From Muricea muricata (lineage: Eukaryota; Cnidaria; Anthozoa; Malacalcyonacea; Plexauridae), in contig OY979716.1 of the NCBI GenBank assembly GCA_963855995.1, positions 89,057,042 to 89,121,041 on the forward strand: a DNA stretch of 64,000 bases, given 5' to 3'. The first letter of the stretch is position 1, and each line of letters begins with the position of its first letter. The position numbers and the translations under genes were made by a program. Positions 1 through 64,000 of the stretch are shown piece by piece. The notes below the pieces were generated by a model, which was not told the origin of the DNA, did no database searches, and saw only the letters and a program-made list of their open reading frames with translations.

Positions 1-1152
1 TCCACGGTGGCGTATAGAATAAAGCCCCAAGCATTCTTAACCACGGCTAATGGGATACGTTGTATAAAGAAGATCAAACCTCAGACCATACGATGCATGC
101 ATGAAAAGCCAGTATTTAAACTATGGGTTGGTTAACAATTTTCTAAACAACAAAATGTTTCATTACTTCTCACATTAGCTCTCTTTCTATAAAGTGAAGC
201 AGATGTGAGATCAGCAAAACAATTTTTCACGCTGGGCAAAAATCTCTTTACTTTCATTAAGACTAAAAGTGTATCATATACATGTTGGAGGCAAGCAGGT
301 GTGGAAGACATCATGACTTTTAAGTAATTAATTCTTTCAAGAAACAAAGAACATATTGTATAGACCTAATAAAACCGCCAAGTTATAGGGATATGGTTTT
401 ACTATACTTGATAATAATTATTATGAACAGGCTTTCTTATGTAAAGCCCTCAAAACAAGATGTTCAAATAAAAACATGTGAGGCCAGAGGAGGCGTGTTT
501 TCGTGATTCTTTGACAATAGTCTGCTTTGTAACTTTCCATGAATAGTGATCGACGAGTATATGTGAAAACTAGAAGATTCCTGTCTTTTTTATGTTAGTG
601 TTTGGTTAGGAATTGCAATCCTACTCTGTTTTATAAACATAATTACTACTGGCAATAAGTTATAAAATTAGGTTTTATATGAGTGCAAGAAGACGTTTGA
701 AATCATTACTTATGAAACTTGCAAAAGCATTGAATATTAAAAATTAAATATTAATATGTTTCTTCTCATACAAAACCATTGCGTCATATACGCTACTTCA
801 TTTTCAGTTTCAAAATCCATTAGATAATATTTTTGGAGAATTTCTGCTTGAAAATTAAATTGGAGATATTTGCCATGAATGATTTGTAAAAGACATATAT
901 ATGATACCTTAGATCATCATCGATTCTTTATTCGGCTATAACGTTTTGCACGTTTCATGGTACTTGTGTTGTCCTTAAAGAAATCAAGCAGGTGTGAAAT
1001 TGGAACACTGTCAACCGTGAAATACATGTCTGGATAAGAAAGTAATTATTAATTCATTTTCTAATATTTTTCAGTTTGCGTCATACGTAGTTATTCTTTA
1101 ACCGGCGTACAGTATTTGGTCAGTTTCAGTTTAGATTTGGACCGCTATCAAG
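1..1152. other. AT-rich DNA, no supported gene
   Basis: The only open frames are short and have no recognisable motif. No repeat or RNA gene was seen here. The stretch ends at the 6-bp target duplication of the next element. Confidence 0.6.
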
Positions 1153-1158
1153 CTTGTG

Positions 1159-1382
1159 TATGGTGGCCCAGAGCCGCCATAGCATTTTTTCTTACTTTTT
1201 TCTTAAATTTAATTTTGATTTATTTTTATTTTTAAAATAAAAACTAAAGTAAAACAAAATGCAATAAAATTTATTTGAAAATAAAATCAAAACAAAAGTA
1301 AAATAGAAAGCAATTAAAATTAAAACAAAACGCAAAATTTTCATGGCCCAGGACCGCCATAGACCACAATGCTTTGCGGTAA
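1159..1382 (+). repeat. Left terminal inverted repeat of the IS3EU-like element
   Basis: It is the reverse complement of 5693-5917 with a single 1-bp indel in an A-run. A box GGCCCAG..CCGCCATAG occurs twice in direct orientation, at the outer edge (about 1165-1182) and the inner edge (about 1344-1362), around a very A/T-rich core. The paired boxes look like transposase-binding sites (inference). Confidence 0.9.
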
Positions 1383-1430
1383 TAAATGATTTTGGGGGGA
1401 GGGGGGCTGGGCTTATTTGTCTTATTCAAG

Positions 1431-3705
1431 ATGGCGGCGTGTAGGATTAGAAATTCAACGTGGACGGACGATCTAGAATTGAAAGAGCAATTACAGACGT
1501 ACGTGAAACAAGGTCTTCAGCAGACAGAGATTTTAAGTTTTATGCGCCGCGATTTCGCTCACTATGCGTGGAGTACGAGAACCCTTCAACGAAGACTGCA
1601 GCATTTTGACATCCATCTGACTGATACAACCCTGACTGTGGAGGAGGTGAGAGCTGCAGTTTCGAAAGAGTTAAAAGGGCCTGGACGCCTCCTTGGTTAC
1701 AGGGCAATGTACCACAAGATAAGGCAAGAACATAACCTTAATGCCCCGCGAAATTTGATCCACGCACTTATGTCTGATATCGACCCGGAAGGTCTTGAAG
1801 CACGGTGTCCTGTGGGTAAAAAAAAGAGAGAAAAGGGGCATTTTGTTACGAAGGGAACTAATTGGGTGCACTCCATGGATGGCCACGACAAGCTCATGGG
1901 GTACCAAAACAGTACATTTCCCTTGGCCATCTATGGAGCAATTGACACAGCTAGTAGAAAAATACTATGGCTGAAAATCTGGACTTCCAATTCCTGCCCA
2001 AAACGAGTTGGAAAGTGGTACCTAGAGTATCTGTACGATGTACGACAGATTGCTTCACTGATTAGAGTAGACAAAGGAACCGAGACAGGGGTGATGGCAA
2101 CGATGCATGCGTATCTTAGACAAAACCATGGTGACATGAATGCAGCTGAAACTGTACTCTATGGACCATCCACATCCAACCAGGTACTTTATAGGTCAAT
2201 AGGTGGTAGCCATAGAAATAATGGATATATATTTCTATGGTGGCACCCAAGAGTATTTCTTTTATTTTTTGTATCACACACAACACTTGAAGATATATGC
2301 TGTCATTTGATAGAAAGCCATCCAATATCATTTATTATGAAAACACATTAGTGAACAATTTTATTGACATGATACACTATTTATATTTATACAGATAGAA
2401 CGATGGTGGAGAGAACTCCACGAGCGCCTTGAAAAATTCTTCAAGCAACAACTGAATTGGCTAAAAGAGCGTGGACATTATAATCCTCATAGTAAACAAG
2501 ACAGGTATGTTCGATACAGATTTTGATATGCATACAGTAATGTACTGTAGGTTGCTAGGATATAAACCCTACTTTTGCTGGTACACCACCAAAAATATTT
2601 GCATCTCTCCCAGAGAAATCTGTGTCCTTTTAGAGGTATACCCATCTTCTCCAAGAGATTGAAGTGCCCATTTGATTAAACAACATCAATATGATTGAAA
2701 TGATGAGATATATAGACTTTATGTCTGTTAATTATTAAGTATATAAAACATAAACTAGCATTAGGGTTATGTTTATGCTTTAGCACTGATATTATTGTTC
2801 TTTAACCCATGAAGCAGCAATGTGCCCAAATGCATCCCACTGTATTCTGTTACTTTTTCTAATGCCAGAAGGTTTTACTTGTGAAGGGGAAAGTTGTGGG
2901 TTAGTATGGTACTGTATACCAATGATACAAAGGCTGAAAAACTTGGTACTCTGTCCCTCATCAGAGAGCAATATTCTCCCCTTGACAAGTAAGATCATCT
3001 AGTATTAGACAGAGTAAAAATATAAAGTAGGGTGCATCACTACTTAATTATTATTGCTGTTATTGCTTCTTCATTAAGTTGTATTTCTTTCAGGGATCTT
3101 TTGGCATTTCTAATGATCCCGGTATTACAGAAGCAATTGGATGTATTTAAGGATACATCGTGGAATGCACACCGAATCCGTGCTCAGAAAGACACTTTCT
3201 TACCAGATGGGGTTCCCAACCATATTTACAATTTCCCCGAAGAGTATAGTTTACAGGAATGTGGTATGTGTCATATTTTCACCTTGGGATAAGGTTGTGA
3301 TGGTAGAAAATACTCTGCACATGTAGTGTACCTTGTGAATGGGCAAAGTAGTGGGTATGCATTGGGTCAGATCAACCTGGCAAAATGCTTGAATCAAATC
3401 TGAAATAATCAGAGGTGCTCAAATAAATAGAGAAAATTAATGTTTATATTTTGGAAGATTCAATTTGTGCCAGATGGTGAATATTTATGTTTACATGTTT
3501 CACCTTTATCGTAGGGTGGCCTGTTACTGAACAGCAACTGAAGGATGTCGCTGAGATGTCAGAGGTTTTGGAGATTGAGCAGGATTTTGTAGAAAGTGAA
3601 TTCAGATCAATATGTGAAAGAGCCATTCCCTTCCCTGAACAAGTGGAACCTGACCAATGTGCAAATGCATATATTTATCTTAAGGATAAGTACTTGCAAA
3701 GTTGA
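1431..3705 (+). CDS. IS3-like DDE integrase/transposase, four exons
   Basis: I place exons at 1431-2183, 2395-2504, 3094-3263 and 3515-3705. All junctions are GT-AG and keep frame, giving 407 residues. The start ATG follows CAAG and precedes GCG, a good eukaryotic context; the frame is also open upstream to 1386. Residues ~20-60 look like a helix-turn-helix. Residues ~82-125 (GPGRLLGYRAMYHKIRQ) resemble the HTH_21 region of IS3 transposases. The retroviral-integrase-type fold follows, with likely catalytic D150 (SMDGHDK), D214 (RVDKGTE) and E253 (IERWW), the last completed only by splicing exon 1 to exon 2. The tail has RIRAQKDTFLPDGVPNHIY, a conserved-looking block. It should act in the nucleus on the element's TIRs. 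No frameshift or internal stop is seen, so it may be active. Confidence 0.85.
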
Positions 3706-3840
3706 TGTATGAGAAACATAAAATGAACTATTTCGTATGTTCTAGCAGATCTGCAACCATCTATATATATATATATAGTTTTAAAATATTTAGTTTTAAA
3801 AATATTGCATTGCAAGTTGCCTTGAGGGTCAGTAATTATT

Positions 3841-4019
3841 AAAAAGGCACTTTCAAAACAAACATTAACTCTAATCAGTTTTTAGCTAGTAACAAGTTCA
3901 GTTCAATGGAGTTGCCAACAAAACATGGCATTTGGTGTCAATAAAAAGGCATTTTCAAAACAAACATTAACTCTAAACAGTTCTTTGCTTCTACAAGTTC
4001 AATTCAATGGAATTACCAA
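3841..4019. repeat. Two-copy ~101-bp imperfect tandem repeat between the two genes
   Basis: Two copies, 3841-3919 and 3942-4019, begin AAAAAGGCA(C/T)TTTCAAAACA and end with AAGTTCA(G/A)TTCAATGGA. They sit between the stop codons of the convergent integrase and kinase genes, so they probably form 3' untranslated or terminator sequence. An AT dinucleotide run lies just upstream near 3762-3778. Confidence 0.7.
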
Positions 4020-5628
4020 CTAGCTCAGAGACAGTGGCTCTAAACCTAGACACTTACAGAACATATTACAAGTATGTTGCTCAATAAAATTGTTTATAGC
4101 TAAATGGGACAGGTTTCCAGCTGTAAACATGACCTCCTTTTTGTCAACCAAAATTGCTGATGCAATCTCTGGATCAAACATGTAGCCTGCACCTTGAATA
4201 TCGACAACCATGACCTGCTTTTCCGAGTGTACATAAGAGTAATGCGACAAACATTCAGCTTTTTTATGCAAATCTTCTTCAATATTACCACAAGGCAGCC
4301 CATCATTATTTATGTACTTTGTGAAAGTACCTTCAACAAATTCCTCAACACTCACACTTTCCCCATTCATGTTTCCTAGATAAATATTCTTATACTTCAG
4401 AGTTGGGCCAAAAACTCCCGACAAGTCCTCTTTCTCAATCTTTGCTTCAATTTCCGTAGCAAAGTTTTGTGCCAGATGATGCATTTGTACCACCTACAAA
4501 TGTAATAATTTTATTTTATTATGGGGTTTTTTGCATGTTAAAATAAGGAATTCATTGGGATGCTGGAAAGGGGCCATTGCCCTCCAAAATTTCTGAAATA
4601 ATGTGACAAGAATCAGGTTAGTTTTCAAAAGTTAGGGGTGAGAAAAAGAAACTTTACCCTTTTTTGGTGATTTATGATTATGGAATTTTTTTAAGCTCCT
4701 TTTTGTTTAACTTGGGCAGGGAAGTTAGTTACATGCATATGACTTGGCATAAATTATCCAAACTCCTCTCAGAACTGGGTAGGCATGGATATTTTCTGAA
4801 CTTATATTATTATTTACAAACCTTTTTGGTTTGATACTCCACAGTTTGATTCATATCCTCAATCTGCTTCACTGCTTCAGGTTTATACCTTTTAATAACC
4901 CAAGTTGCATGGGAGAAATCTTTGGTGGAAGTAGCAGCTTTATAGGCTTTCCTAAAAGCTCCCTCACCGAGAATGTCATCGCTAATATCAAATTCCACAG
5001 GGATTGGAATGTTTGACCATCTAAGGGAATGAAGGTGGAAGGAAAACAAATTTACCAACGTTGTTTTTGGTGCCACCAACCTTCCCAGTTGCAAAATGGT
5101 AGACACCGACAAACTTCGTGGAGGAATTCGGGAAACCATCTTTGACTTTGGGGGAGGACTTAGACTTCTGTTTTTCCGTTTTAGGCTTGCTTCAGGGGAG
5201 CCTTTACTTTTTGTGTCTAATATTTCTACATCCGCATCGCCTTCGCCTTCGGGGATGAAACGCACGTGGATCAGTTGTAGGTTGGGAATTTGCTTCACTG
5301 TTCTACACGAGGGACCTTGGTCACCCGCGAGAATATCACAAACCATTCCAGTCCCAATACTACTTTTGAAATGATCAGTGCAGGCTTTTTTTATGTTTTC
5401 AACCGTCATTTCGAGGTTGGAAAAATCGACAAACTCTCTCGGACCAACACGGCTGTACTTTTGAGCTTTGCCGTGGACTTCGGCACTCAAACGTTGTATT
5501 GTCAATTCCTCTCTATCGCTCTCTTGTCCTTTACCTTTTCTTGCTTTTGTGGTCTTTGTCCCACAACGTTTTTCTTTCATTGCTTTTGTAAAATTTTTCC
5601 ACGCTTCGCGTTTGTTCTTATCCGCCAT
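4020..5628 (-). CDS. Alpha-kinase (MHCK/EF2K-type) encoded inside the transposon
   Basis: Two exons, 5628-4822 and 4493-4020, join in phase 0 across a GT-AG intron (donor AAAAAG|GTTTGT) and give 426 residues. The first ~210 residues are a basic N-terminus, an unrecognised ~60-residue block (about 66-125) and a Ser/Pro-rich linker. The C-terminal half is an alpha-kinase domain: glycine loop LGEGAFRKAYKA (220-231), ATP lysine K246 in WVIKRY, EEFVEGTFTKYINN (319-332), catalytic D367 in VVDIQG, FDPEIAS (375-381), and zinc ligands H409, C411 and C415 in QHTCNMFC. Every family key residue I looked for is present, so activity is plausible. Alpha-kinases are serine/threonine kinases, often regulating translation or cytoskeleton. 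Its lying between TIRs, convergent with the integrase, makes it cargo or an accessory gene (inference). Confidence 0.85.
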
Positions 5629-5692
5629 TTTGACAGCTCAAGATAAGCGACAATAACCTGCTAAAACGGATACATCAAAAAGACAGTTCTCC

Positions 5693-5917
5693 TTACCGCA
5701 AAGCATTGTGGTCTATGGCGGTCCTGGGCCATGAAAATTTTGCGTTTTGTTTTAATTTTAATTGCTTTCTATTTTATTTTTGTTTTGATTTTATTTTCAA
5801 ATAAATTTTATTGCATTTTGTTTTTACTTTAGTTTTTATTTTAAAAATAAAAATAAATCAAAATTAAATTTAAGAAAAAAGTAAGAAAAAATGCTATGGC
5901 GGCTCTGGGCCACCATA
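5693..5917 (-). repeat. Right terminal inverted repeat of the IS3EU-like element
   Basis: It is 225 bp and pairs with 1159-1382. The kinase start codon lies only 65 bp inside it, so the TIR may supply the kinase promoter. Confidence 0.9.
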
Positions 5918-5923
5918 CTTGTG

Positions 5924-6248
5924 ATACAAGTCAGCCCTGCAGAAAGTATTGAACAAAGGTACTAAATGTTACACTATATAATAATATTATGTACATTCAC
6001 ATCTATGTATTATGATTCTGTGTTTGAGGTTCTGTATATTACGCATAACTCTGATATTATAGCAGCATATTTTCTTGTACGATTCTTAAAAACATTCTTG
6101 TCGCAACTGTTTTAGAATTTACAAGTTAGTTGTAAGCTATTGATTGCAGACTGAGTTTCTATTAAACTACTTTCATATATACCATGATCATGCATTTTTT
6201 CATCGCTTACTTACACTTCAGGATCAAACGTCGATAACGAAAGGAAGC
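5924..6248. other. No gene seen; possible 5' region of the next gene
   Basis: AT-rich DNA. A pyrimidine-rich stretch ending CTTCAG lies just before the next start codon and could be the acceptor of a 5' untranslated exon. Confidence 0.4.
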
Positions 6249-7835
6249 ATGAAAATGTTCTTGGTCTTCTTCATATTCGTTGTTATAGCAGCAGCACCAA
6301 TGGTAAGGCATATAAACTCACAAATATAGTATTTAATGTCCCTAAATAGATGGCTGTACACTGTACTGTACGTGTGCATATTTAGAGTATTTTGTTGCAG
6401 AGATGATTATTTGTCCGCAGTCCTTGTTTTTGGTTTATGGACCAATAATGTTTCTTCGATAATCTACCAGCCATTTCTTATTCAATGTTGCCACCGAAAG
6501 AAAATATTATTTTCTGCAGAAAATCGATCAATGAATTACCCTACACAATATGCTTGGTGTATACTAAAATATTACAATATGCTTGGTGTATACTAAAATA
6601 TGTTCTTTAATTTTCACAGTTGCCAAGGTGATCCATTTATTCAGAAACTTGCATTTGTTGTTTGGAAACGCAAGTGTGAAGTCTACTAAAAAGTTGTGAA
6701 ACTAATTAATGTACATAATAAAGGTACGGTTTTGTTAGTTGATAATGTTTTCTACACTATCCACTAAGTCTATTTTGTTAATTTTTCTTTCATTAGATTG
6801 TAATTTAATAAATAAAATAAAGATTTTAAGGGATAATAAGAACTATTGAAGTAATCATAATACAAATCCACATGTTTGCTTATTGTGAATCTTTATGATC
6901 TTTGTTATTGTGGATTTTTGTGAATATGCATGGAAGATGACTAGTGTGACTTTTTTGTCAAAGAATTAAACACAGATATTTTAACTACTTCAAAGTTTCT
7001 TTTCGATAAGGCAAAAGAAAAATTTATGCATTATATTGCCACATTCCTTTCAGAAAAAATGAACGTAGCAGCAGTTATGTTCAAATTTTTCTGTTCTACT
7101 GTTTAATTTTGAATTTGTTTAGAGCATTGTTTTTGATAAGCATGCACGAAAACCCTTTTTAAAATTGGAAGATACATTCTTAAATGGAAAAAAGCTAAAA
7201 TGATCATTTTCATATTGCTTCTATGCGCACAATAGTATTCTAAAATCTTGTATGTAGATAAAAATCAGTCTTAAATTGGACTTTTGATTGATGTTTGGCT
7301 AACAAAAACAGATTTCCTAGTTCATATGAATGCTCAACAGTTATTACTTTTCTCCTCTCTCTGTATCTATATAGACCTATTTATTAATATAGATTCTCTA
7401 TGGGTTTGAGTGAGCTTTTGGAATACAAGTATAGTGGTATTCGTAGCCTTCTTTAATACAGCTTGTTTTTTTAAAAAAATAGCGCTTTTCTGAGAGTATG
7501 TTGCTAGAGGAAGAAAAACTAACTGTAATTAACAACTCAATAAATTTTCTTCGCCCTTATAGGATCATGAAGATCCCGAGGTCGTTTGCAACTCCAGGCG
7601 ACAGAATGTGAAAGGTTTGCCTTTGCTCTGCAATTTAATTTTCACAGTGAAGTTGAAGTATATTATGGAAGCTGTCCTTGCCTTAATTGCGCTATTCTAT
7701 CTGTTGGATGTTGACTATCCCAAAGCCTATGAACTGGGTCTAACAATGATACACAATCTAGTGTTTCATGACCTAAAAACTCCAGGTGAACTGCTTGACA
7801 TATTTAATTTCAGTCCGAAAAAGAAGAGTGCTTAG
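6249..7835 (+). CDS. Candidate two-exon secreted or membrane protein, unknown function
   Basis: Exon 1 (6249-6302) encodes 18 residues reading as a signal peptide (MKMFLVFFIFVVIAAAPM) and stops at ATG|GTAAGG. Exon 2 (7563-7835) follows a TTATAG acceptor in matching phase 0 and gives DHEDPEVVCNSRRQ..., ending FSPKKKSA, for a 108-residue product. Exon 2 carries a hydrophobic stretch around LIALFYLLDVDYPKAY. The 1.26-kb intron holds no other gene. The exon pairing rests only on splice-site quality, phase and sense of the product. Alternatives are that exon 2 is a relic of another gene, or that both are chance. No homology is claimed. Confidence 0.35.
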
Positions 7836-8304
7836 ATTTTCAGCATAGATCTTCTGGATTTTAAGTTGCACGAAATCTCTGGTATGAACACATACAGAAA
7901 ATACAAATGGATGTATAGTTTTGGGTGTTTATGAAATTTATTGCCAACTGGTATTCTTACTTGAACATGATAAAATTTCAACTACTATTTAATAAGAACT
8001 ATTGACATAATCACTTTATGTTGGACATACATTCATTGTTTACATTGTTTCTAAACAAGTTGTTGATATATATTTAGATACTAGAAATTTGCAAAAGTTA
8101 TTGTATGCCATTGTATTATATTTGTTGATGTTTTAATCATAATTATAAATATCCTATTCATAATGTAGGATATTTTCTTCTTCTGAGCACTGACTGTAGG
8201 TACAAAATATTTGTCAGAAAATACATCACATCAATTATAAGCTGTGCTAAATCCTAATTATTTTGTTTTTGTACCCGTTTAGCTTTATCAAATTATATTC
8301 TTGT
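7836..8304. other. AT-rich, no gene seen
   Basis: Only short random frames. The minisatellite begins at the right-hand end. Confidence 0.5.
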
Positions 8305-8915
8305 GCATAAGGTAATAATTTTCTTGTGTCAAGTAATATTAATATTTGTGTGTCAGGTAATATATTCTTGTATCAAGGAATAATATTCTTTTATTAAGTA
8401 ATGATATTCTTTAATCAAGTAATAATATTCTTGTATCAAGTAATAATATTCTTTATTGTATCAAGCAATAATATTCTTTTATCAGGGAATAATAGCTTTG
8501 TATCAAGTATAATATCCTTGTATCAGGCAATAATATTCTTGTGTCAAGCAATAATAATCTTGTATCAAGTAATAATATCATTTTATCAAGTAATAATATT
8601 CTTGTATCAAGTAATAATATTCTTTCATCAGGGAATAATATTCTAGTATCAAGTAATAATATTCTTGTATCAAGTAATAATATTCTTATATCAGGAAAAA
8701 AATATTCGTATATCAAGTAATATTATTCTTGTATCAGGTAATAATATTCTTTTATCAAGTATAATAATACTCTAGTATCCGGGAATAATATTCTTGTATC
8801 AAGCAATAATAATCTTGTACTAAGTAATAATATTCTTGTATTAACAAATAATATTTTATTCAATATTCTTGTATCAAGCAATTATACTCTCGAGAATAAT
8901 ATTCTTGTAGCGAGA
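8305..8915. repeat. ~21-bp minisatellite
   Basis: About 28 degenerate copies of a unit near ATCAAGTAATAATATTCTTGT. Because the unit length is a multiple of three, long repetitive frames stay open on both strands; they are not genes. Confidence 0.9.
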
Positions 8916-9561
8916 ATACAATTTTTGTTGAGAAAAATATTCTTACTATACGGACTTGCTCAAAGCAAGCATTTTTTTGCTTGAATTGAGAATGAAATTT
9001 TGGCCATGCATGATCTTGGTTTTACCATGAGAGTGTGGAATTTAAACATTGTAAAATGATGTAACTCCCTAAATAGAAATATATGTAACCCCATCCCATG
9101 GTGTACAGTAATGTGAACTCTCTCTAGAATTCGAAATTCTTTTCAATATTCACATTACATTATGTTGTTTAAGTCGTAAACACTGGATTAGGTGATATGG
9201 CGGTCCCTCAATTAGTGAGCCAGGGATCCTATACCAGATTTCCAACTATGTGCTTATTTTAGAGAGGAAGGAAAACTTGAGTTCTCGGAATAATACCCCT
9301 TGAGCACAAACGATACTGATTAAGTCATAGGTACAAGTCCTGTTCAGCGCTCTTTTTTAATTTGGTTTAGCGGCTTACTAAAGTTCTTGTTATTGTTAAA
9401 GAAATATTAAAATATGTTTTGAACATTCACCTTTGGACGTCAATAAATTTTATTAAATTCATTTTCATGGACGAATGATATTAACGATAACAAAACATAA
9501 AAAGTTCTTTACCTCACCTTGTTGAAAACTTTAAAGCTGAGGGAAAATGGTAGATAAAAAT
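8916..9561. other. No gene seen
   Basis: Decaying minisatellite units fade out by about 8930. The rest is unremarkable AT-rich sequence with no motif I can support. Confidence 0.5.
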
Positions 9562-10016
9562 AACATAACCCCAACCTCGTACCCAGGGCAATTTAACATG
9601 GCGAAAATGGCCTTGGCCTCAGCCGGTTCGGACACCCTGAATTTTGGGGTGTTTAGTATGATAATTTATTTTTGGAAAATTAATCACGTAAAGTTATGCA
9701 GTTTCAAGATTTGCAGCTTATCTTTATCGTCAAGTATATAATTAGATGAAAAAGCATTAGTACATACAATATATTTAAATTGCTGCTTACCTTCAATAAA
9801 AGCCATATCTAAACCAAAAATATGCAACTTTAAAGTTTTAGATTTTTTTATAGAAATTACAGCTCATTGTTGAATTGAAATTACATGGAATAAATTATTG
9901 ACACGTGAATTTATTTGGCTTGACGATTAACCAATCACGTTGCAGAACTGACCGGTCGAGGCCAGTGCCATTTTTGCTGTGGTAAAATGCCCTTGGTACG
10001 AGGTTTACATAACCCC
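9562..10016. mobile_element. 433-bp MITE with ~55-bp TIRs and a 10-11 bp target duplication
   Basis: Element 9573-10005. The ends AACCTCGTACCCAGGGCA and TGCCCTTGGTACGAGGTT are inverted, and similarity continues imperfectly for about 55 bp (GGCC..GGCCT..CCGGT). The flanks are AACATAACCCC (9562-9572) and TACATAACCCC (10006-10016), matching at 10 of 11 positions. There is no coding capacity. The long duplication suggests a Mutator-like or other unusual mobiliser rather than mariner or hAT (inference). Confidence 0.75.
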
Positions 10017-10431
10017 ACAATGTTCACTTCAACCCCCGATCCAATTATATACAATACTCTTCCCAATGAAAAGTACCTGTCAAGTTAGTTGATCACATTT
10101 TGATAATGGTTTTGATTACAGGCTGGGGTGTTGGTTTTTGTTTCTTTAATTTATTTTTCCCCTTATAACACTAACCCTGTCAGTATTACAGTTTCTTGTT
10201 CCTGGTGTAGGGGCTCTTGGTTGGCTAGCAGGAAACATACCTCGCAAGCCAGGCTTTTTGAGAGTTTTGCCTTCCGGAAACTGGCTTTCGCAAATTGAAG
10301 CCCCTGATACCTTGGCACCCATTATCCATCAGTGATGCAGTGGATAAATAGCAACACATTCACCAATATTGTGTTTTATATATAACAAAATGTATATATT
10401 TATAACAGCGAATTCTGCCAATTTATATATA
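10017..10431. other. No gene seen
   Basis: Non-coding sequence between two MITEs. No repeat partner was found in the window. Confidence 0.5.
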
Positions 10432-10593
10432 CATGTAATCAGTGGCGTAGCCAGGGTCCTTGTTTTGGGGAGGAAAGCAGCGAGCGGCGAAGGCATTCTA
10501 GAGGGTCCGCTCCCAACTTCTACACAGATTTAGACTTCTCGGATGGTCTTGAACACAATTGGAGTCGCCCCCCCCTAACCCACTGCATGTAAT
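10432..10593. mobile_element. 146-bp hAT-type MITE
   Basis: Element 10440-10585 starts CAGTGGCGTAGCCAGG and ends CCCACTG. It is flanked by the 8-bp direct repeat CATGTAAT (10432-10439 and 10586-10593). The start matches the other hAT-type MITE at 40004. Eight-base duplications and CAGTGG ends are typical of hAT derivatives. Confidence 0.75.
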
Positions 10594-10726
10594 CACAAAA
10601 TTCGAAAATATCATAATTTGTTATATAAGTTATTCATCAACAATATTGTTATGCCACTGCATGTAATCACAAAATTAAAAAATATCATAATTTGTTATAG
10701 AAGTTATTAATCAACAATATTGTTAG
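10581..10726. repeat. 74-bp tandem duplication overlapping the MITE end
   Basis: CACTGCATGTAATCACAAAATT... at 10581 is repeated at 10655, period 74. The repeated unit begins with the last 5 bases of the MITE, so the duplication came after the insertion. Confidence 0.8.
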
Positions 10727-10760
10727 AAATTTTAATGTTAAGATAATTATTATTGCACAG

Positions 10761-13130
10761 GTGGAGGTGTCCAGTGAAACAGTACAGCTTGCTAACAGTA
10801 ATGAAGAGTTGAATGAAAATGGCAAAAATGCAAGTGATACAGTGGAAATCACTAGTGTACGTATGGGTAATGTAGAAAGTGTTCAAAATATACATAATTT
10901 GTAAGTTCTCCAAGTAGATTACAAAAGAAAGTTGATATTTTATTAATCTGCTGGACACAGTTGAAAACCTCAACAAGAGATTAAAAACATCTCATGCGAA
11001 AGCGCATAGGTTGAAGAGAAAGGTACAATCGTTAGCTTTAGTGGTAAGTGAGTTAAAGAAAAAAACCTGATAAGTAGTGATTGTGCTAGTCTCCTGCATG
11101 GAGACAACTTTTTCTGGAGTTCCTAGAGAACTTATGAAAAGGTTGGTGACACAGAAGAGAAAGAAGAATCCAGGTGCGTACCCAAAAGAGTTACGTACAT
11201 TTGCCATGACCCTAAAGTTTTATTCTGCTAAGGCATACAGATATGTTCGCAAATCTTTTGATTTAGGGTTGCCAGATCCATCTACGATCAGCAGATGGTA
11301 CAACGTTATCGATGGAGAGCCAGGGTTTACACAGGAAGCATTGACAGCCTTGAAAGCAAAAGTTTTTGCTGGGCAACGCGATGGCCAGAAGGTTGTTTGT
11401 GCTTTGATGTTGGATGAGATGTCTATTCGGAAGCATGTCCAATGGGACCCCAAAGCAGGAATGCGTCGAGGTTATGTAGACGTTGGTACAAAGATTTATG
11501 ATGACTCACTGCCGGTAGCCACGGAAGCTCTTGTGTTCATGGTTGTCTCTGTGAATTCTAACTAGAAAATTCCATGTGGGTATTGGTAAATGGCCTCACG
11601 GCTGAAGAGAAAGTGAGCCTGACGAGAGATTGTCTCACGAAACTGCATGAAGCGAAATTAAAGGTGGTCTCCTTCACATGCGATGGGCCAACGACTCACT
11701 AAGCAATGCTGAAATTGCTTGGTGGCCGACTGTCTGCTGAAGATATGCAGGCATACTTCCCACATCCTTGTGATAATAATGAGAAGATCTATATTTTTTT
11801 AGATGCACGTCATATGATAAAACTGGTGGGAATTACCTGGTCAGACTGGAAAGTCTTACGTGATAAGGATGGCGACACCATCGAGTGGAAGTTTATTGTA
11901 AGATTGCAGGAATAGCAAGGAAAGTAAGGTTTGCGTCTAATAAATAAATTGCGATCAGCGCACATAGATTGGAAACCTCAGAAAATGAAAGTAAATTCGG
12001 CAGCACAGACTTTGAGCTCGAGTGTTACAGATGCTATAAAGTGGTGTGAAGGTAAGGCAATGCAGCAGTTTAAAGGCTGTGGCCAGGCAGTAGAGTTTAT
12101 TCGCATGTTCGATCGTGTATTTGATGTTTTGAATTCTAGAAATCCAAGGGCGAACAACTACAACGCGCCGATAAGAAAGACGAACTGTCAGTTCGTTAAG
12201 AAGTTTCTAGATGAGGCCTGTAAGTATGTTAAAGATCTGAAAGGCCAATCATTGCTTGTGTCACAGCGCAAAAACGGGTTTTCCAGGTTTCCTCGTTTGT
12301 ATCGAGGCAGTTCTTGGAATGGCGGGAGATCTGGTGTGTGGAGAGGACCCAGTCCTAAAGTATGTTCTGACGTACAAGATGAGTCGGGATCACCTGAAGC
12401 TGTTCTTCGGTGCTGTGCGAGCCGCTGGAGGGTGGAACAACAACCCGACGGCGTTACAGTTCAGATCTGCATAGAAGCAACTGATGATGAGACACCAGAT
12501 TACTGGAGGACAAGGAAACTGCATTCCTCAAAACGACACCGAGATGCTAAGCAATTTTGAAGACAATAGCAACAGAAAATCTTCAAGGATTGAGATCGAC
12601 CAGGTTACGATTGTAAGAAAATACGACTTGGCTTTGAGACCTGAACCAGTAACAACAGATCACGATTACTGCGATGCTCCAAACGTGATGGAACTATCAG
12701 AGTTTAAGTCAGCAGCAATATCGTATATTGCTGGTTATGTTGTGAGGATGGTACAGAAAAAATCCATTGTTTAAAATGCTTAGCCGCGTTAACGACAACC
12801 AAAGAGAAGATTCCGGACCTGTTCGTGGTGTGGAAATCGAATGGCGGTCTGAAGTTGCCCTCGCCGGGGCTACTGAAGATCTGTGAAGAAACGGAAAAAT
12901 GTGTGATGACAATGTTAAAAGTGAAGAATGGTGGACTACCACACGACACGGGATTACCAGACGCAATTACCTCAACGGTATTGGAAGCATGTGTGGAACG
13001 CGATGTGTTCAGTTCGTTAAAAGAATATATGTTTGATTCGACAGCAGTGAACAATCACGTGTTCAACTTAATTAAATGCTGCTCAAAGTCTTATGTGACG
13101 ATTCGTAGCATCATTTGGCGAAGCAGATAA
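10761..13130 (+). pseudogene. Decayed P-element (THAP9-like) transposase
   Basis: An exon-like piece at 10761-10860 follows a GCACAG acceptor. A coiled-coil stretch (about 10950-11070, ENLNKRLKTSHAKAH) precedes the catalytic region. Recognisable P-element blocks in order are FYSAKAYRYVRKSFDLGLPD (~11219), ALMLDEMSIRKHVQWD (~11401), IFLDARHMIKLV (~11795), KMKVNSAAQTLSSSVTDAI (~11983), AVRAAGGWNNNPTA (~12414) and YIAGYVVRMVQKK (~12725), with further C-terminal sequence to ~13110. Frame changes and stops break it (for example after 11562, at about 11701, around 12280 and near 12770), so it is dead. No THAP zinc-finger exon was found upstream. It is diverged from the copy at 50.9-53.6 kb. Confidence 0.85.
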
Positions 13131-13393
13131 ATTCTAGAATGCATGAGAGGTTGGTACGTAAAGAATATTCGAAACTTACGCTGTTTAAAGGACAGTATAA
13201 GTTTTCGATATGGTCAGTTAATGCACTTATTTTATTTTTGTCTCGGTTTTCTTTGATGTACCGCGGGCTGTACCTCAGATAAAGTTCTTGAATAAATAAT
13301 TAGATCAAACTTGTGGAAAAATCTCGACGAATTTCGACTTGAATTGTTTAAAGTCGAAAGATTCTACTAAAAAACCTCCTCAAAAATAAAATA

Positions 13394-13508
13394 AGTTAGT
13401 TAAATACCTCGAAAGTCGGGATTTATGGCGTATACAGCCCTCGGACGCTGCGCGTCCTCGCGGGCTGTATACGCCATAAATCCCTCCTTCTCGGTATTTA
13501 CCTCTAAC
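13394..13508. repeat. Interrupted palindrome a
   Basis: The arms GGATTTATGGCGTATACAGC and its complement close over the loop GACGCTGCGCGTC. Outer arms TAAATACC/GGTATTTA and GTTAG/CTAAC continue the stem. The interruptions CCTCGAAAGTCGG, CCTCGGACG and CCTCCTTCTCGG all read in the same direction rather than pairing. Confidence 0.85.
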
Positions 13509-14460
13509 ATGTTACATGTGTTCGAGAATATGACCGCGACGTTTATGAAACTGCACATATTAAATGTGTTCGAGGATTAACGTTAAAATGCTAGTAATGT
13601 GTCAATGATACTGCACGTTTTAATACGTGTTCGAGAGATTGACACAAGACTCATGTCAAACTGATTTGTTAGCAAGTATTATAATTTTCAAGTATAAAGG
13701 TGTAAGTAATGAACTTTAGTTATCTATTCAGTATACATGAAAGTCGATATATAGCTAAACGTATAAATAACATTTTATTTTTTATCTTTATACTAGAGTA
13801 AACCTGGATGTATAATGCAACATTTACTAATATATGGCAGGCCGTGCACAGACCAGCAAAGTAATACCCAACGTCAAATCCGAAACAAAGACATTTGTCC
13901 ATTTTATCGGTATGTTACGCATGAAAAAAGGGCACAGTGTTTGGAGTCTCACGAAGAAAGGTTGATAGATAATGAAATTGGCTGTCGACTCGTACGTTAC
14001 TAGACGGGGTTTTTTTCAGACGGTTGAACTTCAAGGCGTGATATTCATCGTTACTGCGAGGCCCTATCCTTTTACTATAACTTAAAAGTTAATTGCATTC
14101 AGATTAATTGTATATAATCCTCTGAATCGATTCATTGCTAAATAAGAAATAATAAGTTCTAACGCTTCAACATTTATTTATAGTGTAGCTCCCTCGGCCT
14201 AAAATATACAGTGACAGTGTATACGCTTTACAACGAGTGGTCAATCCTTATTAAATTTAAATCTTGGAGCGCAGCCTTAAACATGCAAATATCGTGAGAC
14301 ATTATTGGAGTAGTACAGGTAATTATAATTAGTATAATAAAGGGTACTATAGTAATTGTAGAATCATGCTAATGAACGTATCTTTTTTTAATGTGTAGAT
14401 TCTACAAATACCGAAAATTAGTGGATTGTTATCCACTTTTGACTTTCTACAAGTTTAATT
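13509..14460. other. Non-coding; short spaced repeats only
   Basis: The phrase GTGTTCGAG recurs at about 13517, 13567 and 13627, each after an ACATGT/ACATAT-like stretch. No gene is supported. A short frame at 13815-14003 has no recognisable motif. Confidence 0.5.
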
Positions 14461-14700
14461 AATAAGGATTTTTAAGAACCAGTTTGATTTGTCAGCCTGA
14501 CGTGCTTCTTTTATTTTGCGTACCCATTTGCCCAAATTTCAGGCTGGTGGTTCTTTATAACCCGCTGGTTTTTTTATGCGGGGTTTTACTGTATATTATG
14601 TGAATGGAATCATAGAAAATACTGGTAATCTTACTTGATATATTATATTACTGATTACAGAGATGGCTCGCTGGTACCATCATGAACTAAACGTGTTGGA
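14461..14700. repeat. Dispersed repeat, left copy (partner 15914-16145)
   Basis: About 230 bp is shared with 15914-16145 in direct orientation, including TTTATTTTGCGTACCCATTT and TTACAGAGATGGCTCGCTGG. The right part overlaps the end of the MITE described at 15585-16044. The space between the copies (14700-15580) holds no gene I can support. Confidence 0.75.
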
Positions 14701-15582
14701 GGATTGACACGATGATACAACGAAAGCTGATTGAATTTAATCTCACTATAATAAGTAAGTATGTTTGAAACTTAGTTTTTGCTAGATATTTTGTAAGCAT
14801 ATAGCATACCTACTAGTTTTTTCCTTAATTTCAGCAATATTTAAGTACATATCATTTCAGCTTGGCAAACTCGTGGAAGGGTAAGTGTACAGAGACAATG
14901 TCGTGTATTAATACGACCACTTTGTTATCACGATCATTTTGTTATTACGCCCACTCCGTTAGACTAATATACTTTTTCAGCTCCATATGTTTTTTGTTGT
15001 CTATGACGGCATTAAGAACATCTGTGCTGTAATTTGATCCGGACGTTTATTCAACCAAAATATTTGGACCCAATGGCGGTTGCATACTCGTACTGACAAA
15101 TACTGCAGACCAATACTCAAAAGTTTAAACATCTATTTACTATATCACCATATCGGTATGTCATACTCAGTCTATACATGCGGAGTAAAAAACACATGCA
15201 ACTGAACTTGGTAATGATAATTTTTGTAATTTTTAACAAAAGAACAAATTATTTTTGATTTTTTTTAAATTTTTGCTTAGATTTTGTCAATTTCTCTGTC
15301 TACATGTATTTGGTCTGCGATGTTGAAATAAATAACCTGAAAACAGGTAACAAATTCTTCTTAAATACTAATGAGTTACTAGGCTAACAGTAAGTAATTG
15401 CTCATCAAAAACAGAAAATTGAGCAAAATAAACCATCTTAAAATGGTAAATTTATTGACGTTTTCTATTTCCAGGTATCGAAGATGGTTATGGATCAACT
15501 AGAATGTCATTTGCATATGTGTCTATTCCGAGAATGTATTGTGCTATTAATTGAATTATTTGAATTAATATGTCTAAAGCAG

Positions 15583-16046
15583 TACACAGTAAAACCCCGC
15601 ATAAAAGATCCAGTTAATTTTGACTTTAGGCTGAAGCGTTTCTTATATAACTGGTACTTGGAAAAGAAATCAGGCTGAAGTGGTTCTTAACTGGTTCTTA
15701 TTTCCAGTCAAAAGCAATTGTTCCTGGTATAGAGTTTTAACCTCTTATTGTGTAAAATGTGTTAAATACATTATGAAGGTGAATTATGTTGTGAATTGAT
15801 TGCTGTTTTGATAAAACATATGAAAGCAGGATGTGGTTGAAAAACAATTCCTGCTGGCACAGTATTTTGCTTTCCTCCTAGTACATTATTAGCACCTATT
15901 TCAGCTAAAAGTTTAATAGGGATTTTTAAGAACGAGCTTGATTTCTCAGCCTGAAGTGGTTCTTTTATTTTGCGTACCCATTTGTTCAAATTTCAGGCTG
16001 GTGGTTCTTAACCCACTGGTTCTTTTATGCAGGGTTTTACTGTGTA
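15583..16046. mobile_element. 460-bp MITE with TA target duplication
   Basis: Element 15585-16044 is bounded by TA on both sides. The ends CACAGTAAAACCCCGCATAA and TTATGCAGGGTTTTACTGTG are inverted for about 33 bp. The TA duplication points to a Tc1/mariner-type mobiliser. It has no coding capacity. Confidence 0.7.
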
Positions 16047-16433
16047 CTAAATGAATGGAATCATAGGAAATGCTGGTTATTTTACTTAGTATATTATATT
16101 ACTGATTACAGAGATGGCTCGCTGGTACGGTCATGAATTAAAACATAGTGTGCAATGAACAGTGGAATCAAGAAAATTTGTCAGAACAATTAGGAAATAT
16201 TTGCTTATTGTATATGAATTTTTATGTAATGCAGATAACAGTATCAACATTGTCTGAATAATTTGGGGCTGTGTCCAACACGGTCGCAATACATAAAAAT
16301 GATGCCAGATATATGAAGAAAGTTAGGAAGTAGATTTTCCTAATATGTCCAATAAATCTGTTTACTAGTTGTCGCTAGTAAGTTAGCTTTGGTATTTCAT
16401 TACAATTGATCATGAAAAGGGTGGCGGATGTAT

Positions 16434-16605
16434 ATTTTACCAGAATGCACTGGGAGCATCAAATATAAATAATGCTGAAAAAAGGTGACAAGTTGCAAAG
16501 CTAATTGATAGAAATTTTAGAATAAGTAAGAAAATAACCTACTATCTTCTGTCCGTTCTTCAAAAGACGTTTCAGATTTTGGACCGTTATGCATTCTGGT
16601 AAAAT
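16434..16605. repeat. Small inverted-repeat element
   Basis: A perfect 16-bp inverted repeat, ATTTTACCAGAATGCA / TGCATTCTGGTAAAAT, encloses ~140 bp, with imperfect extension outward (GGCGG-TG). It is probably a MITE; the target duplication is unclear. The surrounding 16146-16433 and 16606-17184 show no gene. Confidence 0.5.
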
Positions 16606-17184
16606 GGGCAACCGCCTTCTTTTTTATTATGGTCAATTTGGTATTTATGCTATCTGGAGGTAACACATAATTACCTAGTGCATAGAGACTTAGTTCACCC
16701 ATAAATTTGAGGTAAGACAAGTTGCTTAAAATGAAAAAAATTTATACTGATTACATTTCAGTTCATGGAATAACTCATTGAAACAAATGTTATTATTTAT
16801 TAAACAATTGAAACAAATTCATTACAATATTCAACATTAAATTACTATTGAAGTTATTAACAAATGTTGTGTACCCCTTTTCTCGGCAGAGTCAGCATAT
16901 CATTCCTGTAAATCATAATTTAAAATTTAATAGACATAGCACAGTATGTAGAAATTATTTTGTTTTTGTACATACTTGCTTTACAGTTCCTCATTTCGTG
17001 GCCTTTTAGGCTGCATTTCCAACAACGCCCTAATTAAAAAAGAAGTCAATTTATTTTTTGTAATTTTTAATTTCATTTGCACATTTTATACCAAATATAG
17101 GCTACACTGTAACTCAATTCAACCTGCAATTACTATTACCATACCTTTAACCTTCCCCGATGGGTGGTCAGCTTCTTGTATGGG

Positions 17185-17895
17185 AACGAACAGAAAGATC
17201 AATTTTTAATTAAAAAATATACAATAATATAGAGATTAGCAAATCAGGAGATTTAAGAATGTGTTGGTAACCTAACCCTAATTACCATTTGGTATGTGCA
17301 TTACAATAATAGTCAATAGAAAAAAGTGTATAATTTTTATCATTTCCTTCTTCATAATTTTTTTTTATCTACAAATGATAACAGATAACTATTAGCAATG
17401 AACAAAAAGATCAATTTTTTACTAAATAATATACAATAATATAAAGGTTAGCAAATAATCAAATTCAAGAATGTGTTGGTAACCTAACCATAATTACCAT
17501 TTGGTAAGTGCATTAGAAAAGAAAGTGTATAATTTCTACAATTCCCTCCTTCATAGTTTTCATCATATACAAATTACAAAAAGATACTTGGAAAATAAGA
17601 TACATGTATGCAAGTAATAAACAGACTACAGATAACTGCCTGCATTGAAGTGAACAAAAGATCAATTTTCAATAAATAACCACCCCTATTAATTAGTATA
17701 AAGATAAGAAAATCAGGAAATTCAAGAATATTTGACATGTGCGTTACAACAATAGTCAATAGAAAAGAAAGTATACAATTTTTACCATTTCCTCCTTCAT
17801 AGTTTTTTTCATCTACAAATTACAAAAAAATACCTGGAAAATAAGATAGATAGATCTATGCAAGTAATATGTTATAAACAGACTATAGACAACAT
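17185..17895. repeat. Three-copy tandem repeat, ~210-250 bp unit
   Basis: Units begin near 17190, 17400 and 17652 with AAAAGATCAATTTT, and share ATTACCATTTGGTA, ATAGAAAAG and CTCCTTCATAGTTTT. Copies 2 and 3 also carry a ~60-bp GGAAAATAAGATA-type segment that copy 1 lacks. Confidence 0.8.
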
Positions 17896-19580
17896 AACTG
17901 TTTTATAAAACTCAGATCATAAAATATACTGCATATGAAACACCTTCATTCATTTCGTCCTGTTTGTCTGCTAAAGGACAACAGATCGTAATATTGAGAT
18001 TTGTTTGACAGGTATGTACGTAAGCACACTTGCAAAGGTCTCGTACATGTAAAAAAATCTCACCTTTTTTCTCTCGTTTACTATCTGTCACTAAAAAACC
18101 ACACAATTTTCCGTTAAAGTTTTTTATTTGAGCAATAGAAAAAATATATGTACGAGCATATTGAATTATTGTTTAATGATAAAACAAGAACAATTGAACA
18201 TTTTTTAAAAACAATTTCTTACCTTTTTCCCTCGTTTTGTGTATCTTCTTCAAAATTAATTTTGTTAGCATTGAAAAAAATATAACAAAAAGGTTTTAAT
18301 TTAAAGTTATACTATAAACGATGTTGTGTTATCAGTAAGGGTGGGTAAAAACTAGTCATTTCAGCATTAAAAAAAGTCACTTCGTAACTTTTAATAAGCA
18401 AAAAAAGGTTATGAATAAGCTCCTTTTTTTCAAAACCTCTGGTTAATGCAAACATAAAGTATACTAAAACTCAAACAGTCTTTAATTCAATATAAAATTT
18501 CAAAAAATACTTGATAGGATCTGATTTTTTTATTTTTCCCAATTTATTTTTCACAAGATCAGGGGGAGGTGGAAATCGAACCCACTATCCATTGAGCCCC
18601 TATTGGTCAGTGATCATCCGAGAAAAATAGGGACCACGTAATGACGCGTTTTATGTCATAATCCGCCATGTTTTCGGATACACTTTTTTGACCAAAAATA
18701 TTAAGGAGTGCAGTCTCCAGATATATAGTATAACTCAGTGGTGACATCGCGATTAATTTCATGCTCACGTGACACAAACTTAGCTTTCTCATAGGGCAAT
18801 TTGAATTTGAAATATAATATTTCTTGGTATATTACTGAGATCCATGTATAAGCAATTGTTGTTTCTCATCATCCAGAAAATTCTTTAATGTGACGCTTAT
18901 GTCACACCGCTTTCAAGCACACATTAATGTTTTTGTTTGTATTTTATTTCGGCAAGAACCAACTGTAGTTTTCAAGGAGTACATGAGTTTGTATCCATTT
19001 CATTCAGGACAGATAATTACATCTTTTTAGGCCTAGCATGGTGATCATGACAATCCGGGACGAACGTCCAAAATTGACCACCTTCAGAAACGACGCCTTT
19101 CGCCTTGGTGCTACCTGCCAAACCAGAAGAACTTTGGCTATTCTCAGGAACTTATATGGTTTAGAAAAGATGCATATTAGTGGTTGTCATTAAAAAGTGA
19201 GAAATTCATAGCGTTTATTATTTCAAAAGAAAAACACCTTAAAACAACTCGCAATTTTACTCGTACATTTTACTCGACGTAATTATGAAGACACACCGCC
19301 TTGAATAAATTAACTCCGTCGGGCTGTTGACCAATAAGATTTCCCTGCTTTAAGAAAAGGTCTGGCAGAACAATGTTGTTTTAACGGCAGGGAGTTAAAG
19401 CTAATTTGTGATGTCATGCCCCAATCCATTTGAAATGAGATTTACTCAACAAGGAAATGTGCTAACATCACTCAACAGCCCAAAGACGTTTCCCAACTTT
19501 TTCACATTTACATGCACCTGCAGTTAAAATAAGTTTTGCGTGTTAGTTTTCAAGATATTTCTGATTATGCTACAAGACCT
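17896..19580. other. Non-coding; no supported gene
   Basis: A B-box-like GGTTCGATTTCC on the minus strand near 18552-18567 is the only RNA-gene hint, and it is not enough for a call. Open frames are short and featureless. Confidence 0.5.
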
Positions 19581-19821
19581 GGGGCCGGTTGTTCGAAGCC
19601 CGTGTAGCGTAAACGGTGGATAAGTCAAAATTAAATAACACTCTTACATCACTCGTTAAACAGTTAACTTAAATATTTTGCAATAAATATGTAGTTGTAA
19701 GCATAATCATTTTATTAAGGTTCAAAACTTTTAGTTTGGTTGTTGAATGAATCTATAAACTTGGTTTATATTTTGAGCTTAACTACCGTTTAAGCTAAAC
19801 GGGCTTCGAACAACCGGTCCC
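19581..19821. mobile_element. ~240-bp MITE
   Basis: The ends GGGGCCGGTTGTTCGAAGCC and GGCTTCGAACAACCGGTCCC are inverted, with similarity continuing through TAGC-TAAACGG for about 38 bp. The target duplication is not clear. No coding capacity. Confidence 0.65.
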
Positions 19822-20826
19822 TGGTATTTAGTGTGTAAAAATTGATGATGTTTTAAAACGGTGAATATCTGCAAAACGATTCAATCTGTTTGATCTGTTT
19901 CCTGATACCTCTTGCGAAGGTAGTCTATCGAATGACTTAATCTCAACTTGTTTCTCCGCTCGTTTCAACGCACTGGGTATTTTCCCATTTAATCTCCAGC
20001 TTCCCAGGTAATTCCTGTCAGGTGCTTCCTGTTCCTTTGTGCTGATTTGATCAATGTGTTCCTACTTACAGTACTTGGCGGCAACTTTTGCTGCTTTGAA
20101 TATTTCTATTCACCTTTCTAATGACAAATCTTCTTCTTGAAGAAGCCTTGCTCGAGTGCTGTCACTGTTAGTGCTCTTGACCATTCTGTTTTATATGAAT
20201 TGAGTTTGTTAGACCCTCATACTCATAGTTCTTTGCTAAACCCAGATTCACGCTTGTCGTAAGAATCTGAGATGACGTCTTCTGGCCGATGGGTCTGAGT
20301 GAATTCTATACCGTTGCAAAAACAATCTAATATTTTTCAGGCTTAATAGCCTCAATTCTGCCATTATCGGGAAGCAATACCTGTGCAGAGTGTGCATAGC
20401 GTGCACACGACAGCTCTTTCTGAAATTTAGCTGAATCATTAACCGACCTTTAACCTTTTGAACGAAGTTTTGAAACAATTCGTAACAGGCAAAAATAATA
20501 CTATATCATGAAAGAGCATGCTAAGCTTAATAAAATTGCAAAAATTGGTTCAAAATGTTCCAAAAAATGGAAGATATAGCCTTGCGAATCTGGCAAATTT
20601 TGTATACATTTGTATTACGGTTGGAAAATAATACCCACTTGGGTATTCATTTCTCACCAATAATACTACAAAAAATTTGCCAACTTTGCAAGACTATATT
20701 TTCTACAGTTAACAACATTTTGCAACCAAACTTTGCAGTTTTACTAAGATTAGGATGTTCTTTCAAGCTGTGGTAATATTTTTTTTTCTAATTCGATTTT
20801 TTTTTTCAAAAGTTCGTCTAAAATGG
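19822..20826. other. Non-coding; no supported gene
   Basis: Only featureless frames on either strand. No repeat partner was found in the window. Confidence 0.5.
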
Positions 20827-21631
20827 TAAAGTGCCTATCCAGTAGTCAGGGAATTTGCATATTTCAATAGTTTAGGTGATTTTAAGAAGATTTGCAATAT
20901 ATTTTATAAGTCGAAAATTTGATCTTTATGTACTTTTGGGGGCCTGAAGTTGGCGATTTTTCAAAATACCGTGAGCATAAAAAACTGGGGCGAGTATGCT
21001 CCTGTGACGTCAAATCGGGAACACGCATTGATAACAAACTAGTATTCTATACTACAGAGAGGGTTGAAATATGTTTTAATCGAATTTTTTGCCGATTCTA
21101 CGGTACTTTTTCTTTGAATTTCAAATGGAAAAGTGTCTTCAAGCTTTACTGATCCAAATGACAGCCAAGCCGAATCAGAAAACAATTTTCTCGCGAGTTA
21201 TATGATGAAAGTTGAAGATGACAATGTTTATATTGGGGAATGACAACAGATGTGTCAGGGAACTCAGGGCTAGATGGTCAACCAGAGGAAAAATTCTACG
21301 GTTTTGCCTCGATGGATGTATTACTTTAGAAATATTATGAGCTACAAATTAGGATTTTAACGTCTGGCAGGAGCGATATAGAAAAAATTACCGAAAGAAG
21401 TGTAAAATACACAGTGATGAAAACAGGTATGTCCCAATATGTTATTATAAATTGTCAAGAGATTTTTGTGTCAAATACTAGACATTTACAAAACGTTTTT
21501 GTCAAATACCAGACAAATATTAAACATAAGTCACATCCATTTGAGTTCCAAGGGTGTGTTACAGTATATAGCATATAATGTACATTATGCTTGGCAACAA
21601 CACAATGTATAGGATACAAACCGAAGAAGGA

Positions 21632-21694
21632 GGTTGTAAGCTAGATAAATCCTGAGGGGCCGCAGGCCCCGAGGGATTTATCTAGCTTACAACC
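21632..21694. repeat. Perfect palindrome b
   Basis: 21-bp arms GGTTGTAAGCTAGATAAATC(C) and complement, with loop TGAGGGGCCGCAGGCCCCGA. The loop contains its own GGGCC/GGCCC stem and a CCGAGG-type box. Confidence 0.9.
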
Positions 21695-21797
21695 GACTTC
21701 TGAGACTTCTGACTTACCGACTTCTGACTTACAACACAATCAAGGAGGTTAGCTAATGAGCCGTGAATGGCAATTATACTTAGAAGCTGTCGATAAA

Positions 21798-21860
21798 CAG
21801 TCCCTGGGATTGTATATACAGTCGCTGGGATTGTATATACAGTCCCCGGGATTGCATATA
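21798..21860. repeat. Three 21-bp tandem units
   Basis: Units CAGTCCCTGGGATTGTATAT(A) at 21798, 21819 and 21840. They keep a frame open for QSLGLYI repeats; I do not regard this frame as a gene. Confidence 0.85.
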
Positions 21861-22933
21861 CAAACCCTCCTAATCATTATTCTTTTATCAACCCCGATTT
21901 CCCCTGGGAGAATTCAAAAGCCACCCCCAGCTCTTCTAACAGTTGAAGGTTTCTTAGTCAAATACATCCCGAGAAAGAAAAAACGATACCGACTTGATCG
22001 TGTTGTAATTAGTTATATTCACTGTAGCAGTATATATATCATGTTTATATATGTATATTATCATATAACATGTATATTTATCAGGTAATAAACACTCGCG
22101 TATTTAACTTTCTAGATATCTTCGGAGTGTTGCATTCAAACAGTATATACAACCTGTGTACAACTTTCTTGGCAAAAGAAGAAAACCTTTACCTGCATGT
22201 GATTATGATACAATATGGAGTAAATTTGGAGGAAAAGAATTTCAAGGTTATGATGATGAACAATGAGGAAAACACAACTAAAAATCTTTTAATATATACT
22301 GGAGTGGTACAATATTATTGACAAGCGCTATTAAGAACATTTGGAGCAAATAATATTCAAATAAGTGCAACTTGAAAATCTAATATGCCATATGTTTGTG
22401 GGGACAAGATCACGAGAATGAAGAAAAATAAAAAGAAAGTTATGTTTGTTTAGGGCACCTGATGTGTGCATAAATGTGAGCATGTTTATTTACATATTTT
22501 GCTTCAAACAATAGGCAATTAAATTTAAATTCCATCAGTGAGATCGTTGCCATGGAATTTAAAAGTAATTACGGATTAATCATGTATGAAAAAGGCAAAA
22601 TTTAGATGGGATGTATTTTGAAAAAAGCATTTGATGTCTTTTATATAATTATGAAAATATATATTCAATATCGAAGAAAATATGAATGAAGGACCATGCC
22701 GTATCACAATGTTAGGTGCACTAAACAGACTTTACTTCCTGTTTAATTATACTAACTTAGATTTTCAAGATATTCTTCTATTTTACATCTCCATATATAA
22801 AATAAAATTACAAAATTGAGAAAAAGGTTATTTTGAAAATTGAAATAAATACAATGTAGTAAAGGTGTTGAACCCTCCCCCACCCCCCAAACACATACAA
22901 TATATACAGTAATGTTGGTGATATCAGATCCTA

Positions 22934-23095
22934 TTATTGAATGGAATTATTATATACTATATAGTAAGTATTAAATTCTACTTTTGATTCTGTGGACACT
23001 TCTGAATCTTTTTTGTGGCCCTTCATTGGATTAACACATGTTCTGCAACATAGCTTCGCTTGTGCATCTTCTAGAGCGGGTGGTTGTACAGGTGC
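22934..23095 (-). CDS. Coding-like exon with a zinc-ribbon-type motif
   Basis: After a good acceptor (TTTCCTATTCAG|GCACC) the frame reads APVQPPALEDAQAKLCCRTC and then VNPMKGHKKDSE, ending at 22934. A CxxC followed by P-KGHKK resembles small zinc-binding tails found in transposon-encoded proteins. The exon lies inside the long-TIR element, so it is probably a remnant of that element's own gene. The upstream exon and downstream donor were not identified. Function unknown. Confidence 0.35.
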   Translation of the reverse strand, partial: APVQPPALEDAQAKLCCRTCVNPMKGHKKDSEVSTESKVEFNTYYIVYNNSIQ

Positions 23096-24801
23096 CTGAA
23101 TAGGAAATGCTAAAAAATGTTCAAAATTGTATAAATATAGTATATTCACTGTATATCTATTTGCAAATACATATATGAACACAAAACCATAGGAGCTCTC
23201 ACTATCTAAACAATAAATTTAAAGCAGAGTGGACAGTGTACAAGTACTATCACGATTACAAATAAAAATAGTTACCTCTGAAAATACTGAAATGTTGTCT
23301 ATAACTTTTACACTTTGGGCAATTTTAAAAATAACAGCCATTTTTCATTTCATTATTACCGAATAAATATACAAATAAAAATGCGACACTGTCCTCAGCA
23401 TAGTGGCTTTCTATAGTTGTATGTAGCAAATAGCAGTGATGTTTTTCAATCCATAAACCATACTGTATAATAATTGAATATCCATGAATCAGTACTTGTT
23501 ACAGTATATGTTAGGAGATAGGTGATCAGGTGATGTGACCTTCAGATTGATTGTCTAGCAATTCAATATGTATAGTATAGAATAAATGTCTGGTATTTGA
23601 CTTAAATATTTATATTGGGACCCATGTACAGTATAAATATATATTAAATTACCCATTTACCTGTTTTCATCACTGTATATTTTGCACTTCTTTCGGTTAA
23701 TTTTTTCTAGATTGCTCCTGCCAGACGTTAAAATCCTAATTTGTAGCTCATAATATTTCCAAAGTAACACATCTATCCAGGCGAAACCGTAGAATTTTTC
23801 CTCTGATTGACCATCTAGCCCTGAGTTCCCTGACACATCTGTTGTCATTCTCCCATGTCATCTTCAACATCCATCATTTAACTCGCGACAAAATTGTTTT
23901 CTGATTCGGCTTGGCTGTCATTTGGATCAGTAAAGCTTGAAGACACTTTTCCATTTGAAAGTCAAAGGAAAAGTACCGTAGAATCGGCAAAAAATTCGAT
24001 CAAAACATACTTCAACCCTCTCTGTAGTATAGCATACTAGTTTGTTATCAATGCGTGTTCCCGATTTGACGTCACAGGAGCATACTCGCCCCAGTTTTTT
24101 TATGCTCACGGTATTTTGAAAAATCGCCAACTTCAGGCCCCCAAAAGTACATGAAGATCAAATTTTCGACTTATCAAATATATTGCAAATCTTTTTAAAA
24201 TCACCTAAACTATTGAAATATGCAAATTCCCTGACTACTGGATAGGCACTTTAAAGGTCGAATAATTTTGTATGCGATGACTCGCCGATTGTGTACAATG
24301 ACAACCGTGTAAAATAAATCGAAGGAAATCCAAATATTTCAAAAAGATACAATTATGGAACCTCTTGCTAAAGCGACAATGGCGAGGAAGATAAATATCG
24401 TATTGATGCGAGCTTGAACCTTACACAATTTCTACAACTACAAGACGAGAAGTTTATCTGGTTTGGAAACTCGGAGAAGTTAAAAACGTTTGTACCCAAT
24501 CAGCTCAAGCTAGATAAAGGCAAATGGATCTCAGAAGCAGCAAATATGCGATTCAAAAGTACTGATGGCTCTTTTTAAACGAATTGGTATGCCAAGAAAC
24601 AGATTCTCACATTCCCTGGAAAGGAAGGTCCTCTTTTAAAAGAGAGATTAGTATCGTTTTTACTCAATCGGTGAGACACTCTACAAGGGAAAATGCTGTA
24701 AGCGAGCGAAATTTGAGGGGGAAAGATCGTTTGGGTTAATTAACATTAATTAACCATTAAAGCTTAAATTGAGTCCTTCGAACACAAATTTAGAAACATT
24801 T

Positions 24802-25760
24802 TCCCCGAGTCGCAGCGCCGAGCGCTGCCCGGGCGAAGTCCGGGGCGACGGTTACTAATTCTGAGATGCGAAAGTCATCCGCCATTATGTGTTTGTTTGG
24901 TTTGGTTTGGTTTGGTTTGGTTTGGTTTGGTTTGGTTTGGTTTGGTTTGGTTTGGTTTGGTTTGGTTTGGTTTGGTTTGGTTTGGTTTGGTTTGGTTTGG
25001 TTTGGTTTGGTTTGGTTTGGTTTGGTTTGGTTTGGTTTGGTTTGGTTTGGTTTGGTTTGGTTTGGTTTGGATGTTCGACTTTTTAGCTGACGTCATTGAA
25101 TTCCGAGGCTTTTTTTAAATAAATGTCATGAAATCTGTGGGGAAACAAATCGAAATCATTAAAAAACAATAAAAATAAATCAAAAATACGGAAAAGATGA
25201 CGAAAAAACGCGCCAACAGAAGGAAACAAGAACGGAAACGTAGATAACAGGTAGTCACATTCAGACAGTAATGATTCGACATTTTATTTTCGAAGTTTAC
25301 GTTTCTTTGTTTTGTAAAAGCAAGACTGTAGTTTTATTGTAAATGAGAAAATAATTTGCAGGTGAAAAATACGACCGTAGCTATTTTAATAAAAAATGCA
25401 TGACTTGAAATGGTTTTTATTGCAAAAAAACAAAGATTTAATAGTCTATAAACTATTCATCAAAACGTTTTAATAATGTAGCGTAATAAATTGTATTTCA
25501 TACCGTACCAAAGTTCACACTACGCATGATGACATACGGGCCACAGACATTTTAAAAATTAAGTACTTTGTCATTAAACTGGTAATTCATTCATTATTTT
25601 CACAGTTATCTAAAAAATATAGAATGCATTATTAAAAATAACCGTGTCGGCGTGTTGCTATGACAACAATCCTAGGAATACTTCATGTTCCGAAAATATA
25701 GTTGCACCTTTTATATAATATTAAGGCGAGGGATTTTGCATGCCTGCATGTATTTCTAGT
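24802..25760. mobile_element. Helitron-like insertion, copy A
   Basis: It starts TCCCCGAG, followed by two GC-rich hairpins (…GCAGCGCCGAGCGCTGC…, CCGGGCGAAGTCCGG) and GGTTACTAAT. It ends TGTATTTCTAGT. The same head and tail, at almost the same length (958 vs 959 bp), bound 48823-49780. TC...CTAGT with no TIR or target duplication is the Helitron pattern. An Arg-rich stretch (KRANRRKQERKRR) near 25205 recalls Helitron N-termini. The base before the TC is T, not the usual A, which weakens the call. Confidence 0.5.
24896..25070. repeat. Pentanucleotide microsatellite (TTTGG)35
   Basis: Thirty-five perfect TTTGG units with no interruption. It lies inside Helitron-like copy A and is absent from copy B. 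All frames on both strands are open through it; none is a gene. Confidence 0.98.
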
Positions 25761-28254
25761 AAACCGATACTAAAAGTGATATTATGATAAAGGCGAATTC
25801 AATAAAAGCAAGCAAAAAGTTTCCGAAATTAATCACTTGCAAGAAAATAATCATAAATTCCAATCAGATAATGTAGACTTCAGGAAACACCTCAACGAAC
25901 ACACACAAATTTTAAACGACACAATGAAAAAACATAAGGCTGCCGAGGAAAAAATGGCAAGCCTCTTAACTGTTATAGATACCCTTCAAACTGAAATGCT
26001 ACTGACGCAAGTTATACCATCTGCTATCATGAAAGTGATATTAATTTGGGTGATAATCAATTTGCCCCGCTAACGATCGAAGAGTCGACCGAGGACGAAG
26101 ATAACGAAATAAAAAGCGAAGGAACGATTGCCAATACATATAAAGTAAAAGGCAGTCTTCTAAACCTAATCAATCCATGAAACGACCAACAAAACATCAA
26201 AATGCAAATGGATTTATAGCAATTTTGGAAGACTCGATGCCTAGCGACTTAATCCTTCGAAAATTTGCCGCTCAACTGGAGAGAAAGTTATCGTTGAGAG
26301 CAACTGCTTCTGATATGAATCCCTACGTCTAGTCTGCCGTCGAAAAAAATCCCGATCTTGTTATACTATAGATGTGGAAACAAATGACATCCAATACAAA
26401 GAACCAGAAGAAACTGCAAAAGAAATACATTTTTGGGTAGAGGCATTATCGCAAATGACTTGCCTCAAATTGGGATCTGAGGTGTAATCTACTGTATAGA
26501 GGTAAGGAAATATTGAATACAAGAGTAAACTCACTCTTGGCTGAAGTTTGTAAAACCAATACTTGGTCTTTTATATCTCATGTTAACATTGATGATGCCA
26601 CTTGCCTCAATGTATCAAGGCTACAATTCAATACTAAAGGCTCTACGAAAAACTATATTGACTACAATGAACATTCATTATTCATTGCAAAGAACGTACT
26701 ACATATATTGGATCTACCGTTTAAAAACATTCTAATATTAATAAAATGCAGCCAATATATTGCATTTATTTAGCTACTGGGACTACTAGTATCCCTAACC
26801 CATCAGGATCTTCTACTTCCTAAAAGTAGGCGTTTCATTACAGTAAGCTTAAACATTGCAAGTTTACCAAATGATATAGATGAGCTAAGATGATCTTGAT
26901 GTCCTTGCAATTAATGAAACTAGAGTGGACGGCACGATTCTAACTGGCTTAATACATATAGATGAGTATAATTGGGTTTCTAAAAATAGAAATAGACCTG
27001 GGGGTGGTTTTGGATTCTTCAATAAAAATTCAGTAAATTTTCGCCTCAGCCTGTCCTTAATGACACTGATATTGAAATTTTATCAATTTAAACTATAAAT
27101 GATAAAATTAAACCATTTTTTATTGCTACATGATGAACGTTGCTTAAAACTAATCGACCTTGAGAATAAAGAGAGCATTATCTTGGAGGATGTTAATTCC
27201 CATTTCGAGGAAGAGGCATTATCTTGTGAATGACAGGCATTTCAACATCAGGTGGCATCCGACATCCACGATTTCGATCGTATCCGCCAGAAACAGCGTT
27301 TCTTCATCGGTACAGCTTTTTCTCCTGTCGACCAATGTGGATTATGAATTGTTAAAACTGAATATCTTTTGATTAGCTCTCCCCATAATAATTATAAAAC
27401 ATTTGGGTTCAGAACCGAATGTTTGCGTTGGCAATGAATTGATAGAAAGAGTTCAAGTGACAAAAGCTCTTGGAGTCCAATTAGACGAACATCTAGCATT
27501 TAACAGTCACGTCGATCATATTTCCAGTAAAATTTCTGCTGGTATAAGTGCATTAAAAAGAATTAAAGAATATACGGATCAAGAGACTTTGAAATCGGTC
27601 TACTATGCATTAGTCCAGCCTCATTTTGATTACTGCTGTGAAGTTTGGGATTCAATTGATGCGACCCTTTCAAATCGATTACAGAAGCTTCACAATAGAA
27701 GTGCCAGAATCATAATGAATTGCAAAAATGAGCATGGTCAGTCAAATCTGGCCCTTGGTCTTCTTGGATGGAAAACCCTGGAAGAACAGAGGGCTCAGAG
27801 TACAGCTAGACTAATGTATAAGGTTTTGCATAATATGGCACCAACAAAGTTAAATGAGATTTTTAATATGTCTAATACTGTTCATGGCCATAATTTACGA
27901 GGATCTAATTCCACTCTTTTCCTTCCGCGTCCAAAAACTAATATCTTAAAAAAAGCATCAGTTTTAGAGGCCCAAAAATATGGAATTCTTTGTCCGAACA
28001 AGCTAAAAATAGCGAATCTCTGCTCATATTTAAGGCTAATATCTCTAGCTAATGCCAGCCTGTTCAACAATAATATATGATTGTATTAATGTAGTAATTA
28101 TTTATTTTGTACATATTTCTAATTGTGTATTTTTATAGTTGTATCACGTCCCACTTGGAAATCAACATTCAGTTGAAGTGGCTAACGTGTTGAAATAAAG
28201 TTTTAATAATAATAATAATGATTATGCCTATCTAGCTTGACCTCAAACATGTCC

Positions 28255-28560
28255 AACACTCTCGCAAGCATTCCGACAGAAAAGATTATTTACCATCGGT
28301 AAAATGTATTTTTGTTTCATGACCTCCTACTAAGTACTATATGTGTCCTCACCAAGTAACTTTGTTCATCGGTACCGATGGTAAAGCCAATTTACCGTCG
28401 GTAAATGGAAATTGTCCGTTTGTACTGATGGAGAAATCTGTGCACTATAGGTAAAATAGATTTTTGTTTCGTGACCTCCTACAGGGCACTGACATACCTC
28501 ATCACCAAACAACCTGTCCATCGGTACCGATGGTAAAGCCAATTTACCGTCTGTAAACCT
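28255..28560. repeat. CCATCGGTACCGATGG-type repeat, two units
   Basis: Two units of roughly 150 bp share TTTTTGTTTC(A/G)TGACCTCCTAC, ATCGGTACCGATGGTAAAGC and AATTTACCGTC. They are related to the larger array at 36110-37465. Confidence 0.75.
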
Positions 28561-28589
28561 GCGTCAAAGTGTAATCAATAACTCGCTCT

Positions 28590-29580
28590 AACGGCAGATT
28601 TTCCACCTCAGTTTATCGTAAACGTACTTTTACCGGTCTCTTCGCTAACTTTCACAGCTTCGTTTCTAATGTATACAAACGCTCTTTAAGTTTGTTGCTT
28701 ACTTCACCGAATTTTCCACTTCTGCTCTAGCTGTGAAAACTTTCATGCCTAAATCGAAGTCGTAAGGAAATTGTTCAACTTGAATGGTTTCCCCACACAC
28801 ATGTTCGATCAACTTGTTCGTTGCTTCCTCAACAATCTTTTCGAACCCAAACATCCTGCCTCACTGTTCCCAAGAAAATCGTCTATTTTTGCCTTTCTTT
28901 CACTGGTTCACATTCCCTCCAGATTCGCACTCAAATTACACTTTGTAAGTGCTGCTTATCTTCGTCTTCACATTCGCTTTGTCTCTCGCTCTTCTACACG
29001 TATCTCCTCTTTCTTTCCTTTCAAGGATAGAATTTCCAAGTTTTTGAGATCTAGTGTTGTATACTTATTTAAGTGTCGATGCTGTTGTGCATCATATGTG
29101 TGAGTCAAACCACTCGCCATTTACACACCCAAGTATCTGAACACTTGGTCATCTCTTCTATAACAAGAAAACCATCATTCAGTCCAGTCATGTCCAGCAT
29201 ATTCTTCCACCTAAAAACCACCGGTGACCGGTCACACTGCCAACTTTGATGACTTTGAAATCTTTTCCTCTTGTTCTGACGATCGTGAATTAATGATTTA
29301 CGAAAGCCTTCTGATATCTAAGCTCAAGCCCACACTTAATGTCCAGGGCAACTCAATTCCTCTTAACCGTCTTTAATATTGTCTTTGTCTTTGTTTTATC
29401 TTTTGTCTGTCATGTACCTTCCTACACCTTCCTATCCTATATCTACTAGCACAACCTTTGTAACATAACACCTTGTAAATAATTTTAGCGTATATTCGCT
29501 AGCCTAGTAATTTTATACCATTTAGTCTGAAGATGTCTTAAGTTAAAGACGAAACGTTACTTAATAAAAATATATTTATA
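28590..29580 (+). pseudogene. Penelope-like retroelement fragment with GIY-YIG endonuclease
   Basis: Reading over frame changes: FTGLFANFHSFVSNVYKRSL (~28625), NGFPTHMFDQLVRCFLN (~28780), RSSVVYLFKCRCCCASYVGQ-like GIY-YIG core (~29045-29110), TRHLHTQVSEHLVISS (~29110-29160) and the tail MIYESLLISKLKPTLN (~29297-29345). Soon after comes TCTGAAGATGTC...GACGAAACGTT, a motif common near the ends of such elements. It is 5'-truncated, with no RT core, and broken by a frameshift at ~29100. Function lost. Confidence 0.75.
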
Positions 29581-29927
29581 TTTTACTGATTTTATAGCTT
29601 TGCTAAAAGCTATATGTTGGGCCATCAAATTTATAGAAAGAATTCGTTTCCCGCCTGGCAAATCTCTAGCCACAATACTAATGAGTAATGAATTTGAAGC
29701 ATAACGGTGTACCTTTTCCGGTATCTTTAATCGGTAATATACTCAAACTCACAACATCTTTAGATCAAATTTTATTGTCAAAAATGACTGAACACTATCT
29801 TAAATTGAGAAACAATATCGATTTTACTCAAAACGTCCTAAGATTATCTGTATACTATATCAATGTAAATATTTCCCATATTTCACATGGGCGGAAATAT
29901 TATGCCTTTTGCCAATGTATCTGTTGC
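29581..29927. other. No gene seen
   Basis: AT-rich sequence between the Penelope-like fragment and the next element. The one frame present shows no motif. Confidence 0.4.
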
Positions 29928-30789
29928 ATGTACCCAGAGGAGGTTGGACAGCTATCACGTGACTTTCTCGACCAATGAAATCGCGTCATTTTGACATTGT
30001 TTTTGCGAAGCTTTTTAGCACAAAAATTTGCGTAGCGTACTAAAATACTCAAATTTTGAATCTTTTTATTTAAATTTGATGTGTTATGTACAAGGATTCT
30101 GATAGAAGAGTAATTGGAATTTCTATATCTGAAATATTTAGTAAGGTAAACGTTAATTTCTGCTTTATTTTTATGATGAAAGTTTGTAGGGTCATTTCAA
30201 CTTGACGACTTCATTGCGTTGGTGTTCACAATTTTCAAACTGAAAAATCTCGAATTCCTGTGGTTCGATTTTTGTATTTTTTTCGTTAATTTCAAGACAA
30301 ATGTATAAATTTACACTCCACCAGAAAAGTCCCAAAAAGTCCCCACTCCGCGATATAGATATTTCGCTTTGAATCGACCGCACTCGTTTAGACAATTGCT
30401 AAACATGCGCTTTAAAGTTATGACCGACATTATGCTAAGAAAGATTATTTTGTTGACTAATAGTTGAAGTTAGAAGCGTCATTTTACAGTTAACTGTTAC
30501 ACGAGATGTTAAATTGGTTTTACAGGAATATGAAAGTTTTTTTTCGTGTTTTATATATATTTCTATTTTGGGTTGCACGGAATGCATCAATAGGGCCCAA
30601 AACAAAAACAACCTAAACAGAAGAATGATGTACAGGTTCACATGTTCTCAAATCTCATTACTTGTTCTCAAAGATGTGTTTGCACTCATTTTTGGTTTGT
30701 TTTTTGCATTTTAGTACGTGCCAAAATAATTTATTAAATGTATCTCGTATATTTAATAGTAAATGGACAAGATTAGTATATTTTCATTT

Positions 30790-31224
30790 AAAGGAGTTCA
30801 GACAGCAATGTGGAGTTGAGAAAGGACTTCTTCCAGAACACCCAAGAGCAGGATCAAGTGATGATGTCGAAGGCATTTTTTCTTTTTTACATGGACTGTT
30901 AGGACCAATTTTTGATGAAAAGGCCTTTCATGATGTGTTTCCGAAAGTCATCAGTGAATACACCAAAAAATGTGATCCTGACCAGTGACCTGCCATTCTA
31001 TTATCTACTGGCTCAAACGACCGCTACAACGATGGTTCACTAGCATCCTTCAACATACCATCAAGCACTGGGGAAGACCGTCTAGATCGTGTTCCTACAT
31101 CTAGAAGGGCTGATCTTGGAGTATTCGTTGCTAATCGTGCTGTCATCCCTCAATGTGGTCAATTAAGTGTACGTTCAGCCCATTTCAAACCCGCAGAGAG
31201 CCTACCACCACCACCATCATCATA
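30790..31224 (+). pseudogene. Decayed element-encoded protein, unknown family
   Basis: The frame reads QQCGVEKGLLPEHPRAGSSD, DVEGIFSFLHGLLGP, DEKAFHDVFPKVISEYTKKC, then, after two small frame changes near 30985-31005, FYY and STGSNDRYNDGSLASFNIP, ending ESLPPPPSS. The block HPRAG-SDDVEGIFSFLH looks like a conserved element of transposon-associated proteins, but I cannot name the family. The frame changes make it non-functional as it stands, and the 5' exons are not identified. Confidence 0.5.
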
Positions 31225-32296
31225 AAGTTCCTGAACATTGTACGTATTGTGGTGTGGACACATTTAGCATAGTTGTTGATATTTATTGTTGATATTTATA
31301 TTCAAAAAAGTGACACATCAAATAAGTTTTATTCACATATTCCAATACAGAAATGACTTTACATAACACTATAAAATGGTATATCACACTCATAACTAGC
31401 TGCGAGTAAACTGAGTCAATGGACTTAGGTGGAAGTTCCTGAAAAACTCAAACTGAAAGGCTTTTTAGTTCAAAGAATTTATCAAACAGAATTTTAGTAG
31501 CTTTTCTTTGCTGTAATGTTCCACAACAAAAGTACATGTACTTCATGTACAATGGTAATAAAGTAGTCTTACCATAACTACCAGATTGTTAGATTGTACT
31601 GATTGTTTATAATAGATGAATTTTTTTGTTCAAAAAATCAAATATCTTCAAGGGGCAGAGGCATGCTCCCTGAGATACCCTGGGATAACTTGCATATTTA
31701 GTACTTGGCTCAGTAGATCTCATACCCTAGTTGTGGGTCTGAATAGTTTATTGTATCATAAACTGAAATATGTTACTATATTACATATTATAAAAAATGA
31801 CATCATTGTTCAAAAGTTATATTTAGCACTGACAATGGGTGAATATTAAATATGTTCAATCATGCATAATTTCTAATGCCTGCACGTATCTCACAGAAAT
31901 GCATGTGACAAACATCTTTAACACATAACCTTTTTTATTATTCTATCCTTAGGCTATCTTATTTGAAGTCTGATGAATAAAAATTCTAAAAAAATCTAAA
32001 TAGTTAGCCATTGAAAAAATCTAAAAACTAGTTTGCATATTTGGCAATCAAATAAAATACTAAATAAAAGATGTCTGTCAATACACAAATACTGTTTATT
32101 TGTGGATTAGATGATGCGATAGCTCTGAGAATAAGTCAAATTGCTAATGAGTTGACCATAAAATGCATGCAAATAAAAACTATTAAATTTCTTGGCCAAA
32201 AAAAAGTCAAATAAGTGGCAAGTTTTTATGATTTCTCAGAGATATGCCAATATATTAGAGTACTTCACAAAGAATTTATACTAGTACGCAAAGCAA

Positions 32297-33773
32297 TCAT
32301 CGCACACTTTTGCTTTTTCTTACCACTTCTGGCTCCCACTCACCATGCCTTTTTATCCAGGTTTCAGAATAAAAACCTGCTTTAAACAAGTCCACCCTAT
32401 ACTTAATATGCTGAATACAAACATCAATAATATCTCCTGTAACCATTAGGGGGTGCTGATATTTGCAAAGTTCTGAGGCAATATAGCCAACATGACACTA
32501 ACCAGTACCATAGTCCAAATCAAAGCAATTGCACTTGGGTCAAATGGATTCAAAGGCTCTGCGCTCAGGTGAACTTTCACTGATGTATTTTGTTTAAGAG
32601 CAAGGTATGCTAGTTCCAAGAGATGTTGGTAATTTTGTTCATGAGCAGCACTTATGCACTTTTAATAAAAGGTACAGAATGGTTATCTCTTGATCTTCAT
32701 CACTGACATCATCATCACTGTTATCATCAAGTTGGGCCAAACAATCAAGCATGTCCCTTTCTACAAAGATATAATTAGATCGTTCTAGTTATTGCTAAAA
32801 ATAAGATTTCATGACTACTCAGTGCAACCAAGTCCCGATATCTAAAATAAGAACATAATTCAGTAATACATATCAATAGCAAACAAATGTATAAAAATAG
32901 AAATTCTAACAAATATAGAATAATTAAAACTTCTTCCTAAGATTAAACATTCATACTCTGATTGCTATTAAATTATGCTGTAGAAACAAAATCACAAACA
33001 TCCCACCTTCTAATTCCTGTTAGAACCAATGACCTCGTCTGAATATTAACGTTTGGGACATCAACAGTATCATCATTTCCTGCAAGTGGTTGTGGAGAAT
33101 TTCCTCTCTCACGAGTTTCATCTGCAGGAGATAATAAAACCTTATCAGTAGCTAGAAAATTAGGACAATTGCAACTTCCCGCATTAACATCTAGCAAGGG
33201 CGTAACACAAATATCATCCGTATCTGGGATGACTGCAGCCACTGCACTTGTATTTGCTGACAATATTTGATCCACGTCAAAATCCCACAATAAGAGTATT
33301 CGCCAGTCTTCTTCATATCCTTTACCTTCTTCAACAGGATCTTTGGTATCAAACTCGATATAGAATTTTGCAAACCAAGAATATAACAATTGTAACAATG
33401 AATATTTATATTCAGAAATGTACAATCTTTTTAAAAAAATAAAAAATCCTCCCAAATAAAAAATTTTCATAGTTTACTAACCTTGAAAGGCTCAAATATT
33501 GCGCTAGCTTTCACATTGACAACACAAGAAGATTTCAGACCGTCCAGTTTTGAAATGAGAGCCTCGGTGTTCGGAATAATCAATAATGCAAGTTCTTCAC
33601 TCGGACGGTTTATCAAGAAAGCAAAAATGACAGTAAATGACATGTAATCTTAAAAACGGTAAACTTGGACTTGTAAAAGCCTCGTCATAATAAGGATCAC
33701 AACGATAAATATATACAATGCTATTTTCTCGAAGTATTGTAGCCTGACAGTCCTGTCTTTCGAAAGCTTCCAT
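32297..33773 (-). pseudogene. Degenerate multi-exon gene with HIRAN-like C-terminus
   Basis: On the minus strand an ATG at 33773 opens MEAFERQDCQATILRENSIV. A second block at 33480-33600 reads LALLIIPNTEALISKLDGL and ends at a GTTAGT donor. A third at ~32990-33375 includes EFDTKDPVEEGKGYEEDWR. The last (32297-~32760) includes an acidic stretch DDNSDDDVSDEDQE, then NPFDPSAIAFDLDYG, CHVGYIASEL and FYSETWIKRHGEWEPEVV. The pattern NP-D--AI--...GYI--EL is HIRAN-like, a DNA-end-binding fold in helicase-type proteins. Frame breaks at the first junction and near 32490 and 32640 suggest decay. Identity is moderate to weak. Confidence 0.4.
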
Positions 33774-34243
33774 ATTTCTTCGTCGCACAGAGATGTTCGC
33801 TTCGCAACAGTCCACGCATGAATGAGACACTGCGTGGAAAAGCACGCAAATTTCCCATGATGCTTTGCGAGGAGCTGTCCAACCTCCTCTGGTATGTACC
33901 TGTAATTGCAAACCAATGACGCTCTTTGTCAATTTTCATTGTAATCAGCCCGTTGAAGACTACAGTCTGGAAGCCGAAAGCTCGCAAATAATAAATATTT
34001 TAAACCAGATCGAGAACGTCTCATTCTTTATCCTGGTTTGACATCTTCAATATTTAAATGAAAAAAAATATCCCACACAGTGGGAGGTCATTCTTAGTGT
34101 TTACATCTACTGATTGCAACTACTTGAAATTAATGCTTAAGGCTAAGCCACTGTTCACTAAATCACATAACCGCTAACAATGTAATTAATAGGCCTATGA
34201 ATAATTGCATCAGACGCTAAATTTCGTCAGATAAAGATAGATA

Positions 34244-35541
34244 TACAGACTGTCCCAGAAAAAGTGACACTATAGAAATTATTTCATTGTTCTTAAACCG
34301 CTCTTAAACGCGCGTGATTACACATCTGGGAATTTAATGAAATTGTATTTACATTTAAGCATTTTAAAACCGAAATAATTGATGTAATACGGCGCGTTTA
34401 AGAGCGGTTTAAGAACAATGAGATAATTTCTGCAGGGTGAGTAAAAAAAAAAACTGATGCCCTTTCAAATTCAAATTAGCCGCGAATTTCATTACGCAAC
34501 TTTAAGTATTCCCATAGGTATACAGAGAACAGATCGTGACTAAGTACACAGTACGGGATGAGTAAAAAAACTGATACTATTGAAATTCAAACTAGCAGCA
34601 TTGCATTCTTGCAATTTGATAGACGTGGATCTAAAACAAAATCTAATTCCCAGTGGAAGTTTAAATGCATAATTTTAGCCGTGCAAGAATTGTCAGAACT
34701 AAATCACGATCTGTTCTCTGTACAGGGTGAGTAAAAAAAAACTGATGCCCTTTCAAATTCAAATTAGCCGCGAATTTCATTACGTAAGTATTCCCATAGG
34801 TATACACAGAACAGATCGTGACTATAAGTACACAGTACTGGATGAGTAAAAAAACTAACACTATTGAAATTCAAACTAGCAGCACATTAGCAATCTAATT
34901 CCCAGTGGAAGTTAAAATGCATAATTTTAGCCGTGCAGGAATTGTCAGAAACAAGACAAAGTCAGAAACAAGACATCACTACAGACCCATGGGAATACAC
35001 CGTAATGAAATTCGCAGCTAATTTGAATTTGAAAGAGCATCAGTTTTTTTTTACTCACCCTGTATAGCCATGGGAATACACCGTAATGAAATTCGCAGCT
35101 AATTTGAATTTGAAAGAGCATCAGTTTTTTTTACTCACCCTGTACAGGGTGTCCCAAAAAAACCAAAAACTATTGAAATCACCTATTGTTAACATTTGAA
35201 TGCCCTAGCACTCGTTAAAAAACTAAAATATCTTTGTAAAGTACGTTTGTTTTGCTCATGGGAATATTGATAAAAGCCAAATTGAATAGGCTAAAATAAC
35301 CCATGCATAAAATTTGATTGCATTTTTAATATGCACTCGTAGGTTTAGTTTTTTTGTCTGGCATAACAATGGTTAACACTGAGTATTACTATTAATTATG
35401 ACGGTTATGTCAATAGTTTATCCACTCGTGGGTTCAATTTAGTGCTAGGCATTGAAATTCTAACAATAGATCATTTTCAATAGTTTTGGGGTTTTTTGGG
35501 GACACCCTGTATAGTGTCACTTTTTTCTGGGACACTCTGTA
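34244..35541. mobile_element. Nested mariner-type MITE cluster
   Basis: The outer MITE 34246-35539 has ends CAGACTGTCCCAGAAAAAGT and ACTTTTTTCTGGGACACTCTG, with TA outside both. Its own left part is a near palindrome (TTCTTAAACCGCTCTTAAAC and complement, 34290-34425). It is split by other insertions: a unit starting CAGGGTGAGTAAAAA at 34433 with inverted partners ending at 35062 and 35142 (the last ~80 bp tandemly duplicated), related pieces at ~34555, 34726 and 34838, and a complete 365-bp MITE at 35145-35509. Confidence 0.75.
35143..35511. mobile_element. 365-bp mariner-type MITE
   Basis: Element 35145-35509 has ends CAGGGTGTCCCAAAAAAACC and GGTTTTTTGGGGACACCCTG-like, inverted for ~35 bp. 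TA flanks it at 35143-35144 and 35510-35511. CAGGGTGTCCCA ends are typical of mariner derivatives. Confidence 0.8.
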
Positions 35542-36109
35542 TGCTATACAATCCTGTCTTTTTAAGTAAAGGAGTAGTTGAAACATTGTAATACCCCGTT
35601 TACACGGTACCGGATTTGCTTGGTCACGACATCGCATGCGGGTAGTTTGCGGTCACATTTACTCTCACCACTTTTTTCTATGACTACTTGTTGTTAAATG
35701 CTGCAATACTATCGTAAGTGTAAGAGCCACACTTGTCGTGGAACTATTCAATTTGATATCGTGACCATGCGGATCCGGTACCGTGTAAACGGGGTCAAAG
35801 TCTACTGAACAAATATGAAGTTTTTGAAAGAACCGGCGAAACGTTACTAGGTTTAATGAAACGCAAGTAATAGTTATGTATTATGACAGTCATCAGTTAC
35901 TCAGATTCCGGATTCGGTAACTATGGAATGGCAAATACTTACAATTGACTTTGAAGCAAGCTTAAAGTTTTCAAAGGACGAATCATTCAACCACCAAAAA
36001 TTTCTAATTGAGGAAACATAAATAATATGCTAAAAATATTTAAATCAGACGCTGGATTCAGTAATCATAAGGCAAACATGGATATATGCTTACACTTAAG
36101 ATTGATACT
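35542..36109. other. No gene; one small inverted repeat
   Basis: CCCCGTTTACACGGTACCGGAT (from ~35594) and GATCCGGTACCGTGTAAACGGGG (~35770) form an inverted pair about 200 bp across, probably another small MITE. Nothing else is supported. Confidence 0.5.
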
Positions 36110-37465
36110 GATGGACAAGGTTTTCGATGGTTACATCATCCCTTTGCATAACGCCAAAGCACCAAAGGATATTACAGATTTATCGACGGTATATTCACTT
36201 GTCCATCGGTACAAACAGACAGCGTCTAATTAGCAACAGTTAATTACCTTTGCCATCAGTACCGATGGAAAGGTTTTCGAGGGCTACCTCATGGCCGTGG
36301 AATTATGCAAAATACCTCATTCATCAAACAAAATCGCGGATTACTGATCGCATATTCATTTGCCCATCGGTACGGACGAACGGTAATAATTCCGAGTTCT
36401 CAGTGTGGCGAATATAAATCTTAATCCAAGCCCTAACCCAAACCCTAACCCTAACCAGCGTTTTATTTGTCATGTTTCAACTTTGATGGATTGAAGATTT
36501 GATTAGATTTAGGGCTTGGATTAAAATTTAACTTCGCATACTGAGAACACGGAATTATTACCGGACGAACAACCTACATTTACCGACGGTAAATTGGCTT
36601 TACCATCGGTGCCGAAGGTACCGTTGGACATGGTTTTCGTGGGCTAGCCCGTGTCTTTGGATAACGCTAAGGTACCAAAAGGTATTAGATGTACAGATAG
36701 TCTATTCGTTTCTCCATCGGTACGGACGGAAAGCCTCCATTTACCGACGGTAAATTAGCTTCACCAACGGTACCGTCAATACCTCATGCCCTTAGCATAA
36801 CTCTAAGGCACAAAAAGATATTGCAGATTTACGGCTGGTATATTAATTTCTCCATCGGTACGGACGGAAACCTCCGTTTACGTTTTCGGGGACAACCTCG
36901 CGCTATGTGATAGCGCGAAGTCTCTCGTTCACAAAACGAAATCGCGGTTTTACCGATGGTATATTCATTTCTCTATCGGCATGGACGGAAAACCTCCATT
37001 TACCGATGATAAATTGGCTTTACCATCGGTACCGTCGGCACCAATGGACAAGGTTTTCGAGGGCTACCTCATGCTTCGAGATAAGCCTAAGGCACCAAAT
37101 GATATCACAGATTCACGGCTGGTATATTGATTTCACTAACGGTACGGACGGACAACCTCCATTTACCGACGATAAATTAGCATTACCATCGGTACAGTCG
37201 GCACCGACAAGAAGGTTTTCGACGGCTACCTAATGCCCTTGGCGAAACGCTAAGGGACCAAATGATACTACAGATATACGGATGGTCTATTCATTTCCCC
37301 ATCGGTACGGACGGACGGAAAACCTCAATTTACTGACGGTGAATTGGCTTCACCATCAATACCGTCGGACAAGATTTTCGAGAGCTACCTCATGCCCTTG
37401 GTATAATTCTAAATCACCAAAGGATATTACAGATTTACAGATTCATTTCTTCATCGGTACGGTAC
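36110..37465. repeat. Degenerate satellite array, ~125-165 bp unit
   Basis: At least seven units carry CCATCGGTACGGACGG, CCATTTACCGACGGTAAATT, GGCTTTACCATCGGTACCG and AAGGTTTTCGAGGGCTACCT. Unit starts lie near 36203, 36364, 36713, 36850, 36975, 37135, 37300 and 37450. ATCGGTACCGAT and TTTACCGACGGTAAA are palindromic. A MITE is inserted in the second unit. Related units occur at 28255-28560. Confidence 0.85.
36374..36570. mobile_element. 181-bp MITE with 8-bp duplication and telomere-like repeats
   Basis: Element 36382-36562 has inverted ends GGTAATAATTCCG/CGGAATTATTACC, extending through GTTCTCAGT and TTAATCCAAGCCCTAA. It is flanked by GGACGAAC on both sides (36374-36381 and 36563-36570). 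The interior reads CCCTAACCCAAACCCTAACC and so on, about four TTAGGG-type units. The 8-bp duplication lies inside satellite sequence. Confidence 0.85.
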
Positions 37466-38128
37466 TTACAAACCCACACACGCTTAAAGCTTTGAAAAAT
37501 AGCTCCTCATTTTCCAGCAACATCTTGGGTTCTGAGCAACTATCGACATTTTACATTTACATCACTTTGAGTAAAATACAGCTTTATGTCGCACATACTG
37601 GCTTTAAACATTTTACAGGACGCTAATTATGCTACTGTATAATAGTTTCTGTTCCTGATATATTCATCGTTTTGTACCAGGATTCGTCGTAAATGGTTCC
37701 TGTGGAAAAGTGATCACAACGCTGCGATGTATTAAACTTCCTCTTCAGGCTGGAGGAACAACGTAGCTAATTACAGCGGTCCCATGGGGTGATGAAATTT
37801 TCCAATTTCAACCGACGTGCAAACAAACCCAGTGGGAGCAAATCGAAAACATAAGACAACCAGGCTACTTCCAAAAGTGATATGCAATCTGTCAGTGTCT
37901 TCTTCAGCACAGTTTTAATGGCTTTGGTGGCTCTTTTCGCTGAAAGACCGATATTTAATCCAGTCTATATGATGTATATACAATAACAATTATGTACAGT
38001 AAACATAATGAAAATGAAAAAGATTGATTATGAATCTCGAAAATTTTGGGATCAAAATTTTTAAATTTTGAAGTGCTAATATGTTTCCTTAATTTTATCT
38101 TCCGTAGATAACCGTGAACTTAAAAAAA
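37466..38128. other. No gene seen
   Basis: Non-coding sequence between the satellite and a microsatellite; no motif supported. Confidence 0.5.
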
Positions 38129-38228
38129 CGCACACGCACACGCACACGCACACGCACGCACGCACACGCACGCTTACGCACGCACGCGCACGCACGCACG
38201 CACGCACGCACACGCACACGCACACGCA
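38129..38228. repeat. CACACG/CACG microsatellite
   Basis: About 100 bp of alternating CACACG and CACG units. Open frames through it (Arg/Val/Ala/Cys repeats on the minus strand) are not genes. Confidence 0.95.
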
Positions 38229-38469
38229 AAATACCGAGACTGCTGTTGTTCGATCCCTTCAAATAGCAAAAGTTTTGACTACGCAACAAGGATGCCAAGT
38301 ATGATGACTAAAGCATATGACTTCCCCTCTTGTGTCGAAGTTAATGCAACCTATCTCTTTGACCAGTCTCAGTGTCGTCTTGTATGACTACCATCGTCTT
38401 TCATTTCGGTCAGTCTAAGTGTGATATCTCAGTGACATACAAGATCCGGATGCACTGCCCAGAACGGCA

Positions 38470-38800
38470 ATCATAATACCTAGAGTACTTAGATCATTTC
38501 ACAGGCTGGCAGACAAGCCTGGGCGGCGATGGACATGACTGAATGTCATTCCTGATAAAATTGTACAAAGCAATTCTCCATAGCATCTTCAGTGAAGCTC
38601 ATTTTCGTTTCACCAGTGACATACAGGTGATCATGGGTAAGCAATGCGACAACAGGTTGGCTTTGCCATTCATGCCAAAGTTTGACACAAATGCCACAAC
38701 CAAGCTGTCTTCGCAAGCGGTGGTAGAATTGTTGAAATCTCCAGAAGAACTCGAACACGACAAAGAGAAACCCGTACGGAATATAGAGCAACTAGTGTAG
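38470..38800. repeat. Dispersed coding-like repeat, copy 1 (copy 2 at 55040-55440)
   Basis: Shared sequence includes CTTCAG-GAA-CTCATTTTCGTTTCACC and AACAGGTTGGCTTTGCCATTC. In the plus frame both copies encode DNRLALPF(M/L)PKFD-NA-TKL-SQA. I do not recognise the family. Both strands are open through copy 2, so coding direction is uncertain. Confidence 0.55.
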
Positions 38801-39339
38801 TTTATAACGCTTATAAAGGTTGTAAGTTAAATCATTTTTCCCCGGCAACATCATTCGCGCTTTGGTCAGGACTAAAGAGCCTAAGATATTCCCTGTAAAA
38901 CATGATCAATTTGCATGCAGTGAATTCGCCAAACGCTGGACTAATACCTACAGCTCCATGTTTGGGGAGACGCTAAGATGTAGGATATTTATGTTCAACA
39001 GTCATACACATGCATAGCTTTTATACCATTTTCCCGAATTGTTTCCTGCTTTTGAAAAAGTGTATCCAGAACCAAGATGTAAGTTCATAAACAACAACAA
39101 TACTTCTTAATCACACTAAAAACACAAATCTTGGTAAAACGTCTAATATTCTCGCGGGCAAGAATGCCTGCGGTGTACACAAAGAGTAAGGAACTCGGTT
39201 TTGGCGTTGTAAGACGTCTCGACCTTGCGCGGACCACATTCATTGTCTTTCTTGAATCATTTTAATTCCATTGTACTCAAGCCGTCCTCGTGGAATATAG
39301 CTTGCTATCTAAAACACATATTGTTCCACATTAATCAAC

Positions 39340-40410
39340 ATGTCTTCAAAGGTCTCCAAACCTGACAACACCGGAACACTCACGATCCCTTTGGTCACTA
39401 CGTGGTTGAGGATGTCTTGATGTTATCCTGATAACTTTGAAGTCTTCCAAATAATTCTTTAAGGATCGCGCATTATTAGATAGATCGAAATTACGTGAAC
39501 TATTATATAGGTCGATGATGGGCGCGAAGAGACATGTCTTCCAAGATCGTCAAAGGGGATTACACCAGGACACTCACTATCACAATGGAACACCGTGATC
39601 GTGGATGCTACTGATGTTATGCTGATAACTTTCTGACCTTCCAAACAATTCTTTGAGGATCCTGTAGAGCGTGTCTGGATTTTCGGAGCACTATACACTG
39701 GAAACTACAGATACGATATATGGGACAGTGAGAACACGCGCAGCTGATATACGCTCCAATACTGATCTACTGTTCTATTTTTGATAAAAAAACCTACTGA
39801 AATACACCGAGTTTCTGGCGATATTATACTTGCCATGATACAAAACTGAATCAGGATCTACAAAATTAACCGTTAAATCCTATTAACTATTCAAATTGAT
39901 ATTCCTTAAATTTCCCTATTTACCCATAGTACGAGAATGGGGATGTCTGCTCTCCGACTATGCCGTTTCTAACCCTGTATAATAAGGTACCTCTAGTAGC
40001 AATCAGTGGCGAAGCCAGCCCGACATTTGGTCATGCAAATGCAAATGTTTCTATCTTTATAGACCGTTAAGGGTCAATTTCTAAAGAAATGAATGATGAT
40101 AAAGATTTAAATTTGCATGGCATGACCAAGTTGTTGGGCTGGCTTCGCTGCTGGTAGCAATAACGATTATTTGAGACACCCCTGTCCTCTATTCCGTTGA
40201 CCATTAGAACATGATGTGCAACATGGAGTGAAGCTGTCGAACGGGAATGCCGTCTTCGCGTTGCCGTCTTGCGTTATAATTTAGGTGGATATTTTTACCA
40301 AAGACAGAGCGCGAAGATCAATACGTCTTCCAAAATCTCCAAACCGGAAAACAGAAACGATCACTAGGATTACATGGTTGAGGATGTCCTGGTGTTGTCC
40401 TAATGATTTC
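39340..40410. repeat. Three dispersed copies of a ~150-bp repeat
   Basis: Copies begin near 39340, 39531 and 40321 with ATGTCTTCCAAGAT/GGTCTCCAAA and include GATGTTATCCTGATAACTTT-like sequence and CCAAACAATTCTTTGAGGATC. A MITE (40004-40153) lies between the second and third. No gene is supported in 38801-40600. Confidence 0.65.
39996..40161. mobile_element. 150-bp hAT-type MITE
   Basis: Element 40004-40153 begins CAGTGGCGAAGCCAGCCC and ends GGGCTGGCTTCGCTGCTG. It is flanked by the 8-bp repeat GTAGCAAT (39996-40003 and 40154-40161). Confidence 0.85.
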
Positions 40411-40603
40411 ACACGAGGAAAATTCTCACACTTGCCCAGCAATCTCAACAAAGTGTGAGAGTTTTTCTCGTGATGTCTTAATACAACACAGATGATCTTT
40501 ATTCAAGCAACATCTTGGATTCTTTGATATAAACGGAGCAAAAATATTCCTTCGAACTTTAAAATGATGGACCACGTGACCAACGCAATGCGGAAATATT
40601 TAA

Positions 40604-40745
40604 CACTTATTGACTGAGACCGAGGGAAACAGTATGTTTTGTGGACCAGAGACTGTCGATGTTCCCGAGGCGAAGCCGAGGGAAACATCGACAGTCGAGG
40701 GTCCACAAAACATACTGCTTTCCCGAGGTCTCAGTCAATAAGTAT
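40604..40745. repeat. Interrupted palindrome c
   Basis: Stem segments CACTTATTGACTGAGACC, CAGTATGTTTTGTGGACC and GACTGTCGATGTT pair with complements across the loop CCCGAGGCGAAGCCGAGGG. Interruptions CCGAGGG, TCGAGGG and CCCGAGG read in one direction. It shares CAGTATGTTTTGTG with palindrome d. Confidence 0.85.
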
Positions 40746-40970
40746 TTTATAATATACTGAACGTCAAAAGAAAAGAAAAGTACCACAAATCAATCAAACA
40801 TGTATAAAAAGGATTACCTTTTACCTGACATGGCTCCGTGAGGCTCTGTGGATTTGTTATTTACCGGTGAATAAAAGTAATGTCCACCGCTTAGCTACGT
40901 TGCCAGGTAGACAGTAGAATTTCTCTACTATCACGCGATACGCTCTTAACCAATAAGAAACAGGAATAAT

Positions 40971-41030
40971 TGAACTTTGACACTCAGTATATAATAAACA
41001 TATTTATGATATATCAAGTGTCAAAGTTCA
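40971..41030. repeat. Short inverted repeat
   Basis: TGAACTTTGACACT and AGTGTCAAAGTTCA, 32 bp apart. A related phrase, CACTTTGACACTTGATATAT, lies at ~41300 next to palindrome d. Confidence 0.7.
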
Positions 41031-41328
41031 TTCATTCTGGTATCTTACTGGTTTAAAGAGGATCACGTGAAAGTCATGAAATTCAACTGTTGACCTGCGA
41101 GGTCTGCAAGGGCATTAAAAGTATTAATGCCCGCGTATTAATGCCCGGCGGTGATAAAACCGGAGGTGCAAGCATGTGTGACGTAAAAATGCAACGTTTG
41201 TCCCTATGAAGCCGAAAGTTGTTTTTCGTGTTTTCAAATCAAATTATTTTGTATCACTTTGTTCAATAAAAACGGTTTTTATCTTTTTAATACTGTCGTT
41301 CACTTTGACACTTGATATATTAATAAAA

Positions 41329-41430
41329 CACTTATTTACTGGGCCCTCGGGAAAGCAGTATGTTTTGTGATCCCTCGACCGGCGATGTTTCACAAAACAT
41401 ACTGTTTCCCTCGCGCCCAGTAAATAAGTG
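41329..41430. repeat. Interrupted palindrome d
   Basis: Outer arms CACTTATTTACTGGGC/GCCCAGTAAATAAGTG and inner arms AGTATGTTTTGTGA/CACAAAACATACT. The interruptions CCCTCGGG, CCCTCGACC and CCCTCGCG have the same orientation. It is related in sequence to palindrome c. Confidence 0.85.
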
Positions 41431-41950
41431 CTAAATATACACTTAAAATGTTTCACACCGTTTGTAATTTTGTTTATAAAGGTAAAAATGTGATTGACTT
41501 AGAGTAGGCGAATTCAAAAGGACATTTAAGTATAGAAACAAGTGGAAGGACTTAAGTTGCGAATTTGTCCCAGTGAAGAGTAGACAGCGAGACTTTTATA
41601 ACTTTCTTCGTCAGCCGTGCAGTTATCGTGGTTTTGAACTACACTGATCAATTTAGGGTAGCTTTGGTGATGACTTCGATTATACAGATATTATGCTGGC
41701 CATTGATATTTCTTATTAGATTAGGAGACCACCGATTTTAATAGCATAAGGTGAAAATCAAAGATATGTGGAAAGATTTATATTTATTTGCTATGATTGG
41801 AATTCTGAGCATCATTTTATAATTCCAAGTATGTTTTTGGACTTGGTTTCACATTGAAGGAACACTTAGTAACAACTTGACGTGTCGTCTTCGACTCAAA
41901 TTCTTCGTCTTAATTAACTTACTGCCGCCCATACTAACACTATAAACTGT
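41431..41950. other. No gene seen
   Basis: Non-coding flank of the large transposon that follows. Confidence 0.5.
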
Positions 41951-41957
41951 TGAACAT

Positions 41958-42259
41958 AAACAAGGGGGAATTTCATTTTGAGCCAATCAGCGTGTTTGTT
42001 TACATTTTCGCTATAGACCAATTAGAACGCGCGACACGCAAAAACGTAATCAAAAGCAGTGAGAAAATAGCACCTGGTTTAAAGCCTTCGGTGAGCTTCG
42101 TTTTTAACTTTTTCATTTTAAAACTTAAAAAATCTAGTTCAGCGACACCTCCTCTTTAAATTCCTCGTGTAATTTGTGGAATTTTGACCTAGAACCGAAG
42201 ATATCGACGTCGAATAGCAGCCTTTTTTGAGCACGCGAAGCAACAATTATTTCACTGTG
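41958..42259 (+). repeat. Left TIR of the RING-finger transposon
   Basis: 302 bp. The two differences from the right TIR are in GCTATAGACC (GCAATAGACC) and AATTAGAAC (AATCAGAAC). CCAATCAG and CCAATTAG CCAAT-type boxes lie near its outer end. Confidence 0.92.
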
Positions 42260-42533
42260 TGCACAAGAATTAATTTGTGTACCTGCAGAATTTTGTACTT
42301 TTATAAAACGGCTCTAAACAATTTTTCATAAACAAGGTATTCTGTGGTAACAGTTAAAGTGAATAGTACGATAGCAAATCAAAATATTCAAAAGAGCGAT
42401 AATTTTGCCGCCAGATCGAAAATTAGAACCATGCAGTAAATGGTTTTCTAGCGGCAAGCGGCGGGAAAAAAGTATCAAAAAACATCGTGTTTTTTAATCT
42501 CTACAACAGCTACTGGAAAACAGCAACGCAAAA

Positions 42534-42860
42534 ATGCCTAGGTTTAGGAGGTCTTGCAATAATCCCTTTCACGAAGAGTGGTCGTCGTCGAAAAATGACG
42601 GGGAAACAATCGTGAACCTTACAGGACGAGGTTTGCTAACTTTATCGAAGGTTTTCGGAAGTTTTATTGAGGCAGAATTGGGAAAGAAAGTTCCTCGTGG
42701 TGTAAAATTCCTTTGCACTACGTGTCTTCGCGAATGTTTTAAAAAGCGAAAATTCACCAAATTTCTCCCCAAAGATTCTTCACTCGACCTTGAAAGGAAA
42801 GTTCAAAGACAGGCATGCAAAGTTGTCATGATCAACTTTGATCAACAGGCAGACAGCTAG
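42534..42860 (+). CDS. Probable first exon: basic Cys-containing N-terminus
   Basis: Encodes 108 residues starting MPRFRRSCNNPFHEEW, with C8, H13, C61, C64 and C68 (FLCTTCLRECFKKRKF) that could bind zinc for DNA recognition. It starts about 275 bp inside the left TIR and is followed at 43251 by the large exon. The frame stops at 42858, and a classical donor is not obvious. A weak GT donor at GGAAA|GTTC or a GC donor at CAACAG|GC would each join in phase 0 to an acceptor at 43250. It could instead be a separate small protein. Confidence 0.5.
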   Translation: MPRFRRSCNNPFHEEWSSSKNDGETIVNLTGRGLLTLSKVFGSFIEAELGKKVPRGVKFLCTTCLRECFKKRKFTKFLPKDSSLDLERKVQRQACKVVMINFDQQADS

Positions 42861-43250
42861 GGTAGCTTTTTTTAGGTTCTTAATCCGCAGGAAAAATCAT
42901 CATTATTTTAAATAAACTACTGTTTTAGTTTCTGATAATTTTATGTTAATCCTTTGTAACAGAAACAAACACAAAGTCAGAGTGGGTTTTACATTGCCAT
43001 TAGGAAAGCAAAACATGTTCATTTAAAACAAATTTTTGAAGAAAAACAACCCTACATTATGATTTATTTGGTAAGTGGTACTCATAGTTATAGCACTTTG
43101 GGCTCACTAAGAGAGGGAAAGCTATAATATATTAAAACTTTATTTCAAAAAATACAGCATAGGTAAAGTGGTAAACTCCAAATTAAATACTGTAAACAGT
43201 CCTAACATGCACATGGGAAAACATGCTCTTTTTATGTAATTACCATTTAG

Positions 43251-46200
43251 CTTAGTACTTTGGATAACAATACAGAAATACCAGTTCTTATTGAAAATGA
43301 GCAATTGAATGCAAATGTTGGTCAGTCTTGCTCTGGCAATCAGCTGGGTGATGTATCAGTTTGTACAGAATATTGCCAAAACCAGCCAAACACCAGTAAC
43401 CCTGAAGAATCACAAGATCTCGAAGAGCTGCCACAAGATACTGAATACAACAGCAGTCAGTTGAGTAACGAAACGACCATAACTGTGGGTTCTCACAGCC
43501 ACACAACTACTGTCGACAGTCAGGAGTCTGTTCTATTAAAAAAACCCTCAGGAGTTAATGCTGATGCTGAATGCCAAACAACACATGGCGTTTTCTTGTC
43601 AGGTGAAGAATATGATAAGCTATTAAAACAAGCATCACTTTGCCATGATTTCAAAAATAATCTCAATAACATCAGATCACTTTTGCAAAATTTGGAAAAG
43701 CCTGAGATGAATCCAGATGGATTTCAAAAACTTTGCAGAGATTGTGGTGCTGAGAACCTGTATTTTTGTATCTATGATGCTATATGCACAGAGCAGATGT
43801 CGGATGAACGCAAAAATTTGGTTAAAGTACGTACAATGGTGATCATCTATATTATGGTATACTCACAATCGCAAAGATGTAATTCGTTCCAGATAGCTTT
43901 ATCCAGAACACTCCAGCAGTTTGGAATTAGTGAGAGGGGACTGGAATCTCTTCGCAATCTTGGTATCACTGCACACCCTCGCACAGTGAAAGCCCAGTCA
44001 AAATTGATGTCTTCCTCCCATTCTGATACCGTCCAAAGCTTCATTGAATTGGCTATTGAGAATGAGCATCTGCTTTTGTTCTTTATTGATGACTACCATA
44101 ATATTCACACACAGCATCGACCTGAAGCAAAAACACAAACACAAGCTATTCACATGACAACCCTCCTCTTGAAAGTATTTCCAGAGGTTAAAGCCATCCC
44201 CAATAATGTCGATCTTCACCCTAAAAGTCCTGTAACAATTCCTGAACTTAAAATCTTTATGGCAAGAAATATGGACAATCTTTCAAAAACGTATGCAGAA
44301 ATCATGCCTGATTGGATTGTTGCAAAATACTTTGACCCGGAAGCTGAAAGACAAAGACTGTTAGTTCACGACTATCAGCAAACTGAAAACCAGCAAATGA
44401 GATGTATGGATAACACCAAGCTTGTTGACAGTCTTGAACTACCTCTTAAATCATGTGATAATGTTCTCACAGCAGTTAAAAGAATCCTGTCTAGTGGATT
44501 AGAAATTTACCTTGATAAATTTGTTGCTCCCTTTGTTGGTGACTGGCCAATGCAGTTCTTTGCTCGACAACTGGTTTACTCCAATTCTCCCTGTTCTGCA
44601 GCTCTAAAGAATGTCATCCCTCTAATTGGACCACTCCACATCTCTTTGAATGCCAGAGAATGTATATTGCTGATTTTCCATGAGATCTTTGCAGACCTCT
44701 ACAAATTCATCTTTGGTAAAAAAGCCAAGCTAGCAAAAAAACCAAAACCCTGGAGGATCTCCCTACTGTTGGAAATCATCTATGGTGGGTGGACACTCAT
44801 ACGAGATATGGTTCTCTCAGTATTTTTCAAGTGTAAAGATATTGAGTATTTGACACTTGTCAATCTTCTTGATACCTATGTTCCACTGGTCTTAACCATC
44901 TACTCTATTGCATTTAAGTGCAACAAATACGAAGAATTTTTAGTATCATTGCTAAAATGTTGGGTCATGTGTGTCGTGTTTAGAAGACGCCACTACAATA
45001 AGGCATTGTTGGTTACCTTGTCCATATTCCATCATTGGCAAGAAAATTCCCCGACAATGTATGAAACCTTGCGCAACTACTTGGTTACACTGGATGAATA
45101 CCCAGTTGAGAACTTCCACTCTGTTCTACGAGGAAGAACCAAGGAAACAGATTCGGCAGACCAGATAGCATTTAAAGCCAAGGAAATTGATGCCTGCAAA
45201 CACATGTTACAGTCATTTCAGTCAGCATTTGTACCACCAAGAAAGTTTACTTTCAGCCGAAAGAAAATAGATGGGCTAAAGGCAAAGGCTGCTGAATTCC
45301 TGACCAACAAATTTGAGACCCTCCATGATAACCCAAACATGGCAGCTGAGCTACCAAGAAAACCAAGGCAGCCCAAGTACATGACAAAGTGGAAGCTTCC
45401 AAATTTGTTTGGTGAGAAAGTAGTGACCAACCGAGTGCTCCCTTTAGGATTTACCTCTATTGAAAATCCTCCCAACCCAGCAAGGTAAATGCTTTACCCA
45501 AGTTTGTAATAAACAGTAGAATCATTAATAGGACAACTTTAGAATACCTGATTACTAGGTTTCTTGTTATAGCAGCTTGTGCACAATCCTTATATCATCA
45601 GAAATTTAAAGTTATTTGTTTTGATCAACCTTCCAACTCTTTAAACCACATGTTTAGTAGTACATCCTTGTTTGCCCTACCAGCTATATAAAGAGAAACA
45701 AAATTCTGATATCAAATCAAGTGCCAAGTGGCTAAGTATGACTAGGTATTCTAAAGTTTTGTTTGCAGCTAGACCAAGTTAGAATATTTTGTTTGTATTT
45801 AGGGTCTTATAGGGTAGAAAGCCTACACATATAAAAATGCACAACTTGTAGCAAACCTGCATCAGACTTCTTTCACAACAAGCTTGTTCAGTGTTCATGA
45901 GTCAACAACTTGTCAACAAGATGTGACATTTTTGCATATGCAGATTAGAAAATACAATTTCGTTTATACAGAAAATGCGACTTACCTGGCTGCAAGAAGA
46001 GTAGCGCTCTATGGACGGTGTTCCGAGGTTGTGCTCATTCATTCCATGTCGAATGTCTTCTACCAGATCTCAGCGTCTGCAAGATTTGTCAAGCGACTTT
46101 GTTGTCCAAGATTGAAATTCTTGGCAAAACTGCAAACGATGCCGTCTTTAATATAAACCCCGATTCCACCGACGATGGCGACGAGGACACAAGTGACGAC

Positions 46201-46326
46201 GACGACAGTGGATCAGATGACGAGACAGAATGTCACGAGAACGAACAACCAGAACAACCAGAAAGTGTGCACATTCTGTTGCGAAGAATAAGTCTGTGGC
46301 AAAGACCAGAGGTTCCACAACAATAG
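43251..46326 (+). CDS. Large putative transposase with C-terminal RING-H2 finger
   Basis: The main exon (43251-45484) ends CCAGCAAG|GTAAAT. The next (45972-46326) follows TTTATACAG, joining in frame as AG|A. Counted from 43260 the product is ~859 residues. Residues 1-110 are acidic and Ser/Thr-rich. The core contains LLLFFIDDYHNIHT (D277, D278), PLIGPLHISLNARE, RRRHYNKALLVTLSIFHHW and DEYPVENFHSVLRGRTKETD (D612, E613, E617), candidates for a DDE-type site (inference), then PRQPKYMTKWKLPNLFGEKV. The last exon supplies a C3H2C3 RING-H2 pattern (C-x4-C, CAHSFHVEC, CKIC) and the acidic tail DSTDDGDEDTSDDDDSGSDD. RING-H2 fingers usually act as ubiquitin ligases. It should be nuclear. No frameshift is seen. 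Confidence 0.75.
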
Positions 46327-46586
46327 TGTGTCGATTCCTTTGTTTTTAACTCTCCCCAATGTTAAAAACTGTTGCATTGGAGTATAATTGCCCTTGGCTT
46401 GGGGTATAATTCGCTTGCAAGTTGTGAACACAAAAGCAAACAATATAAAGTCTTTACAAAAAAACATTCAACAATGGCCGACTGACGAGACCGGATATTA
46501 TACAAGATCTTTGCAAGACGTTTACAGGGCGTCACATGATGACAGGTATTAAATATTAACTTTTTTACAGAATTCTGCAGGTCATG

Positions 46587-46888
46587 CACAGTGAAATAAT
46601 TGTTGCTTCGCGTGCTCAAAAAAGGCTGCTATTCGACGTCGATATCTTCGGTTCTAGGTCAAAATTCCACAAATTACACGAGGAATTTAAAGAGGAGGTG
46701 TCGCTGAACTAGATTTTTTAAGTTTTAAAATGAAAAAGTTAAAAACGAAGCTCACCGAAGGCTTTAAACCAGGTGCTATTTTCTCACTGCTTTTGATTAC
46801 GTTTTTGCGTGTCGCGCGTTCTGATTGGTCTATTGCGAAAATGTAAACAAACACGCTGATTGGCTCAAAATGAAATTCCCCCTTGTTT
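46587..46888 (-). repeat. Right TIR of the RING-finger transposon
   Basis: Complement of 41958-42259 at about 300 of 302 positions. The TGAACAT duplication follows directly. Confidence 0.92.
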
Positions 46889-47151
46889 TGAACATATCAA
46901 AACATCTTACCAGTCAGTTCAGAGATACAGTATATTCATAATATTAATGATATTTTCTGCGCAAAACAAAGTTTATCATTCCCTTTATAGTATACTCAAT
47001 TGTGATTGGTTAATTTACCTACAAATAACTGCGTGCAAATATCGATTTTGCTGCAAATAACTGGTGCAAACAGTTTACTGAGCATGCGCACTTTAAAAAC
47101 GATTCGTCAGCGCGTCTTAAAAAACATCGTTCTTGTCTTAAAAATGTCAGC

Positions 47152-47312
47152 ATGGCTCATTTTGCCGATTTGTCCGAAAACGAATTGTCCTTTTTACTAC
47201 AAGATAAAGACGCAGAAAATAAAAAAAAACAACCAAGGTTGCTTTGTCCTTATTCCGTAGTTACCTTGAAGAAAAAGGATTGAGCAAAGGCGAGTTAATC
47301 ACCATGTTTGGG
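47152..47312 (+). pseudogene. Exon relic resembling the N-terminus of Crypton/DUF3504-type proteins
   Basis: The ATG at 47152 opens MAHFADLSENELSFLLQDKD AENKKK. After a nine-A run the frame shifts to TTKVALSLFRSYLEEKGLSK GELITMFG, ending at a GGTAAT donor. The pattern ENK---K--KVAL--FR-YLEEK is what I associate with N-terminal regions of tyrosine-recombinase (Crypton-derived) proteins. The homopolymer shift makes it a probable pseudogene. Downstream exons were not found; palindromes follow immediately. Confidence 0.4.
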
Positions 47313-47435
47313 TAATATTTAACGTCGTGTTAGTAAAATTGAATTATACTTATTTCTCGTTTGACTGTTCTTGTATTTTGTATTATACTTGCACTACCCA
47401 TAAAAATTTACTATACTGATTCGTGAATGATAAAA

Positions 47436-47583
47436 CAATTATTGAACTCGGCTGTCGCAAAATATCGTGATTTACCAGTGGCTCGCAAATCAATTATTTG
47501 CCTCCGCCTTCGGCATCGGAAAATAATCAACCTGCTCGCCACTGATAAATCACGATATTTTGCTCAATCTCGACCAATAATTG
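47436..47583. repeat. Interrupted palindrome e
   Basis: Arms CAATTATTG, GCAAAATATCGTGATTTA and CAGTGG pair with CCACTG, TAAATCACGATATTTTGC and CAATAATTG. The centre holds CCTCCGCCTTCGGCATCGG. The interruptions AACTCGGCTGTC and TCAATCTCGAC do not pair. Confidence 0.85.
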
Positions 47584-47610
47584 CATATTGTTCACAATTT
47601 TCAAAATCAT

Positions 47611-47856
47611 GGTCATGGCTTTATAGGATACCCTAAAGGTCGAAATGTCGAGAGAGCACTGGGTTTCTCACTCACTGGGACTGTATCTACTTCACCAAAT
47701 TTAGCTAAAGCGCGAGCCCGAAGGGCGAGTAATGATTGTCGCGCTACGCGCTCCCTCTTTAGCTAATTTTGGTGAAGTAGATACAGTCCCAGTGAGTGAG
47801 AAACCCAGTGGTCTCTCGACATTTCGACCTTTAGGGTATCCTATAAAACCATGACC
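47611..47856. repeat. Near-perfect palindrome f with 100-bp arms
   Basis: Arms 47611-47710 and 47757-47856 match at about 97 of 100 positions around a 46-nt loop (CGCGAGCCCGAAGGGCGAGT... to ...GCGCTCCCT). The transcript would fold into a long hairpin RNA. It starts only 27 bp after palindrome e ends. Confidence 0.95.
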
Positions 47857-48762
47857 TCAAAATCATATTACACGAAGTATTTCCTGCTAGTTTAAACGAA
47901 CGAGCTGAGCGAATTGAGTGGGTGGACCTCATAAAAATAAATACCTGAAATCGTTTGGTGCTTAGTATGCAGAATAAATTAAAGTTCTAACGAACCGTCC
48001 CAGTCCATTGGAATGTTGTTATGCGCGAGAAATGTGCGCAGAACGGACTTTACATCATCTAAATCTAACAAAACGAATGAATCTAATAATCTATCTAACA
48101 TTACTATCTAACAATCGTATTACAGTATTTCGGTCACATGCACATGTAAACTCAAATAAAGTTCAGTAATGTGACGCAGGACGATCATCAGTAAATTTGT
48201 AAATAGTATTCTAACATGAGTCAATTCACTTTAATTAAGTGCTATCACAGGATGTAATTCAGCCATAAAGCTGCCTATCTATCTATTTATCAGTATCTTA
48301 CCAAACTGATGATGCTTGCGAATTGATATACCGCATTTTTCAGTTTATGGTTTACGGCATGTATAATATAATTATTTACATTTCACAACGTTTTATTTAT
48401 TATATCATGTAAGGTAAGGAATACACTATGATTTTCACACTGTATGGCTAAAAGGTTGAAAATTTTACTTTTATTTTTTTGGCAAAATAAATGTCTCAAA
48501 GGTTTAACTTTGTGATATTTCCTTTTTGCTTAATTTTTGTCAGTTCTCTCCACACAAAATAAACTGATTCCCGTAGGATTCTATTTTCACTCAACCTTGG
48601 AAACAAGCTGTGCTTTCCAGATCAATGATTTTATGCTATCATATTGTCAATCAATGAACGATGTTCATTTCTATCGAATCTCTGGTATGGCTTAAAGACC
48701 ACAACATGCTTGGTAATGATGAATGCGTTATATAAACAAGCTGCAGTGTATTCACTGTATTA
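47857..48762. other. No gene seen
   Basis: AT-rich sequence; only short frames without motifs. Confidence 0.5.
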
Positions 48763-49780
48763 TCCCCGAGCCAACGGCGCGAAGCGTCGTTCCGGGCGTA
48801 AGCCCGGGGGGAGGGTTACTAATCCCCGAGCCAACGGCGCGAAGCGCCGTTCCGGGCGTAAGCCCGGGGCGAGGGTTACTAATTTCGTATTAGGGGAGTT
48901 GAAAGTCGTTGCTCGTGGAGTTGGGTAGTAAAAATGGTATGTCATGACGTCATCCTCACTGATCTCAACAATATGGCGGACTATCATGAATGGCTAACAC
49001 TGATTGGCCAGATTTAAAATTTATTGTTGAATGATTAATCACGAATTCAAGTTATTCAACTGTCAACAAATATTTAACTTTATTAAGCTTTTTGCACTAT
49101 AATATTTTGTATTTTTGCAAAAAGTTTTGGGAGCTTTGACAACAATTTATTGTTGTAAAAATTAAATAAAAAGCATTTATCAGGTCAACAAATATGGAGT
49201 CAAGCAAGCAGCGAAAGGAAAACGAGGAAGCAGAACGTTTAGCAAGGCGAAACGAGCGTAGACGACGACAAAGGCTCGACGAGACTGCCGAAGAAGATTG
49301 AAAAGACATTAATTCGGGGAAAATACAGAGAAGCGCCAACAATTGACAATGGCGTGAAACACAAGGCAAATTTGTTGATAATGCGTATTTATACTTGTGT
49401 TTTAATGCTTTGTAAAGGCCGGCGTAGCCGTACTCATCCAGTCTATTCACTGTTTAAATTTCAGAGTAAGTTTATGTTTTGTAAATGCAAGACTGTTTTC
49501 TTATTACTAATGTAATTAATAGGTCGTATTTTATACCAAATTTAAGCTTACATTAGGGGTAATAACATATCGATGACAAATGTTGTGCCATTTAAAAAAA
49601 TTGGCAACAAAACAATGATTAAAACTCAATATTTTGTCATTTTGAAAAAATATACAGAAAGAATAACAATTGCCGTGTTGCTATGACAACAACCTATTGA
49701 AGTACTTCATGTAATTCCGAAGATATAGTTGCATGCTCTTAGTTAGTGGCGAGGGGTTGCTGCATGCATGTATTTCTAGT
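48763..49780. mobile_element. Helitron-like element, copy B, with duplicated 5' end
   Basis: Copy B runs 48823-49780 (958 bp). Its first 60 bp are also present in tandem at 48763-48822. The head has TCCCCGAGCC, hairpin AACGGCGCGAAGCGCCGTT, hairpin CCGGGCGTAAGCCCGG and GGGTTACTAAT. The end is GCATGCATGTATTTCTAGT. In both tandem heads the preceding base is A, as expected for Helitrons. It shares GTGTTGCTATGACAACAA and the tail with copy A. Confidence 0.55.
49194..49301 (+). pseudogene. Helitron-type Arg-rich N-terminal fragment
   Basis: A 35-residue frame starts MESSKQRKENEEAERLARRN and continues with ERRRRQRLDETAEED before a stop. Arg/Glu-rich repeats of this kind (RRRERRRQRLANETPEER) occur at the N-termini of animal Helitron proteins. 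No Rep or helicase domain follows, so this is a remnant in a non-autonomous copy. Confidence 0.5.
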
Positions 49781-49783
49781 TTC

Positions 49784-50560
49784 GTACTAGTGGGAGTTTA
49801 AAGTCGTTGCTCGTGGTACTTAGGTAGTAAGATTGGTATGTCATGACGTCATCCTCACTGATCTCAACTATATTTCGGACTATCATGAATGGCTAACACT
49901 GATTGGCCAGATTTAAAATTTATTGTTGATTGATTAATCACGAATTCAACTGACAGCAAATATCTAAATTTGCTTTTCGCACTACAATATTTTGTATTTT
50001 TGCAAAAAGATTTGGCAACTTTCACAACCATCGAAGGGTGGTCATTTATGATCTCAAGAATTTGGCGGACTATCAGGAGTAGCAAACACTTAAGGCATCC
50101 AAAAAGGCGAGAACTGAGACGAAAGCGACTGCAACAAGACTCTTAAAGAGAGATTAATTCTGGGAAAATACTGAGAAGCGCCAAGAATTGACTATGGCGT
50201 GAAACGCAAGGCAAGTATGTTGATAATGCGTATTTATACTTGTGTTTTAATGCTTTATAAAGGCAGGCGTAGCCGTACTTCTCCAGTCTATTCACTGTTT
50301 AAATTCCAGAGTAAGTTTACGTTTTGTAGATGCAAGACTATCTTCTTATTACTGTATTTCAAAATATTGACGAACTTTACATGTAAACAAATATGAGCGA
50401 AGATTCAAAATTGGCTTGAAATAGTTTTATTTCAAACTCAAAGTTTATGAAGATAAAAATTCAGTTTCATAAATATTTCAAAACGTCTAATATATGTAAT
50501 TAATAGGTCGTATTTTATACCAGATTTAAGCTTACATGTGTAATATACCGATGACAAATG
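49784..50560. repeat. Partial third copy of the Helitron-like sequence
   Basis: From GTACTAGTGGGAGTTTAAAG it follows copy B without the GC-rich head, repeating GGTATGTCATGACGTCATCC, GGAAAATACTGAGAAGCGCC and GTAGCCGTAC. There is extra sequence near 50350-50480, and the AGGTCGTATTTTATACCA segment follows again at 50506. It lies directly behind copy B, giving a tandem. Confidence 0.75.
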
Positions 50561-50871
50561 TTGTGCCATTACGAATAGCAGGTTTTTTCTAATTTATGTC
50601 AGTCTGTTGCTATAAATGCACTCCAATCGACCAGTTTTGGTAAGAAATCTTTATTGCGGAGCTTTTAATAGTAAAATGGAATCACTGGACTGTGTATTTA
50701 CAAAAATATCCAACGCTAAACCTTTCGTGAAAATATGGTCATTGGTCACTTGGTCTGTTACTGTAATTTTTGTTGACTTATAGCCAATAATTTAGCGCCA
50801 AATTTAAAATAAACATGCTTAATGACGACGGAAACCAATGTTTGCTTAAATAATTGGCGAATTGAGGGTAA

Positions 50872-53554
50872 CTAGTCGTTTCCAAAAAGAATAGGTTTGA
50901 TAAGTTTTAGTCGTTTCGATGGAACGTGTTCGCGAACAATCCTGTCCGAATAAACTTTGGAGAATGGATGGAGAAAGATTTTACTGTACAGTTCAGTTAT
51001 TTTCTTTATAAGTATGGTGATATGGTCATCGCTACAGTTCTCGTCAAGGATGTGTGTTTCCTGCGAATTTTTTCGTAGTGACTGCAATGCAGTTGGCCTA
51101 GTTTCCTGGAGAACATCACGTTGCAGGAGAAGACTTGCTTTATCTGGCAGGTGACTCCACTTCTCGACCACGACACGTAGGTATTTATCTGCCATCTTCA
51201 CTACTTTAACAACTGATGTTGACGGTGTTGTTAGTTTTCCATATGTCTTGAAAGAAATCAAGTTGGACTTGGGTGAACTGCTAAAATATGTGTGGTCTGG
51301 ACAGATGGTGGCATGATCATCATTCAGCTCAAGAGACAAAGCACCAGGACATCCTGCGCACTTGATACAGTTGCTGATTTTTTTTACAATGAATCCCCCG
51401 ATGTATTCAAGAACATCATCATGCCAAATGTTGAAACCTTGTTGTCAGCATCCCTGGTAGCATCTTCATTCAACCTTTCTTCATCTTACACAGAGTTGGC
51501 AGTTTTGGAGGAAGTCACTTCATTCTTTTGCAGCAAAGCTCTCAATGCCCACTTGAATTTCAACGCATTGGGGTTGTTGTTCCAGCCGAGACGACTTCGT
51601 ATTTTGCTAAAAAAACATTTCAAGTTGATCCTGTGAGAAACGATAGGTTAGCAAATAATCAAATGTGTTCATTTACCTGCTTTATACTATCTTTATCAAC
51701 CAAAGTAGTCAGGTAGCGTATTGTTTGATTGACATAATCTTGAAATTCATCTATTTTACCAAGTGTTATTGGACTTTTGTAGTTCCTTCCAAATTTACTT
51801 TTGGAATTTAAAATGTCAAACAGGTTATTTATATTGAGTATGGACTCGGCTGTTTCTTGACTTTTCTCAAACTGTTCAAGCTTTAAGTTTTTGAGAAACA
51901 TAATCCCATCTGCAACTGAATTACTCATGGTTTGAGCTGCTACTGCCACCTTCATTTTTTTATTGTGCCACTTTATGTGTGTAGATTTTAGCTTTTTGCC
52001 AAGATGTAAAATATCATTTTTTTGAACATTATATAGGTCTGTGATGTAGTGCCAGCAAATTGGGTTCCCATCTTCATCAAAAAAGACCTTCATGTCTCCC
52101 AAGCTATTTCATGCTAGTTTCAGCATGTGGCATACATCTAAAATAACATACAGTGTTTTGTTGGGTCGTGTTGGGTGTTTAAAAGAACCATCAAATTTAT
52201 CAATCTTGCATTCAAGGCATGTTGCTGTGGCTATGTTTTTTTGCACAGCCATCAAATGTTACTCCATGAACTTCAAGACCACCTTCAGTAAGGAGATTTA
52301 TGGCTTCGTTGATGATTTGTGCTAGCATTTTGACGTGACACGGTTCACCAAGAAATATGCAACTGGATGAAACCACGGGCGTTTTAGTCCGACAGCCATG
52401 ACAGCCAATGCATTCGTAGCAATACTGTCAGGCCCTCTGCAAGAATAGGACCATAGTCTGTATGACCTGCAACCTTCTTATTCTTTACATCCCATAATAC
52501 TTCCTTCTTGATAGTAATCTCATCTACCAATAAAATGCAGTCTTTTTCATCATCTTGAAGTGTATTTTGTAGGTGCTCGATGACATCAGCCAAGAAACCA
52601 GGTTCACATTTGATAGCTGCTGCCCAGGTACGTACTGTGGCTGAACATGGCAGGTGAAGTGATTTTCTCACATACTCATATGCTCTAGGGCTGTAAAAAT
52701 GCAAAGACACTGCAAATTGCTTAATGGTATCGCTATATCGAGAATTTGTTCCTTTTTTTGAATTTTTTAGTTCATTAGTGAAAAGTCCCTTGTCATGTGA
52801 CCAAAATTGGATAGACAACTTTGGGTCTGCTCTGCATCCAAGTGTTTCATATCTTTCAGCTTTTTTAACAAACCTTTGATGGTTTTTTCTTTTCTTAAAT
52901 TTTTCCTCGTAAGCACTTTTATCTTCTTCTTTCTCTTTTCTAGGGACTTTCGCAATTTAGGAATGACCTTCGAGGGGGACACACAATAAGAATGTTCGCC
53001 TAAATTTGTTTGAAGCTTTGACTTTTTTTCAGGAACTTCAATTTTAACATGACTGGGTGCTTTTCTCTTTGCTGGAGTGCTCCTTGGTTTAGAGATCTTG
53101 TTCAGATGAGAAGGAAATTAAAAAATTGATGGTACAGCATCTGGATTCAGAATCTTTTTTGCCCTGTTAGCATCATGGTAATCGTTTGGTGTGAAGTGCT
53201 TTTCACACAAAACAGAATATTTTGATGGCATCCATTTATCTCGTTTCATGACATTAATCCATTTAGATAACAGACTAGGGTTATTTAATGGAAAGCTACC
53301 AGAAATACAAAACAGTATTCCAAGTTACATAAATAGATACAGATGGAAGAAATATAAAAAAAATTAATACCTACGGAGATAATTAGATTACCCAATTATT
53401 GCGATTTCTTCTGTAAAATTACAATATTTTGATTAAACTCGAATGTACAGCAATCAATGTTTAATTTAAACTTACTTGTGAAATGACAATGTGTGCCATC
53501 GTTTGACTTCACACGTCTAATTGTGCAATTGTAAACCGCGCACGATTCCGGCAT
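50872..53554 (-). pseudogene. Decayed P-element (THAP9-like) transposase with THAP domain
   Basis: A THAP zinc finger is split over two exons: 53554-53476 (MPESCAVYNCTIRRVKSNDG, then THCHFT) and from 53295 down (NNPSLLSKWINVMKRDKWMP, LCEKHF, AVPSIF), giving the C-x4-C...C-x2-H ligands and the AVPxxF box. Next come a lysine-rich coiled coil (52982-52790), catalytic region LHFYSPRAYEYVRKSL (52707), CILLVDEITIKKEVLWDV (~52535), ILDVCHMLKL (~52140), KMKVAVAAQTMSNSVADGI (~51955), SRLGWNNNPNALKFKWALRA (~51600) and a C-terminus to 50872. Frame changes near 52430, 52240 and 51610 and stops near 52105 and 51490 break it. One frame problem also lies at the THAP splice junction. Confidence 0.85.
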
Positions 53555-55039
53555 ATTTCCAAAAAGGAAAGTTAAAAAGTAACGCTTTTTTGACGCACGG
53601 ATACTCCGTAAGAGTATTTGTGAGTCATCGCCATCACTCTATTTCGATTAGTGCATTCTTCTGTGCTCTAATTGCCTCCAGCCTGCTTTGCGCGCCTGGT
53701 GGAAACAGGTTAGACCAGTCAAGAACCAGTTTAGTGGATTTTTCACGGGAACCTGTCCGACCGGTTTATACTTTGGGTTTATTGTTTACTTGTTGAAATT
53801 TACATGGCGAGAATTCTTCAGCCTTCGCTAAAAAGCAATTTATTCCTGTTACGTTTTTGTCGTACACATGTAACTATTATAATCGCTTGTATCTGACCGT
53901 TACATTACAACGACTAGCGTGCATTGCAGCTACAATTCCGTGAACGTTTCTCACCTCTATTTCTGCTGATAACATACCGTTTCTGTACATTTTAAAAACT
54001 AAATTCACTATGGTGAGTAACAGAGCATTTCTGTCATATTCAATCGTGCTTAATAGTGTTTTCTATAATATTTCCTGATGAAGGTTTGTCGATTTGTATC
54101 GTAAAGAATCTCTATCATATGTTTTGTTTACATCGCGTATCAGTGCAGCCCGTTTTAAAACGTAAACTTGTCAGTGTATTAAAGCAGTAAATTTGATGTA
54201 TTATATTGTTTAAATATTCGCTAATCTTTGTTCTTTAAAACAAAAACATCAACTTTTAAGTCTAAAACATCTACAACAGATCTAGATATTAATTAAAAAT
54301 ACGCTGAAATTCGATCGACCATTTGATTGTGTTGATGTTGAACTGTTGTTATTAAAGTCATGTTACAAGACGTGGAGCAAGAATGAAGTCTTAAAGCACG
54401 GATTGACGACTACTCTGAGTACTCTCGGAATATGAGCTTTCCAGCAGCTATACAGGCTATCCTTTTCCCGCAGACAATTTTATCAAATATAAGACGAAAC
54501 AGACTCCGAAAATCATCATCTTGTAAACCCAAGATTTGAGTTATTTAAATAAACAAGACACAAAATTCTGGTGATATTTTGACTTTATTACAAAGTCATT
54601 GTCAAACCTAACTGAATATTTACAAGGTGTGCTAAGATCTTATAAGGTGAGACACAGGAAGATGACGTAGGCGTCTGACATGAAATGCGAAACTATTTAC
54701 AAAAGCGATTATTAGGAATAAGAATTACAGAAACAGCATTATTAGTTCCTTTGAGGCTTTAAGACCATTGTTAAGTGCTGGCCTTTTAAACTTAATATGA
54801 AGCGCTTCCAACAAGAGCAAGACTCCAACACACAAACGCTAATATCTTGCTCTTTTTGGAAGCGCTTCACGTATCGTCCAGCATCGGATCACCATCACTG
54901 CTGTTCGATTTTAGGTTCATTTTGTGTCTATTCACTGGAGACTATTAATTTCCAAAACTATAGAATATGGAAATTACTGTGAACTTGTTCCCTTCATAAG
55001 GCGAAAGTTTCGACCGAGTGCAAGGCCTCCTGTTCTCCA
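53555..55039. other. No supported gene
   Basis: Non-coding. A small inverted pair GAAGCGCTTCCAA...GGAAGCGCTTCA lies at ~54800-54870. Other frames are short and featureless. Confidence 0.45.
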
Positions 55040-55440
55040 TATCCGAGCAATGCATATCAAGCATCTGACCACTCCTCTTGTGTCGCAGTCGTTCACTTTA
55101 GCCGGTTTCCGCAGTGCCCAGAACGGCAATAACATCAGCTCAACATTCCAGAGAAATCTTTTGGGTAGTGATGGATGGCACTTGATTTCATTCTTGATAA
55201 AATCGCACAAAAAAATATCCAGCAGCATCTTCAGAGCAATTCGTCTTCGTTCACCAGTGAGATACAGATGGCCCTGGACAAGCAACGTGATAACAGATTG
55301 GCTTTGCCGTTCTTGCCAAAGTTTGACAAGAATGCCAAAACCAAACTGTTTTCACAAGCGAGTGTGCGTGACAATACTGTTGGGTCCTTTGATAGAACTT
55401 GAAGAACGGAGCAGAAAAGATCTCTTCGCACTTCACAATG
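55040..55440. repeat. Dispersed coding-like repeat, copy 2
   Basis: Homologous to 38470-38800; encodes FTSEIQMALDKQRDNRLALP followed by FLPKFDKNAKTKLFSQA in the plus frame. A longer overlapping frame (54924-55574) is in a different phase and shows no motif. Confidence 0.55.
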
Positions 55441-57008
55441 ATAGAGCGTGCGAGCGTGTAACGGGGATGACTATGCAGAGACATTTTAATAACCTTGGTC
55501 AGGCGTGTGGACAGTGTTGGGCTATCTGTATGTCAAAAAGTGAAGCCAAAAACCTCAGCGGTATCCCCTCATAACAATAGGCGGCGGCCATATTGGTCGT
55601 TCCCACTCATCAAAAAAAATGCTATAGAAAACACTATACTTCATAAAAGATGACTTATTGTCAACTTTGTCCATTTCGGCAATACAAAATAGATTATCAT
55701 GTTCCGTGTCAACTCCGTGGACACAAAAAACGTCAGCGATCTGGCTTCAATTTTCGCCTGCCCACAGAGTGGACATGAGATATCTATGGCTTTAGCCCAC
55801 AATCACACATTCACTTATCTTATAAACCATCAGCACATGCAAGACAACAGGGTGTTCATTATCGCGCATCTCGATCGAATCCCTACAATCTGTACCATCG
55901 TATCCGCCAGTGGCGAAGGCGCCCAGTAGCTTGATTCACCTAGCCCTTTCGGCTTGTGTTTACATCATTTAGCTCTTGCAATTTCACAATCTATTCAGAT
56001 GACAGTTAACAACTTGAGTAGTCATGGTGTATCAACAAGATTTAGATTGCACCTGTGCAAAGGCAGTGTACTCTGTCAAGTTACCACTTCAATGCTGATT
56101 TCTTTTTACGACACATTTTTCATGTTAGAAACTATTTGGGTTGTCAACATGCTTGAATATACAGTAGCTACAATTTGTTCGCACAGTAATGTACGAACAA
56201 ACTCTCCAAAACCGGCAACACCCACCATGAGTAACAATACCAAATTTGATTTTAATTTTCGCGAATTGCCCCTGCAGGAGCTCATCACGGTAACGTTTGG
56301 CACGTTTTTAGTCTATTTTTTTTTTCAGAAATTGTTTGACATTATATTGTAATTGCATGAATTAGTCCTTTACGATAACGGCTTTTTACGTCTCCTGAGC
56401 AGTGCAAGCCGGTCACTCGTTTACTTTTTTTTTACGAAAGACGACCTTGTTGGTTTTCGATTCCCAGTACAGTTTGAGATAATCTATAAACAGCAGATAA
56501 ACAGGCTGATATACCCTGCCTTAATCCCCGGGCGAAAAATTAACCCGGCCAGATAAAACGATTTAACGATTTAAAACGCAAGAAAATTTGGGTAGACAGG
56601 CCAGAAAAATTCTTCAATGAATTTATTTTTTTCTACTACGAATATTCATAATTATTCTTTTATAGTTTTCGCGGTTTCTGTTAGGCGATTTTCCTTAGTA
56701 CTCACGTTACGAAGGCGTTTTGGCAAAATTGGATGACAAGTTTTTCCTGCGTTGTTTCATTCCGACAATCACACTTATGGTAGTCGAAGAACGTTTTGTT
56801 GTAAGACACTAATTTGAAAAGCTTTTTTCGAGTCAGGTCATTGTGAGTAGACCGTTCGATAATAATTGTGACAACACACGCTGTATGAGCAACCCGCTAC
56901 CACCAGGAGAAAATAAGCAAATAGGGTGCTGCGGTCAAACGCGCGGAAAACCCCCAAATAGGATTGCCAGAAAAATGTAGGTTCATCCGGAAACCGAAAC
57001 CACTTGTA
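55441..57008. other. No supported gene
   Basis: Frames at 55699-55929 and 55954-56352 are open but have no recognisable domain, splice context or repeat partner. Confidence 0.45.
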
Positions 57009-57528
57009 TTTCATCATAGACAATCAAAATATTGGACTGGAAACGCAAGCTAAAGCGTCAATGTTGCTGACGCGACATCCGTGATACGGCCTGATATGCT
57101 ATACTTTGGAACCCTGTAACTTCACTTTAAATATACTTCAAGACTTTCTATTTACATATTTTAAACAAGAATGGCAATGTCTATGCAACTATCGACTTTT
57201 AAAATTCTTTATGGATATAACAAAGCTAAAACCCAACGCAAAATGTTTGCGTTCTTTTTGACTACAGAAATGTCGTCATTGTTGCTGTTGTTGAAAAAGG
57301 TTTACGGAAACATTAAATGGTGATTTTCCGCCTTGTTTATCTCTCTAAAAAGTTTTAAAAGTCGATAGTTGCATTCACATTTCTGTTTTTGTTTAAAATA
57401 TGTAAATACGGGGTCCTGAAATGTATTTAAAGCGAAGTTACAGGGTTCCACAGTAAAGCGTATCACGGATGTCGCGTAAACTTTAGCTAGCGTTTCCAGT
57501 CCATCCCTTTAGATTGTCTATGATTTCA
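57009..57528. mobile_element. 510-bp MITE with ~170-bp TIRs
   Basis: Element 57014-57523 has inverted ends TCATAGACAATC/GATTGTCTATGA. Similarity continues through GGACTGGAAACGC..AGCTAAAG, ATCCGTGATACG and TTTTAAA(A)GTCGATAGTTGCAT. TTTCA lies outside both ends (57009-57013 and 57524-57528). No coding capacity. Confidence 0.75.
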
Positions 57529-58466
57529 TTTTAAAACCGGGGTTATTGACATAAATTGCAATATATGTTTTTGAAGGGGATGGTGGCACTTATAAACATG
57601 TAGTGATTAGCTGCATATACGCAACAAAAAGGAAAATTTTAGGGCAAAGTTTATTCTATATGACAACTTTTTCAAAACTCTGATCTGGGGGCAGGTTGTT
57701 GAATTGGCGGTTAGCTTAACCATGGGTTAACATATTTAAAGGCTTGGAAATATTCCTTTGGAAATCTTGTAAGATCACTACCTCTTATGGTGGCTCGATA
57801 TAGTAATGCTCACAAAAGGAACACGACATGCGCCTAATTTAATGTCATTTAGGCTTACACGGTTAATTGACTAATCGCCTTCGAATAACATCGAATATTG
57901 CATGTCATGTGAGATGCTGACGCCATTTCGCGCGAAAAAACTAGTAAACTACATGTGGATTTTCTGATTGTTGACGTTGTTAAAAAATCCAATCATAGAA
58001 AATGAATGTGCTATGCCTCTTTATTTTGCACGGTGACCCATCTCTAAATTTTGCATGCAGTATTGTACCACAAAAATCCTCTATTATACAAAAAAATAAA
58101 ACAATTCTATGTCAGCCAAAAAATGTTTTCAACAAAACAACAGGTTTGCAGTTTAAAGAAAATGGGTATTATACAGTAGAATTCTTGTAAATTTTGCACA
58201 ATGTTAGTTGTGGTGTTTCAAACATAATGGGATGTAAAAAATGGTCACAGTACTTTTTTTTTCTTATGCAGCATTATACATCATTTTTGAGCATACGCAA
58301 GTGTAGCCATAGCAACGTGTGTTGGTCATCAGAACTGTCATAATTTGAAAGACCAAATGTTAAATAAAGAATCCAATACGAACTTATTTAAATCAATTTT
58401 AAAAGTTTCAATAATTGAAGAATTTAGGCAAACTATGGCTCAAGACTTTTGAAAACTGCATCGTGC
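57529..58466. other. No gene seen
   Basis: AT-rich DNA with short frames only. Confidence 0.5.
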
Positions 58467-58708
58467 TACACAGCCAAAAATGAACAACCTGTTCTGGCCT
58501 GATGAAAACAGCATTGAACAATTTTTGCTGCCAACACTGTTCAATGTTGTCAACAATACTGAATAAGTTGTTGAGCCTGAACTAGCCTGCAATCAGGTGT
58601 AACAATGTTGAACAATATTTTCGACAACCTTGATCAAAGTGGGCAGCAAAACATTGTTCAATGCTGTTTTCATCGGGCCAGAACAGCTTGTTCATTTTTG
58701 ACTGTGTA
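58467..58708. mobile_element. 238-bp MITE with TA duplication
   Basis: Element 58469-58706 has inverted ends CACAGCCAAAAATGAACAA(C) and (G)TTGTTCATTTTTGACTGTG, with about 60 bp of pairing through GATGAAAACAGCATTGAACA. TA lies on both sides. The interior repeats TTGTTCAATG-type phrases. Confidence 0.8.
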
Positions 58709-58885
58709 GCTTAAGATTATGAAGTTTCAAAATCCCAGAGGCATAGTAATTCAGCCACTGAAACAGTGAATGGTTAAACTTTAACTCAAGGTTAGTGCTA
58801 ACGCAGCCTCAAATAACCATGCCCCGGACAATAAATAAATCTGTTTTACCAAAATTTAATATATTCCACTCACGCACAGTCATAG

Positions 58886-61459
58886 CTAGTGTTTTAACTT
58901 TTTCCTTTTTTTCTGTTGCTGTTGAAGTTCGTAGCTTTCTTTCAGCTTCTCAACTTCATCTTCAAGTTTGGCAATTCGCAGACTGCATAAACAGAGACAA
59001 AATAAGTGGAGAAATTTGGACAACTGTTCCAAGAGTATGTAGTGCACTGAGAAGTACACAAAAGGTATACAGGTTAATTGTTTCACTACCTTATAGGATT
59101 AAGGGACCAATCATTATTTATGGCAGGGGTGGGGGCTGAAGAGAAAATCGCGGGGTAACTAAAAAACAAGGCAAGTCTGGGGTGAGGTAAAATAAAATAA
59201 TGAGAAAGAGAAAGATGAGATCAAAGAAATTAACAACACACAGTAATGTTTTAATCATAAAAAGTTCAAACTGAACACAAATGATATTATCAGTGTACGC
59301 CATTATCTGTCAAAATGTGAAGAATATCATCGTTATCGCTACCATTGACAGCTTCATGACTCTTGGGCACCCAAAATTTATGGTTTTAAACGAAAAATCA
59401 AATTTCACTAGTGGTTCATATACACAAGTTGATTTAGTGGGGTGGTTCATATACAAAAGTTGATTTTTTCAGTTAGCTTCCAAAAAATTGTGGGGAATTT
59501 TTTTGGCACAAAACAGGTTAGTTTGGGGAAATGCTTGGCCTTTAAACATTTTGTCTTCAGCCCCCACCTCTGCTATGACGACCGATCCCTAAGCTACATA
59601 CGACGTTTCGAACCAAAATTCAACGAAGAAAAGTTAATAATGATGACATATTACGCAGCAATAGGGCAATTACACAGGACAAAATAGAGTAGAAACACAG
59701 AAATGAAACACTATGAATGATATGATTATTAGAAGTTTATCTGAAAAAATTTGGCGTTGTACTGCGTTACAGATAACTCTCCCCGAGCATATACAACAAC
59801 ATTAAGGTGCTTTAAAATTGACTACGACTACGACTGCGCACGCCAACGAGAAATGAAGTTACCATAAATTAAATTTCATTTAGTCCAACACACTCTACAA
59901 AATTATTTCCTTTAATTTTGCGAGAAACAGTGCAAGAACTATTATACTACAGTATGTGCGAAGGAGGTGAATAAAAAATAACCAGATAATATTTATAACT
60001 TGGTTGTAACTACAATTGTATTTCAAAGTTTTAGGAATGACATTTACACAAAACTTAGTTATGTTTTTAAACTTGCAAGGATATATTGTTGAGTACATAA
60101 TAAATCACAAAGCCGTATGGAGGGTTAGGGGAGAAGGAGGGACTTCGGAAAGGAAGTGAGAATTCTGCAGCAATTATTATGAAAAACCACGTTGACGTCA
60201 TTTGAAAAGTTTTGGAACGACAGAATTCTTTTAAATTGTCAAGCTAATTGAGCATCATAGGTGAAATGTTTTCATGCAATAAAATTTGGAGGTCACTGAT
60301 ATCGTTTTCGAGCTATGTGGCTTTAAAACCAAAATATCCGCCATCTCGAAACGTCAACGTTGTCAGAGCAACGAGAGTTGTGTAACTCTTGCGAAAAAAT
60401 TCGAACCCCTTGAACAATGTACATCAGTACATTGATGTACATTACATCAGTACGATACTTTGTTGTTCATCAAGTAATAAGAGTCCACAGGCTTTCCAAG
60501 CTCCCCCTCGTCTTTTAATTGTCAAGGTATTATCTAGATGCATTATATTTGTAAGAATGACATACAGCATAAGCGTTCATGTGTGCAATACATATCTGTT
60601 AAAAATAGCCAGAGTTCTGTATTAATTTGAGAAATTTCTTAGCCGACCTCTTTTAAATTGTGTCCTTGACTTTGTTGTTATGTATCATGTACATTGCGCA
60701 CGTAGTCGTATTACAAATTGCAGATTATTATGGTTGTACCGTGTACATACTCGACCTCTTGGCTTTTTAGAGCAGCGAACAACGCACGGAGTTAAAGTAG
60801 AAATTATTTGAACCGTTATAAATGGCGAATGATGGTGTCGGTCGCTGTTTAAATGTATACGAACGTGGATATCTGGGCTGCACGAGTATTTTCATATAAG
60901 ATTCGTTTTATAGTTCACAATAATGACGTTAAATGTGTAAATGTGATACAAAATTTTCGTAGATAGAGAATGAATAATGAATTTTCCAATCCTGAAAAGT
61001 TTGTTGAAACTTCATATCCGAGAAAAGTGATTAAAACACTTAACGACCGCTGACAAGCGTTTTGAACAATGTTGCAGACGCAAATTTCGCATACAGGCGG
61101 GAATTATCTGTATGTCAAAACTTGGAATAATGCATTTTTTGTGAAATGTCCTAGTTAAAACAAAGTTTAGCTGTTTGTTGACGTGTTGGGACCTATTTCG
61201 ACTGCGATAATTTTTTCTGTTAAAAATCCGTCCTGGTTTTGTGAAAGACCAAAGCCATGGCGTTTTCAACGATTCATCGCTTGTGTAAAAATTTGGAATT
61301 CATCAACTTTACAACTGACTTCGTCAGTCGGAGGTAGCGTTCAGTTATTTCAAAGGCAAGAAACAAATGTAACATGTAATTTACCTTTTCGCTTCTTCTT
61401 TCTGAATGTCTTTGAAACTGGATTCCATATTGCTGATGTCTTCATCGCGGTCACGGAAT
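58886..61459 (-). CDS. SPT2-like chromatin protein, last two exons (partial)
   Basis: Exon 61459-61385 follows TTTTAG and ends AAAAG|GTAAAT. The last exon, 58982-58886, follows GTCTCTGTTTATGCAG. The junction keeps frame (AG|T, Ser). The product reads FRDRDEDISNMESSFKDIQK EEAKS, then LRIAKLEDEVEKLKESYELQ QQQKKRKKLKH and stop. The pattern Y/F-D-D---MESS(F/W)---QKEEA-S-R----ED matches the conserved C-terminus of SPT2 (SPTY2D1), an H3/H4 histone chaperone acting in transcription. The earlier exons must lie at higher coordinates, probably beyond the window. The 2.4-kb intron carries a MITE. This is the only host gene I recognise. Confidence 0.7.
59099..59592. mobile_element. ~490-bp degenerate MITE in the SPT2-like intron
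   Basis: The ends TTAAGGGACCAATCATTATT.. and ..ACGACCGATCCCTAA are inverted; CAGGGGTGGGGGCTGAAG pairs with CTTCAGCCCCCACCTCTG. Identity is about three quarters, so it is old. The rest of the intron (59593-61384) has no feature I can support. Confidence 0.6.
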
Positions 61460-61618
61460 CTAAAACAAAGGTTCCATCAAGAAAAATAATACAATTCAAA
61501 CCACCATATTTCTTGGATACATTTGTACGGAATATATTTTAGTATCAATGCTAAAACGTGGGGAGCACGGTGTAATTATAGCAGATGCCAGACAAAGCAA
61601 ACAAAACTCTTTCGGTAT

Positions 61619-61723
61619 GAAAAGTAATCCGGTATCATGTAACAAGAGCGCCCTAAAGCTCATTTCACTAATTTTACTAAAACGAGCTTTAGGCCCCAGT
61701 TAAATTATACCGGATTACGTTTC
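61619..61723. repeat. Interrupted palindrome h
   Basis: GTAATCCGGTAT...CCTAAAGCT pairs with AGCTTTAGG...ATACCGGATTAC, with unpaired CATGT / AAGAGCGC / CCCCA interruptions. Confidence 0.8.
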
Positions 61724-61730
61724 ACTATAC

Positions 61731-61880
61731 AAATAACGAATGCTTAAGAGTGCGGTGGTAAGAATATTTTCATGGGGTGAAAGATTGATTGTTCCATTCA
61801 ACTCTGCTATCGCCTCGGAATCAATCTTTCACCGAATGAAAATATTCTTACTATTGCACGAATAAAAACATTCATTATTT
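61731..61880. repeat. Interrupted palindrome i
   Basis: Arms GTAAGAATATTTTCAT and GGTGAAAGATTGATT pair with AATCAATCTTTCACC and ATGAAAATATTCTTAC. GTGC/GCAC and GAATG/CATTC continue the stem outward. The loop ends in GCCTCGG. It follows palindrome h by about 10 bp. Confidence 0.88.
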
Positions 61881-63386
61881 GTTTTATATAATACCAAACT
61901 ATTGTTCTTCAAAACCAATTTATTCGACATTTAAAACAACACGCATTTGAGTCGTATTTTAGTATTTGGATTATTTCGCATTCATCTCAAGGCCGAAACC
62001 TGCCTAAAGTAAACTACGAAGACCGTACGAAGAGCTTTTTGACGGATGGGAATTGTGAGAGTGCAATGGAAAACTAGGGACCAAGGATAGTGCAAAGTTT
62101 CAGAAGTCAGACAAATGTATAAAAAACTGACACAAATAGAAACAATGAATACAGTACATACAGAACAATAAATCTGAAAACTGTGGTCTGCAATTAGAAG
62201 GTATATTTGTGAAAATTTCAAAGCGTTTCAAGTCAAGCCTTTTGAATATGTAAGCATACAATTTCATCGCGTTGTAGGGGTTAAGAGCGTTAACTGGACG
62301 CTCATTAAGAGAAATTATAAAGCCACCTCAATTACATGAATCTATGACATCGAAACTTTTTAAGGATTATCGCTCAATATTTGCATAAACTTGAAAATTT
62401 TCAAAATTTTCCCCTTTGGCTTGCGCAGTTTTACAACGAAATATAGTACTTCCGGTTAATTTTGTTTGCCTCAAATAAATACTTCGCACGCTAAACTTTA
62501 CTTATCCTTAGGTCGAAGAATTCGTTATATCTTGTCTATTTTCTTGTATTTTCGATTGAAGCTTCGCAAAAATATTAAGAAAACGACACCGCTTCATATG
62601 GTGATATTTTGAGGAATATACGATAAAGGAATAACCGAATATATGATAAAATTTTTAAATATACAGATGTATGTGCACATTCGCACTAACGATGAGCAGT
62701 CGGCAAGCGCCCGCTACATTATAATACGCGAAAGATTTCGCTGTATCTTGTTTGCTCTTTATTATTTTCGCATGAAGCTTTGCCAAAATGTAGAGAAAAG
62801 TATGGCGATTCATTTAGAGTAATTTACGGAATATACGACGTAACATAGCAAAAATTTTAGTCGTATCTACTATATATGTTTAGTCTACTATATATGTTTA
62901 TACTATGAACATAACTCATCAGTTCATATTAAACTCGGTTTAATTTGATGCTTTCCAAGGTAAAAATCCCTTTTTACGCGTTGTAAACGAACAACTAATA
63001 GTCTAGACTGAAATTCTTTCAATGCCGGTTAAAATAGTGTTCTTATTGTCATAGAAATATACTCATGTTTGCGACCCACTCCTAGAGACCTACATGTAAA
63101 GACTATAAGCGCTACGCATTATACACGTGCTTAGTCGAATAATTGAGATTCCGGGGGTGTTTGGCAACACTTTTTATGCACATGTGCAATACAACTATTA
63201 GTCTCATTAGATGTCATAATGCTTATTTAACTATCTTTCCCATCGGTACGAACAACAGCAGACACTAGTGTATAACTAAACTCTGGCAAATTCAAGTAAT
63301 TTTGATTAAAACCTTGTAAGAATGACATTTATGCAACGTGTTCGAAACTGGTTCGAAATTTGCACAACCCCCCGGAGTTTACACTA
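61881..63386. other. No gene identified; may include an SPT2-like intron
   Basis: No convincing upstream SPT2 exon could be recognised on the minus strand, and no other gene was seen. One isolated CCCATCGGTACGAAC lies at ~63240, like the satellite unit at 36-37 kb. Confidence 0.4.
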
Positions 63387-63425
63387 TGACTGTCTGACTG
63401 ACTGACTGACTCACTGACTGACTGA
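63387..63425. repeat. TGAC tetranucleotide repeat
   Basis: About nine units of ACTG/TGAC with two changes. Confidence 0.9.
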
Positions 63426-63681
63426 TGTAAATTTTCGCCACTCATCACAATACTGCAAAGTTTCTCAGAAACTTTGCACTAAAAACTATTGCACTCCTAG
63501 GAGTGCAATGGAACGTTCTCCATTGCACTCATGGAAAATGGAACTTTTTATTTAATATCACGTGACCATAATCAACCAATTAAACGACCAGAATTTCATG
63601 AGGCTGCTCAGAATCATTCAAAATTGTTGCACCTGAGCGTACCGGATTTGTTGTTTACACTTGACTTTCCCGTTACGGCAC

Positions 63682-63885
63682 ATACCGGATTATTATAAGT
63701 AATAACATGGCTTTGAGGTTGCTTAGTGATTAAATGTACCCGAAAGCCGAGGGAGGTTTAGTAAAAGCACCGAGGCGCGCAGCGCCGAGGGACTTTTACT
63801 AAACCTCTCGAGGCTTGAGGGACATTTAATCACTAAGCAACCTCAAAGCCACGTTATTACTTTGTAATATAGCCTAGTCCGGTAT
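63682..63885. repeat. Interrupted palindrome g, ~200 bp
   Basis: Stem segments ATACCGGA, TGGCTTTGAGGTTGCTTAGT, GATTAAATGT and AGGTTTAGTAAAAG pair with their complements. Interruptions CCCGAAAGCCGAGGG, CCGAGGCGCGCAGCGCCGAGGG (loop) and CTCGAGGCTTGAGGG are direct copies of one box in one orientation. Confidence 0.9.
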
Positions 63886-64000
63886 GAGAATCGCGACACT
63901 CCGATGTAAGCCAGTATAGTCTAACAGGGGTCTCAAGCGGTTATTGTGGTAATCAAATTCCAATAAAATTTTTTGTATTCTCGTATAGGTACTAACACCG

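Follow-up and report, generated by a model that had tools for sequence, protein, structure and literature searches.

In RAG1 the RING finger lies N-terminal to the core, and the RAG1 and Chapaev groups make shorter target-site duplications (TSDs) than the 9 bp found here. A RING on the same protein as the transposase core has precedents in RAG1 and two subgroups of Chapaev (Transib group), and ligase activity is known for RAG1's RING, according to the available portion of PMC4411706. Mutator-like elements (MULEs) combine TSDs of 8-11 bp with terminal inverted repeats (TIRs) of 14-500 bp; Rehavkus has 9-bp TSDs and TIRs of 26-400 bp, and a RING open reading frame (ORF) is present in a Ghost Mutator-like element, as the accessible sections of PMC6446971 describe. 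A C/DxxH motif between the second D and the E is common to the long-TSD superfamilies (excerpts of PMC10045372 and PMC3706591). The latter excerpt places Dada in the long-TSD group: its multi-exon gene has zinc fingers at each end, and the element lacks TIRs, makes 6-7-bp TSDs and inserts into small RNA genes. Long TIRs are also described for Galileo, of the P superfamily, in a published abstract.

The locus reported here lies in a window of 64,000 nucleotides from Muricea muricata (contig OY979716.1). It is probably a recently inserted DNA transposon of the cut-and-paste type, whose one gene would encode a DDE-type transposase of about 955 residues with a C-terminal RING-H2-like finger. The whole element spans window positions 41959-46887 (4929 bp). 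Its left TIR (41959..42259, plus strand, 301 bp) begins AACAAGGGGG and is matched by a right TIR at 46587..46887 on the minus strand. The 9-bp duplication TTGAACATA, which has no strand, flanks the element at 41950..41958 on the left and 46888..46896 on the right. The TIRs were initially measured at 302 nt with 99% complementarity, and the initial annotation gave the same length; the near-perfect match stands, whereas the true terminus is AACAAGGG, which leaves 301 bp with two mismatches between the arms, because the adjacent outer base is part of the target duplication. The exact 7-bp duplication claimed in that annotation gives way to one of 9 bp: with lengths of 6-12 tested, every perfect duplication was exactly 9. 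Flank comparison found a perfect 9-bp duplication at 11 of 13 distinct insertion sites, the imperfect ones being L015 (one mismatch) and L020 (four mismatches). Flanks read by eye added perfect duplications at L011 and L023 and one with a single mismatch at L014, so that the overall tally is 13 of 16 sites; L024, whose end repeats share one orientation, was excluded from it. Insertion sites varied across copies. These target duplications show that the DNA was cut with a 9-bp stagger and, together with the matched 301-bp ends, they count for a cut-and-paste DNA transposon.

A search for other copies, which the initial annotation had suggested, returned five further full-length elements in the 453-Mb genome, 98.9-99.4% identical. 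Differences among the six full-length copies amount to 0.28-1.08%, and exon 2 is open in four. With the matched TIRs and the 9-bp duplications, these near-identical copies bear out the earlier description of a young DNA transposon. The family is large, with at least 63 core matches (60 of 502 candidates scored). One subfamily comprises ten copies that are 99-100% identical and have open 707-residue frames with no stop; they are a recent burst of that subfamily. Subfamilies that are 57-73% identical share a conserved core, and the gene is kept with the same ends in diverged subfamilies, many of them with open frames. Doubly fetched loci were counted once (L022=L037, L024=L030, L015=L032, window=L025, L009=L027, L010=L029, L012=L026, L013=L028, with L031 lying within L011), and L018 and L019, whose printed flanks are common to both, were treated as one site. 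Searches of viral, bacterial and archaeal contig and phage collections found no relatives outside the source genome. The titles and abstracts retrieved yielded no published description of the family, which Repbase or Dfam may catalogue.

The element carries only one long gene, with three predicted exons on the plus strand and a predicted spliced product of 955 aa. Exon 1 (42534..42812, 93 codons) contains C8, H13 and a CTTC pair, a Cys/His region whose spacing is reminiscent of a THAP finger; its ORF gave no Pfam match and no THAP hit. Exon 2 (43251..45484) holds the unassigned core in 745 open codons. Exon 3 (45972..46326) encodes the RING-H2-like finger, a tail with an acidic stretch (46162..46230, plus strand) and a C-terminal LLxxIxxW segment, followed by the stop. 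The initial annotation had described an unbroken frame of about 860 residues plus a RING exon; exons 2 and 3 are indeed open in the window copy, and the predicted protein grows to 955 residues with exon 1. The exon joins are predicted from the DNA, and the first bases past exon 1 are GC in the window copy but GT in the five other full-length copies; both points count against the preferred reading.

Within the core, the blocks IDDYHNIHT, G/ADWP, GPLHISLN and DEYPVENFHS are conserved. Numbered from the TTG at 43260, the conserved candidates for catalysis are D277 and D278 in IDDYHNIHT (44088..44093) for the first Asp, D428 in GDWP (44541..44543) for the second Asp and E613 to E617 in DEYPVENFHS (45096..45110) for the Glu, all on the plus strand. 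Alignment A4 retains D428 in all rows spanning the site, which is deleted in L016, and D428 is likely the second catalytic residue. An earlier list of catalytic residues lacked D428 and included D277, D278, E613 and E617, all of which proved conserved. The order D-D-GxxH-E resembles that of the long-TSD superfamilies sharing C/DxxH; however, GPLH rather than C/DxxH occupies the expected position between the second D and the E. The D277-D428 gap is 151, compared with 68 for Dada-U6_DR in the excerpt of PMC3706591. A Pfam search of 16 family members at E up to 5 matched no transposase model, in agreement with the earlier view that the core fits no nameable superfamily, and PDB sequence searches with the core found no match. 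Two AlphaFold models had mean pLDDT values of 35 and 44, too low for an RNase H fold, or any other, to be read from them. The missing profile and PDB matches, the poor models, the GPLH motif and the longer 151 gap count against a DDE-type enzyme; the motif order, the sole long gene and the conservation of its core across subfamilies count for the gene product as the transposase. The core is unclassified and probably of the transposase type. In such an enzyme, the N-terminal Cys/His region would bind the element ends and the DDE-type core would cut and join them, with D277/D278, D428 and E613/E617 as candidate residues.

The finger itself (45976..46089, plus strand) follows the pattern C-x4-C-x12-C-x-H-x2-H-x2-C-x7-C-x2-C, with eight ligands in order and an unusual first pair, C-x4-C, compared with the C-x2-C of RING-H2. 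All eight zinc ligands keep identical spacing in 23 of the 28 loci scanned, and the intact pattern is missing in five. Finger and core diverge in step (r 0.92; r 0.75 in 8 non-redundant copies), and the L022-L016 comparison gives the finger a dN of 0.16 against a dS of 1.86. The RING exon is a constant part of the element's protein; the retained ligand spacing and the shared divergence rule out a chance neighbour. The RING-H2-like exon with its acidic tail, which the initial annotation assigned to the element, is thus confirmed as conserved with the core across copies. The five loci without an intact RING count against the best explanation, as does the lack of constraint in close copies since insertion (exon 2 dN/dS 1.36 between the window copy and L010).

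The likeliest roles of the RING would be dimerisation or partner recruitment, and by analogy with RAG1 it may also act as a ubiquitin ligase. An active E3 ligase that targets the transpososome or host factors, as the initial annotation suggested, is compatible with the best explanation and remains a tentative proposal. The motif C-P-[ILV]-C is found in many active RINGs, and several subfamilies have it; the window copy has C-K-I-C, which speaks against activity, as does the C-x4-C first pair. The finger's Pfam hits in six exons tested were RING models, all below the cut-off, which likewise counts against it. The ligands kept in most loci and the ligase activity of RAG1's RING, reported in the portion of PMC4411706 cited above, favour the proposal.

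From its TSD and TIRs, the element looks Mutator-like, yet no profile agrees. A very diverged MULE or Rehavkus element, moving by the same cut-and-paste route with a transposase beyond the reach of MULE profiles, is rather doubtful. With 9 bp for the TSD and about 300 bp for the TIRs, the element falls within the MULE and Rehavkus ranges given in PMC6446971, and MULEs, including Rehavkus and Ghost, likewise carry a zinc finger within the same element. Against this, none of the 16 members matched a MULE or any other Pfam transposase model. MULEs have PHD, SWIM or a separate RING ORF, whereas the RING-H2-like finger here would be C-terminal by predicted splicing. Rehavkus has a PHD finger and a minisatellite before the 3' TIR; the finger here is not of the PHD type and no minisatellite was found in the element, the interval 41900-46950 containing only two repeats, with units of 21-22 bp and about two units each.

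Descent from a distant lineage akin to eukaryotic DUF6589 or KDZ (Kyakuja-Dileera-Zisupton) transposase-like proteins is unlikely. By eye, DUF6589 frames in the source genome carry motifs in a similar order (DNWD, GGDQLT, MWH, E-x2-N), which is a lead from motif order. No PF20231 match was found; hhalign probabilities did not exceed 0.5%, with scores of 18-22 versus 18.9 for a reversed control (A4 only), and none of the DUF6589 frames was matched by hmmsearch, whose top hits (E 0.016-0.024) lay on the other strand of L058. Filing the element under DUF6589 was rejected for want of similarity by either method, a weak negative because the profiles are shallow (Neff 1.7). KDZ elements differ in their TSDs, 8 bp in Zisupton and 7 bp in Kyakuja, and gave no Pfam hit here. 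Dada is set apart by the 301-bp TIRs, 9-bp TSD and varied sites of this element, and no Rfam match occurred anywhere in the window. The P superfamily shares an N-terminal Cys/His region, and Galileo long TIRs, but no THAP or P-type Pfam match was obtained and the TSD here is 9 bp. RAG1 and Chapaev differ in that the core here has no profile match and the RING is C-terminal. That the 955-residue protein is a passenger on an element mobilised by an enzyme encoded elsewhere is very improbable: the AlphaFold models yield no catalytic fold, but the element has no other long gene, and this one persists with the same ends over diverged subfamilies, with many frames open.

A cut-and-paste transposon with a DDE-type, RING-carrying transposase remains the preferred reading. 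A bolder version seems quite unlikely: a new eukaryotic DDE transposon superfamily, with 9-bp TSDs, AACAAGGG ends, an unassigned core and a D-D spacing near 150 residues, whose C-terminal RING E3 ligase evolved independently in parallel to RAG1 and which has recently spread in its host. If the core does form a separate superfamily, it would extend the count of 21 DDD/E superfamilies that the excerpt of PMC10045372 gives for Repbase. The pairing of a RING with a core that is probably of the transposase type is reminiscent of RAG1, the immune recombinase, although there the finger sits at the opposite end of the protein. A RING-carrying transposase of this kind would offer another natural case, beside RAG1 and Chapaev, in which to study what RING fingers do when DNA transposes. 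With ten near-identical copies whose core frames are open, the system would seem to have moved recently and may be testable in cells.

The element occupies window positions 41959-46887 (4929 bp), within C1:89057042-89121041 of a 453-Mb host genome in 74 contigs. A repeat search of the window first detected its inverted repeats at 302 nt and 99%, the length also given in the initial annotation; comparison with other copies places the true terminus at AACAAGGG, with terminal inverted repeats of 301 bp whose arms differ at two positions. The target duplication of the window copy is TTGAACATA, 9 bp rather than the 7 bp previously proposed. A scripted test of lengths from 6 to 12 finds a perfect duplication, invariably of exactly 9 bp, in 11 of 13 distinct sites, and the two imperfect ones, L015 and L020 (L-numbers denote loci of this genome; these carry family copies), show one and four mismatches. 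Flanks inspected by eye add perfect duplications at L011 and L023 and one mismatch at L014, bringing the perfect total to 13 of 16; L024, whose end repeats share one orientation, is excluded.

BLAST identifies five further full-length copies (L009-L013), 98.9-99.4% identical to the window element, and pairwise differences among the six are 0.28-1.08%. Exon 2 is open in four (window, L010, L012 and L013), while L009 carries a stop eight codons ahead of the exon end and L011 a frameshift. Shorter copies, among them L018/L019 (counted as one site) and L020, share the element's ends. By eye, L021, a 7.2-kb family copy, contains a nested 254-codon frame with an HUH-like motif (L021:1705-2466, plus strand) and a nested 407-codon frame resembling Tc1/mariner (L021:3451-4671, minus strand).

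The window also holds a second element at 1158-5918, whose inverted repeats measure about 200 nt (86%) and whose ORF at 1386-2348 weakly matches an integrase core (PF24764, E 1.4e-4, below cut-off). At 20827-24253 lies a further structure whose inverted arms, about 560 nt long, fall into three adjoining pieces with 90-98% complementarity, and a P-type transposase remnant at 11931-12557 matches the TNP-like GTP-binding insertion domain (E 2.2e-27). A near-perfect palindrome at 47611-47856 (118-nt arms, 93% complementary, 10-nt spacer) sits 0.7 kb downstream of the 41959-46887 element.

Three predicted exons, at 42534-42812, 43251-45484 and 45972-46326, would together encode a 955-residue protein. 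Directly after exon 1 the window copy has GC (42813-42814) and the other five of the six full-length copies have GT; six diverged aligned copies show, by eye, CAG followed by GT at this boundary. All eight aligned copies retain C8, H13 and a C-x2-C pair in exon 1, and the ORF containing this Cys/His region has no Pfam match. The spacing of these residues resembles that of a THAP finger, with different ligands, and the region may bind DNA.

That the core, in exon 2, fits no nameable superfamily was borne out by the profile check. Pfam has no credible hit to the window protein (best 0.14), no match for two other family proteins and, for 16 members searched singly at E up to 5, no transposase family, the best result being DUF4921 (0.0035, in two members). 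PDB sequences give no match at E up to 10, either to the window protein or to a profile built from 16 sequences. Alignments reveal strongly conserved blocks, including IDDYHNIHT, HDYQQTE, G/ADWP, GPLHISLN and DEYPVENFHS. Based on motif order, D277 or D278 is the candidate first catalytic Asp, D428 the second, and E613 or E617 the Glu (residues counted from the TTG at 43260). GPLH would occupy the place of the C/DxxH motif, with a long insertion then separating it from E613/E617. The C/DxxH motif characterises long-duplication superfamilies (PMC10045372, PMC3706591), the latter paper giving a much shorter gap of 68 residues in Dada-U6_DR against 151 between D277 and D428 here. AlphaFold reaches a mean pLDDT of 35 with 7 sequences and 44 with 33, values that reflect insufficient alignment depth; in the second model a low-confidence strand falls at 274-276, immediately ahead of D277.

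Among known groups, Mutator-like elements and Rehavkus, as described in PMC6446971, fit the element's target duplication and inverted repeats, but the core has no profile match; the PHD finger and minisatellite reported there for Rehavkus are both absent. At 9 bp, the duplication exceeds those of Kyakuja (7 bp) and Zisupton (8 bp) (PMC12730594). DUF6589, common in this genome (at least 104 matches; 102 scored of 515 candidates), was suspected from motif order and lacks profile support: hhalign gives a probability of at most 0.5% (scores 18-22; a reversed control, tried on just one core alignment, A4, scores 18.9), and hmmsearch finds no match within this genome's DUF6589 frames, both weak negatives at Neff 1.7. 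At two DUF6589 loci, L055 and L056, a RecQ-like helicase frame adjoins the DUF6589 frames on the opposite strand, by eye.

In RAG1 the RING is N-terminal to the core, and the RAG1/Chapaev group has shorter target duplications. RINGs on transposases are on record for RAG1 and Chapaev, in a 2015 paper according to which no other elements were known at the time to carry RING and Chapa domains (PMC4411706), and for a Ghost MULE (PMC6446971). Given these precedents, the element is counted among a known type, and we call it a transposon of cut-and-paste type whose core is unplaced and whose RING is C-terminal. The eukaryotic comparison covered this genome, so catalogued relatives may exist.

Exon 3 carries the ligand pattern C-x4-C-x12-C-x-H-x2-H-x2-C-x7-C-x2-C. 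A pattern scan recovers it complete, with identical spacing, in 23 of 28 loci, many of them near-identical, so that independent sequences are fewer. Among the other five, the RING is damaged at L023 and at L032 (the same place as L015), L034 retains a 48% exon-3 match without the full pattern, L048 was retrieved without the exon-3 region, and L030 (the same place as L024, with its end repeats in the same direction) has no exon-3 (RING) match. Core and exon-3 distances correlate across 13 copies (r 0.92, permutation p 0.0001; L034 left out for want of the full pattern, L021 and L016 contributing just ~180-190 core residues), as they do across eight non-redundant copies (r 0.75, p 0.0025) and for the 38-residue finger alone (r 0.73). 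In the finger region, L022 and L016 differ with a dN of 0.16 versus a dS of 1.86; dS is saturated in comparisons of the window copy with other subfamilies. Exon 2 of the window copy and L010 gives a dN/dS of 1.36, an absence of constraint expected among close copies after insertion. Pfam RING models respond to all six exons tested, all under cut-off (best 0.0012, zf-rbx1, L035). C-P-x-C is typical of many active RINGs; L035, L040 and L041 carry C-P-[ILV]-C, and the window copy C-K-I-C. On this evidence exon 3 encodes a RING-H2-like finger under selection, which may have ligase activity.

The family is large in this genome. The window protein has at least 63 matches (60 scored of 502 candidates) and L045, about 58% identical, at least 66 (63 scored of 499 candidates), with identities in both searches spanning 49% to 100%. 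At least ten matches to L045, itself counted, share 99-100% identity across the full 707 residues without a stop, which points to a recent burst of the L045 subfamily.
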